Assembly: GCA_019118245.1 (NCBI GenBank)
Contig: DWZJ01000088.1
Location: 1 to 39,802 of the forward strand
Source: Candidatus Oscillibacter excrementigallinarum
Lineage (GTDB): Bacteria; Bacillota; Clostridia; Oscillospirales; Oscillospiraceae
Length of the DNA stretch: 39,802 bases
Direction: 5' to 3'
Part shown: in pieces, positions 1-39,802 of the stretch
Layout of the letters: the number at the start of each line of letters is the position of its first letter
How positions within the stretch are numbered: the first letter of the stretch is position 1
Notes under the pieces: model-generated
What the model was told of the DNA's origin: nothing
The model's input: the letters and a program-made list of their open reading frames with translations, nothing else
Database searches by the model: none
Translations under genes and position numbers: made by a program

Positions 1-35
1 AATGACGATTTATATATGTGGAGTGGAGCGAATAT

Positions 36-440
36 ATGGATTATTACAACTGTTTGCGGAACCAGCTCAACTGTGAGTATGCTTTTTGCAATCAAGGGAT
101 TTGTATCAAAAAAATGCAGGAAGGCTACGCACAAGTCGAAAAAACTGTTAAAAAAGAAGACTTGGATATCGACAGAACGCCTAATAACAGTCTCTATTTT
201 CATTTGGCGAATGCAGCCTGTACTGCAGCAGCTGCTTCACATGGATACAATGCAGAGACTGTCAGCTTTAGCTTTACACTTTTGAATAATGCACACGTTG
301 ATGATCGACTAACCGCAAATGCGAGAGAGATGTTACAACTGCAGTCCATTCGTGTTTTTGACTTTAAAATTACCGACCAAAAAGGTACTTTGATCTGTAA
401 CGGCACTTTTACCATGAATCAAACTTGCGTGGCAATTTGA
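36..440 (+). CDS. PaaI/hot-dog-fold thioesterase-like protein
   Basis: A 134-residue protein that resembles small hot-dog-fold acyl-CoA thioesterases of the PaaI type. The middle part, with LANAACTAAAASHGYNAETV followed by a run of beta strands (SFSFTLLNN, DRLTANAREM, IRVFDFKITDQKGTLICNG), fits the family's helix plus antiparallel sheet. I chose ATG 36 because GGAGTGGAG lies at 21-29 with normal spacing; an in-frame GTG at 18 would place that motif inside the gene. It lies 31 bp before the thiolase and probably shares its transcript, so a role in releasing acyl groups from CoA in the same pathway is plausible. Composition is clearly AT-richer than the thiolase that follows. The family call is from overall pattern only; substrate is unknown. 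An upstream promoter, if any, lies outside the window. Confidence 0.6.
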   Translation: MDYYNCLRNQLNCEYAFCNQGICIKKMQEGYAQVEKTVKKEDLDIDRTPNNSLYFHLANAACTAAAASHGYNAETVSFSFTLLNNAHVDDRLTANAREMLQLQSIRVFDFKITDQKGTLICNGTFTMNQTCVAI

Positions 441-471
441 TACATTTAAATTAGTTGGAGGGATTAATGGA

Positions 472-1734
472 ATGAGAGATCTTTATGTTGTGAATTGCTG
501 CAGAACCGCGATTGGTTCCTTCGGCGGCGCGCTGAAGAACACCCCTGCCGCCGATCTGGGTGCCATCGTCATCAAAGAGGCTCTGAACCGCGCCGGCGTG
601 AAGCCCGAGCAGGTGGATGAGGTCATGTTCGGCTGCATCCTGACCGCCGCCCAGGGCCAGAACGTGGCCCGCCAGGCCTCCATCAAGGCCGGCATCCCCT
701 ATTCCGTCCCCGCTTACACCGTGGGCATGGTCTGCGGCTCCGGCATGAAGTCCATGATCGAGGGCGCCCGCTCCATCCTGGCCGGCGACGCCGACGTGGT
801 CGTCTGCGGCGGCACCGAGAACATGAGCGCCGCTCCCTACGCCGTTCCCACCGGCCGCTACGGCGCCCGGATGGGCCACACCCAGATGATCGACACTATG
901 ATCAAGGACGGCCTGTGGGACGCCTACAACAACTATCACATGGGCACCACCGCTGAGAACATTGCGGACATCTGGGGCATCACCCGCAAGGAGATGGACG
1001 AGTTCGCCGCTTCCTCCCAGCAGAAGACCGAGGCCGCCCAGAAGGCCGGCAAGTTCGAGGCTGAGATCGTCCCCGTGCCCGTGAAGGTCAAGAAGGACAT
1101 CGTGGAGTTCAAGGTGGACGAGTTCCCCCGTGCCGGCGTGACCGCCGAGGGCATCTCCAAGCTGAAGGGCGCCTTCCCCGTGGGTCCCGAGTCCCCCAAT
1201 CCCCAGGTGGTCCACACCTTTGAGCCCACCGGCATCCAGGAGACCGACGACAAGGGGCAGCAGCGCGTGACCGCCGCCAACGCCTCCGGCATCAACGACG
1301 GCGCCGCCGCGCTGGTGCTGGCCTCCGGCGAGGCTGTGGAGAAGTACGGCCTGAAGCCCATGGCCAAGCTGATCGGCTGGGGCCAGGGCGGCGTGGATCC
1401 CAAGATCATGGGCGTCGGCCCCGTGCCCGCCTCCCGTCAGGCCATGGCCAAGGCCGGCGTGACCATCGACGACATCGACCTGGTGGAGGCCAACGAGGCA
1501 TTCGCCGCCCAGTCCATCGCCGTGGCCCGTGAGCTGGGCTTCGACATGAGCAAGGTCAACGTCAACGGCGGCGCCATCTCCCTGGGCCACCCCGTCGGCG
1601 CGTCCGGCGCCCGGATCATCGTGACCCTGCTGCACGAGATGCAGAAGCGTTCCGGGGCCAAGAGGGGGCTTGCTACACTGTGTATCGGCGGCGGCATGGG
1701 AACCGCTGTCGTGCTAGAAAAATGCAGAATGTAA
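472..1734 (+). CDS. thlA: acetyl-CoA C-acetyltransferase (thiolase)
   Basis: Degradative/biosynthetic thiolase of 420 residues that condenses two acetyl-CoA to acetoacetyl-CoA (or the reverse) in the cytoplasm, the entry step to C4 products. Catalytic residues are all visible: nucleophile Cys88 in VCGSGMKSM, Asn341 in NEAFAAQ, His373 in GHPVGASGAR and Cys404 in CIGGGMG. The start ATG 472 follows GGAGGG. The protein is some 25 residues longer than usual (about 392-395): the extra residues lie near 236-264, after EFPRAGVTAEGISKL and before the TAANASGINDGAAAL motif. Codon use is odd: the interior uses nearly only C/G-ending codons, whereas the first 15 or so and last 25 or so codons look like the AT-richer neighbours. 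adhE follows 24 bp later, so the two are probably co-transcribed. Function is sure; the gene symbol is by family. Confidence 0.93.
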   Translation: MRDLYVVNCCRTAIGSFGGALKNTPAADLGAIVIKEALNRAGVKPEQVDEVMFGCILTAAQGQNVARQASIKAGIPYSVPAYTVGMVCGSGMKSMIEGARSILAGDADVVVCGGTENMSAAPYAVPTGRYGARMGHTQMIDTMIKDGLWDAYNNYHMGTTAENIADIWGITRKEMDEFAASSQQKTEAAQKAGKFEAEIVPVPVKVKKDIVEFKVDEFPRAGVTAEGISKLKGAFPVGPESPNPQVVHTFEPTGIQETDDKGQQRVTAANASGINDGAAALVLASGEAVEKYGLKPMAKLIGWGQGGVDPKIMGVGPVPASRQAMAKAGVTIDDIDLVEANEAFAAQSIAVARELGFDMSKVNVNGGAISLGHPVGASGARIIVTLLHEMQKRSGAKRGLATLCIGGGMGTAVVLEKCRM

Positions 1735-1758
1735 TCACAAAAAAGGAGGACAAGAAGA

Positions 1759-4530
1759 ATGTCTACCCCGCTGACGATCAACTCGGTTGAAACACTGGAA
1801 CAGGCGCTCCCCATTATCCGTAAAGCACAAGAGCTCTACAGCACATTTAGCCAGGAACAGGTAGATGCCATCTGTGAAAAATCCGCCATGGCCGTGTCCA
1901 AAATGCGCATTCCTCTGGCCAAGATGGCTTGTGAGGAGACCGGTTACGGTATCATGGTGGATAAGGTTACTAAGAATCAGTACGCCTCCGAGCATGTATG
2001 GAATTATATGCGCAATAAGAAGACCTGCGGCGTGATCGAGGAAAACAAGGCCTTCGGCACCATGCGCATTGCTTCTCCAAAAGGCGTCATCGCCGCCATC
2101 ACCCCCACCACCAACCCCACTTCCACCACCATTTATAAGATGTTGCTGGCACTGAAGACCCGCAACGCCATCATTCTCTCTCCGCACCCCCACGCTGTAA
2201 ACTGCTCCATCGCTGCTGCAAAGATCATTCGCGATGCCGCTATTGAAGCAGGGCTTCCCGAACACGTCATCAGCTGGGTCTCAGCCCCCTCTCTGGAAAT
2301 TTCCGATTACCTGATGAAGAACGTGGATCTCATCATGGCCACCGGTGGTTCCGGCATGGTGAAGGCCGCTTACTCTTCCGGTACCCCCGCTATCGGCGTC
2401 GGCCCCGGTAACTGTAACGTGGTCATTGATGAGTCGGCGGATCTGCGCATGGCCGTGGAATCCATCATCCACTCCAAAACCTTTGATAACGGTATGATCT
2501 GCGCTTCTGAGCAACACATCACTGTTTTGGCTAGTGTGTACGATGAGGTCAAACGGTTACTGAAGGAAGCCCGTTGCTACTTCCTGAAAGATGACGAGGC
2601 CGCCAAGGTTGCCGAAGTTTTCTTCAACTCCAAGACCCACGGCGTTAAGCCGGGCGCGGTTGGCCAGACTGCCAACCGTCTCGCAGAAATGGCTGGTATC
2701 GACGTTCCTTATGACACCAAGGTCCTGATCTATGAGACCGACGACACCTCTCACGACTGCGCATGGGCCAACGAGAAGCTGACTACCCTGCTGGGCATGT
2801 ACAAGGCTGAGACGCTGGACGAGGCCTATGACATTTGCTACAAGCTGGTGCTGGAAGGCGGTGCCGGTCACTCTGCTGCCCTGTACATCGATCCCGCCGA
2901 GGAAGAGAAGATTACCAAGTTTGGTCTGCGTATGAAAGCTGGCCGCGTCATCATCAACCAGCCCACTTCCTTTGCCGGCATCGGTGACCTGTACAACTTC
3001 GACATTGCTCCCTCTCTGACTTTGGGACCTGGCGCCGTCGGTCACTCTGCTTACATGGGCAACACCAACTACGAACAACTGCTGGATATCAAGGTCCTGA
3101 CCATGCGCAAAGAAAATATGCTCTGGCTTCAGTTACCCAAGAAGGTCTATTTCAAAACCGGCTGCACCCCCGTGGCTCTGAGGGAGATGAAGGAAGTTTA
3201 TGACTTCAAACGCGCTTTCATTATCACCGACTCCACTCTGTATCAGCTGGGTGCCTGCGACGCCATTATTAACCAACTGCGTGACTCTGGCATTGAGACT
3301 GCCGAGTTCTTCGATATCCGTGTCGATCCCCAAATCCAGGACGCTATGAAGGGTTTGCCCAAGATGCATGAGTTCCAGCCCGATGTCATCATTGCCGTGG
3401 GCGGTGGCTCCGCCATCGACACTGCGAAGATCATGTGGATCATGTACGAGCATCCCGAAGAAGCCTTCCTGGACATGGCCACCATCTTCCTGGATATCCG
3501 TAAGAGAATCCGTTTCTTCCCGCAAATGGGCAAGAAAGCCAAGCTGGTCTGCATCCCCACCACCGCTGGTACCGGATCCGAATGTACACCCTTCACCATC
3601 ATTTCCGATGCCAACACTGGAATGAAGTGGCCTCTGATTGGCTATGAGATGATGCCCGAAATGGCAATCATCGACGCTGATAATATGATGAAGTTGCCTC
3701 CCAGAGCCACTCAGGCCTCCGGCTATGACGTGTTGACCCACGCTGTGGAAGCGTATGTCTCCACCTTCGCTACCGAATACACCAACGGTATGTGCCGCGA
3801 CGCCACGAAAATGGTCTTTGATTACCTGCCCCGTGCCTATCGCTCCGCATTTCACGATGCGAAGCCCGATCCTGTGGCTCGTGAGAAAATGGCCAATGCC
3901 TCTGCTATCGCCGGTATCGCGTTCGCCAATGCATTCCTGGGCATTAACCATTCTCTGTCCCACAAGTTGGGCGGCTGGTTCCACATCCCCCACGGCACCG
4001 CCAACGCTCTGCTGTTCCCCTTCGTCTGCCGCTTCAATGCACAGCGTCATCCCTATAAGATGGGCACTTTTTCGCAGTATAAGTATCCCCAGGCCTTTGA
4101 GCGCTATGTGGAGTTGGGCGAGTTAATCGGTGTCAAGGGTAAGACCGATGAGCAGACCTTTGAAAACTGGATCAAGGCCTGCGAGCAGCTGAAGAAGGAT
4201 ATCGACATCCCCGAGACCATCCTAGCTTGGTTGCTGGAAGCCCATCCCGAAAAGAGTGCCGAGGAGTGGGAAGCCGAGTTCCTAGCCGCTGTGGACCAGA
4301 TGGCGGAGTGGGCATTCCACGATGCCTGCACCGGTTGCAACCCCGTATACCCCACCATTGGCGAGCTGAAAGGCTGCTACCTGAAGGCTTTCTATGGCGA
4401 GAAGAAGTACGCCGAGAAGTACGGTAATATCTGGGAAGTGGAAGTCAGCCTGCCCACTGAAACCCACGCCGCCTATCCCATGGGCCTCAGCGCCGATTTG
4501 GGCGTAGACAAAACTGGTGGCTTCAACTAA
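1759..4530 (+). CDS. adhE: bifunctional acetaldehyde-CoA/alcohol dehydrogenase
   Basis: AdhE, 923 residues, reduces acyl-CoA (usually acetyl-CoA) to aldehyde and then alcohol with two NADH; AdhE proteins form spirosome filaments in the cytoplasm. The N-terminal aldehyde dehydrogenase half (about 1-440) has the catalytic Cys248 in DNGMICASEQ. The C-terminal iron-dependent alcohol dehydrogenase half (about 455-890) has the nucleotide motif GGGSAIDTAK (548-557), GTGSECTPF, and the metal ligands Asp657 and His661 (GYDVLTHAVEAY), His731 (GINHSLSHKLGG) and His745 (IPHGTANAL). It is longer than the usual 860-890 residues, mainly through a C-terminal tail after the ADH domain. AAGGAGG precedes the start. 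It lies directly behind the thiolase, giving a likely route acetyl-CoA to ethanol, or C4-acyl-CoA to butanol if the intermediates exist. Codon use is more mixed than in the thiolase. Confidence 0.96.
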   Translation: MSTPLTINSVETLEQALPIIRKAQELYSTFSQEQVDAICEKSAMAVSKMRIPLAKMACEETGYGIMVDKVTKNQYASEHVWNYMRNKKTCGVIEENKAFGTMRIASPKGVIAAITPTTNPTSTTIYKMLLALKTRNAIILSPHPHAVNCSIAAAKIIRDAAIEAGLPEHVISWVSAPSLEISDYLMKNVDLIMATGGSGMVKAAYSSGTPAIGVGPGNCNVVIDESADLRMAVESIIHSKTFDNGMICASEQHITVLASVYDEVKRLLKEARCYFLKDDEAAKVAEVFFNSKTHGVKPGAVGQTANRLAEMAGIDVPYDTKVLIYETDDTSHDCAWANEKLTTLLGMYKAETLDEAYDICYKLVLEGGAGHSAALYIDPAEEEKITKFGLRMKAGRVIINQPTSFAGIGDLYNFDIAPSLTLGPGAVGHSAYMGNTNYEQLLDIKVLTMRKENMLWLQLPKKVYFKTGCTPVALREMKEVYDFKRAFIITDSTLYQLGACDAIINQLRDSGIETAEFFDIRVDPQIQDAMKGLPKMHEFQPDVIIAVGGGSAIDTAKIMWIMYEHPEEAFLDMATIFLDIRKRIRFFPQMGKKAKLVCIPTTAGTGSECTPFTIISDANTGMKWPLIGYEMMPEMAIIDADNMMKLPPRATQASGYDVLTHAVEAYVSTFATEYTNGMCRDATKMVFDYLPRAYRSAFHDAKPDPVAREKMANASAIAGIAFANAFLGINHSLSHKLGGWFHIPHGTANALLFPFVCRFNAQRHPYKMGTFSQYKYPQAFERYVELGELIGVKGKTDEQTFENWIKACEQLKKDIDIPETILAWLLEAHPEKSAEEWEAEFLAAVDQMAEWAFHDACTGCNPVYPTIGELKGCYLKAFYGEKKYAEKYGNIWEVEVSLPTETHAAYPMGLSADLGVDKTGGFN

Positions 4531-4928
4531 CCGCTACCTGCTTAACACGCTTTGCACTTCTTTCACCATTCAGGGGGTCGGTGCTACGGCACCGGCCCCG
4601 CCCACAAATCTTGTGAGGCGTATATTCATTTCAGAGTGCCTGATATCCACGGAACGGGAGCTTTGATAGGAAAAATAAAGATGGATAATCCTTTGATGTT
4701 ATCGCTGGATTTTCCTCCACTCTAAACCGAACGTGAATCCTTTCGATTCGTCCAGCTTGCCATCAAGGTATTAGATTGCGTCATACTTCAAACATCTCTC
4801 AACATTTGCAAGACTTCTGAGTTTATCAAGTTTTCTTATCTGTTGAGAATCAAGGTTTAGCTTTTTGAGATATTTCCTGATTACTTCGGGATTTTTTGCA
4901 TGAATAATGTAGGAACTAGAGGTGAATT
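4531..4928. other. intergenic region with hairpins and a possible decayed ORF
   Basis: No intact gene. Just after adhE there is a strong hairpin (4574-4599) and a small one (4603-4615, CACAA/TTGTG). On the minus strand the frame from 4920 down to about 4574 reads as plausible protein (for example NPEVIRKYLKKLNLDSQQIR and YLDGKLDESKGFTFGLEWRK) but is broken by stops at 4771-4773 and 4699-4701, as expected of a gene remnant. I could not identify the family. The sequence is AT-rich compared with the flanks. Confidence 0.4.
4574..4599 (+). terminator. hairpin downstream of adhE
   Basis: GGGGTCGGTGC, loop TACG, GCACCGGCCCC form an 11-bp stem with one G-U pair, 44 bp after the adhE stop. There is no T-tract behind it, so it may be a weak terminator, a 3'-end stabiliser or part of a repeat. 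Confidence 0.5.
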
Positions 4929-5855
4929 ATGAAGCAAGCGCTGAACCTGCCGAAAAAGATCTATTTTAAAACTGGATCTGCTCCTGTGGCGTTGCGGGAG
5001 TTGAGCGATATCTATCATTGTAATCGTGCGCTGTTGATAACAGACCCCAAACTGTATCTGGCCGGAGTAGCAGCTCCGGTGGTAGACCAGCTGCGTCATC
5101 AGGGAATTCGGGTGGCAGAGTACTTCACCATTGGTGAGACGGTCTCTTATGAAGACCTCCGGGGTGCACTGCCTAAGTTGAACGAATTCCAGCCTGATGT
5201 CATTTTGGGTGTGGGCGGTGAAAATGCTCTGAGCGCAGCTAAGGCATTGTTGGCACTGTATGTCGACTCCGAATTGGATCTGACGGCCGCTGCCGACGAT
5301 TCCCACCTGATTCCTGCTTGTGACAAAGCGAAGTTGGTTCTGATAGCCGCAGATTGTACGAGCGGTGCGCAGACCTCTCCCTTCGCCGTGCTAAAGGACG
5401 ATGAGGGCGAGATTCGTGTGCTTAAAAGCATCTATTTGCTGCCTGAACTATCCATTACAGACGCTGATTTTACTCAGTGGTTGACAGCAGAAGGAATTAA
5501 GAACGGTGCCCTGAAGGTCCTCTCCTTCGCGGTCCGTACTTATCTGGACCCCAACTGCACAGAATTTACCAACGGTTTGCTGGTGGATGCCATTTCTCTG
5601 CTGCTGAAAGACACGAAAGCCGCCATGCACGGCAATCCCGCCGCCAGGGAACATCTACACAATGCGGCGGCACTGGTCGGCGCGGCCTGTGGCAGTGTGT
5701 TGGACACTGTGACAACGGATCTGCCCAATTTTCCCACCAATGAGGAACGGCCTACCGGTGATAACGATATCCGCTGCGCCAATCTTGCCGAGCAACTGGG
5801 CTTCCATGATTGCCGCGCTTTTTTGGCCAACTGTGACGCTTTGGCTATGTTGTGA
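4929..5855 (+). CDS. degenerate AdhE alcohol-dehydrogenase-domain paralog, metal ligands lost
   Basis: A 308-residue protein clearly derived from the C-terminal half of the AdhE encoded 400 bp upstream: LPKKIYFKTGSAPVALREL against LPKKVYFKTGCTPVALREM, LNEFQPDVILGVGG against MHEFQPDVIIAVGG, and TEFTNGL against TEYTNGM. Key residues are gone. GGGSAIDTAK has become GGENALSAAK; the metal-ligand Asp and His of AdhE (657, 661) align with Lys196 and Phe200; the HSLSHKLGG and IPHG motifs with the other two His are absent, as the protein ends early (about 308 against 420 residues for the ADH half). The frame is intact and the start has AGAGGTGA, so it may be expressed as a non-enzymatic partner of AdhE, or be an early pseudogene. 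It cannot work as a normal iron-dependent dehydrogenase. The radical SAM gene follows after 96 bp. Confidence 0.8.
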   Translation: MKQALNLPKKIYFKTGSAPVALRELSDIYHCNRALLITDPKLYLAGVAAPVVDQLRHQGIRVAEYFTIGETVSYEDLRGALPKLNEFQPDVILGVGGENALSAAKALLALYVDSELDLTAAADDSHLIPACDKAKLVLIAADCTSGAQTSPFAVLKDDEGEIRVLKSIYLLPELSITDADFTQWLTAEGIKNGALKVLSFAVRTYLDPNCTEFTNGLLVDAISLLLKDTKAAMHGNPAAREHLHNAAALVGAACGSVLDTVTTDLPNFPTNEERPTGDNDIRCANLAEQLGFHDCRAFLANCDALAML

Positions 5856-5890
5856 TTGTCAAGAGAAATCCTCTTTTTACTCCCAACAGG

Positions 5891-5921
5891 ACGCCGGCTG
5901 CCGTAATGCGGCAGCCGGCGT
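5891..5921 (+). terminator. 13-bp GC-rich hairpin before the radical SAM gene
   Basis: ACGCCGGCTGCCG, loop TAATG, CGGCAGCCGGCGT: a perfect 13-bp stem between the ADH paralog and the radical SAM gene, followed by TCCCAAATCC rather than a T-run. It could be an attenuator or a processing/stability element. Confidence 0.5.
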
Positions 5922-5951
5922 TCCCAAATCCATAGAAAGAAGGCTTTCAAG

Positions 5952-6839
5952 ATGAATCATCCCTATAAGACGCGAGAGCGCGGCGCTACGGTGACTGTCT
6001 TTGTCCCCTATGACTGCAAAAACCACTGTCCTTTCTGCATCAACAAAGAAGAGTATGCAGACATGACGGGCTTCTCACTAGAGAAAATCTGTGAGAGTAT
6101 CGGTCGAATGGACAATATATCTCCTCGCTGTGATTTCGTTTTTACAGGGGGAGAGCCCTTTGCGAATTTGGAAGCATTTCAGATAATGATGGACGCGGTA
6201 CCACCGACCCACAAAATATACATCAACACTACACTTCCGGTTTCCACAGATCAGCCGGAGGAGACAGTGTTGGACTTTATTGAACGGAACATGAGAAAAA
6301 TTGCCTGCATCAATGTTTCTCGCCATCTTCAGCACTATGTAGTGGAGTCCAACGACTCCCTGCTGGCCAAGCTTCCGGTGCCCTTCCGGGTGAACTGCGT
6401 GCTCTATGAAAACTATCCGGTGGATCAGTTGGTGCCCTATCTGGAGCGGTTTCGGAAGATCCCCGGAGCCTCCATTCAGTTTCGCTTCGACTACACCGCC
6501 ACCACTCAGGAGAACCTGTATGATGAGGAGAACGACAAGATCCTCCGCGATCTCAAGCGGGTGGCCAAGTACACGGGGCTTGACGGCTGCCGGATGCGTT
6601 GCGGCTTCCACTTCGACTATAAGGGCATGGAATTGATGTATCACAAGACACTACCCTACTCCACCATCGTGGAGACAGATCCCAAGGACGGTGTCACCTA
6701 CGACATCCTCTATGACATCCTCATTAAGCAGACAGGTGACATCCACTCCGACTGGGACGGCACGCCCCTGGATGTGGATGCCTATGGAAAGGCCGTGTTT
6801 GAGCCCTATGATTTAAAGTGGCTGACGAGATCGACTTAG
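5952..6839 (+). CDS. radical SAM protein
   Basis: A 295-residue radical SAM enzyme. Cys22, Cys26 and Cys29 form the CX3CX2C cluster motif (DCKNHCPFC) that binds a SAM-cleaving [4Fe-4S] cluster, and FTGGEPF (about residues 63-69) is the conserved SAM-binding segment. Further cysteines at DGCRMRCGF might hold a second site but do not make a clear SPASM domain. The length is typical of small MoaA/QueE/activase-like members, and the substrate cannot be told. It is not recognisable as HydE or HydG. It lies between the inactive ADH paralog and the hydrogenase pair, 49 bp before the latter, so it might serve either. Codon use shifts here from mixed to GC-rich. ATG 5952 is preceded by GAAAGAAGG. Confidence 0.85.
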   Translation: MNHPYKTRERGATVTVFVPYDCKNHCPFCINKEEYADMTGFSLEKICESIGRMDNISPRCDFVFTGGEPFANLEAFQIMMDAVPPTHKIYINTTLPVSTDQPEETVLDFIERNMRKIACINVSRHLQHYVVESNDSLLAKLPVPFRVNCVLYENYPVDQLVPYLERFRKIPGASIQFRFDYTATTQENLYDEENDKILRDLKRVAKYTGLDGCRMRCGFHFDYKGMELMYHKTLPYSTIVETDPKDGVTYDILYDILIKQTGDIHSDWDGTPLDVDAYGKAVFEPYDLKWLTRST

Positions 6840-6888
6840 CAGTTGCAATCGAAAATTTTGCGGATTTTATCAACAGGAGTGATCTTGC

Positions 6889-8727
6889 ATGAGCCGATTG
6901 GATATTAAAACCCCCAGCAAGGCCCAGATGGTGGTGGAACATCTGTACCGCAGCATGGAGCACCGGATCGAGGCCAGCCCGCCGGGCCTGTGCCCTATTG
7001 ATATGGCGCTGAACTTTCTGAACCTCTGCCATGCCCAGACCTGCGGGAAATGCGTGCCCTGCCGGGTGGGCCTGGGACAGCTGTCGGACCTGCTCCACGA
7101 GGTCCTGGACGGACGGCCGTCCCTGGACATCCTCCAGCTGATCGAGGACACGGCGGAGGTAATCGTGGCCTCCGCGGACTGCGCCATCGGCGTCAACGCC
7201 GCCCAGCTGGTGCTGACGGGCCTCCACGGCTTCCGGGACGACTATGAGGAACACATCCTCCGCCACCGCTGCCTGGGCAGTTTGAAGAATCCCGTCCCCT
7301 GTGTGGCCCTGTGCCCCGCCGGGGTGGATATCCCCGGCTATATCTCCCTGGTGCGGGAGGGGCGCTATGCCGACGCAGTCCGCCTCATTCGGAAGGACAA
7401 TCCCTTCCCCACAGCCTGCGCCTACATCTGCGAGCACCCCTGCGAGGCCCGTTGCCGCCGGCAGATGGTGGACGACGCCATCAACATCCGGGGCCTGAAG
7501 CGGTTCGCCGTGGACCACGCCGGGAAGGTGCCAAATCCGCCCAAGGCGAAACCCACCGGAAAGACGGTCACCGTCATCGGCGGCGGCCCCGGCGGCCTTT
7601 CCGCCGCCTACTACCTGGCCCTGATGGGCCACCAGGTCACCATCTATGAGCAGCGGAAGCAGCTGGGCGGGATGCTCCGCTACGGCATCCCCAGCTACCG
7701 CTTCCCCCGGGAGCTGCTGGACGCGGAGATCGCATCCATCCTCTCCCTGGGGATCAAGGTCCACACCGAGGTGGAGGTGGGGAATGATATCTCTTTCCAA
7801 GAGCTGAAGAAACAGTACGACTGTCTGTACATCTCCATCGGCGCCCACACGGACAAGCGGACGGGCATCCCCGGGGAGGACAGCCAGGGCGTCATCTCCG
7901 CCGTGGAGCTGCTGCGGCAGATCGGCGACGGGGACCTGCCGGACTTCCACGGAAAACAGGTGGTGGTCATCGGCGGCGGGAACGTGGCCATGGACGTGAC
8001 CCGCAGCTCGATCCGCCTAGGTGCAGATAAGGTGACCTGCGTCTACCGCCGCCGGCAGGAGGACATGACCGCCTTGCCGGAGGAAGTGGAGGGCGCCGTG
8101 GCGGAGGGTGCGGAGCTGCTGACCCTCCAGGCTCCGGTGCGGATGGAGAGCGGGCCGGACGGCCATGTGACCGCCCTCTGGACTCAGCCCCAAATTATTG
8201 GGCAGGCGGACAAAAACGGCCGCCCCAGTCCCAACGGCGCGGATCAGCCAGAGCTCCGGGTCCCGGCGGATATCATCATCGTGGCCATCGGCCAGGGCAT
8301 TGAGACCCACGGCTTCGAGCAGTCCGGTATTAAGATCCAGCGGGGCGGTACGATCCTGGCGGACAGCGGCACCCATCTGCCGGACATGGAGGGAGTGTTC
8401 GCGGGCGGTGACTGCGTCACCGGCCCCGCCACCGTCATCCGGGCCATTGCGGCAGGCAAGGTGGCTGCCGCCAACATCGACGAATATCTGGGCTACTGCC
8501 ACACCATCGAGGCGGAAGTGGAGATCCCCGCGCCGCACCTGTCGGACTTTACGCCCCGGGGCCGAGTGAGCACCACAGAGCGGGAGGCCGGAGCGCGGAA
8601 GATGGACTTCCAGTGCATCGAGTGCGGCATGACCCTGGAGGAGGCCCAGCGGGAGTCCGCCCGCTGCCTGCGGTGCGACCACTTTGGCTACGGTGTGTTC
8701 AAAGGAGGACGTGAGGAGAAATGGTGA
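6889..8727 (+). CDS. NuoF-type Fe-S domain fused to GltD-like NAD(P)H oxidoreductase
   Basis: A 612-residue flavoprotein that probably exchanges electrons between NAD(P)H and the adjoining hydrogenase. Residues about 30-128 match the C-terminal [4Fe-4S] domain of NuoF/HydB (TCGKCVPCRVG with Cys52, 55 and 58, plus Cys98 in ADCAIG), but the NADH/FMN-binding part of NuoF is missing. Residues about 135-560 are like the small subunit of glutamate synthase: cysteines at 138, 142 (CVALCPAGVDIPGY) and 177, 181, 185, 189 for Fe-S clusters, FAD motif GGGPGG (231-236), and NADPH-site motif VVVIGGGNVAMDV. A C-terminal cysteine pair set (CIECGM, CLRCDHFGYG) adds another possible metal site. The stop overlaps the start of the hydrogenase gene. 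No gltB partner is visible, so a role in glutamate synthesis is unlikely. ATG 6889 follows CAGGAG. Confidence 0.88.
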   Translation: MSRLDIKTPSKAQMVVEHLYRSMEHRIEASPPGLCPIDMALNFLNLCHAQTCGKCVPCRVGLGQLSDLLHEVLDGRPSLDILQLIEDTAEVIVASADCAIGVNAAQLVLTGLHGFRDDYEEHILRHRCLGSLKNPVPCVALCPAGVDIPGYISLVREGRYADAVRLIRKDNPFPTACAYICEHPCEARCRRQMVDDAINIRGLKRFAVDHAGKVPNPPKAKPTGKTVTVIGGGPGGLSAAYYLALMGHQVTIYEQRKQLGGMLRYGIPSYRFPRELLDAEIASILSLGIKVHTEVEVGNDISFQELKKQYDCLYISIGAHTDKRTGIPGEDSQGVISAVELLRQIGDGDLPDFHGKQVVVIGGGNVAMDVTRSSIRLGADKVTCVYRRRQEDMTALPEEVEGAVAEGAELLTLQAPVRMESGPDGHVTALWTQPQIIGQADKNGRPSPNGADQPELRVPADIIIVAIGQGIETHGFEQSGIKIQRGGTILADSGTHLPDMEGVFAGGDCVTGPATVIRAIAAGKVAAANIDEYLGYCHTIEAEVEIPAPHLSDFTPRGRVSTTEREAGARKMDFQCIECGMTLEEAQRESARCLRCDHFGYGVFKGGREEKW

Positions 8728-10475
8728 CACTGACAATCAACGGACAGACGGTCCAGGTCCCGGCGGGGACCACGATCCTGGAGGCGGCGGAGAAAGCCGG
8801 GATCAAAATTCCGACCCTCTGCTATCTGAAAGACATCAACAAGATCGCCGCCTGCCGGATGTGCGTGGTGGAGGTGGAGGGCAGCGACCGGCTGGCCGCC
8901 GCCTGCGATACCCCGGTGGAGGAGGGGCTGGTGGTCCACACCAATACCCCCAAGGTCCGCAAGGCCCGGCGGGTCAATATGGAGCTGCTGCTGAGCCAGC
9001 ACGCCAGCTATTGCTCCACCTGTATCCGCAGCGGCAACTGCCCGCTGCAGAAGCTGGCCAACGACCTGAATATCCACGAGATGCCCTACCATGTCCATGT
9101 GGCCAGGGGCTATACGGACACCTCCACGCCGCTGGTCCGGCAGGCCAGCAAGTGCATCAAGTGTATGCGCTGCGTCCAGATCTGCGAGAAGGTCCAGACC
9201 ATGGGGATCTGGGACCTGGCGGGCACCGGCTCCCGGACCACGGTAGACGTCTCCGGCAACCGCACCCTGAAGACCTCGGACTGCACCTTCTGCGGCCAGT
9301 GCGTCACCCACTGTCCCACCGGCGCCCTGACGGCCCGGGACGACACGGTGAAGGTACTGGACGCCCTGGCGGACCCGGAAATCACCACGGTAGTGCAGAT
9401 CGCGCCGGCGGTGCGGGTGGCCTGGGCGGAGTCCTTCGGCCTGACCGGAAAGAAAGCGGCCACGGGGAAGATGGTGGCGGCTTTGCGGCGGCTGGGCTTC
9501 GACTATGTCTTTGACACCAACTTCTCTGCGGACCTGACCATCATGGAGGAGGGCAGTGAGTTCCTGGAGCGGTTCACCCATCGGGACCGCTATCACTGGC
9601 CCATGTTCACTTCCTGCTGCCCCGGCTGGGTGCGTTTCATTAAATCCCAGTTCCCCCACTACGTGGACTGCCTGTCCACGGCGAAATCGCCCCAGCAGAT
9701 GTTCGGCGCGGTGGCAAAGACGTACTTTGCGGAGAAGATCGGCGTCGATCCCCACCGGATGTTCGTGGTGTCCATCATGCCTTGCATGGCGAAGAAGAGC
9801 GAGTGCGCTCTGCCCACCATGCGCGACGCCTGCGGTGATCCGGACGTGGAGGCGGTGCTGACCACCCGGGAGATGGACCGGCTGTTCCGCAGCGACAACA
9901 TCCAGCCGGGGGACCTGCCGGAAGAGGCGTTCGACAGCCCCCTGGGCACCGGCACCGGGGCGGCAGTGATCTTCGGCGCCACCGGCGGCGTCATGGACGC
10001 GGCCCTACGCTCGGCCTACTATCTCGTCACCGGGGAGAACCCAGATCCGGACGCGTTCACGGCTGTCCGGGGAAACAAACCGTGGAAAGAAGCTGTCTTT
10101 TCCATTCCAGGTGCCGGGGAGATCCGGGTGGCGGTGGTCTCAGGGCTGGGGAATACCCGGAAGTTGATGAAGGCATTGGAGAGCGGGCAGGGCCGCTACG
10201 ACTTCGTGGAGGTGATGGCCTGCCCCGGCGGCTGCGCAGGAGGCGGCGGCCAGCCCATCCACGACGGAGAGGAGTTGGCCGGGAAGCGGGAAGATGCCCT
10301 GTGGAAGCTGGATCAGAAGGCCACCATCCGGTTTTCCCACGAGAATCCGGAGATTCAGTCTCTCTACCAAGAGTTCCTGGAGCGTCCGCTGGGAAAGAAG
10401 TCCCACCACCTGCTCCATACAGATCATACAACATGGGAGGTTGTGGAAAAAGGTATATGGTTGGACTCTAATTAG
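8721..10475 (+). CDS. hydA: [FeFe] hydrogenase, multi-cluster catalytic subunit
   Basis: A 584-residue iron-only hydrogenase that makes or consumes H2. Domains in order: plant-type [2Fe-2S] ferredoxin (Cys34, 45, 48, 62); His-Cys [4Fe-4S] site (His94, Cys98, 101, 107); two [4Fe-4S] ferredoxin motifs (Cys145-155, CIKCMRCVQIC; Cys188-198, CTFCGQCVTHC); and the H-cluster domain with all three signatures: TSCCPGW (Cys299, 300), MPCMAKKSE (Cys355) and ACPGGCAGGGGQP (Cys501, 505). The start ATG 8721 overlaps the end of the GltD-like gene and has AAAGGAGG upstream, which indicates translational coupling and a stable complex. The layout fits the larger NAD(P)-linked hydrogenases rather than simple ferredoxin hydrogenases; from memory, one HydDB class of [FeFe] hydrogenases is noted for GltD-like partners. 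The maturases HydE, HydF and HydG are not in the window. Confidence 0.95.
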   Translation: MVTLTINGQTVQVPAGTTILEAAEKAGIKIPTLCYLKDINKIAACRMCVVEVEGSDRLAAACDTPVEEGLVVHTNTPKVRKARRVNMELLLSQHASYCSTCIRSGNCPLQKLANDLNIHEMPYHVHVARGYTDTSTPLVRQASKCIKCMRCVQICEKVQTMGIWDLAGTGSRTTVDVSGNRTLKTSDCTFCGQCVTHCPTGALTARDDTVKVLDALADPEITTVVQIAPAVRVAWAESFGLTGKKAATGKMVAALRRLGFDYVFDTNFSADLTIMEEGSEFLERFTHRDRYHWPMFTSCCPGWVRFIKSQFPHYVDCLSTAKSPQQMFGAVAKTYFAEKIGVDPHRMFVVSIMPCMAKKSECALPTMRDACGDPDVEAVLTTREMDRLFRSDNIQPGDLPEEAFDSPLGTGTGAAVIFGATGGVMDAALRSAYYLVTGENPDPDAFTAVRGNKPWKEAVFSIPGAGEIRVAVVSGLGNTRKLMKALESGQGRYDFVEVMACPGGCAGGGGQPIHDGEELAGKREDALWKLDQKATIRFSHENPEIQSLYQEFLERPLGKKSHHLLHTDHTTWEVVEKGIWLDSN

Positions 10476-10551
10476 ATAGTAATTTTGCATATAAAATTGA
10501 ATTATAAATTGGATAAAACATAGAAAACCGACTGATTTCTCAAATATTTTT

Positions 10552-10580
10552 AAGACCCGGCAATTACCTTGCCGGGTCTT
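10552..10580 (+). terminator. terminator after the hydrogenase gene
   Basis: AAGACCCGGCAA, loop TTACC, TTGCCGGGTCTT: a perfect 12-bp stem followed by GCTTTATC, 76 bp behind the hydA stop. It also has an A/T-rich flank on the left, so it may work in both directions. Confidence 0.75.
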
Positions 10581-10624
10581 GCTTTATCCTCAGAACCACA
10601 GAGCGAGGTGAGGAGGTGAGGTAA

Positions 10625-10951
10625 TTGGGGCCGTCTGAACGGAGACAGGCGATATGGGAATATCTGTGCAACGCACGGTTCAGCACAACGAGACAACTGG
10701 CGGACCGTTTTGGCGTTTGCGAACGTACGATCCGAAGCGATTTGATCGCGCTTGCATGTACATATCCCATCGAAACTTCATTTGGCCCTTATGGAGGCAT
10801 TCGCGTTTCCAATTGGTACCATCCAGAACAAAAGCGTCTGTCAGCCAGGCAGACATCTCTATTGGTGCGAGTCCGATTGACCCTGGAAGGCGAGGACCTG
10901 AAGGTAATGAACTCCATCCTCATCCAATTCGCTCTGCCGGGAAGCTATTAG
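10625..10951 (+). CDS. DeoR-like HTH protein of integrative elements
   Basis: A 108-residue protein with an N-terminal winged helix-turn-helix (about 5-60; TTRQLADRFGVCERTIRSDL is the HTH) followed by YPIETSFGPYGGIRV and a short C-terminal segment ending LEGEDLKVMNSILIQFALP. This arrangement is one I know from small regulators carried near the ends of Firmicute integrative and conjugative elements; it lacks the sugar-phosphate effector domain of true DeoR repressors. The start is TTG 10625, set by GAGGAGGTGAGG directly before it; no ATG fits better. DNA binding is well supported, the regulated genes are not known. It stands apart from xis/int by a 640-bp gene-poor stretch. Confidence 0.7.
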   Translation: MGPSERRQAIWEYLCNARFSTTRQLADRFGVCERTIRSDLIALACTYPIETSFGPYGGIRVSNWYHPEQKRLSARQTSLLVRVRLTLEGEDLKVMNSILIQFALPGSY

Positions 10952-11589
10952 AAAGATGGACTTTCTGTGGCTTTCGTGTACCTCGAAAAGTGAATATCCG
11001 GCAGCGGATTCCCATCAGCTGGCAGTCCCCCGGAAGGGGAAAAGCGATGCGGCGGATGCGCGAAGACCACCTGTGCAGGCGGAAGTCTGCATCAACGACG
11101 GCAAGAAAGGTGCGGAGCGGGTCCATCTAGCCCAAAGCAGCTCTGGCAGGCTGTTTCGCCACGACCCTGTCAGCCTATAATGGTACACCTGCCCCGCGTA
11201 TGCGGGGCCAGCTCGGAGAGATCCTCGGAGGGGTGAGAGTCCCGTGGGCGTTGCCAAACGCCGATCCGTATGTCGCCCATCAGCTCGGGAAGTAGTGTCG
11301 AATAGAGCTGAATAACAAGAAATAGATTTTATAAGTGTCCGCCTCAGAGTATGGTTTCACAAGAGAAGCAGAAAAATTCAGAGGTCGGGACACGATTTGC
11401 GGGCCGGAGATTGCAAATAATCTCCGGCCCGTGATATATCCCATCTATAAAGCAAAATCGCTTTACAGCAAGTTCCCAGCTTGATTTCAGAAGCTACAGA
11501 GATCACAGAAAGAGCTTTTAAAGCAGACGTGGTGGCTGTATTTGTGGAATCAAGACGGTAGCAAACTATAAAAGAGAGGAGCAGACAAT
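10952..11589. other. gene-poor stretch with possible structured RNA
   Basis: No convincing gene; short open frames on both strands show no family features. TATAAT at 11176-11181 could start a transcript on +, although no good -35 precedes it. It is followed by several inverted repeats: CCCCGC/GCGGGG near 11195-11210, GGCGTT/AACGCC near 11250, and the strong hairpin at 11401-11430. The run between them (about 11210-11330) has the look of a folded RNA, but I cannot match it to a named class. Confidence 0.35.
11401..11430 (+). terminator. hairpin before the excisionase gene
   Basis: GGGCCGGAGATT, loop GCAAAT, AATCTCCGGCCC: a perfect 12-bp stem followed by GTGATATATC. No long T-run, so termination is possible but not certain. 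Confidence 0.5.
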
Positions 11590-11799
11590 ATGGCGAACCA
11601 AATCTATAAGTCCTTTGAGGAACTGCCTGTAATGCTGACAATCCCACAAGTGGCAAGTGTACTCAGTATATCGCGGGCTGGAGCCTATGAACTGGCCCAC
11701 AGGAAAAACTTCCCGGCCATGCTCGTCGGAAGCCGGATTGTTGTTCCAAAGGATCGGCTGCTGGCCTGGGTAGACCGGAAAGTGTCTGAACAGATTTAA
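11590..11799 (+). CDS. xis: excisionase-like helix-turn-helix protein
   Basis: A 69-residue MerR-type helix-turn-helix protein of the excisionase (HTH_17) kind: MLTIPQVASVLSISRAGAYE forms the HTH and VVPKDRLLAWVDRKV the wing and last helix. Such proteins bind att-site arms and steer the integrase towards excision, and often control int transcription. GAGAGGAG lies upstream of ATG 11590. The integrase starts 16 bp after its stop, so the two genes are one transcription unit, the usual xis-int order. Confidence 0.8.
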   Translation: MANQIYKSFEELPVMLTIPQVASVLSISRAGAYELAHRKNFPAMLVGSRIVVPKDRLLAWVDRKVSEQI

Positions 11800-11815
11800 A
11801 ACAGGAGATGAAAAA

Positions 11816-13012
11816 ATGTCCAATCGGAAAAACCGTGGAGATGGCAGCATTCGAAAGCGTTCAGACGGTCGCTGGGAAGGCCGTTATACGGCAGGCCGGA
11901 ACGAGGAAACTGGGAAACTCATTTACAAAAGTGTTCTGGCAAGGACACAAGCCGAGTGTAAGCGGCAGCTTCGGGAAGCGGTCTGGAATCGGGAACATAA
12001 AGCAACGCCGCTGACCGGTTTGGCTCAGGAAACGCAAGGAACTTCTGCACCACAAATGAATTGTCAAGAGTACACAGTCGCGCAGTGGCTCCAGACCTGG
12101 TACGATCTCTATGCGAAACAAAATATTCGAGAAAGCACCCAAATACAATACAGCTACTTTATGAATCAACTGGTAATCCCGCAAATCGGTGAAGTTCCGT
12201 TAAGTCAACTGACCGGATTGCGTCTCCAGATTCTTTATCAAGATCTTCGCATCAATGGAAGGGTACATTCCCAGAAACGGGCGAGTTCCGGTCTGAGTCC
12301 TAAAACGGTCCGCAGTGTTCATATGTTTCTGCACGCCGCATTGGAACAGGCAGTTCGTGCCGGTATCATCGCTAAAAATCCGACGATGGAGTGCAAACCT
12401 CCAAAACTGGATCGGAAGGAAATGAAGGTCATCCAGCCGGAGCAGATCGGGGACTATCTACAGGCGGCAGCAGAGCGGAACGTGCTGCCATTGTTTTTTC
12501 TAGAGCTGACTACCGGCCTGCGTCGGGGCGAGCTACTGGCTCTGCTCTGGAGCGATCTGGACCCACAGAACAGAAGCGTCTCTGTGACGAAGTCTGTCAG
12601 CCGGCTGAATGGAAAACTGGTGGTGAGTCAGCCCAAGACCCAGCATTCCATCCGTACCCTGATCGTTCCCCAGCAGGCAGTGGATCTACTGATCCAGGAA
12701 CACAGTCTGCATCCGAATAATCCATATCTGTTCCCTTCCCCAACAACTGGAACCATGTACAGCCCTGAGACCGTGGCACGAATCCACAAGAGAATCCTTC
12801 GGGACGCTGGACTGGAGGACTGCCGTTTTCATGATCTGCGGCATACTTTTGCCACCGTGGCCCTCCAGAACGGTGTCGACATTAAGACGCTCTCCGGGAT
12901 GCTGGGCCACTACTCCTCCGGATTCACACTGGATACCTATACCCATGTGACGCGGAAAATGCAGGAGGAAGCGGCAGAGAAAATGGGGCAGTTCATGGAG
13001 ATGAAGCTGTGA
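11816..13012 (+). CDS. int: tyrosine recombinase/integrase
   Basis: A 398-residue phage/ICE-type tyrosine integrase. The N-terminal part (about 1-65, GDGSIRKRSDGRWEGRYTAG) is the arm-site-binding AP2-like domain; residues about 85-185 form the SAM-like core-binding domain; 200-390 the catalytic domain. Catalytic residues are present: Arg236 (TGLRRGELL), His339 and Arg342 (HDLRHTF), His365 (LGHYSSGF) and the nucleophile Tyr375 (LDTYTHVT). The gene appears intact. CAGGAGAT precedes ATG 11816. It ends 145 bp from the 3' end of tRNA-Pro, which makes that tRNA the likely attachment site. Repeats of AAAATGGGTCA follow the gene and may be integrase arm sites. Confidence 0.95.
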   Translation: MSNRKNRGDGSIRKRSDGRWEGRYTAGRNEETGKLIYKSVLARTQAECKRQLREAVWNREHKATPLTGLAQETQGTSAPQMNCQEYTVAQWLQTWYDLYAKQNIRESTQIQYSYFMNQLVIPQIGEVPLSQLTGLRLQILYQDLRINGRVHSQKRASSGLSPKTVRSVHMFLHAALEQAVRAGIIAKNPTMECKPPKLDRKEMKVIQPEQIGDYLQAAAERNVLPLFFLELTTGLRRGELLALLWSDLDPQNRSVSVTKSVSRLNGKLVVSQPKTQHSIRTLIVPQQAVDLLIQEHSLHPNNPYLFPSPTTGTMYSPETVARIHKRILRDAGLEDCRFHDLRHTFATVALQNGVDIKTLSGMLGHYSSGFTLDTYTHVTRKMQEEAAEKMGQFMEMKL

Positions 13013-13057
13013 TGAAAGCACCTGAAATCGTCCATTTTGTCCAGCTCCGTCTAATAG

Positions 13058-13093
13058 AAAATGGGGCAAAAAATGGGTCAGAAAATGGGTCAG
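13058..13093 (+). repeat. direct repeats, possible integrase arm sites
   Basis: AAAATGGGTCAG occurs twice in tandem (13070-13081 and 13082-13093), with near copies AAAATGGGGCA at 13058 and, inside the end of int, at 12980. Short direct repeats between int and the tRNA target are where integrase arm-binding sites usually lie; this reading is an inference. Confidence 0.4.
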
Positions 13094-13126
13094 CAAAAAT
13101 GAAGTCCTCAAAAAAGTACAAAAAAC

Positions 13127-13158
13127 CCGCTGATTTCTAGTGAAATCAGCGGATTTTT
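13127..13158. terminator. bidirectional terminator between int and tRNA-Pro
   Basis: CCGCTGATTTC, loop TAGT, GAAATCAGCGG: a perfect 11-bp stem with ATTTTT behind it on + (for int) and GTTTTTT behind it on - (for the tRNA). The T-run touches the CCA end of the tRNA gene. Confidence 0.9.
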
Positions 13159-13233
13159 GGTCCGAGTGGCGGGATTTGAACCCACGGCCTCTTGGTCCCG
13201 AACCAAGCGCGCTACCAACTGCGCTACACCCGG
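13158..13233 (-). tRNA. tRNA-Pro (anticodon CGG)
   Basis: The minus strand folds into a full 76-nt tRNA with encoded CCA: acceptor CCGGGTG with CACTCGG (one G-T pair), D stem GCGC, anticodon stem CTTGG/CCAAG with loop TTCGGGA (anticodon CGG, followed by the G37 usual in tRNA-Pro), T stem GTGGG/CCCGC with loop TTCAAAT, discriminator A. It reads CCG codons, frequent in this GC-rich genome. The integrase gene lies just past its 3' end. Confidence 0.96.
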
Positions 13234-13261
13234 ATGCTGTGCTCAAGGGGACAGCTTAATT

Positions 13262-13290
13262 ATTATACGGAATTTTCCGCCCCATGTCAA
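13262..13290 (-). promoter_or_regulatory. promoter of tRNA-Pro
   Basis: On the minus strand TTGACA (13285-13290), 17-bp spacer, TATAAT (13262-13267): a perfect consensus sigma-A promoter about 28 bp before the mature tRNA 5' end. Confidence 0.9.
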
Positions 13291-13358
13291 GGGTGGAAAT
13301 GCCTTCCCGGGGATTTTTTACCGAAGGTCCCTCCGGAGGCCGGTCCGGGCAGCGCCGC

Positions 13359-13643
13359 TCACGGCGCCGTCCAGATCCGGTAGGGGGCACTCCCCCGCTC
13401 CCGCAGCTTTTCGTTCAGCCAGGTCCGCAGGGACGCCATGCCCTCCTCCGTCCAGGGGAAGGTCTCCGTCTCGATCTGCCGGGCCTTTTCAAAGCAGATG
13501 TTCTCATAGACCCAGGCCTGGACGGTGCCATCGTTCACCTTGCCGGTCCGCTGGAAGCGGTACCGGAAGGTGCCCAGGGAGCCGGGGTAGATCTCCGACC
13601 GCTTGAGAAAGTCCAGGGTCAAAAACGCAAACGGGTCTTCCAT
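13359..13643 (-). CDS. hypothetical protein in polysaccharide operon
   Basis: A 94-residue protein of unknown function (starts [10 protein letters not shown], contains [16 protein letters not shown] and [20 protein letters not shown]). No signal peptide or membrane segment is visible and I do not recognise a family; it looks like a small alpha/beta cytoplasmic protein. ATG 13643 was chosen over an in-frame TTG 18 bp upstream because AGGAG lies at the right distance before ATG. It begins 19 bp after the stop of the O-antigen-ligase-like gene and is the last gene of that minus-strand operon. Confidence 0.65.
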
Positions 13644-13662
13644 ATGTTCGCTCCTCTCCAAG

Positions 13663-15186
13663 TCAGTCCGCCTCCGTCTCCCGACGGCAGACCTTGATCC
13701 CCGCGATGGTCAGCGCGAACACGAACCAGAAGATGCACATGACCCGGGGATAGTTCCACAGATAGTCCGCCAGGCCGCAGACCATCGCCCCGCACAGGGC
13801 CGCCGCGCCGGCGCAGGTGATGGTGCGGGCGGCGGAAGGCGCGCAATGGCGGACGGTGTGAGCCGCCTTCTTGATGTTCCACAGCATGGCGCCCACAAAA
13901 CTCACCACGCCCAGAAGGCCCATCTCGATCCACACCTCCAGATAGAAGTTGTGGGCGTGGACGAAGGGTGCCTCCCCGTGGTGGAGGTTGAAGTCCCGGA
14001 TGTAATCCTGCAGGGCGGCGGTGCCCAGGCCCGCGCCGGAGATGGGCGAGGTCCGGATGACCTCCAGCGCCGCGGCGTACAGGGGGAAGCGGCTGGAGGT
14101 GGTGGTGTCCGCCGGGCCGAAAATTGTGAGGATGCGGTTCCAGATGGTGTCCGGCAGGAAGGGGATCGCCGCCACGCACAGCACCGCGAAGGCGGGGAGC
14201 AGCTTGGGCTTCCACAAAAACACCAGCACCACCATGGCGCAGGCGCCGCCCACCCAGCTGGCCCGGGAGTAGGTCATGCCCAGGGCGATCAGCCCCACGG
14301 CAAAGGTGCCGCAGGCCGCCAGGCGGGAGATGGGCCGCTTGGAGCAGAGGATCAGCGCCAGCACCAGGGGCAGCAGGAGGATCAGCACCTCGGCGAAGGT
14401 GTTGGGGTTATCGAAGTAGGACTCCACCCGGCCGGGCATGCCGGCATTGGCATCCAGGTCCACATAGGAGACATTGACCTCCACACCCTGGATGCGCTGG
14501 TACACGCCGTACAGCGAGGACACCAGCACGCAGACCCCGCCGCCGGCGGCCAGCCGCTTCAGGTCCTCCGTGCCCCGGACGGCGCTGACCGTCACCAGCA
14601 CGCAGAGGGCCGCGGCGATGTGGTACAGCAGGAACCGGAAGGAGGCGGAGGGCTCGTAGGAGAACAACACCGCCAGGAACATGGAGCCGAACAGCACCAC
14701 CGGGTAAAACCCGATGTGCTTCACGTCCAGACGGAAGGTCTCGCGGGACATGGCCCCGGCGAAGAACAGCACCAGCAGGGCCGCAAAGCCCAGCATACTG
14801 TAGGCGTTGTTCCAGTGGGAGAACGGGATCACCCACAGCAGCATGATGAGCCAGGACTGGGCGATGGCGGTCTCATGGCCCATCTCGAAGGCCAGGCGGG
14901 AGAAGAAGCTGTCATCAAAGGTGGCCTTCCACGCCAGGTACAGCTTGTGGAGCAGCCAGGCGGGCAGGTTGATGAGCCCCGTCAGCAGCCGGCAGAGGAA
15001 GCTGGCCTCCCAGGCCCGGGCCACCGCGCCCTCCCGGCACAGGACCCGGAGGAGGCGGCTCTCGTCGATCTGGCGGTTGCACCAGGCTCCCAGGGCCGCC
15101 AGGCAGCGGTGGACGGCACTGTCGTAGTAGACGGTGCACAGTGCCGCCCAGAGATGATACAGATAGCTTTCGCGGAGAGTGGTCAT
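13663..15186 (-). CDS. O-antigen ligase/polymerase-like membrane protein
   Basis: A 507-residue integral membrane protein with about ten to twelve hydrophobic segments (for example [47 protein letters not shown]). It fits the WaaL/Wzy-C superfamily, which joins or polymerises lipid-linked glycans at the outer face of the membrane. The long loop towards the C-terminus has the family's His motif, [19 protein letters not shown] with His410, and [12 protein letters not shown] lies earlier. In a Firmicute the likely product is a cell-wall polysaccharide or glycoprotein glycan, not lipopolysaccharide. It lies between a glycosyltransferase gene (19 bp upstream) and a small unknown gene. Residues 1-90 form an unusual hydrophilic-amphipathic N-terminal region. 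Confidence 0.85.
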
Positions 15187-15205
15187 GCAGGGAAACCTCG
15201 TTTCT

Positions 15206-16222
15206 TCAAATGCGGTTTTTCAGCCGGTACAGCTGGGTCAGCAGCCAGAAATGGCCGCCCCGCACCAGCTTGGCCGCCAGCTGCTTGTTGCGGCTCATGC
15301 CGGCGGGCGCCAGGGTCTGGATGGCGCGGGCCATGTCCGGCCGCGCGCACAGGGCCCGGATGGTCTCCTGCCGCTGCCGGAGGGTCTTGGGATTGCCGGG
15401 GGCGTACTCATTGCCGATGGCGATCAGCAGCCCCGCCCAGTTGGAGTTCTCCCGCCACTGGGGGCGGCCGGGCGTCAGGTCATACCGGGCGGCCAGGTCC
15501 TCCTTCCGCTCCATGAAGCGGCCGAAGACCTGCTGGAAGTCCTTCATGTACTTGTGGGTGGCGGAGGCCGGGTTCTGGAGGTAGCGGTACAGGGGCGTCT
15601 CCGTCACCGCCAGGCGCTGGGCGTTGCAGAAATACTCCATCAAAAACAGCTCGTCCTCCAGATAGGCGCCCTCGTAGCGGAGGTGGAGCTTGTCAAAGAT
15701 CTCGGCGGAGAACAGGTACCGCCAGATGAAGCCGTTGAACACCGGCTGGGCCAGCCGGTCCCCCAGGAGGGGATAGACGAGCTTTTCCCGGATGGCGTCC
15801 GCGTCGTAGATCCCGGCGGGCAGCACCGGCTCCGGCGTCACGCTGCCGTCGGCCCACAGGTTCCAGTGGGCGCAGGCGGCAGTGTCCGCTCCGGACCGCT
15901 CCCGCAGGTCCCACAGCGTCTCCAGGCACCGGGGCTCGTAGCGGTCGTCGGCGTCCAGAAAGGCGATGGATCTGCCCCGGGCGTGGTCCAGGCCCAGATT
16001 CCGGGTCTCGCTGACGCCGCTGTTGCGCTCCTTGTGGAACACCCGGATGCGGCCGTCCGTCCGGGCCAGCTCGTCGCAGATGGCGGGAGAGCCGTCGGTG
16101 CAGCCGTCGTCCACCAGCAGCAGCTCCCAGTCGGAAAAGGTCTGCTGCCGCACGCTCTCCACACAGTCCCGCAGGAACTTTTCCGCCTGATAGACAGGCA
16201 CGATGACGGAAATGCTGGGCAT
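15206..16222 (-). CDS. family 2 glycosyltransferase
   Basis: A 338-residue GT2 enzyme with the GT-A fold, transferring a sugar from a nucleotide donor to a growing glycan at the inner membrane face. The N-terminal motif ISVIVPVYQAEKFL, the Asp pair in LLLVDDGCTDGSP (38-39) and the DXD-type metal site FLDADDRYEP (90-93) are all present. The C-terminal 130 residues are helical and basic, as in acceptor-binding or membrane-associated parts of EpsJ/CpsI-type enzymes. ATG 16222 has GGGAGG before it. It is the first gene of a three-gene operon with the ligase-like protein; the promoter is at 16297-16325. Confidence 0.93.
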   Translation of the reverse strand: MPSISVIVPVYQAEKFLRDCVESVRQQTFSDWELLLVDDGCTDGSPAICDELARTDGRIRVFHKERNSGVSETRNLGLDHARGRSIAFLDADDRYEPRCLETLWDLRERSGADTAACAHWNLWADGSVTPEPVLPAGIYDADAIREKLVYPLLGDRLAQPVFNGFIWRYLFSAEIFDKLHLRYEGAYLEDELFLMEYFCNAQRLAVTETPLYRYLQNPASATHKYMKDFQQVFGRFMERKEDLAARYDLTPGRPQWRENSNWAGLLIAIGNEYAPGNPKTLRQRQETIRALCARPDMARAIQTLAPAGMSRNKQLAAKLVRGGHFWLLTQLYRLKNRI

Positions 16223-16296
16223 ACGCTGACCTCCCCGCGCCCTGGGGCGCCGTTCTCTCTTGGGCCGCCGGATGTCCCGGCGGCGGACTCTGCCTT

Positions 16297-16325
16297 ATTT
16301 TACCCGATTTTCCAGGGAAGGTCAA
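16297..16325 (-). promoter_or_regulatory. promoter of the glycosyltransferase operon
   Basis: Minus strand TTGACC (16320-16325), 17-bp spacer, TAAAAT (16297-16302), about 75 bp before the start codon. A GC-rich hairpin (GCCGCCGG/CCGGCGGC, 16264-16284) lies in the leader. Confidence 0.7.
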
Positions 16326-16408
16326 CGGCTTTTCCCGAAAAGCTCCCTCTTGACAGATGGCGGCGGATGTGGTCCTATGGAGACAGCTGAGGAACGGGAG
16401 GTGTTCGG

Positions 16409-16855
16409 ATGGAGATCCGCAGAGTCGAATCGGACAAATGGGCGTACCTGCCCCTCCTGCTGGTGGGAGACGAGCAGGAGAGCATGATCGCCCGGTATCT
16501 GGACCGGGGGACGCTGCTGGCCCTGGACGACGGGGGCCTCCGGGCGGTGTGCGTGGTGACGACGGAGGGCCCCGGCGTGTTCGAGATCAAAAACCTGGCG
16601 GTGGAGCCGGCCTTCCACCGCCGGGGCTATGGCCGGGCCATGGTGGAGCAGGTGGCGCGGGACTGCCGGGATGCCGGCGGGCGGCAGCTGCTGGTTGGCA
16701 CCGGGGACAGCCCCCTGACCCTCCCCTTCTACCGGGCCTGCGGGTTCCGGGAGCACCACCGGGTCCCGGACTTCTTCCTCCAGCACTACGACCACCCCAT
16801 CTACGAGGGCGGCCGCCGGCTGGTGGACATGGTCTATCTGTCCATGGACCTGTAG
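16409..16855 (+). CDS. GNAT-family N-acetyltransferase
   Basis: A 148-residue acetyltransferase of the GNAT fold. The acetyl-CoA pyrophosphate loop is the segment VEPAFHRRGYGRAMVEQV (R/Q-X-X-G-X-G/A pattern RRGYGR), preceded by strand FEIKNLAV and followed by LLVGTGDSPLTLPFYRACGF, the typical motif B strand with YRACGF. Substrate cannot be told; members close to this layout include small-molecule and peptide N-acetyltransferases. ATG 16409 has GGGAGG upstream. A TTGACA at 16350-16355 could be its -35, but no good -10 follows. It is a single gene between divergent and convergent neighbours. Confidence 0.9.
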   Translation: MEIRRVESDKWAYLPLLLVGDEQESMIARYLDRGTLLALDDGGLRAVCVVTTEGPGVFEIKNLAVEPAFHRRGYGRAMVEQVARDCRDAGGRQLLVGTGDSPLTLPFYRACGFREHHRVPDFFLQHYDHPIYEGGRRLVDMVYLSMDL

Positions 16856-16870
16856 GGGCCGGCACAAAAG

Positions 16871-16901
16871 GGCGGCGCCGCTGGATACCAGCGGCGCCGC
16901 C
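16871..16901. terminator. hairpin between convergent GNAT and metK genes
   Basis: GGCGGCGCCGCTGG, loop ATA, CCAGCGGCGCCGCC: a perfect 14-bp stem lying between the two convergent stops. No T-run on either side; it probably serves both genes as a transcription-end or 3'-stability structure. Confidence 0.6.
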
Positions 16902-16924
16902 TGGCGTCTGTATTGGGGTGAGGC

Positions 16925-18112
16925 TCAGGCCTCCACGGCGGCCTTCAGGGCCTCCACCCGGTCCGTCTTTTCCCAGGCCACGCCCAGGTCCTCCCGGCCC
17001 ATGTGGCCGTAGGCCGCCAGTCTGCGGTAGATGGGCTTGCGCAGGTCCAGATCCCGGATGATGGCCGTGGGCCGCAGGTCAAAGACCTTGCGGACGGCGG
17101 CCTCCAGCTTGCTGTCGTCCACGGTGCCGGTGCCGAAGGTGTCCACCAGCACGCTCACGGGCTGGGCCACGCCGATGGCGTAGGCCAGCTGCACCTGGCA
17201 GCGGCGGGCAAGGCCCGCAGCCACGATGTTCTTGGCCACGTAACGGGCGGCGTAGGCCGCGGAGCGGTCCACCTTGGTGGGATCCTTGCCGGAGAAGCAG
17301 CCGCCGCCGTGGGGGGCGCTGCCGCCGTAGGTGTCCACGATGATCTTCCGGCCGGTGAGACCGGAGTCCGCCGCGGGACCGCCCTTGACGAAGCGGCCGG
17401 TTGGGTTGACATAATACTTTGTGTTCTTGTCCAGCATCTCCGCGGGGATGACCGCCCGGACCACCTGCTCGATCATGTCCTTCCGGATCTGCTCCAGGGA
17501 GACGTCCGGGTCGTGCTGGGTGGAGATGACCACCGTGTCCACCCGGACGGGGCGGTCGTTCTCATCGTACTCCACCGTCACCTGGCTCTTACCGTCGGGC
17601 CGCATATAGGCCAGCTGGCCGCTCTTGCGGACCTCCGCCATGCGCTTGCACAGCTTCTGGGACAGGGACAGGGCCAGGGGCATCAGCTCCGGCGTCTCGT
17701 CGCAGGCGTAGCCGAACATCATGCCCTGGTCGCCGGCGCCGTTGCTCAGCTCGCTGTCGGTGCCCTCCTTGTTCTCCAGGGACTCGTCCACGCCCATGGC
17801 GATGTCGGCGGACTGCTCGTCGATGGAGGTGATGACGGCGCAGGTGTCGCAGTCGAAGCCGTACTTGCCCCGGTCATAGCCGATATCCCGGACCACCTCC
17901 CGGGCGATGCGGGCGATGTCCACATAGCAGCTGGTGGTGATCTCCCCCATCACGTGGATGAGGCCGGTGCAGGCCGTGGTCTCGCAGGCCACGCGGCCCT
18001 GGGGGTCCTTTTCCAGGATGGCGTCCAGCACGGCGTCGGAGATCTGGTCGCAGACTTTGTCAGGATGTCCCTCCGTCACGGACTCGGAGGTAAAGAGATA
18101 GTGTCTTGCCAT
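16925..18112 (-). CDS. metK: S-adenosylmethionine synthetase
   Basis: MetK, 395 residues, makes S-adenosylmethionine from methionine and ATP in the cytoplasm. Family motifs are intact: [20 protein letters not shown] at the N-terminus (ATP/methionine site, His16), [12 protein letters not shown], and the phosphate-binding [21 protein letters not shown] use ATG 18112 ([11 protein letters not shown]), the family's normal start, with AGAAAGGA in front; a longer frame upstream would run through the riboswitch terminator. Expression is controlled by the SAM-I riboswitch and terminator at 18158-18302, so high SAM should stop transcription before the gene. The product also feeds the radical SAM enzyme in this window. 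Confidence 0.98.
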
Positions 18113-18157
18113 GGTATCGTTCCTTTCTGATCGAAGCACGGACCCTATCAAGGGGCG

Positions 18158-18190
18158 AAAAAAATGTGCGTTTCGACGGCGAAACGCACA
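18158..18190 (-). terminator. riboswitch-controlled terminator of metK
   Basis: Minus strand TGTGCGTTTCG, loop CCGT, CGAAACGCACA followed by seven T: a perfect 11-bp intrinsic terminator between the SAM-I aptamer and metK. Confidence 0.93.
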
Positions 18191-18204
18191 AAAGGATCTG
18201 TTCA

Positions 18205-18302
18205 ATGCTCCTCATCTGTCGATCACCGCCGGATTTGGCACCTTGTCAGACACAGGTTGCCGTGGGTTCATCGGGCCGTTCCCTCCGCCACTCTTGATAA
18301 GG
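18205..18302 (-). promoter_or_regulatory. SAM-I (S-box) riboswitch
   Basis: The minus strand carries the S-box signature elements in order: CTTATCAAGAG, GTGGCGGAGGGA, GGCCCGATGAACCC, CGGCAACCT, GGTGCCAAATCC and the closing GATGAGGAG. It lies in the metK leader directly before an intrinsic terminator, the standard arrangement in which SAM binding favours termination. Boundaries are approximate. Confidence 0.95.
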
Positions 18303-18323
18303 CTTGATAAAATTGTCCCTATT

Positions 18324-18351
18324 ATTCTATCAGGTTTCCCCTGTTTGTCAA
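18324..18351 (-). promoter_or_regulatory. promoter of the metK leader
   Basis: Minus strand TTGACA (18346-18351), 16-bp spacer, TAGAAT (18324-18329), about 22 bp before the riboswitch. Confidence 0.8.
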
Positions 18352-18431
18352 TACGGTTTCTCCACTTTTGCAAAGAAATCCGCTATCCGGGCAAAAAAAT
18401 GCGCGGATTCCCGCCTGTTCAAAAATTATAC

Positions 18432-18460
18432 ATGACTTTTTCCGTTTCATCGGGTATAAT
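18432..18460 (+). promoter_or_regulatory. promoter of the rhomboid-like gene
   Basis: ATGACT (18432-18437), 17-bp spacer, TATAAT (18455-18460), 43 bp before the start codon. Confidence 0.75.
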
Positions 18461-18503
18461 GACATCCGGTTATCTGTCAATATCTGCCTGGGAGGTTTTG
18501 ATC

Positions 18504-19370
18504 TTGAGAAAACTGAACGCCGCGGTGGACCGGTTCGCATACAGCCATCCCCGCTTCGGCATTCCGAATCTGATGAAGTTCCTGGTGGGGATCATGGCCG
18601 TGGTGTTCGTGCTGGACCTCTTCTCCAATGGCTACGCCAGCTATATGCTGTACTTCGACGCGGACCTCGTCCTGCAGGGGGAGCTGTGGCGGCTGGTCAC
18701 CTGGATGTTCCTGCCCATCAGCGGCTCCCTGTTCTGGATCTTCATCAATCTTTCTTTCTATTACTTCATTGGCACCGCTCTTGAGGAGTACTGGGGCACC
18801 GCCAAATTCACCCTGTTCTATCTGGCCTGCGCGGTGTTGATGGTGGTGTTCGGCATGATCAGCACGCTGTGGAACCCGCTTCCCGTTGTCCACAGCGGGA
18901 TGCTGAACCGAATCCTCTTCCTGGCCTTTGCCACCCTGTACCCCGACGCGCTGATCCGCGTCTATCTGATCCTGCCCGTCAAGGCCAAGTGGCTGGCGGT
19001 GCTGTATGTGGTGCTGACCATCTACGACCTGCTCCGCTCCGGGCTGTGGGGCGCGCTGTTCACCCTGCCCCAGCTGCTGGCCGTGTGGCTGGTGTATCTG
19101 GTGTTCTTCTGGGACAAAATCGCGGACCTGCTGGCGGAGTTCGGCTTTGCCGTCCGGCATCAGAACTCCCAGCAGACCATCCACTTCAAGGCCGCGGTGA
19201 AGCAGCAGCGGAAGAAGGCCCAGCAGCAGGGCTACCGCCACAAGTGCGAGGTCTGCGGCCGCACGGACGCGGACTTCCCGGACCTGCAGTTCCGGTACTG
19301 CTCCAAGTGCGCGGGCTACCACTGCTTCTGCGAGGACCACATCTTCAACCACACCCACTTCACGTCATAA
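18504..19370 (+). CDS. rhomboid-like membrane protein with C-terminal Cys-rich domain, probably non-proteolytic
   Basis: A 288-residue protein. Residues about 25-205 carry some six membrane segments in the rhomboid/derlin pattern: QGELWRLVTWMFLP (58-71) is the conserved loop-1 WR motif and LEEYWGTAKFTLFYL (93-107) the segment after helix 2. The rhomboid GXSG serine motif is missing; only PVVHSGMLNRI stands in that region and no catalytic His is clear in the last helix, so it is probably a pseudoprotease or derlin-like factor. The cytoplasmic tail (220-288) is basic (KQQRKKAQQQGYRHK) and ends in a Cys/His cluster (Cys248, 251, 266, 269, 274, 276, His279, 283), likely a zinc ribbon. Start TTG 18504 is set by GGGAGG eight bases upstream; there is no suitable ATG. 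Function unknown. It has its own promoter and terminator. Confidence 0.75.
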   Translation: MRKLNAAVDRFAYSHPRFGIPNLMKFLVGIMAVVFVLDLFSNGYASYMLYFDADLVLQGELWRLVTWMFLPISGSLFWIFINLSFYYFIGTALEEYWGTAKFTLFYLACAVLMVVFGMISTLWNPLPVVHSGMLNRILFLAFATLYPDALIRVYLILPVKAKWLAVLYVVLTIYDLLRSGLWGALFTLPQLLAVWLVYLVFFWDKIADLLAEFGFAVRHQNSQQTIHFKAAVKQQRKKAQQQGYRHKCEVCGRTDADFPDLQFRYCSKCAGYHCFCEDHIFNHTHFTS

Positions 19371-19375
19371 ATCCA

Positions 19376-19412
19376 GCGCCTTCGCCCGAAAACGGGCGGA
19401 GGCGCTTTTTTT
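19376..19412 (+). terminator. terminator of the rhomboid-like gene
   Basis: GCGCCTTCGCCCG, loop AAAA, CGGGCGGAGGCGC (13 bp with one T-G pair) followed by seven T, five bases after the stop. Confidence 0.95.
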
Positions 19413-19455
19413 CGCGGGGCCGGAGATTTCTCTTTCTTCCTGTCTCCAAATGCGG

Positions 19456-19461
19456 TATACT
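19456..19461 (+). promoter_or_regulatory. -10 element before the large multidomain gene
   Basis: TATACT 38 bp before the start of the 1604-residue gene. The -35 region (TTTCTT at about 17 bp) is poor, so this is a weak or activated promoter at best. The gene follows a strong terminator, so a promoter is expected here. Confidence 0.4.
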
Positions 19462-19498
19462 GGAACAAACGACGAAAGACCGGAAGGGAGACGGTACC

Positions 19499-22400
19499 AT
19501 GGACCGACAGACGGGAGCGCCCCTGTACCTCCAGACAGCGGAGGCCTTTACGGAGCAGATCTTTCTCCAGCGGCTGAACATGCCCCGCGCCGACGCGGAG
19601 CGGCTCTTCGGCGGCGCGGACTGGCACCAGATCCTTCGGGATATCACGCCCATCCAGAGCCGGATCTCCTGCGCCGCCGCCCTGGCGGCCTTCCGCCCCC
19701 TGCTGGACCGGGTGGCCCCGGAGCCGGCGGAGGGGTGGCTGCCCTATGCCTATCAGGCGGCCCGCTCCCTGCTGTATCCGGCGGCGGACCCCGGCCACAC
19801 CGCCGTCCAGCGGGACGGCGCCCTGTGTCTCCTCCAGTTCCTCCAGGTGCTCTTTGACGCGGAGCGGACCTGCCTGCCCTTCGATTTCTGGCTGGACTTT
19901 GACTTCTGCACCGAGGAGGAGCTGCGCCGCAGCGGCGTGGCGGAGGAGTACCGCCTCTTCCGCCGCCGGTTCCGGGCGGAGCACATCTACGAGATGCTGC
20001 GGCTGAGCCGGGAGGTGACCCCCTTCCGCACCCTGGACCACATCGCCGGCGTCCACTATGTGGCCATGCGGGTGGCCCGGGCCTTTCACGCCTCCGGCGG
20101 GCTCATCGACCTGGGGCTGATCTCCGGCGCCGCCCTGGGCCACGACCTGGGCAAATTCGGCTGCAAGCCCGGGGAGCGGGTGCCCTATCTCCACTACTAC
20201 TACACCGACCAGTGGTTCACCCGCCGGGGGCTCACCGCCCTGGGCCACATCGCCGCCAACCACTCCGTCTGGGACCTGGAGATCGAGAACCTGTCCTCGG
20301 AGTCCCTGGCGCTGGTGTACGCGGACTTCCGGGTGAAGCAGACCTACGACGCCCAGCACCGGGAGATCCCCTGCCTCTACTCTTTGCAGGAGGCCTTTGA
20401 CGTCATCCTCGGCAAGCTGGACAATGTGGACGACGCCAAGCGGCTGCGGTATCAGTACGTCTACGCCAAGCTGCGGGACTTTGAGGACTATCTCATCTCC
20501 TACGGCGTGGACACCACCCTCCGCACCGCCGGCGGGCCTCCGGTGCCCATGAAGAACGCCGCCCTGCTGAACGCGCAGGAGGTGGTGGCCGCCCTGCGGC
20601 GCACCGCCGTGGATCACAACATCCGCCTGATGCACCGGCTGGGCCACGAGCAGCTCTTCGGCAACACCCTGGAGGCCGCCCGGGGCGAGAAGGACCCCGC
20701 CCGGCTCCAGGCCTACGTCTCCATCTTTGAGGAGTATTTCACCTACTGGAACGCCTCCCAGAAGCAGCAGACGCTGGACTTTCTCTACGAGCTGCTGCTG
20801 ATCCCCGACGGCGACATCCGCCGCCGGGCCGCCGCCCTCATCGGCCGCATCCTGGCGGCCTTTCGGCTGGGGTACCAGAAGGAACCCCCGGCGGACGCCC
20901 CGCCGGACCCGGAGGAGGACCTGCCCTTCCAGCTGTGGGCGGAGTACCTGGAGAAGCTCATCGACCCGGACCGGCGGCTGACGCCCCGGCAGATCAGCAT
21001 GATCCGCTATCAGGCCAAGACCGCCGTGGACGCCCTGCTGATGAACTGCTCCGACGCCGACGCCCCCCGCTTTGCCCGGGAGCTGTTCCGCCACTACCGC
21101 CGGCCGGAGCTGGTGGACGCGGACGCCGCCTTCGCCCTGCTGGACACGGTGCTGAGCCTGCCGCTGGGCCGGGTGTCGCCGGAGGACCTGCACCTGCTGA
21201 CCGGCTTTTCCGTCTGGTGGCTGGAGCGGGGCGGGCTGCCCCAGAAGGCCGCCGCCCTGCGGCTGTTCCGCCATCTGCTGACCATTCTGGACCCGGACGG
21301 GCGGGACGCCGGGGCCATCACCGCCGCCGTGGAAGCGGCGGACTGCCAGGACTGCACGCCGCTGCTGTTCCTCCAGGCCCGTCTGGGGGCCCAGCTGGGG
21401 CTGGATGTCTCCCGCCAGCGTGCCCGGCTGGATCAGCCGGAGGCGGTGAGCAACGTGTTCCTGGACAACCTGAAATCCGCCACCCCTTGGGTGCTGAAGG
21501 CCGTGGGCGTGGAGTACCTGCTGGACCAGGTGGAGCAGGGGGACCACGCCAACGTGCTCCACATCGCCACCCACTTCTCCAACCTGATGAAGGTCAGCGA
21601 GAACATCGTGGTCCGCCGGATGGCGGGCGCCTCCCTGCTGGCCGTGGCCCCGGTGCTGACGCCGGACCGCCGGAACGAGGTGGCGGTGGAGCTGTCCAAG
21701 GTCCTGGAGACGGGACAGACGGAGATCTCCCAGTACATCCCGGCATATCTGGGCCAGTTTGCCCTGTGGCTGACCCCCCGGGAGCTGGACGAGATCATCG
21801 ACCAGATGCAGCTGCTCCTCTCCTTCTCCAACACAGTCATCGTGGCCGCCGCCCTGGCCACCGTGGGCTCCATGCTGGAGCACTACGCCGTCTACGCCGG
21901 GCGATTCGGGGAGTCCCAGGAGGTCCTGCACAGCCGCTGGAAGCGGCTGGCGGGCCTGCTGCTGAAGGGGCTGGCCTCCTACCGCCAGAGCGTCCGGCAG
22001 GAGGCGCTGCAGATCCTGGGGGAGCATATCTTCGGCTCCCAGGTCCTCTCCTACGAGGGCAAGGCCGCCCTCTTCACCCTGATGGCCAAAAAGATCCTCT
22101 TTCTGCTGGGGGAGCAGCCGGAGCAGGAGCTGAGCTTCTTCTACACCGCCGCGGCCCTCTCCCACATCTACCGCTTCATCGTCTCCTACCGGATCGAGAG
22201 CGGGGACTTCCCCTTCTACACCCCGGCCAGGGTGGCCTTCTTCCCCGGCACCTTCGACCCCTTCTCCCTGAGCCACAAGGGCATCGTCCAGGAGATCCGG
22301 GACCTGGGGCTGGAGGTGTACCTGGCCATCGACGAGTTCTCCTGGTCCAAGAAGGCCCAGCCCTCTCTGGTGCGGCGTCAAATCGTCAGCATGTCCGTGG

Positions 22401-24313
22401 CGGACGAGTTCGACGTGTACCTCTTCCCCCACGACATCCCGGTGAACCTGGCCACCCCCGCGGACCTGGACCGGCTGCGGGCCGTCTTTGCCGGACGGGA
22501 GCTGTATCTGGCGGTGGGGTCCGACGTGGTGGCCAACGCCTCCTCCTACCGGGCGGCGCCGTCGGAGGGGTCTGTCCACTCCCTGAACCACATCGTCTTC
22601 CGCCGCTCCAGCAACGCGGAGGGCCATGAGATCGACGCGGACCTGAGCTGCATCACCGGCCGCGTCATCCAGCTGCAGCTGCCCACCCATCTGGAGGACA
22701 TCAGCTCCACCCGCATCCGGGAGAACATCGACCTGGGCCGGGACATCTCCAGCCTCATCGACCCGGTGGTGCAGGACTTCATCTACCGCAACAGCCTCTA
22801 CCTCCGGGAGCCCCAGTACAAGCAGATCCTGCGGGCGGGGGACCTGGAGTTCTCCCTGATCTCCCAGCCGGACCGGCGCCTGTGGGAGGAGCTGACGGAG
22901 GTGCTCCTCCAGGACCAGGGGCAGCCGCCGGAGATCGACCCCCGGGACGGCGTCTGCATCCTGCGGGACACCGGCCCCCGGCCCCGGGTGCTGGGCTTTC
23001 TGACCATGCGGACGGTGAACTCCGGCGGGCTGTATGAGGCCCTGGGGGACGCCGCCCTGGCGGACTACATCCGCAAGCACACGGCAGGCAGGATCCAGCT
23101 GCTCACCGGATTGTACATGGTCCGCAGCCCCGGCGGGAACTATGATGTGGGGCAGCTGCTGATGACCGAGGCTCTCTCCCGCTCCATGGGGGATGACTGC
23201 GGCTATGCCGTGTGGCACGCCCCTGCGTCCGACGCCGTGCTGGATCTGCTGGAGCGGCAGGGCTTCGTCCGGGCGGAGCTGCCCAGCGCCAAACCGCTGC
23301 TGCTGGTGGATATGCGATCCCCCTCCGTGCTGCTGCAGAACATCCCCACCACGCTGAAGGAGCCCTTTTCCTCGGACCCGGGGGTGCTGGCGGCGGTGCG
23401 GACCGCCCACTGCCGGATGCAGCGGGCGCTCACCGGGATGTATCCCGGGTCCCTGATCCTGTCGCTGAACGCGGAGGTCATCTACCACCGGCTGGTGCGG
23501 AAGATCGTGGATCTCAACGGCGTCAGCCCGGAGCCCACGGTGCCCCGGGTGCTGGGGCCCAAAATGTGCGTGCCCTTCGGCAAGATCCTCCGGGGCAACG
23601 CCATCCCCAACACCGTCACCAAGACCATCCACACCGACAAGGTGTTCGCCCAGGATCTGCGGTCCTTCACCATTGAGAACTTCCCCGGCTACGCCCCGCT
23701 GGAGAGCCAGATCCGCACCGTCCACTCCTTCCGCCGGCCGGTGATCCTGGTGGACGACCTGCTCCACTCCGGCAACCGCATCAACGCCCTGGACCCCCTG
23801 TTCCGGCAGGAGGGCGTGGTGATCGACCGGGTGCTGGTGGGCCTGCTGTCCGGCCGGGGCCGGGACCTGATGGCCGCCAAGGGCCGCAGCGTGGACTGCG
23901 TCTACTTCGTCCCCAACCTGCGGTCCTGGTTCGTGGAGTCCACCATGTACCCCTTCATCGGCGGTGACACCGTGGGCCACGACGAGCCCTCCGTCCCGGG
24001 CCTGACGCCGGCGGTGAACCTGATCCTGCCCTACGCGTTCCCCCGTTTTTACAAGGACTGCGGCCGGGAGGCGGTGTTCCGCTTCTCCCGCGCCTGCCTG
24101 GAAAACGCCCGGGACATCCTGCTGGCCCTGGAGACCACCTTCCGGGAGCGGTACGCCCGCAACCTGACCCTCTCCCGCCTCAGCGAGGCGGTGATCCTGC
24201 CCCTCTCCCCGGACAAGGGCAGCTGTCTGCACTACGACCCCAGCCTGCCCGCGTCCGTGTTTCTGCAGAACGACCTGCGGATGCTGCTGCGGATGCGGAA
24301 CGTGCTGGAATGA
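19499..24313 (+). CDS. 1604-residue HD / NadD-like nucleotidyltransferase / GNAT / PRTase fusion
   Basis: A very large cytoplasmic protein. Residues about 160-340: HD-type phosphohydrolase with His186, His215-Asp216 (GHDLGKFGCKPGE), His250, His255 and Asp276. About 360-900: helical HEAT-like repeats, without motifs. About 908-1110: NadD/cytidylyltransferase-type domain, FFPGTFDPFSLSHKG with His926, and ISSTRIR (1068-1074). About 1115-1290: GNAT-like fold (VLGFLTMRTV, GGNYDVGQLLMTEAL, LLERQGFVRAEL). About 1300-1560: phosphoribosyltransferase-like, with the PRPP-type loop VILVDDLLHSGNR (1415-1427). ATG 19499 is preceded by GGAAGGGAG; the frame is open far upstream only because of GC bias. Two small genes follow closely (46 bp, then 17 bp), forming an operon. 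Motifs of three nucleotide-handling domains are kept, so they may be active. I know such cytidyltransferase-like giants as unnamed proteins of related Clostridia; function is unknown. Confidence 0.85.
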   Translation: MDRQTGAPLYLQTAEAFTEQIFLQRLNMPRADAERLFGGADWHQILRDITPIQSRISCAAALAAFRPLLDRVAPEPAEGWLPYAYQAARSLLYPAADPGHTAVQRDGALCLLQFLQVLFDAERTCLPFDFWLDFDFCTEEELRRSGVAEEYRLFRRRFRAEHIYEMLRLSREVTPFRTLDHIAGVHYVAMRVARAFHASGGLIDLGLISGAALGHDLGKFGCKPGERVPYLHYYYTDQWFTRRGLTALGHIAANHSVWDLEIENLSSESLALVYADFRVKQTYDAQHREIPCLYSLQEAFDVILGKLDNVDDAKRLRYQYVYAKLRDFEDYLISYGVDTTLRTAGGPPVPMKNAALLNAQEVVAALRRTAVDHNIRLMHRLGHEQLFGNTLEAARGEKDPARLQAYVSIFEEYFTYWNASQKQQTLDFLYELLLIPDGDIRRRAAALIGRILAAFRLGYQKEPPADAPPDPEEDLPFQLWAEYLEKLIDPDRRLTPRQISMIRYQAKTAVDALLMNCSDADAPRFARELFRHYRRPELVDADAAFALLDTVLSLPLGRVSPEDLHLLTGFSVWWLERGGLPQKAAALRLFRHLLTILDPDGRDAGAITAAVEAADCQDCTPLLFLQARLGAQLGLDVSRQRARLDQPEAVSNVFLDNLKSATPWVLKAVGVEYLLDQVEQGDHANVLHIATHFSNLMKVSENIVVRRMAGASLLAVAPVLTPDRRNEVAVELSKVLETGQTEISQYIPAYLGQFALWLTPRELDEIIDQMQLLLSFSNTVIVAAALATVGSMLEHYAVYAGRFGESQEVLHSRWKRLAGLLLKGLASYRQSVRQEALQILGEHIFGSQVLSYEGKAALFTLMAKKILFLLGEQPEQELSFFYTAAALSHIYRFIVSYRIESGDFPFYTPARVAFFPGTFDPFSLSHKGIVQEIRDLGLEVYLAIDEFSWSKKAQPSLVRRQIVSMSVADEFDVYLFPHDIPVNLATPADLDRLRAVFAGRELYLAVGSDVVANASSYRAAPSEGSVHSLNHIVFRRSSNAEGHEIDADLSCITGRVIQLQLPTHLEDISSTRIRENIDLGRDISSLIDPVVQDFIYRNSLYLREPQYKQILRAGDLEFSLISQPDRRLWEELTEVLLQDQGQPPEIDPRDGVCILRDTGPRPRVLGFLTMRTVNSGGLYEALGDAALADYIRKHTAGRIQLLTGLYMVRSPGGNYDVGQLLMTEALSRSMGDDCGYAVWHAPASDAVLDLLERQGFVRAELPSAKPLLLVDMRSPSVLLQNIPTTLKEPFSSDPGVLAAVRTAHCRMQRALTGMYPGSLILSLNAEVIYHRLVRKIVDLNGVSPEPTVPRVLGPKMCVPFGKILRGNAIPNTVTKTIHTDKVFAQDLRSFTIENFPGYAPLESQIRTVHSFRRPVILVDDLLHSGNRINALDPLFRQEGVVIDRVLVGLLSGRGRDLMAAKGRSVDCVYFVPNLRSWFVESTMYPFIGGDTVGHDEPSVPGLTPAVNLILPYAFPRFYKDCGREAVFRFSRACLENARDILLALETTFRERYARNLTLSRLSEAVILPLSPDKGSCLHYDPSLPASVFLQNDLRMLLRMRNVLE

Positions 24314-24359
24314 CGGGAGGGCGCCCGGCGCCGCGCCCGGATGAAAGGAGCTCCCTCTG

Positions 24360-25610
24360 ATGTATTACTACCGCTATGAGGAGACGGTGTTCGCCTCCCT
24401 GCTGCCGGACCTGCCCCTGGAGACGGCGGACCGCCCCGCGGCGGGGACCCCCGGCCTCTTCCTCATTGACCGGGATCCGGTCTCCGGCCGGTCGTCCTTC
24501 TGCGTCTCCGACGCCCGGCAGCTCACCGCCAGGACGGAGGACGTCTCCTGGCTGGACCCCTCCCGGATGGGCGTGCCCATCCCCGCCCTGCCCAAGCGCG
24601 TCCAGCACACCATCGACGCCCGCCTGCTGCGGGCCGTCAACATCCGCCATCCCCGCTGGCGGGACTTCGCCCGGCTGCCGGACAAGCAGCCGTCGGGCCG
24701 GCGGCGGGTCAACCTGCTGGCGGTGGGCGACGTGGGGGGCACCCTGCTGACGGCCCTGAAGCTGCTGGGAGGCGACTGCATCGAGCGCATCGGCATCTGC
24801 GACCTGAACCAGAAGGCCGTCTCCCGCTGGGCGGCGGAGATGGGGCAGGTGTCCTGGCCCTGGGACTATGACGCCCTGCCGGAGGTGGAGCCGGTGTCAG
24901 ACGAGGACCTGTTCCGCTGCGACGTGTTCCTCTTTGCCGCCACCCGGGGCGTGCCGCCGGTGGGGGGCGGCGTCCGGGACGTGCGGATGGCCCAGTTCAG
25001 CGCCAACCGCCCCCTGGTGGAGCAGTATGCCCGCCAGGCCCGGCAGGCAGGATTCCGGGGGCTCTTCATCGTGCTGTCGGACCCGGTGGACCCCCTGTGC
25101 AAGGCGGCGTATCTGGCCTCCAACCAGGGGGAGGACGGCCAGTGGGACGGGCTGGGGCTTCGGGCGGAGCAGATCCAGGGCTTCGGCCTGGGGGTAATGA
25201 ACGCCCGGGCGGCCTATTACGCCAAGCAGGACCCCCGGTTCCGCAGCTTCCTCACCGACGGCCGCAGCTACGGCCCCCACGGCCAGGGGCTGGTGATCGC
25301 CAACTCCCTCACCCACTATGACGACGGCCTGTCCCGGGAGCTGACGGACCTGGTGACCACCGCCAACCTGCGGATCCGGGAGCTGGGGTTCAAGCCCTAT
25401 GTGGCCCCCGCCATCTCCTCCGGCGCCATGCAGCTGCTGCTGACGCTGCGGCGGAGCTGGCACTGCAGCTCCGTGGCCGTGGGAGACGTGTGGTTCGGCG
25501 TCCGCAACCGGCTGACCGCCGCCGGGCTGGAGATCGAGACCGCCTCCCTGCCCGCGCCGCTGTTCGACCGGCTGCGGGAGACCCAGACCCTGCTGCGGGA
25601 GATCATCTGA
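24360..25610 (+). CDS. divergent lactate/malate dehydrogenase-fold protein
   Basis: A 416-residue protein with a roughly 110-residue N-terminal extension of unknown fold and then a Rossmann dehydrogenase like LDH/MDH: VNLLAVGDVGGTLLTALKL is the NAD loop (Gly123-Gly127), Asp148 in IGICDLNQKA ends strand 2 and should favour NAD over NADP, and LFIVLSDPVDPLCKAAY matches the family's VSNPVD region with Asp in place of Asn. Arg283 (GVMNARAAY) and His307 (GPHGQG) stand where the substrate Arg and catalytic His of LDH/MDH lie. It is therefore probably an active 2-hydroxyacid-type dehydrogenase on an unknown substrate. AAAGGAG precedes ATG 24360. It sits between the giant nucleotidyltransferase fusion and a flavodoxin-like reductase in one operon. 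Too divergent to call ldh or mdh. Confidence 0.7.
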   Translation: MYYYRYEETVFASLLPDLPLETADRPAAGTPGLFLIDRDPVSGRSSFCVSDARQLTARTEDVSWLDPSRMGVPIPALPKRVQHTIDARLLRAVNIRHPRWRDFARLPDKQPSGRRRVNLLAVGDVGGTLLTALKLLGGDCIERIGICDLNQKAVSRWAAEMGQVSWPWDYDALPEVEPVSDEDLFRCDVFLFAATRGVPPVGGGVRDVRMAQFSANRPLVEQYARQARQAGFRGLFIVLSDPVDPLCKAAYLASNQGEDGQWDGLGLRAEQIQGFGLGVMNARAAYYAKQDPRFRSFLTDGRSYGPHGQGLVIANSLTHYDDGLSRELTDLVTTANLRIRELGFKPYVAPAISSGAMQLLLTLRRSWHCSSVAVGDVWFGVRNRLTAAGLEIETASLPAPLFDRLRETQTLLREII

Positions 25611-25627
25611 TGAAGGAGAGGACCGCC

Positions 25628-26674
25628 ATGGCTGAACGACTCACCGTGCTGCTCCCCGGCGGGGCGGCCTCGCCCCGGTGCGCCCAGGTGCTGGAGGCCG
25701 CCCTGGCGGGGCGGCGGGCGGAGGTCCTGCACCGGCTGGAAGGGCCCCTCCACGGGCGGCGGCTGCTGTTCGCCGTCTCCCTGGACGAGAGCGGCGTGGA
25801 CCACGGCTTTTCCGACCTGCTGGCGTTTCTCCGGACCCATCCCGGGTGCCTGGACGGCTGCGTGGGGGGCGTGCTGGTGGACGCCCCCGGGGACCTGTAC
25901 ACCAAGGCGGCGGGCCGGGACCTGGTGCTGGCGGCGGACCTGGCCGGGTGCGCCTTTGTGGGCCGCCCCCTGGTGGAGGGCACTGGCGGCCTGCGGAACT
26001 TCACCGTCCAGGCCCGGAACGCCGGCTGTTCGCTGGAGGAAGCCTACCGCCTGGCGGCGGCGGACCTGGCGGCCCGGGTGGCCGCCTTCTCCCCGCCCCG
26101 GCTGGCGCGGCCGAAGCTGCTGGTGCTCCATGCCTCCAGCCGGGAGACCTCCAACACCCTGGCCCTGTGGGGGCTGGTGCGGGACCACCTGGGGGACCGG
26201 TGCGAGATCCGGGAGATCGGCCTGCGGAACGGCACCCTGGAGGACTGCGCCGGGTGCCCCTACACCGCCTGCCTCCACTACGGGGAGCGGGGCGGGTGCT
26301 TCTACGGCGGCGTCATGGTCCAGGAGGTGTACCCCGCCGTCCGGGAGGCGGACGCGGTGGTGCTGCTGTGCCCCAACTACAACGACGCCCTGGCCGCCAA
26401 CCTGACGGCGGCCATCAACCGGCTGACGGCCCTGTACCGCACCACCTCCTTCGCGGACAAGGCGGTATTCGCCGTCGTGGTGTCCGGCTACTCCGGCGGG
26501 GACATCGTGGCCAGCCAGGTGGCGGGGGCCATGGGGATGAACAAGGGCTTCTGGCTGCCGGCCCGCTTCTGTATGCTGGAGACCGCCAACGACAAGGGCG
26601 AGGCCCTGGCCCTGCCGGGGATCAGGCAGCGGGCGGAACGGTTTGCGGAGAATATGTTATGTCAACTATCGTGA
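25628..26674 (+). CDS. flavodoxin-fold NAD(P)H-dependent FMN reductase, two-domain
   Basis: A 348-residue protein. The C-terminal half (about 160-348) is a flavodoxin-like FMN reductase: LLVLHASSRETSNTLAL is the FMN phosphate loop (168-176), LCPNYNDALAANLTAAINRL follows the usual strand 3 region, and VVVSGYSGGDIVASQV the second flavin loop. Cys207, 210, 215 and 224 (DCAGCPYTACLHYGERGGCF) recall the cysteine motif of iron-sulfur flavoproteins. The N-terminal 150 residues look like a second, eroded alpha/beta domain of the same type (GGVLVDAPGDLYTKAAGRDL). I chose ATG 25628 with AAGGAGAGG before it; an ATG at 25610 overlapping the previous stop is also possible. It ends the operon and may supply electrons to, or regenerate a cofactor for, the two other proteins. 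Confidence 0.75.
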   Translation: MAERLTVLLPGGAASPRCAQVLEAALAGRRAEVLHRLEGPLHGRRLLFAVSLDESGVDHGFSDLLAFLRTHPGCLDGCVGGVLVDAPGDLYTKAAGRDLVLAADLAGCAFVGRPLVEGTGGLRNFTVQARNAGCSLEEAYRLAAADLAARVAAFSPPRLARPKLLVLHASSRETSNTLALWGLVRDHLGDRCEIREIGLRNGTLEDCAGCPYTACLHYGERGGCFYGGVMVQEVYPAVREADAVVLLCPNYNDALAANLTAAINRLTALYRTTSFADKAVFAVVVSGYSGGDIVASQVAGAMGMNKGFWLPARFCMLETANDKGEALALPGIRQRAERFAENMLCQLS

Positions 26675-26679
26675 CAGAA

Positions 26680-26717
26680 AGCGGCGCTGCCGGGAATTTC
26701 CGGCAGTGCCGCTTTTT
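26680..26717. terminator. terminator between convergent operons
   Basis: AGCGGCGCTGCCGG, loop GAATTT, CCGGCAGTGCCGCT (14 bp, one G-T pair) followed by TTTTC on +. It closes the three-gene + operon and lies at the end of the converging minus-strand operon. Confidence 0.85.
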
Positions 26718-27436
26718 CACTCCACCCAGTGTTCCATGCCGGTGACACAGCGGGTACCTAGGGACCGACCGTCCCTGTCGTAAGCCGTGACATAGCCGGT
26801 GATGGACCGGGCGGCCAGAATCGGCTCCATTGGACAGATGAAGTACGCTGTGCCGTCAGAGCCCATGATCCAGTCCTCCGCCGTCAAATGCACAATCTGG
26901 GCGGGCTGAGGTTCCAACAGGAATTCTGCCGGCTCGAACTCCACCACCAGCTCCTCCACCTCCGGCGATTCCAGGCAGCCGTAGACATAGACGAATTTCT
27001 CTCTCAGAGATGATCGGTATCGCTCCCAAAAGTATGGTGCCTTCTCTGACACAACCTCCCCCTCATCCAGCTGGCGTTCAAACCAGCTGCAGCCCGCCGT
27101 AAAGGGGCGGTCATTTTCCCGGGGCGTGAGAGACAGAAATCCCTGCCACCCTCCGGCCCGCCAGCGGAAATCATACTCACTGAAGCCAACCGCGCGCTCA
27201 TTGGCGGCAAAGCGAACTATGGCGGGAACCTCCTGTTCCCAAGGGACATCTCCCTGCCAGAGGACCTCCATGGGCTCCAGCAGGCGGCGTTTTTCCTCCA
27301 GCCGCTGGGCCTGATCCGGTGTGAACCGGTAGACGTCGGTGATGTAGGCCGCCAGCAGAAGCAGACAGGGGACCAGCAGCCACAGCAGCGCCAACCGTCT
27401 GCGGGGCATGGGCAGCTTGGGCCGTTTTGTTTTCAT
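26717..27436 (-). CDS. membrane-anchored protein, last gene of the PadR operon
   Basis: A 239-residue protein with a basic N-terminus and one membrane anchor (LALLWLLVPCLLLLAAYIT, about residues 15-33), then an extracytoplasmic domain of about 200 residues of unknown fold (for example FVYVYGCLESPEVEELVVEF, YVTAYDRDGRSLGTRCV). No catalytic motif is visible. ATG 27436 was chosen: GGGAGG precedes it and it overlaps the stop of the upstream DUF1700-type gene by four bases. It is the counterpart of the 28183-28830 gene in a repeated two-gene module, although the two outer domains are strongly diverged. Probably part of an envelope signalling or stress system; unproven. Confidence 0.6.
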   Translation of the reverse strand: MKTKRPKLPMPRRRLALLWLLVPCLLLLAAYITDVYRFTPDQAQRLEEKRRLLEPMEVLWQGDVPWEQEVPAIVRFAANERAVGFSEYDFRWRAGGWQGFLSLTPRENDRPFTAGCSWFERQLDEGEVVSEKAPYFWERYRSSLREKFVYVYGCLESPEVEELVVEFEPAEFLLEPQPAQIVHLTAEDWIMGSDGTAYFICPMEPILAARSITGYVTAYDRDGRSLGTRCVTGMEHWVE

Positions 27437-28170
27437 GGTGATTCCTCCCAAGGCAGTTCCACCGTCAGCAGGGTCTCATATTGGTGATCCAGCTCATCAT
27501 ACCAGCAGACCTGGAGTGCATCGCCCCAGACGACAGGGACCGCATAGGCCGCTCCCCAACTGCCGCCCATGGAGTGGACGGGCTCTGCACCATCAGTCGC
27601 ATTGTACACTTCGATGAACCCTACTGGCTCCGCCCAGGGTTCTTCATCCCAGCAGCTGAAAGCCACATACGCCGTACCGCCCTGCTCCGACACACGGTCC
27701 AATCCCACCTGCCAGACCCGGACGGTCATGGTGCCCAGCTCCGCCCGCTGGTCTGTCTCCCACACACGGTCCACCGCCTCCTGGCCCGACTGCCGGGCCA
27801 GCCACTCCACATTGGCGAAGGTGTCGGGCCACACCCGTGCCCGGGCGTAGCAGGCCAGGTTGCCAAAAACGTCCCACCAGCCGGAGAGCAGAAACAGTAT
27901 CAGCAGCACTGCCGCCCCCTGGGCCACCCACTTCACCGCCAGCCACCGGAAGGGGTACTGCCGGTTCAGCTCCCGGCCCACCTCCGCCGGGTCCCCCATG
28001 GCGGCCAGGGCGCGCGCCTCTGCCTCCTCTTCCTCGTAGCCCAGCTCCCGCAGGGCCTCCATGTGGTCCTCCATGTGGCCGTCCAGCTCCGCGCGGATGG
28101 CCTCCCGCTCCCGCCGGGTCAGCCGCTTCAGAGAGGCGGACACCTCCTGGATGTATTCGCTTCGGGTCAT
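27433..28170 (-). CDS. DUF1700/HAAS-domain membrane protein (second copy)
   Basis: A 245-residue protein. Residues 1-75 form the helical HAAS/DUF1700-type domain that often accompanies PadR regulators: TRSEYIQEVSASLKRLTRRE, ELDGHMEDHMEALRELGYEE, ARALAAMGDPAEVGRELNRQ. One membrane segment follows (VAQGAAVLLILFLLSGWW) and then an external domain of about 135 residues of unknown fold. In the known families the HAAS part is a cytoplasmic helical signalling domain; partner unknown here. GGGGGG precedes ATG 28170. The first 75 residues are close to those of the 28827-29651 gene, which shows a duplication. Its stop overlaps the start of the next gene. Confidence 0.75.
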   Translation of the reverse strand: MTRSEYIQEVSASLKRLTRREREAIRAELDGHMEDHMEALRELGYEEEEAEARALAAMGDPAEVGRELNRQYPFRWLAVKWVAQGAAVLLILFLLSGWWDVFGNLACYARARVWPDTFANVEWLARQSGQEAVDRVWETDQRAELGTMTVRVWQVGLDRVSEQGGTAYVAFSCWDEEPWAEPVGFIEVYNATDGAEPVHSMGGSWGAAYAVPVVWGDALQVCWYDELDHQYETLLTVELPWEESP

Positions 28171-28182
28171 GGGTATCCCCCC

Positions 28183-28830
28183 TTATGTACCGCCGGCCAC
28201 CGCCGTCACGATGCGGCCGGCCTCGTCATAGGCAGCGGTCCGCCGGAGATCCAGCCTCCCCCGGTCGCCCTCGAACTCCTGGCGCACCAGGAAATAGGCA
28301 GATCCCCCGTTCGCCATCCACGCGCTCCGGGTGGACGTGAGGCAGGTGGTGTTCTCCCCGTCCTCCCCGCTGCGGATCTCAAATTCCAGGCGCTGGATGT
28401 CAGGGTCATCCACGCGGCCGAAGAGGTAGTATATTCTCTTCCGATTCTCGCCGTCTGCTCCCCCGCAGGTGAAAAAATCTTCCTCCACATACAGGGATTC
28501 CCCTGTATCGCATAAAAGGGTCCTCGTACTCTGCGAAGTCCATCCCGCGGCGAATGAAAGGTACGTTCCCTCCAGGACTGTTACATACTCATTCCCCGCC
28601 AGATAGACCAGGCAGGAGCCGTGGGTCTCCGCCACAGCCGGCTCCCAGCGGCTGTCGATCACCCGCAGGTGCCCGGCGCCCAGCGCTTCCTCTGTCTCCC
28701 GCAGGACCTGCCGGGGCAGCAGATAGCCCGTATGGAGGATTTGGTTGGTGAACAGCAGCATCACCAGGGCGGCCAGGATCCTGCCGCGGGCTGTCCTCCG
28801 CCGGGTGGGCAGCTTCGTTTTCCTGCTCAT
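28183..28830 (-). CDS. membrane-anchored protein, first module of the PadR operon
   Basis: A 215-residue protein with a basic N-terminus (MSRKTKLPTRRRTARGR), a single membrane segment (ILAALVMLLFTNQILHTGYLL, about 18-38) and an external beta-rich domain ending near VTAVAGGT. I do not recognise the domain. ATG 28830 has GGAGGTG upstream and overlaps the preceding stop by four bases, so translation is coupled. A longer frame upstream exists but would overlap the neighbour by 150 bp. It pairs with the DUF1700-type protein before it, as the 26717-27436 gene does with its own. Confidence 0.6.
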   Translation of the reverse strand: MSRKTKLPTRRRTARGRILAALVMLLFTNQILHTGYLLPRQVLRETEEALGAGHLRVIDSRWEPAVAETHGSCLVYLAGNEYVTVLEGTYLSFAAGWTSQSTRTLLCDTGESLYVEEDFFTCGGADGENRKRIYYLFGRVDDPDIQRLEFEIRSGEDGENTTCLTSTRSAWMANGGSAYFLVRQEFEGDRGRLDLRRTAAYDEAGRIVTAVAGGT

Positions 28831-29651
28831 GGGGCCACCTCCGGCAGGGGGATCCGCAGGGAGAATTTCTGCCCGAATCGGTCCTGGGAGAGTGTGACAT
28901 ACGTGTCGCCCGGCTGGATCTCCACAGTCCCCTGAATGCGGAGGAGCCTCCCATCCTGCCCGGCCAGGTCGCCGCACCAAGCGGTATGGCCCCCGTCCTG
29001 GCTGGCCAGCGTCATTTCTCCCAGGACCCAGGAGGAGACCAGTCCAAAGGGGATCTGGTCATAGGCCACCGCCAGCACCTCCGCCGCCAGGAATATCCGC
29101 CCGGTATCCCAGTCCTCCGTCTCCCCCACGGAGACCCGGAACACCCGGAGCTCATCATTGCCCACTTGCAGGCGGATGTCCAGCGGCAGGACAGATTCCG
29201 CCCCATCCCAAAGCGGCGTCATGTCCGGGGCCGGTGCATCCGGTGAAAAGTCCGAGCGCGCCGCATATTCCAGAAACCGGGTGGTGCCGGAAAAGTCCGG
29301 ATCGAGCCGGTTTTTGATATAATCAGCCGGCCCCATCCATCTATCGTGGAGAATGGGGCTGCACAGCAGCGGGACCACCAACAGCACCGCCGCCAGCTTG
29401 GCGATGCGGCCGGAGATCACCCAGCCCCAGCCGGTGTACTGCCGGTTCAGCTCCCGGCCCACCTCCGCCGGATCCCCCATGGCGGCCAGGGTGCGCTCCT
29501 CTGCCAGCTGCTCATCGAAGCCCAGCTCCCGCAGGGCCTCCATGTGGTCCTCCATATGGCCGTCCAGCTCCTGCCGGATGCTCTCCCGTTCGTCATAGGT
29601 CACGCGGCGCAGGGATGAGAGCACCTGCTCCGTGTACTGCCGCCTGTCCAT
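28827..29651 (-). CDS. DUF1700/HAAS-domain membrane protein (first copy)
   Basis: A 274-residue protein with the same N-terminal HAAS/DUF1700-type domain as the gene at 27433-28170 (RQELDGHMEDHMEALRELGF and LAAMGDPAEVGRELNRQY are almost identical in both). A membrane segment follows (ISGRIAKLAAVLLVVPLLCS, about 78-97), then an external domain of about 175 residues, beta-rich and unrecognised. It starts one base after the PadR stop and so is translated from the same mRNA. PadR plus DUF1700 pairs are common in Firmicutes, where PadR represses the pair; what the membrane protein does is not known to me. Confidence 0.75.
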   Translation of the reverse strand: MDRRQYTEQVLSSLRRVTYDERESIRQELDGHMEDHMEALRELGFDEQLAEERTLAAMGDPAEVGRELNRQYTGWGWVISGRIAKLAAVLLVVPLLCSPILHDRWMGPADYIKNRLDPDFSGTTRFLEYAARSDFSPDAPAPDMTPLWDGAESVLPLDIRLQVGNDELRVFRVSVGETEDWDTGRIFLAAEVLAVAYDQIPFGLVSSWVLGEMTLASQDGGHTAWCGDLAGQDGRLLRIQGTVEIQPGDTYVTLSQDRFGQKFSLRIPLPEVAP

Positions 29652-29652
29652 A

Positions 29653-29994
29653 TCACGCCAGCCCCAGCGCCGGACAGGCCCGCAGCACCGCGTTCACCGC
29701 GCCGGAGTAGGTCTGCCACGCCTGGGCCTCCTCCTTCAGGGCCGCCGCCCCCCGGCGGGTGAGATGGTAGTATTTCCGCACCCGGCCGGTGGGGGCCTCC
29801 TGCTGGTACGCCTCCACCAGACCCTCCCGCTCCAGGCCGTGGAGCACCGGGTACAGCGTCCCCTCCTTCATCTCAAAGGTATGGTCGGACCGGCGGGAGA
29901 GCTCCACGATCATCTGGTAGCCGTACATATCCTCCCCCGCCAGCAGGGACAGCACCAGCAGCTGGGCGTGGTCCATGGTCTGCTTCTTTGCCAT
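29653..29994 (-). CDS. PadR-family transcriptional regulator
   Basis: A 113-residue PadR repressor of the short (subfamily 2) type. The winged helix covers about 8-85: LLVLSLLAGEDMYGYQMIVE with the conserved MYGY, FEMKEGTLYPVLHGLEREGL as recognition helix region, and RKYYHLTRRGAAAL as the wing; the last helix is for dimer formation. ATG 29994 has AGGAGGTG in front; an extension upstream (MRFRRCP) has no ribosome site. It is the first gene of a five-gene operon and its promoter lies inside a large inverted repeat (30018-30064), so it most likely represses its own operon and releases it on a small ligand or stress. The signal is unknown. Confidence 0.93.
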   Translation of the reverse strand: MAKKQTMDHAQLLVLSLLAGEDMYGYQMIVELSRRSDHTFEMKEGTLYPVLHGLEREGLVEAYQQEAPTGRVRKYYHLTRRGAAALKEEAQAWQTYSGAVNAVLRACPALGLA

Positions 29995-30017
29995 AGGGCA
30001 CCTCCTGAAACGCAAAT

Positions 30018-30064
30018 ATACCTAGAGTTGCTATGCTTCTAGTATACATAGCGTCTCTAGGTAT
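30018..30064. promoter_or_regulatory. 47-bp dyad operator over the padR promoter
   Basis: ATACCTAGAG (30018-30027) with CTCTAGGTAT (30055-30064) and GCTATG (30030-30035) with CATAGC (30047-30052) share one centre at 30041. The -10 box lies within the dyad and the -35 box starts at its edge, so a bound PadR would block RNA polymerase. Confidence 0.8.
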
Positions 30065-30069
30065 GTCAA
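30041..30069 (-). promoter_or_regulatory. promoter of the padR operon
   Basis: Minus strand TTGACA (30064-30069), 17-bp spacer, TATACT (30041-30046), 47 bp before the padR start. Confidence 0.88.
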
Positions 30070-30074
30070 GCAAG

Positions 30075-30105
30075 CAAAACGCACGGGAAAGACCCGTGCG
30101 TTTTG
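30075..30105 (-). terminator. terminator of the tmcAL-lipoprotein operon
   Basis: CAAAACGCACGGG, loop of five, CCCGTGCGTTTTG: a perfect 13-bp stem two bases after the lipoprotein stop, the arm itself ending in TTTTG. The padR promoter begins directly behind it. Confidence 0.85.
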
Positions 30106-30106
30106 T

Positions 30107-31042
30107 CTATTTTTCCCCAGCCGACAGGCCCAGCACCGTCAGTCCGTGGCCGCTGAGGTAGCCCGCGATCTGGTCGTAGTCCAGGTGATAGACCTGGGCG
30201 CCCGCGGCATAGCTGGCCAGCTCATAGGGTGAGAACCCCACGGTCATCCCCGTCTCGTCGAAGGAGACGGCATAGCTGCTCCAGCCGGACAGGATCTCCG
30301 CGTAGTTGGCCCAGAAGAACTCCTCCGGCGCCAGGTCGTAGGACGCCGCCGTCTCCCGGCTCTGCTCCAGGAGCACATCCAGCACCGCCTGGGAAAACGC
30401 CTGCCCGTCGGACGCCAGCAGCTCCGGCGCGAAGAACTGGCCTGTGGTCAGGTCGAAGTTCCAGGCCAGCAGCACCGTGTTGGGGTGGGCGCCGCCGGTG
30501 TTGCTGTAATACTCCGCCCGGACGCTGACCAGACGGTCCGTCTGGTACACCTCGCAGGTCAGCTCCAGGGAATAGGGGTGCCAGGCCAGACCGGACTCTA
30601 CCCGGAAGACCCGCTCCTCCTCTGCCCAGGAGGTGATCTCGTCAAAATTGTCCGACGCGGCCCAAGACTCGAACTGGCTGTTGAAGGTCCCCGCCGCGGC
30701 CAGGGCCGTCTCCTCCTCCGGGGTGGCGGCCTCCGTCACGGCGGTGCCGTCCTCCCGCTCCACGGACATCCGGGGCAGCACATAGGTGCGGACGGCCAGC
30801 TCCGTGCCGTCCTCCGCCTTGGCGCTGTCCGCCAGGGTCTCCAGCTCCACGGCGTAGGACAGCTGCTCCGGCGCCGCCTGGGAGAAGGTTGCCGTGCCCT
30901 CGATGGACTCCGGCGCGGCGGCCTGCTCCTTGGGGGCAGTCTCCGCCGGGGGCGTCTCCGGCGGGTCCGCCGCCTCCGGGGCGCCGGAGGCGCAGGCCGT
31001 CAGCGTACACATCATCAGCAGCAGGGCGATCATCCGTTTCAT
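30107..31042 (-). CDS. DUF3298/DUF4163-like lipoprotein
   Basis: A 311-residue surface lipoprotein: signal peptide MKRMIALLLMMCTLTAC with lipobox Cys17, an Ala/Pro/Glu-rich linker (20-45), then about 260 residues that resemble the RsiV/DUF4163-DUF3298 architecture (strands YAVELETLAD and VRAEYYSNTGGAHPNTVLLAWNFDLTTGQ, the latter the hallmark GGAHPN...FDL.TG of DUF3298; last helix ELASYAAGAQVYHLDYDQI). In Bacillus RsiV this fold is an anti-sigma factor and lysozyme receptor, but here it is a free lipoprotein and no sigma factor gene is adjacent. AAAGGAG precedes ATG 31042. It starts 18 bp after tmcAL and is probably co-transcribed with it. Confidence 0.8.
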   Translation of the reverse strand: MKRMIALLLMMCTLTACASGAPEAADPPETPPAETAPKEQAAAPESIEGTATFSQAAPEQLSYAVELETLADSAKAEDGTELAVRTYVLPRMSVEREDGTAVTEAATPEEETALAAAGTFNSQFESWAASDNFDEITSWAEEERVFRVESGLAWHPYSLELTCEVYQTDRLVSVRAEYYSNTGGAHPNTVLLAWNFDLTTGQFFAPELLASDGQAFSQAVLDVLLEQSRETAASYDLAPEEFFWANYAEILSGWSSYAVSFDETGMTVGFSPYELASYAAGAQVYHLDYDQIAGYLSGHGLTVLGLSAGEK

Positions 31043-31060
31043 CAGGGGTTGCTCCTTTCC

Positions 31061-32287
31061 TCAGCAGGGCGCAGGCCCTCCTAAGATCACGGGACCTTCC
31101 CGCCACTCGGCGCCGCCATCAGCGGCATCCAGGCGGGGATACGCCAGGGTATACAGGTCCGTGGCCCGGACCTCCAGTTCAAACAGACGCCGGGCCTCCG
31201 GGCCCAGCCGCCGGACCTGGGCCGGCTTCGTCAGCACCGGCACGGCGGACGTCTTTCGCATCTCAGCCAGCAGGCGGCAGCCGGTGTCATTGGCCGCCAG
31301 CACCCGCAGATAGGGCACCCGCTCCGGCACGTCCGCCGGCGTCAGGCCCAGATAGGCCCACAGCACCATCCGCCGCAGGCGGGCCATAGCGTGCCGCTTG
31401 GTCTTGGCGGCGGCCAGCAGCGACCGCAGATCGGCGGCGGTGCGGGCGGCGTCGTACAGCCGGTTCCACAGGCCCTCGTTCCCCCCGTCCAGGGCGGCGA
31501 AGTCCGCCGCCGTCATGGACCGCAGCCGGGCCAGGATGGCCCGCTCACAGTTGTCCCAGAACACCGGGGCCCGGCCGGCGGCCTCCTCGGCCTCATAGGC
31601 CCGGGCCATGGCCGGGGGCAGCAGGGCCAGGGCCTCCGCCCGCCTTCCCTGCCGCAGCAGCGCCCGGAGACCGGAGGCCGAGGGGTGGGTGTCCGGCGCC
31701 AGGGCGCCGTCGTGGGCGCTGCCCTCCCGCCGGATGGTCACCGGCCGGATGGGGGCCTTCTGCCCCAGCAGGGCTTTGCAGTACTCAATGCCCAGGATGT
31801 TGTTGGGGGACTCCAGCAGGGCGGCGTCCGCCGGGGAGACCAGGCCGGCCAGCGCCCGCTGGCGAGCGGCGGCGAAGCGCACCGCCCCCGGCAGCTCCCG
31901 CCGGAGGTGATCCCGGAAGGCCGGCTCCAGCAGCGCGGCGGCCACCCGCTCCAACGCGGCGGCGTCTCCGCACTCGCTGCCGAACAGCAGGTGGTCCACC
32001 TGCCCCGTGGCCGCCAGCACCTGGATGCCGCCGGCGGCGAAGCCCTCCGCAGAGGACACCGCCCAGGGCAGGGGCAGCTCCAGCACCAGATCCGCGCCGC
32101 TCTCCACGGCGGCCCGGGCCCGCGTGTGCTTGCGCAGCAGGGCGAAGTCCCCCCGCTGCACGAAGTTCCCGCTCATCACACAGACCATGGCCGTGTCCTG
32201 CCCCAGCAGGGCCCGGCCCGCCTCCAGCAGGCGCAGGTGTCCGCTGTGGAGGGGATTGTACTCTACGATTATACCGGCGGCTTGCAC
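31061..32287 (-). CDS. tmcAL: tRNA(Met) cytidine acetate ligase
   Basis: TmcAL (YlbM family), 408 residues, makes N4-acetylcytidine at the wobble position of elongator tRNA-Met from acetate and ATP. The N-terminal nucleotidyltransferase motif [12 protein letters not shown] with His14 and His17, and the following [20 protein letters not shown], are family signatures; [14 protein letters not shown] and [11 protein letters not shown] occur further on. Start is GTG 32287 after GGGGAG; the usual [12 protein letters not shown] spacing supports it. The adjacent divergent gene is acetate kinase, so both acetate-using genes lie together, a frequent neighbourhood in Clostridia. It leads a two-gene operon with the lipoprotein. 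Confidence 0.94.
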
Positions 32288-32653
32288 AGATTTCTCCCCT
32301 TCCCAGTGACAAAAAAGTTACAGACTGGTGTCAATCCTGTCAAAGCTCTGTCAATTTTTCCCATTCCGGGATGTTTGTTTTTGATTCTACCACATTTTCC
32401 GCTCAGCGTCCAGACGCCCCGGCAGATGACCGGAACGGGGCGGGACTTCCCCGGGATACCGGAACTCTGCCGTCAAAAAACCGCCGGTTCGTGGAAAATT
32501 GCGGTTGTAACCTGGAAAATCTCTGGTATAATGGTATCGTATTGGGTCCTGCCCTCCCGAGGGCCCGGGCCCGCTTCCGCCAGGCCGCTGCCTGGAACGC
32601 ATACGATACAAGGGACGTCCCCGGGACGCCCCAAAAAAGAGGAGACGGTAAAC
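32288..32653. promoter_or_regulatory. divergent promoter region of tmcAL and ackA
   Basis: For ackA (+): TTGTAA (32505-32510), 16-bp spacer, extended -10 TGGTATAAT (TATAAT 32527-32532), leaving a leader of about 115 bases. For tmcAL (-): three direct copies of TTGACA on the minus strand (+ positions 32329-32334, 32338-32343, 32349-32354) at helical-turn spacing; the middle copy has TAACTT 17 bp downstream. No gene lies in this stretch. Confidence 0.65.
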
Positions 32654-33862
32654 ATGAACATTCTGGTTATCAACGCTGGCAGCTCTTCCCTGAAGTATCA
32701 GCTGCTGAACCCCGAGACCGGCGCCCTGCTGGCCAAGGGCCTGTGCGAGCGCATCGGCATCGACGGCAAGTTCACCTACAAGCCCCAGGTGGAGGGCAAG
32801 CAGGTGCTGGACGCCGTCGACGTGGCCATGCCCACCCACTCCGAGGCCATCCAGGCCGTGCTGGACGCCCTGGTGGACAAGGACAACGGCGTCATCGGCT
32901 CCATGAAGGAGATCGACGCGGTGGGCCACCGTGTGGTGCATGGCGGCGAGGCCTTTGCCGGCTCCGTCCTCATCACCGACGAGGTCATGAAGGCCCTGGA
33001 GGACTGCATCCCCCTGGCCCCCCTCCACAACCCCGCCAACATCACCGGCATCAACGCCTGCACCGCCGTCATGGGCAAGGACGTGCCCCAGGTGGCCGTG
33101 TTCGACACCGCCTTCCATCAGACCATGCCCGCCAAGGCCTTCATGTACGCCCTGCCCTACGAGTACTATGAGAAGGACAAGGTCCGCCGCTACGGCTTCC
33201 ACGGCACCTCTCACAAGTACGTCTCCGGCCGGGCCGCCATCATGCTGGGCAAGAAGCCCGAGGAGCTGAAGCTGATCTCCTGCCACCTGGGCAACGGCTC
33301 CTCCGTCACCGCCATCGACGGCGGTAAGAGCGTGGACACCTCCATGGGCTTCACCCCCCTGGCCGGTCTGCCCATGGGCACCCGCTCCGGCGACCTGGAT
33401 GCCGGCATCCTGCAGTACCTGATGAACAAGTATGACATGAACATCGATGAGATGCTGAACATCCTGAACAAGAAGTCCGGCGTCCAGGGCGTGTCCGGCG
33501 TGTCCTCCGACTTCCGGGATCTGGAGAACGCCCACAAGGAGGGCAACGAGCGCGCCGGCCTGGCCGTGGATATGTTCAACTACGGCGTGAAGAAGCTCAT
33601 CGGCGCCTATGCGGCCGCCATGGGCGGCGTGGACGCCATCATCTTCACCGCCGGCGTGGGCGAGAACTCCGCCTCCCAGCGGCTGGCCATCGCCTCCGGC
33701 CTGGAGTTCATGGGCGTGAAGATGGACGCCGAGGCCAACAATGTCCGCGGCAAGGAGGCCGTTATCTCCGCCGCTGACTCCAAGGTGAAGGTCCTGCTGA
33801 TCCCCACCAACGAGGAGCTGATGATCGCCACCGACACCGCCGCCATCGTGTCCGGCAAGTAA
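32654..33862 (+). CDS. ackA: acetate kinase
   Basis: AckA, 402 residues, converts acetyl phosphate and ADP to acetate and ATP, the energy-yielding end of acetate fermentation. Motifs of the ASKHA fold are all present: [18 protein letters not shown] (Asn7), [47 protein letters not shown] and [11 protein letters not shown]. Start ATG 32654 follows GGAGACG. Codon use is extremely biased to C/G-ending codons, as in highly expressed genes. Unlike in many bacteria no phosphotransacetylase gene (pta) is adjacent, so acetyl phosphate must come from elsewhere in the genome. It is a single-gene unit with its own promoter and a strong terminator. Confidence 0.98.
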
Positions 33863-33884
33863 CGATCGCACCCATTGAATCGAA

Positions 33885-33918
33885 CGGGCGCGCTGCGTTT
33901 GCAGCGCGCCCGTTTTTT
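33885..33918 (+). terminator. terminator of ackA
   Basis: CGGGCGCGCTGC, loop GTTT, GCAGCGCGCCCG (12 bp) followed by six T. Confidence 0.96.
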
Positions 33919-33958
33919 ATGTCGTCAGAGAAAGACCTCCCTCCGCCGGGCGGCGGGG

Positions 33959-34636
33959 TCATGCCTTCACGCCCCGGATGAAGCCGTCCATCAGGCCGGT
34001 CAGGTGGTCCTCCAGCACGGAGGTGGCCGTTTTCACGTCCCGGGCGCAGATGGCCTCCAGGAGCTGCTGGTGGCCGGACTGGAGCTGCCGCAGGCTCTCC
34101 GCGTCCGTCAGGGCGGAGAACCGGAACCAGTTGCGCATATTGCACTGCTCCCACAGCTTCCGCAGCACCTGATTTCCCGTGGCGTCGATGATGGCCCGGT
34201 GGAAGAGGGTGTCGCAGTCCGTGAACTGCCGCAGGTCCCCCCGGTTGGCGCAGTCGTCCATCTGGTGCAGGACGGCGCGCAGCTGCTCCACCAGATCCGC
34301 CAGCTGCTGCTCGTCCAGCTGGGTGATGGCGTCCCGGATGCTCTTGGACTCCAGGCAGATGCGCACGCTGTAGTTGTCCCGGACGTCCTTCTCCGTCAGC
34401 GTCCGGACCCGGGAGCCCTTGAAGGGCACCGTCTCCACCAGGCCCATGGCCTCCAGGTCCCGGATGGCCTCCCGCACGGGGCCCTGGGACACCCCCAGCT
34501 CCTTGGCCCAATAGGTCTCGATGATCCGGTCCCCCGGATTCAGCTCTCCGGAAAAAATCGCCTCCCGGATGGCGTTCCGGATCTCCTCCCGAAACACCTG
34601 CCGGTGGGAGACGGAATCTGCTCCCGCTCTCGGCAC
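33959..34636 (-). CDS. GntR/FadR-type (FCD) transcriptional regulator
   Basis: A 225-residue regulator: N-terminal winged helix (about 12-80; EIRNAIREAIFSGELNPGDR, ELGVSQGPVREAIRDLEAMG, VPFKGSRVR) and a C-terminal FCD ligand domain (about 85-220) with the metal-binding pattern around CDTLFHRAIIDATGN and a later GHQQLLEAI. FCD regulators sense small organic acids such as pyruvate or lactate. I prefer GTG 34636, because GGAGGG lies seven bases before it and the length fits the family; in-frame ATG 34651 and ATG 34690 lack ribosome sites. It is divergent from the 2-oxoacid dehydrogenase operon and is the best candidate for its repressor. Confidence 0.9.
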   Translation of the reverse strand: MPRAGADSVSHRQVFREEIRNAIREAIFSGELNPGDRIIETYWAKELGVSQGPVREAIRDLEAMGLVETVPFKGSRVRTLTEKDVRDNYSVRICLESKSIRDAITQLDEQQLADLVEQLRAVLHQMDDCANRGDLRQFTDCDTLFHRAIIDATGNQVLRKLWEQCNMRNWFRFSALTDAESLRQLQSGHQQLLEAICARDVKTATSVLEDHLTGLMDGFIRGVKA

Positions 34637-34703
34637 GTCCAATCCCTCCATCTGCCGGAAGATCCGCCAATCCTTGGCGGATCTCCGCATTATTTGATTT
34701 TCT

Positions 34704-34732
34704 ATTATATGGAATCGGCCCTGGAAAGTCAA
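34704..34732 (-). promoter_or_regulatory. promoter of the gntR-type gene
   Basis: Minus strand TTGACT (34727-34732), 17-bp spacer, TATAAT (34704-34709). The leader then contains an inverted repeat GATCCGCC/GGCGGATC (about 34661-34684). Confidence 0.85.
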
Positions 34733-34804
34733 TTCCTCCGCGGAAATTCGCATTGTGCACAAACAGCGGCCGAAGGTTTGTTGAAATCGATAGATTATAA
34801 ATAC

Positions 34805-34833
34805 TTGATTATCGATAATTTGAGTGTTAAACT
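34805..34833 (+). promoter_or_regulatory. promoter and palindrome before the dehydrogenase operon
   Basis: TTGATT (34805-34810), 17-bp spacer, TAAACT (34828-34833). The perfect 12-bp palindrome ATTATCGATAAT (34808-34819) overlaps the -35 box and spacer, and a related AATCGATAGATT lies just upstream; this is a likely site for the divergent FCD regulator. Confidence 0.65.
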
Positions 34834-34903
34834 GTAAACAAACGAGGGCCGCGCTTCCGGCGTACCCACGGCCCCTGATTCTGTTTTGGAGGTGCATCCT
34901 TTC

Positions 34904-35869
34904 ATGATCGATCGTGAAACCGGACTTTGGATCTATAACAAGATGAACGAGATCCGGGACTTTGAGGAGACGGCGTGGACGCTGTTCACGGAGAACAAGC
35001 TGCGGGGCTCCGTCCACCTGTACACCGGCGAGGAGGCCGTGGCCGCCTCCGTCTGCGCCCAACTGACGGACGAGGACTATATCGCCTCCACCCACCGGGG
35101 CCACGGCCACTGCATCGCCAAGGGCGCGGAGCTGGACCGGGCGCTGGCGGAGCTGATGGGCAAGGCCACCGGCTACTGCAAGGGCCGCAGCGGCTCCATG
35201 CACATCGCGGACTTCTCCAAGGGCAACCTGGGCGCCAATGCCATCGTGGGCGGCGGCATCCCCATCGCCACCGGCGGCGGCCTGGCCATCAAGATGCAGA
35301 ACAAGCCCAACGTCTCCGTGGCCTTCTTCGGCGACGGCGCCTCCAACCAGGGGACGTTCCACGAGTCCATCAACCTGGCGGCGGTTTGGAAGCTGCCGGT
35401 GATCTACGTGTGCGAGAACAACCAATTCGGCATGACCGTGCCCACCTGGCAGTCCACCTCCGTGGAGAACATCGCCGACCGGGCCGCCGGCTACGGCATC
35501 CCCGGCGAGGTGGTGGACGGCAACGACGTGTGCGCCGTGTACGAGGCCTTTGCCCGGGCCAAGGAGCGGGCTTTGAAGGGCGAGGGCCCCACCCTGCTGG
35601 AATGCAAGACCTACCGCTGGCGGGGCCACTGGACCGGCGACCCGGAGCCCTACCGCACCCGGGAGGAGGTCGAGGAGTGGAAGGAGAAGCGGGACCCCAT
35701 CAAGCTGTTCCGCACCTACCTCACCCGGCACAAGCTGGCCACCCGGCAGGAGCTGGACGACATCGAGGCAGCCGCCGCCAAGAAGATGGAGGCCGCCGTG
35801 GACTTCGCCATGAACAGCCCGGAGCCCGATCCGGCCCATGTTCTGGACGACGTGTTCTATGAAGGTTAA
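34904..35869 (+). CDS. acoA: 2-oxoacid (acetoin/pyruvate) dehydrogenase E1 alpha subunit
   Basis: The 321-residue alpha subunit of a thiamine-diphosphate E1 component. The cofactor motif GDG...NN runs from Gly143 (FFGDGASNQGTFHESINLAA) to Asn172-Asn173 (VCENNQFGMTVP); STHRGHGHCIAKG and GRSGSMHIADFSKGNLGANA are typical of the acetoin dehydrogenase/PDH alpha chains. The conserved phosphorylation-loop-like YRWRGHWTGDPEPYR lies near the end. ATG 34904 follows GGAGGTG; an in-frame TTG 18 bases earlier would overlap that motif. It is the first of four genes E1alpha-E1beta-E2-E3. Sequence flavour is nearer to acetoin dehydrogenase (AcoA) than to pyruvate dehydrogenase, but the substrate is not proved by sequence. 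Confidence 0.9.
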   Translation: MIDRETGLWIYNKMNEIRDFEETAWTLFTENKLRGSVHLYTGEEAVAASVCAQLTDEDYIASTHRGHGHCIAKGAELDRALAELMGKATGYCKGRSGSMHIADFSKGNLGANAIVGGGIPIATGGGLAIKMQNKPNVSVAFFGDGASNQGTFHESINLAAVWKLPVIYVCENNQFGMTVPTWQSTSVENIADRAAGYGIPGEVVDGNDVCAVYEAFARAKERALKGEGPTLLECKTYRWRGHWTGDPEPYRTREEVEEWKEKRDPIKLFRTYLTRHKLATRQELDDIEAAAAKKMEAAVDFAMNSPEPDPAHVLDDVFYEG

Positions 35870-35883
35870 GGGGGTACGAGACA

Positions 35884-36864
35884 ATGGCTAGACTTTCTTA
35901 TTCGCAGGCGATCCGGGAGACCATCGCCCAGGAGATGCGGCGGGACGAGCGGGTCTTCGTCATGGGCGAGGACGTGGAGAAGCTGGGCGGCGTGTACGGC
36001 TGCACCCGGGACCTCTACAAGGAATTCGGCACGGACCGGGTCCGCAACACCCCCATCTCCGAGTCCGCCATCATCGGCGCCGCCCTGGGCGCCGCCTCCG
36101 GCGGGATGCGGCCCATCGCGGAGCTGATGTACTGGGACTTCGCCTTCGTGGCGGCGGACCAGATCTTCAACCAGGTGGCCAAGACCCGCTATGTCTTCGG
36201 CGGCCACGCCAAGATCCCCCTGGTGATCCGGGGCCAGCAGGGCACGGGCCGCGGCAACGCCGCCACCCACTCCCAGTCCCTGGAGAGTCTGTTCATGCAC
36301 ATCCCGGGGCTGAAAGTCGTCTGCCCCTCCACCCCCGCCGACGCCGCGGGCCTGCTGCGCACCGCCATCCGGGACGACAACCCCGTCTGCTTCTTCGAGC
36401 ACAAGGTGCTCTACGCAACCAAGGGCGAGGTGCCCGACGACCCGGACTTCTGCATCCCCTTCGGCAAGGCGGACATCAAGCGGGAGGGCACGGACGTGAC
36501 CATCGTGGCCAACCTGCTGTATGTGAAGCGGGCCCTGGAGGCCGCCGACGAGCTGGCCAAGGAGGGCATCTCCGCCGAGGTCATCGACCCCCGGACCCTG
36601 GTGCCCTTTGACTACGACACCGTGGCGGAGAGCGTGAAAAAGACCGGCCGCCTGGTAGTGGTCCACGAGGCCCATCAGAACAACGGCTGGGGCGCCCAGG
36701 TGGTGTCCCAGGTGGGCCAGATGGTGTTCCCCTATCTGGACGCCGCGCCGGTCCACATTGGCGCCAAGGCCTGCCCCCTGCCCTTCAACCTGGGGCTGGA
36801 GCAGGCGGTGCTGCCCAGCGTGAAGGACATCGTGGATGCCTGCAAGGCGTCCCTGTACCGCTGA
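35884..36864 (+). CDS. acoB: 2-oxoacid (acetoin/pyruvate) dehydrogenase E1 beta subunit
   Basis: The 326-residue beta subunit that completes the E1 heterotetramer and supplies the Glu that activates thiamine diphosphate: VFVMGEDVEKLGGVYGCTRD and TPISESAIIGAALGAASGGM near the N-terminus (pyrimidine-domain), and the transketolase C-terminal domain with VEVIDPRTLVPFD-type sequence (AEVIDPRTLVPFDYDTVAES) and VVVHEAHQNNGWGAQVVSQV. It follows the alpha gene by 14 bp with GGGGGT before ATG and is followed by the E2 gene after 16 bp, so subunits are made together. Confidence 0.92.
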   Translation: MARLSYSQAIRETIAQEMRRDERVFVMGEDVEKLGGVYGCTRDLYKEFGTDRVRNTPISESAIIGAALGAASGGMRPIAELMYWDFAFVAADQIFNQVAKTRYVFGGHAKIPLVIRGQQGTGRGNAATHSQSLESLFMHIPGLKVVCPSTPADAAGLLRTAIRDDNPVCFFEHKVLYATKGEVPDDPDFCIPFGKADIKREGTDVTIVANLLYVKRALEAADELAKEGISAEVIDPRTLVPFDYDTVAESVKKTGRLVVVHEAHQNNGWGAQVVSQVGQMVFPYLDAAPVHIGAKACPLPFNLGLEQAVLPSVKDIVDACKASLYR

Positions 36865-36880
36865 GAAAGGAGCAGACGAC

Positions 36881-38242
36881 ATGGCTTCTGTCATCATCAT
36901 GCCCAAGCAGGGTCTCCTGATGGAGGAGGGCACCATCACCAAGTGGCTGGTGAAGGAGGGCGAGCAGACCACCGAGGGCACCCCCCTCTTTGAGATGGAG
37001 ACCGACAAGCTGACCATCACCATGGACTCCACCGCCACCGGCACGGTGCTGAAGATCCTGCATCCCGAGGGGGACACGGTCCCCATCACCCAGCCCATCG
37101 CCATCGTGGGCCAGCCCGGCGAGGACATCTCCAGCCTTCTGGGCAGTGCCCCGGCGGCCGCGCCCCAGGCGGCGGAGGAAACTCCGGCCCCCGCTACGGC
37201 CGCGCCTGCCGCCGCCCCGGCGCCTGCCGTGGAGCGGGCCCCCGGCGAGCGGGTCTTCTCCTCTCCCCGGGCCCGGCTGCGGGCGGAGGAGAACGGCGTG
37301 GACATCGCCGCCGTCTCCGGCTCCGGGCCGGACGGCCTGGTGGTGGAGCGGGACGTGCAGAACTACATCGCCAACCAGCCCGCCGTGACGCCGCTGGCCG
37401 CCAACCAGGCCCGGGTCCAGGGCATCGACCTCTCCGGCGTCACCGGCACCGGGCCCAACGGCAAGATCACCACGGAGGACCTGCCCAGCTCCGGCGCCGC
37501 GGCAGAGGCCGCGCCCGCTCCCGCGGCGGAGGCCGTCCCCGGCCAGCTGACCCGGGGCACCCGCACGGAGAAGATGACCGGTATGCGGAAGGCCGTCATG
37601 AAGAATATGCTGGCCAGCAAGTCCACCAACGCCCAGACCAACCACCGGATGGTGGTGGACATGACCGCCGCCGTAGCCCTGCGGAACCAGTACAAGGCCC
37701 TGGGCATCAAGGTCTCCTACAACGACATCATCGTCCGGGCCTGCGCCAAGGCGCTGCAGGACTTCCCCATCGTCAACGCCAGCGTGGACGGCAACAACAT
37801 CGTCTACCATGATTATGTCAACATCGGCACCGCCGTCTCCGTCCCCGGCGGGCTGATCGTGCCCGTGATCCGGGACGCCGACATCATCGGCCTCACCGGC
37901 ATCGCGGAGAAGTCCGCGGAGCTCATCGAAAAGGCCAGGGAAGGCAGGCTGACGGACCAGGACTACCACGGCGGCACCTTCACCGTGTCCTCCCTGGGGA
38001 TGTTCGACCTGGACGATTTCGTGGCCATCATCAACCCGCCGGAGTCCGCCATCCTGGCCGTGGGCAAGATCGCCAAGACCCCTGTGGTGGTCACCGACGA
38101 CGAGGGCGAGGACCAGGTGGTCATCAAGTCCATGTGCGCCCTGTGCCTGAGCTATGACCACCGGATCATCGACGGGGCCGAGGCCGCCAAGTTCCTGCAG
38201 AAGCTGAAGAGCTACCTGCAGAATCCCATCCTGCTGATCTGA
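36881..38242 (+). CDS. acoC: dihydrolipoamide acyltransferase (E2) with two E3-binding domains
   Basis: The 453-residue core of the complex. Lipoyl domain 1-85 with Lys43 (EMETDKLTI) as lipoylation site; Ala/Pro linker; a first peripheral-subunit-binding domain at 126-163 (FSSPRARLRAEENGVDIAAV, GSGPDGLVVERDV); a second at 168-203 (VTPLAANQARVQGIDLSGVT, GTGPNGKITTEDL); a second Ala/Pro linker; and the catalytic domain 225-453 with DHRIIDG (His427, Asp431). It passes the acyl group from lipoyl to CoA, giving acetyl-CoA. Most bacterial E2 proteins have one peripheral domain, so the tandem is unusual. ATG 36881 has AAAGGAG; the open frame starts earlier but overlaps E1 beta. Confidence 0.93.
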   Translation: MASVIIMPKQGLLMEEGTITKWLVKEGEQTTEGTPLFEMETDKLTITMDSTATGTVLKILHPEGDTVPITQPIAIVGQPGEDISSLLGSAPAAAPQAAEETPAPATAAPAAAPAPAVERAPGERVFSSPRARLRAEENGVDIAAVSGSGPDGLVVERDVQNYIANQPAVTPLAANQARVQGIDLSGVTGTGPNGKITTEDLPSSGAAAEAAPAPAAEAVPGQLTRGTRTEKMTGMRKAVMKNMLASKSTNAQTNHRMVVDMTAAVALRNQYKALGIKVSYNDIIVRACAKALQDFPIVNASVDGNNIVYHDYVNIGTAVSVPGGLIVPVIRDADIIGLTGIAEKSAELIEKAREGRLTDQDYHGGTFTVSSLGMFDLDDFVAIINPPESAILAVGKIAKTPVVVTDDEGEDQVVIKSMCALCLSYDHRIIDGAEAAKFLQKLKSYLQNPILLI

Positions 38243-38252
38243 GGAGGCGCCT

Positions 38253-39647
38253 ATGCAGAAATTTGATGCCATCGTCGTGGGCGGCGGCCCCGGCGGCTAC
38301 GAGTGCGCCATCCGCCTGAGCCAGAACGGCCTGAACACCGCCCTGGTGGAGGAGGCGGAGCTGGGCGGCACCTGCCTGAACCGGGGCTGCATCCCCACCA
38401 AGACGCTGCTCCACTCCTCCGATGTGTACTATGAGGCGAAAAACGGCGCGCCCTTCGGCGTGAGCGCCGACAACGTCGCCTTCGACTACGCCAAAATCAT
38501 CGAGCGGAAGAACGCCGTCTCCAAGCAGCTGAGCAATGGCGTGGCCTTCCTGGAAAAGAGCCACGGCGTCACGGTGTTCGCCGACCACGCCACCCTGACG
38601 GACCGGCGGACGGTCCATCTGGCCGGCGGCGAGGACCTGACCTGCGACCACCTGATCGTGGCCACCGGCTCCTCTCCCGCCTGCATCCCCATCCCCGGCG
38701 TGGACCTGCCGGGAGTTGTGGACTCCACCGGCCTGCTGAATCAGACCCGCTGCCCCAAGCACATCATCATCGTGGGCGGCGGCGTCATCGGCGTGGAATT
38801 CGCCACCTTCTTCTGCCGGCTGGGCGTGCCCGTCACCATCGTGGAGATGCTGGACCGGCTGCTGGGCCCCCTGGACAAGGACGTCACCAGCTTCGTGGAG
38901 GCGGAGCTGAAGTCCTGCGGCGTGGAACTGGTGCTGGGCGTGAAGGTGGAGTCCATCGAGGAGGGTCTGAAGGTCCACTACGCCTCCGTCAAGGACGGTG
39001 CCAAGGGCACCGTGGAGGGCGACGTGGTGCTGATGGCCGGCGGCCGGGCCCCCAATACCCAGGGCATCGGCCTGGACACCATCGGCGTGCGAATGGACCG
39101 GAAGGGCTTTGTGGAGGTGGACGGCCTCTGCCGCACCAACGTGCCCGGCGTGTACGCCATCGGCGACATCAACGGCAAGATGCAGCTGGCCCACGTGGCC
39201 TCCGCCCAGGGTCTGCTGGTGGCGGATCACATCGCCGGAAAGCCCTGCAGGCAGCTGAACTACAACCGCATTCCCTCCTGCGTCTACTGCAATCCGGAGA
39301 CGGCCATGGTGGGCCTCACGGAGGAGCAGGCCCAGGCCACCGGCCGGGATGTGGGCGTGGGGACGTTCAGCCTCTCCGGCAACGGCAAGGCCCTGACCAT
39401 GGGCGAGAACAAGGGCTTCGCCAAATTCGTCTACGACAAGGCCACGGACGAGATCCTGGGCTTCCATGTCATCGGCCCCCGGGCCACGGACCTGGCGGCG
39501 GAGGTGGCCGCGGTCATGGAGTGCGAGGGCACGGTGGCGGAGATCGGCCGCACCGTCCACCCCCACCCGACGGTCAGCGAGGCGGTGATGGAGGCGGCCC
39601 ACGTGTGCCACGGCACCTGCGTCAACGCCCCCAAGCCCCGGAAATAA
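38253..39647 (+). CDS. lpdA: dihydrolipoamide dehydrogenase (E3)
   Basis: A 464-residue FAD flavoprotein that re-oxidises dihydrolipoamide with NAD. FAD motif VVGGGPGGYECAIRLSQNG at the N-terminus, the redox pair Cys41 and Cys46 (GGTCLNRGCIPTK), the NAD loop IIIVGGGVIGVEFATFF, the second FAD contact VYAIGDINGKMQLAHVASAQ and the C-terminal base HPHPTVSEAVMEAAH are present. It has no N-terminal lipoyl domain, in contrast to some acetoin or PDH E3 proteins of Clostridia. GAGGAGG precedes ATG 38253, 10 bp after the E2 stop. Last gene of the recognised complex. Confidence 0.96.
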   Translation: MQKFDAIVVGGGPGGYECAIRLSQNGLNTALVEEAELGGTCLNRGCIPTKTLLHSSDVYYEAKNGAPFGVSADNVAFDYAKIIERKNAVSKQLSNGVAFLEKSHGVTVFADHATLTDRRTVHLAGGEDLTCDHLIVATGSSPACIPIPGVDLPGVVDSTGLLNQTRCPKHIIIVGGGVIGVEFATFFCRLGVPVTIVEMLDRLLGPLDKDVTSFVEAELKSCGVELVLGVKVESIEEGLKVHYASVKDGAKGTVEGDVVLMAGGRAPNTQGIGLDTIGVRMDRKGFVEVDGLCRTNVPGVYAIGDINGKMQLAHVASAQGLLVADHIAGKPCRQLNYNRIPSCVYCNPETAMVGLTEEQAQATGRDVGVGTFSLSGNGKALTMGENKGFAKFVYDKATDEILGFHVIGPRATDLAAEVAAVMECEGTVAEIGRTVHPHPTVSEAVMEAAHVCHGTCVNAPKPRK

Positions 39648-39656
39648 ACGCATATC

Positions 39657-39680
39657 GTGCCCCGGTGGCTGCCGGGGCAC
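39657..39680 (+). terminator. hairpin after lpdA
   Basis: GTGCCCCGG, loop TGGCTG, CCGGGGCAC: a perfect 9-bp stem ten bases after the lpdA stop, without a T-run close behind. It may reduce read-through into the next gene rather than end transcription. Confidence 0.5.
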
Positions 39681-39718
39681 GGCGCATATTCTACAATTTT
39701 GAAAAGGAGAGAAGAATC

Positions 39719-39802
39719 ATGGATGCTTTTTCCGCTTCCCTGATGGCTGACAAGCGGGAGATCATTTTCGCTCCCACCGTGTACAAGTTCCAGACCTTCG
39801 CC
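39719..39802 (+). CDS. start of an unidentified gene (cut by window end)
   Basis: The first 28 codons of a gene that runs out of the window: ATG 39719 with AAAGGAGAG at normal distance; the protein starts MDAFSASLMADKREIIFAPT. Codon use is that of the neighbours. The start is hydrophilic and shows no signal peptide. Too little is visible to assign a family. It follows lpdA by 71 bp and may belong to the same operon. Confidence 0.6.
   Translation, partial: MDAFSASLMADKREIIFAPTVYKFQTFA

Follow-up and report, generated by a model that had tools for sequence, protein, structure and literature searches.

The window, a stretch of 39,802 nucleotides from Candidatus Oscillibacter excrementigallinarum, carries three consecutive forward-strand genes, which we call P1, P2 and P3. 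Their products and the features within P1, located from open reading frames, translations, sequence profiles and model folds, are as follows.

19375..19406, + strand: terminator-like hairpin in the gap separating P1 from the gene before it (14 pairs, 11 of them GC, with a T tail; a pattern match only)
19499..24313, + strand: P1, an ORF whose 1604-residue translation reads as an HD / HEAT / NadD-NMNAT / GNAT-fold / PRTase-like protein
19886..20578, + strand: HD domain region of P1, residues 130-360, putative ligands H181, H215, D216, H232, H255 and D276
20573..22201, + strand: predicted HEAT-type helical repeat scaffold of P1, residues 359-901 (AlphaFold2 model)
22223..22810, + strand: NadD/NMNAT domain of P1, residues 909-1104, with GTFDPFxLSH, ISSTRIR, W949 and Y1017
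22841..23323, + strand: GNAT-fold domain of P1, residues 1115-1275, whose CoA loop is not conserved
23486..23998, + strand: PRTase-like domain of P1, residues about 1330-1500 (PF00156 in some members; strand/helix order)
23741..23779, + strand: PRPP-loop-like VILVDDLLHSGNR of P1, residues 1415-1427 (residue conservation)
24360..25610, + strand: P2, an LDH/MDH-like protein extended at its N terminus by about 110 residues (sequence profiles)
25628..26674, + strand: P3, an FMN reductase-type protein with about 160 N-terminal residues lacking a family match (PF03358)

P1 is widely conserved as a single polypeptide. At least 566 of 591 pattern-matched stretches among the genome-contig matches listed encode a relative, a count in which one gene may appear twice because both search patterns lie in one domain. 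The 80 loci that we fetched align with P1 nearly end to end, save for a few truncated where their contig stops. P1 also has 7216 database matches among proteins of similar length, and relatives remain intact at 34-37% identity. Such conservation refutes a chimeric reading frame or misassembly, whose probability we regard as negligible even though GC-rich frames do stay open in this region, as seen from a long antisense ORF (19316-24232). Residue conservation was scored in 52 sequences (one from the window, 48 drawn from the 80 named loci, plus L024-L026); 50 of these entered alignments A2-A5 (L054 and L055 were left out), and alignments A6 and A7 held 37 and 31 sequences.

The three genes form one conserved unit by co-occurrence, order and joint presence in distant lineages. 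P1 (full length, at least 1119 bits), P2 (at least 274 bits) and P3 (at least 321 bits) were present in the identical 10 of 120 sampled family genomes. P2 lies downstream of P1 in 65 of the 73 named loci with at least 1500 nt of downstream sequence, 54 times within 200 nt (7 of the 80 named loci fell short of that length and were left out), and P3 is present at 56 of the 67 loci whose downstream sequence spans 3000 nt. Eight genomes lack P2 at the P1 locus, seven of which encode it elsewhere with P3 adjoining, and in Acetoanaerobium noterae the order of the trio is identical, with opposite-strand genes on either side. Pairwise distances over 36 loci, uncontrolled for species relatedness, correlate at 0.87 (P1-P2), 0.90 (P1-P3) and 0.77 (P2-P3). 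When neighbouring genes were clustered across 84 sources, the trio occurred in 77, 53 and 40 of them and an antisense cluster in 23; beyond the trio and the antisense frames, the next family reached 10 and none exceeded it. An earlier note on this DNA had described a three-gene operon around a 1604-residue fusion protein and called for a neighbourhood search to see whether the genes travel together; both the observation and the linkage held, with the genes mostly adjoining and one genome, G457, encoding P1 with neither partner. We rejected riboswitch control, as Rfam at gathering scores placed no riboswitch inside or just upstream of the operon; elsewhere in the window it matched a SAM riboswitch, a tRNA and a pemK motif.

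One domain of P1 is of the adenylyltransferase type. A fold search of the model predicted an NMNAT fold, the region carries the [H/T]xGH-type and ISSTxxR motifs (PF01467, TIGR00482), and its key residues are invariant in 52/52 sequences. W949 (52/52) and Y1017 (51/52) each have a Trp as counterpart in the alignment, the one in VPA0413 and the other in E. faecium NadD. Scores nonetheless fall far below the cut-offs of TIGR00482 (35.5 bits versus 112.45 for the equivalog) and NF000840 (37.1 versus 150).

All six putative ligands of the HD domain are likewise found in 52/52 sequences. Their H...HD...H...H...D arrangement is, according to PMC8177086, diagnostic of a dinuclear site, and judged on these residues P1 would be a dinuclear HD hydrolase that binds metal. 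Its family affinities are diffuse: at E values up to 1, NF045665 matched 50/50 members, TIGR00295 42/50 and HDIG 29/50, with NF045665 and TIGR00295 far below cut-off in the window's own HD domain, and PF01966 matched 3 of 8 members. The HD profile retrieved HD proteins from PDB sequences at E 0.043 to 0.25 only, and its resemblance to YqeK (TIGR00488; hhalign P 0.0075) covers just 43 columns, measured against 13 of 19 loci chosen by a sequence motif. In the fold search aimed at HD, HEAT proteins filled the matches listed, in keeping with the adjoining repeats. These were modelled with a mean pLDDT of 91.2, and HEAT families matched 4 of 8 members.

The region at residues 1115-1275 has a predicted GNAT fold. 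GNAT acetyltransferases carry an acyl-CoA loop R/Q-x-x-G-x-G/A; P1 has the consensus DxxQLLLTE there, with Gly1218 in 12/52 sequences. Because this CoA-binding motif is lost, the domain probably does not perform ordinary acetylation and may instead be structural or bind another ligand.

The PRTase-like domain is a tentative assignment. Type I PRTases combine a PRPP loop bearing two acidic residues with a T/S-G phosphate loop. In P1 the loop residues D1419 (52/52), D1420, H1423 and R1427 (51/52 each) are nearly invariant, G1425 occurs in 46/52, and no more than 15/52 have S/T at position 1424. PF00156 matched 18/50 members weakly (best E 0.0016), the window's own P1 not among them, and we took the strand/helix order of the model as further support. 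Against PDB sequences, an orotate PRTase ranked third (E 2.1, confined to the loop), after two designed repeat proteins (E 0.25 and 0.62), and profile comparison with PRTases of this genome and its relatives likewise gave loop matches only, one set having included a 512-residue mis-called frame. PRTases were absent from the best 50 fold matches of each of two aligners run on the long model, with which a PRTase fold is still compatible; a viral fold list placed Hpt at rank 11 (E 6.1e-4) and left the aligned part of P1 unspecified. We also sought stand-alone relatives of this part and rejected the candidates: the 120 listed of 380 matches resemble fragments of the P1 family on short contigs, a judgement based solely on their length and on contig size.

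P2 belongs to the LDH/MDH family with its Rossmann NAD-binding domain (PF00056) by sequence profile, not by fold. Its profile matches L-lactate dehydrogenase 4m1q (E 7.7e-7), TIGR01771 matched 30/37 members (best 8.4e-9), and Ldh_1_N scored 17.5 bits, below the cut-off of 27. The GDVG loop, D148, R209, N216, R283 and H307 are conserved. The catalytic His-Asp dyad is incomplete: H307 is kept, and an invariant Met280 occupies what we take, from mapping residues by eye, to be the position of the dyad Asp. P3 exceeds the gathering cut-off of PF03358 (FMN_red) clearly (70.7 bits versus 24), and C208, C211, C216 and C225 (C-x2-C-x4-C-x8-C) do not vary among the 31 A7 sequences. It is of flavin type with a probable iron-sulfur cluster; in iron-sulfur flavoproteins four cysteines bind a [4Fe-4S] cluster. 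The domains read by the earlier note thus largely stood: its HD motif, helical repeats, NadD-type nucleotidyltransferase and GNAT-like domain were borne out by invariant residues or by the fold predictions that it had proposed as a check, and its LDH/MDH-type and flavin reductase genes by profiles. Its PRPP-loop domain fared less well, with a near-invariant acidic pair and PF00156 in some members set against an unusual loop and weak matches.

We tentatively favour a reading in which the trio makes and uses a nucleotide coenzyme, the product of P1 being a pyridine-type dinucleotide. The PRTase-like domain would place ribose-5-phosphate on a base, the NMNAT domain would couple the resulting mononucleotide to AMP, and the two-metal-type HD domain would hydrolyse wrong or surplus product. 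A precedent is the HD-NadD fusion of JCVI-Syn3A (JCVISYN3A_0380), which is reported to act as a proofreader of NAD synthesis (PMC9426524). The HEAT repeats may serve as a frame for the domains of P1 and perhaps for P2 and P3, which would contribute redox steps that finish or use the coenzyme. The order of reactions, the base, the dinucleotide product and the metal binding in this scheme are all our inference. The earlier note had proposed a dedicated system that builds, salvages or senses a nucleotide-type cofactor or messenger; the linkage and most domains underlying that proposal stand, and the system itself is inferred from them.

A chemically conventional alternative, less probable but to be taken seriously, is that P1 serves the ordinary NAD pool as a self-editing salvage or repair complex, making NaAD or NAD from base and PRPP, editing it with the HD domain and handing it to two NAD-using enzymes. 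The NMNAT fold and motifs fit this, as does the reported proofreading by the HD-NadD fusion of JCVI-Syn3A. A NadC above its cut-off was found in just one of the 25 same-genus genomes, this one included, so NAD supply seems to be based on salvage. Against it, the host encodes its own NAPRT (690 bits) and NadD-YqeK (L001 742-1932), on which ground we rejected P1 as the housekeeping NadD; it looks like the same chemistry applied to something else. P1 was moreover not found in 8 of the 25 same-genus genomes, 4 of them at least 95% complete, which suggests that NAD supply can do without it. In its loop motif P1 resembles type I PRTases, a type to which nicotinate PRTases do not belong. We also rejected loss of NadC as the driver of P1: same-genus genomes lack an over-cut-off NadC whether or not they carry P1, apart from G014, where both occur. 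A bolder version of the coenzyme reading, which we consider unlikely, is that P1 builds and HD-edits an NAD-like dinucleotide with a non-nicotinamide base for P2, as a hydride-transfer enzyme, and P3, as a flavin/iron-sulfur enzyme, both dedicated users; if so, gut Clostridia and rumen Chloroflexota would own an electron carrier separate from NAD.

It is similarly doubtful that P1 is a signalling protein whose NMNAT domain makes and whose HD domain breaks a dinucleotide messenger, with the PRTase-like and GNAT domains as ligand sensors on the HEAT frame. The loss of the CoA loop and the changes in the PRPP loop suit binding better than catalysis, and Ap4A and cyclic dinucleotides are among the substrates of two-metal HD enzymes (PMC8177086); yet the two strict partners come from redox-enzyme families, not regulators, and the acidic pair, H1423 and R1427 are nearly invariant. 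Far less probable still is a role in phage defence or conflict through depletion or alteration of nucleotides. The distribution is patchy across the genomes sampled, with likely transfer to Chloroflexota, and P1 is a large multidomain protein, but PADLOC models gave no match to P1, P2 or P3 at E 0.01, on which ground we rejected it; the catalytic residues are strictly conserved, and no further neighbour family exceeds 10 of the 84 sources. The absence of matches in 50,697 phage records speaks against defence and against a phage origin of the trio. Among viral contigs, 90 pattern matches yielded one called relative, L209, rejected as a 160-residue CoaD-like protein, and the single plasmid match, a 2.6-Mb Acetoanaerobium record labelled as a plasmid, is probably a chromosome, for which reason we rejected a plasmid origin.

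Among the best literature matches listed for P1, the trio and neighbouring topics, judged by titles and the beginnings of abstracts, we could not find a described function for P1 or the trio. Closest in architecture are NadD-YqeK fusions of the PRK07152 type, in which a single chain likewise carries an NMNAT and a six-ligand HD domain; P1 differs in placing HD first, at a distance from NMNAT that HEAT repeats of about 540 residues fill, and in adding the GNAT-fold and PRTase-like domains, and it scores 30.1 bits versus a cut-off of 315 for PRK07152 (NF005519; NadD then YqeK, about 361 residues). VPA0413 (PDB 3h05), which the NMNAT domain matches best among PDB sequences, is NadD-like and shares a W-x-K loop, but is a 177-residue chain. 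Positions 202-311 of the DVU_1551 family NTP transferase (NF045665) are the best family match of the HD domain; the family spans 359 positions without further domains, P1 reaches only 22.4 bits versus 315, and the nucleotidyltransferase half has a fold different from that of P1. P2 shares its conserved residues with L-lactate dehydrogenase, from which its Met280, extra N-terminal part and sub-cut-off scores set it apart. P3 resembles FMN reductase/Isf in PF03358 and its invariant cysteines, but carries further N-terminal residues and a spacing unlike the compact Isf motif. The nickel-pincer nucleotide pathway (LarB/C/E) offers a parallel in reportedly turning a nicotinate-derived nucleotide into a dedicated coenzyme for hydroxyacid enzymes; the Lar families are not known to include enzymes like those of the trio. 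If P1 makes a nucleotide coenzyme, it would define a new pathway in the redox metabolism of common gut bacteria and a natural case of dinucleotide synthesis and proofreading in one polypeptide, which many gut anaerobes and a sludge Clostridium retain whole, with its two partner genes following.

The window spans positions 1-39802 of contig C83, one of the 108 contigs that make up a 2.4-Mb draft genome. A single operon on it encodes P1 (a protein with HD, HEAT, NadD-type nucleotidyltransferase (NMNAT), GNAT-fold and phosphoribosyltransferase (PRTase)-like parts), P2 (LDH/MDH-like) and P3 (FMN reductase-type), laid out as follows:

19375-19406, just upstream of the operon: terminator-like hairpin (pattern match)
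19499-26674 (+): operon of P1, P2 and P3 (the trio)
first operon gene (+): P1, 1604 aa
second operon gene (+): P2, 416 aa
ATG at 25628 (+): P3, 348 aa
26717-27451, opposite strand: ORF after the operon

An Rfam scan of the window gave no match within the operon. Antisense to P1 is an open frame of 1638 aa (19316-24232, -); GC-rich relatives likewise show long antisense frames, which interfered with simple gene calling.

The three genes travel together, a point that the earlier note had put forward for checking. Among 120 genomes of the family Oscillospiraceae (P1 match threshold E 0.001), P1 was matched in 18, 10 at full length with at least 1119 bits and 8 at 23 bits or less; P2 was matched in 10, and P3 in 42, with scores of at least 321 bits in 10 of these and no more than 36 in the others. 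The three sets of 10 genomes are identical, the window's own genome counted. In some of them the trio genes are on separate contigs, which may reflect contig breaks or genuine separation. Adjacency was scored at 80 named loci, 73 of which have at least 1500 nt downstream of P1 and 67 of which have 3000 nt. P2 lies downstream at 65 of the 73 (within 200 nt at 54) and P3 at 56 of the 67. Seven of the 8 genomes whose loci lack P2 hold it elsewhere with P3 adjoining, and 10 of the 11 whose loci lack P3 hold it elsewhere; a search of the genome containing locus L060 found neither. Across 84 sources, any neighbour family other than the trio and the antisense frames was seen in 10 at most. Acetoanaerobium noterae has the trio in the same order, bounded by opposite-strand genes, with identities of 34, 43 and 33% for P1, P2 and P3. 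One 2.6-Mb record of this species (NZ_CP154629.1), labelled plasmid pTPELB2, looks like a chromosome and has only 4 annotated features in the collection searched.

Conservation within P1 was assessed in 52 sequences (the window, 48 of the 80 named loci and the loci L024-L026). The HD ligands H181, H215, D216, H232, H255 and D276 are each present in 52/52; three residues of the motif first proposed (H215, D216 and D276) are among these, and its H186 is present in 49/52. The NadD-type assignment was upheld, with G917, F919, D920, H926, S1069, S1070, I1073, R1074 and the block D945-E-F-S-W-S-K951 all at 52/52 and Y1017 at 51/52. W949 aligns to a Trp in VPA0413, and Y1017 to a Trp of E. faecium NadD that presumably stacks on the nicotinate ring. 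In the PRTase-like domain, described earlier as a PRPP-loop domain, C1357, V1358, P1359, G1361, N1371-T-V-T1374, D1419 and G1454 are invariant and H1423 and R1427 reach 51/52. Position 1424, however, which is Ser or Thr in PRTases, has one of these two residues in just 15 of the 52 sequences. In the GNAT-like region the CoA-loop glycine is retained in only 12/52, which makes acetyl transfer of the usual kind doubtful.

The families suggested for the partner proteins were borne out by sequence profiles. P2 is, by profile, an LDH/MDH family member (4m1q, E 7.7e-7; TIGR01771 at E 0.01 or below in 30 of 37 members), with family scores of the window's own copy below cut-offs. Mapped by eye onto what we take to be LDH active-site positions, R209, N216, R283 and H307 correspond to active-site residues, and the invariant Met280 occupies the place of the catalytic Asp. 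P3 is assigned to the FMN reductase-type proteins (PF03358, 70.7 bits against a cut-off of 24) and has about 160 extra N-terminal residues; C208, C211, C216 and C225 are invariant (n=31 sequences), which suggests an iron-sulfur cluster.

Taken singly, the domains of P1 are familiar. When the window's P1 was scanned against Pfam, NCBIfam and PADLOC, only PF01467, covering one part, passed a curated cut-off, and the names that sources give the protein (nicotinate-nicotinamide nucleotide adenylyltransferase; cytidyltransferase-related domain protein) fit just one of the five parts. No description of P1 appeared among the titles and abstracts listed in literature searches, though other papers may exist. 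P1 as a housekeeping NAD enzyme was ruled out, since the host owns a nicotinate phosphoribosyltransferase (NF006695, 690 bits versus 469) and a 396-aa NadD-YqeK fusion of NMNAT and HD domains (742-1932 (-) of its locus L001; TIGR00482, 132.8, cut-off 112.45; TIGR00488, 130.6, cut-off 70.15).

The nearest studied case is the JCVI-Syn3A NadD-YqeK fusion, whose HD domain is reported to proofread NAD synthesis (PMC9426524). Like YqeK, which PMC8177086 gives as an example of the six-residue motif as a sign of a dinuclear HD site, P1 has the six-ligand motif; similarity of its HD profile to YqeK is confined to 43 columns. The same P1 chain also carries an NMNAT and a PRTase-like domain. We group P1 with the NMNAT-HD fusions, though it may prove to be more than that. 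On the simplest reading, which we favour tentatively, a base and PRPP would give a mononucleotide, this would become a dinucleotide, and wrong or surplus product would be hydrolysed, with P2 and P3, from redox families, either completing the product or using it.

Ordinary NAD salvage or repair by P1 is a rather unlikely alternative, and a messenger or sensor system less likely still. A defence role for the trio is very improbable, as its proteins matched no PADLOC model and phage records gave no match, and an artefact is scarcely credible; other schemes take the remaining share of our confidence. Separately, in a viral fold library the best-E match of the P1 C-terminal model was A0A6J5SUH2, an uncharacterised 464-aa phage protein. 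It aligns over 497 columns with an E-value of 1.8e-6, though the rmsd is 20.6 and the TM 0.24, and may be a multidomain protein with shared folds.

P1 occurs in 17 of 25 same-genus genomes (own included; one copy truncated at a contig edge) and in 4 of 299 across the phylum, own included. The 15 genomes from other families of the order lacked it, bar one NadD-only match. A genome-contig scan returned at least 591 matched stretches, 566 of those listed encoding a relative. The 80 kept loci include Oscillibacter, Dysosmobacter, Pseudoflavonifractor, Flintibacter, Lawsonibacter, Fournierella, Yanshouia, Clostridium fessum, Anaerovorax odorimutans and rumen Flexilinea/Anaerolineaceae. In a quick, midpoint-rooted P1 tree, three rumen Chloroflexota loci (L118, L123 and L130) group together (SH-aLRT 100) within a branch made up of Oscillospiraceae and further Clostridia, and all three carry P2 and P3; joint transfer of the trio between Clostridia and Chloroflexota is therefore likely, although all three are metagenome assemblies.

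Elsewhere in the window, a SAM riboswitch (RF00162, 77.5 bits, 18209-18303 (-)) lies immediately 5' of an ORF (16925-18205 (-)) that we take to resemble S-adenosylmethionine synthetase, and a pemK RNA motif (RF02913, 56.4 bits, 11177-11247 (+)) lies about 570 bases ahead of a 398-aa ORF (11816-13012).
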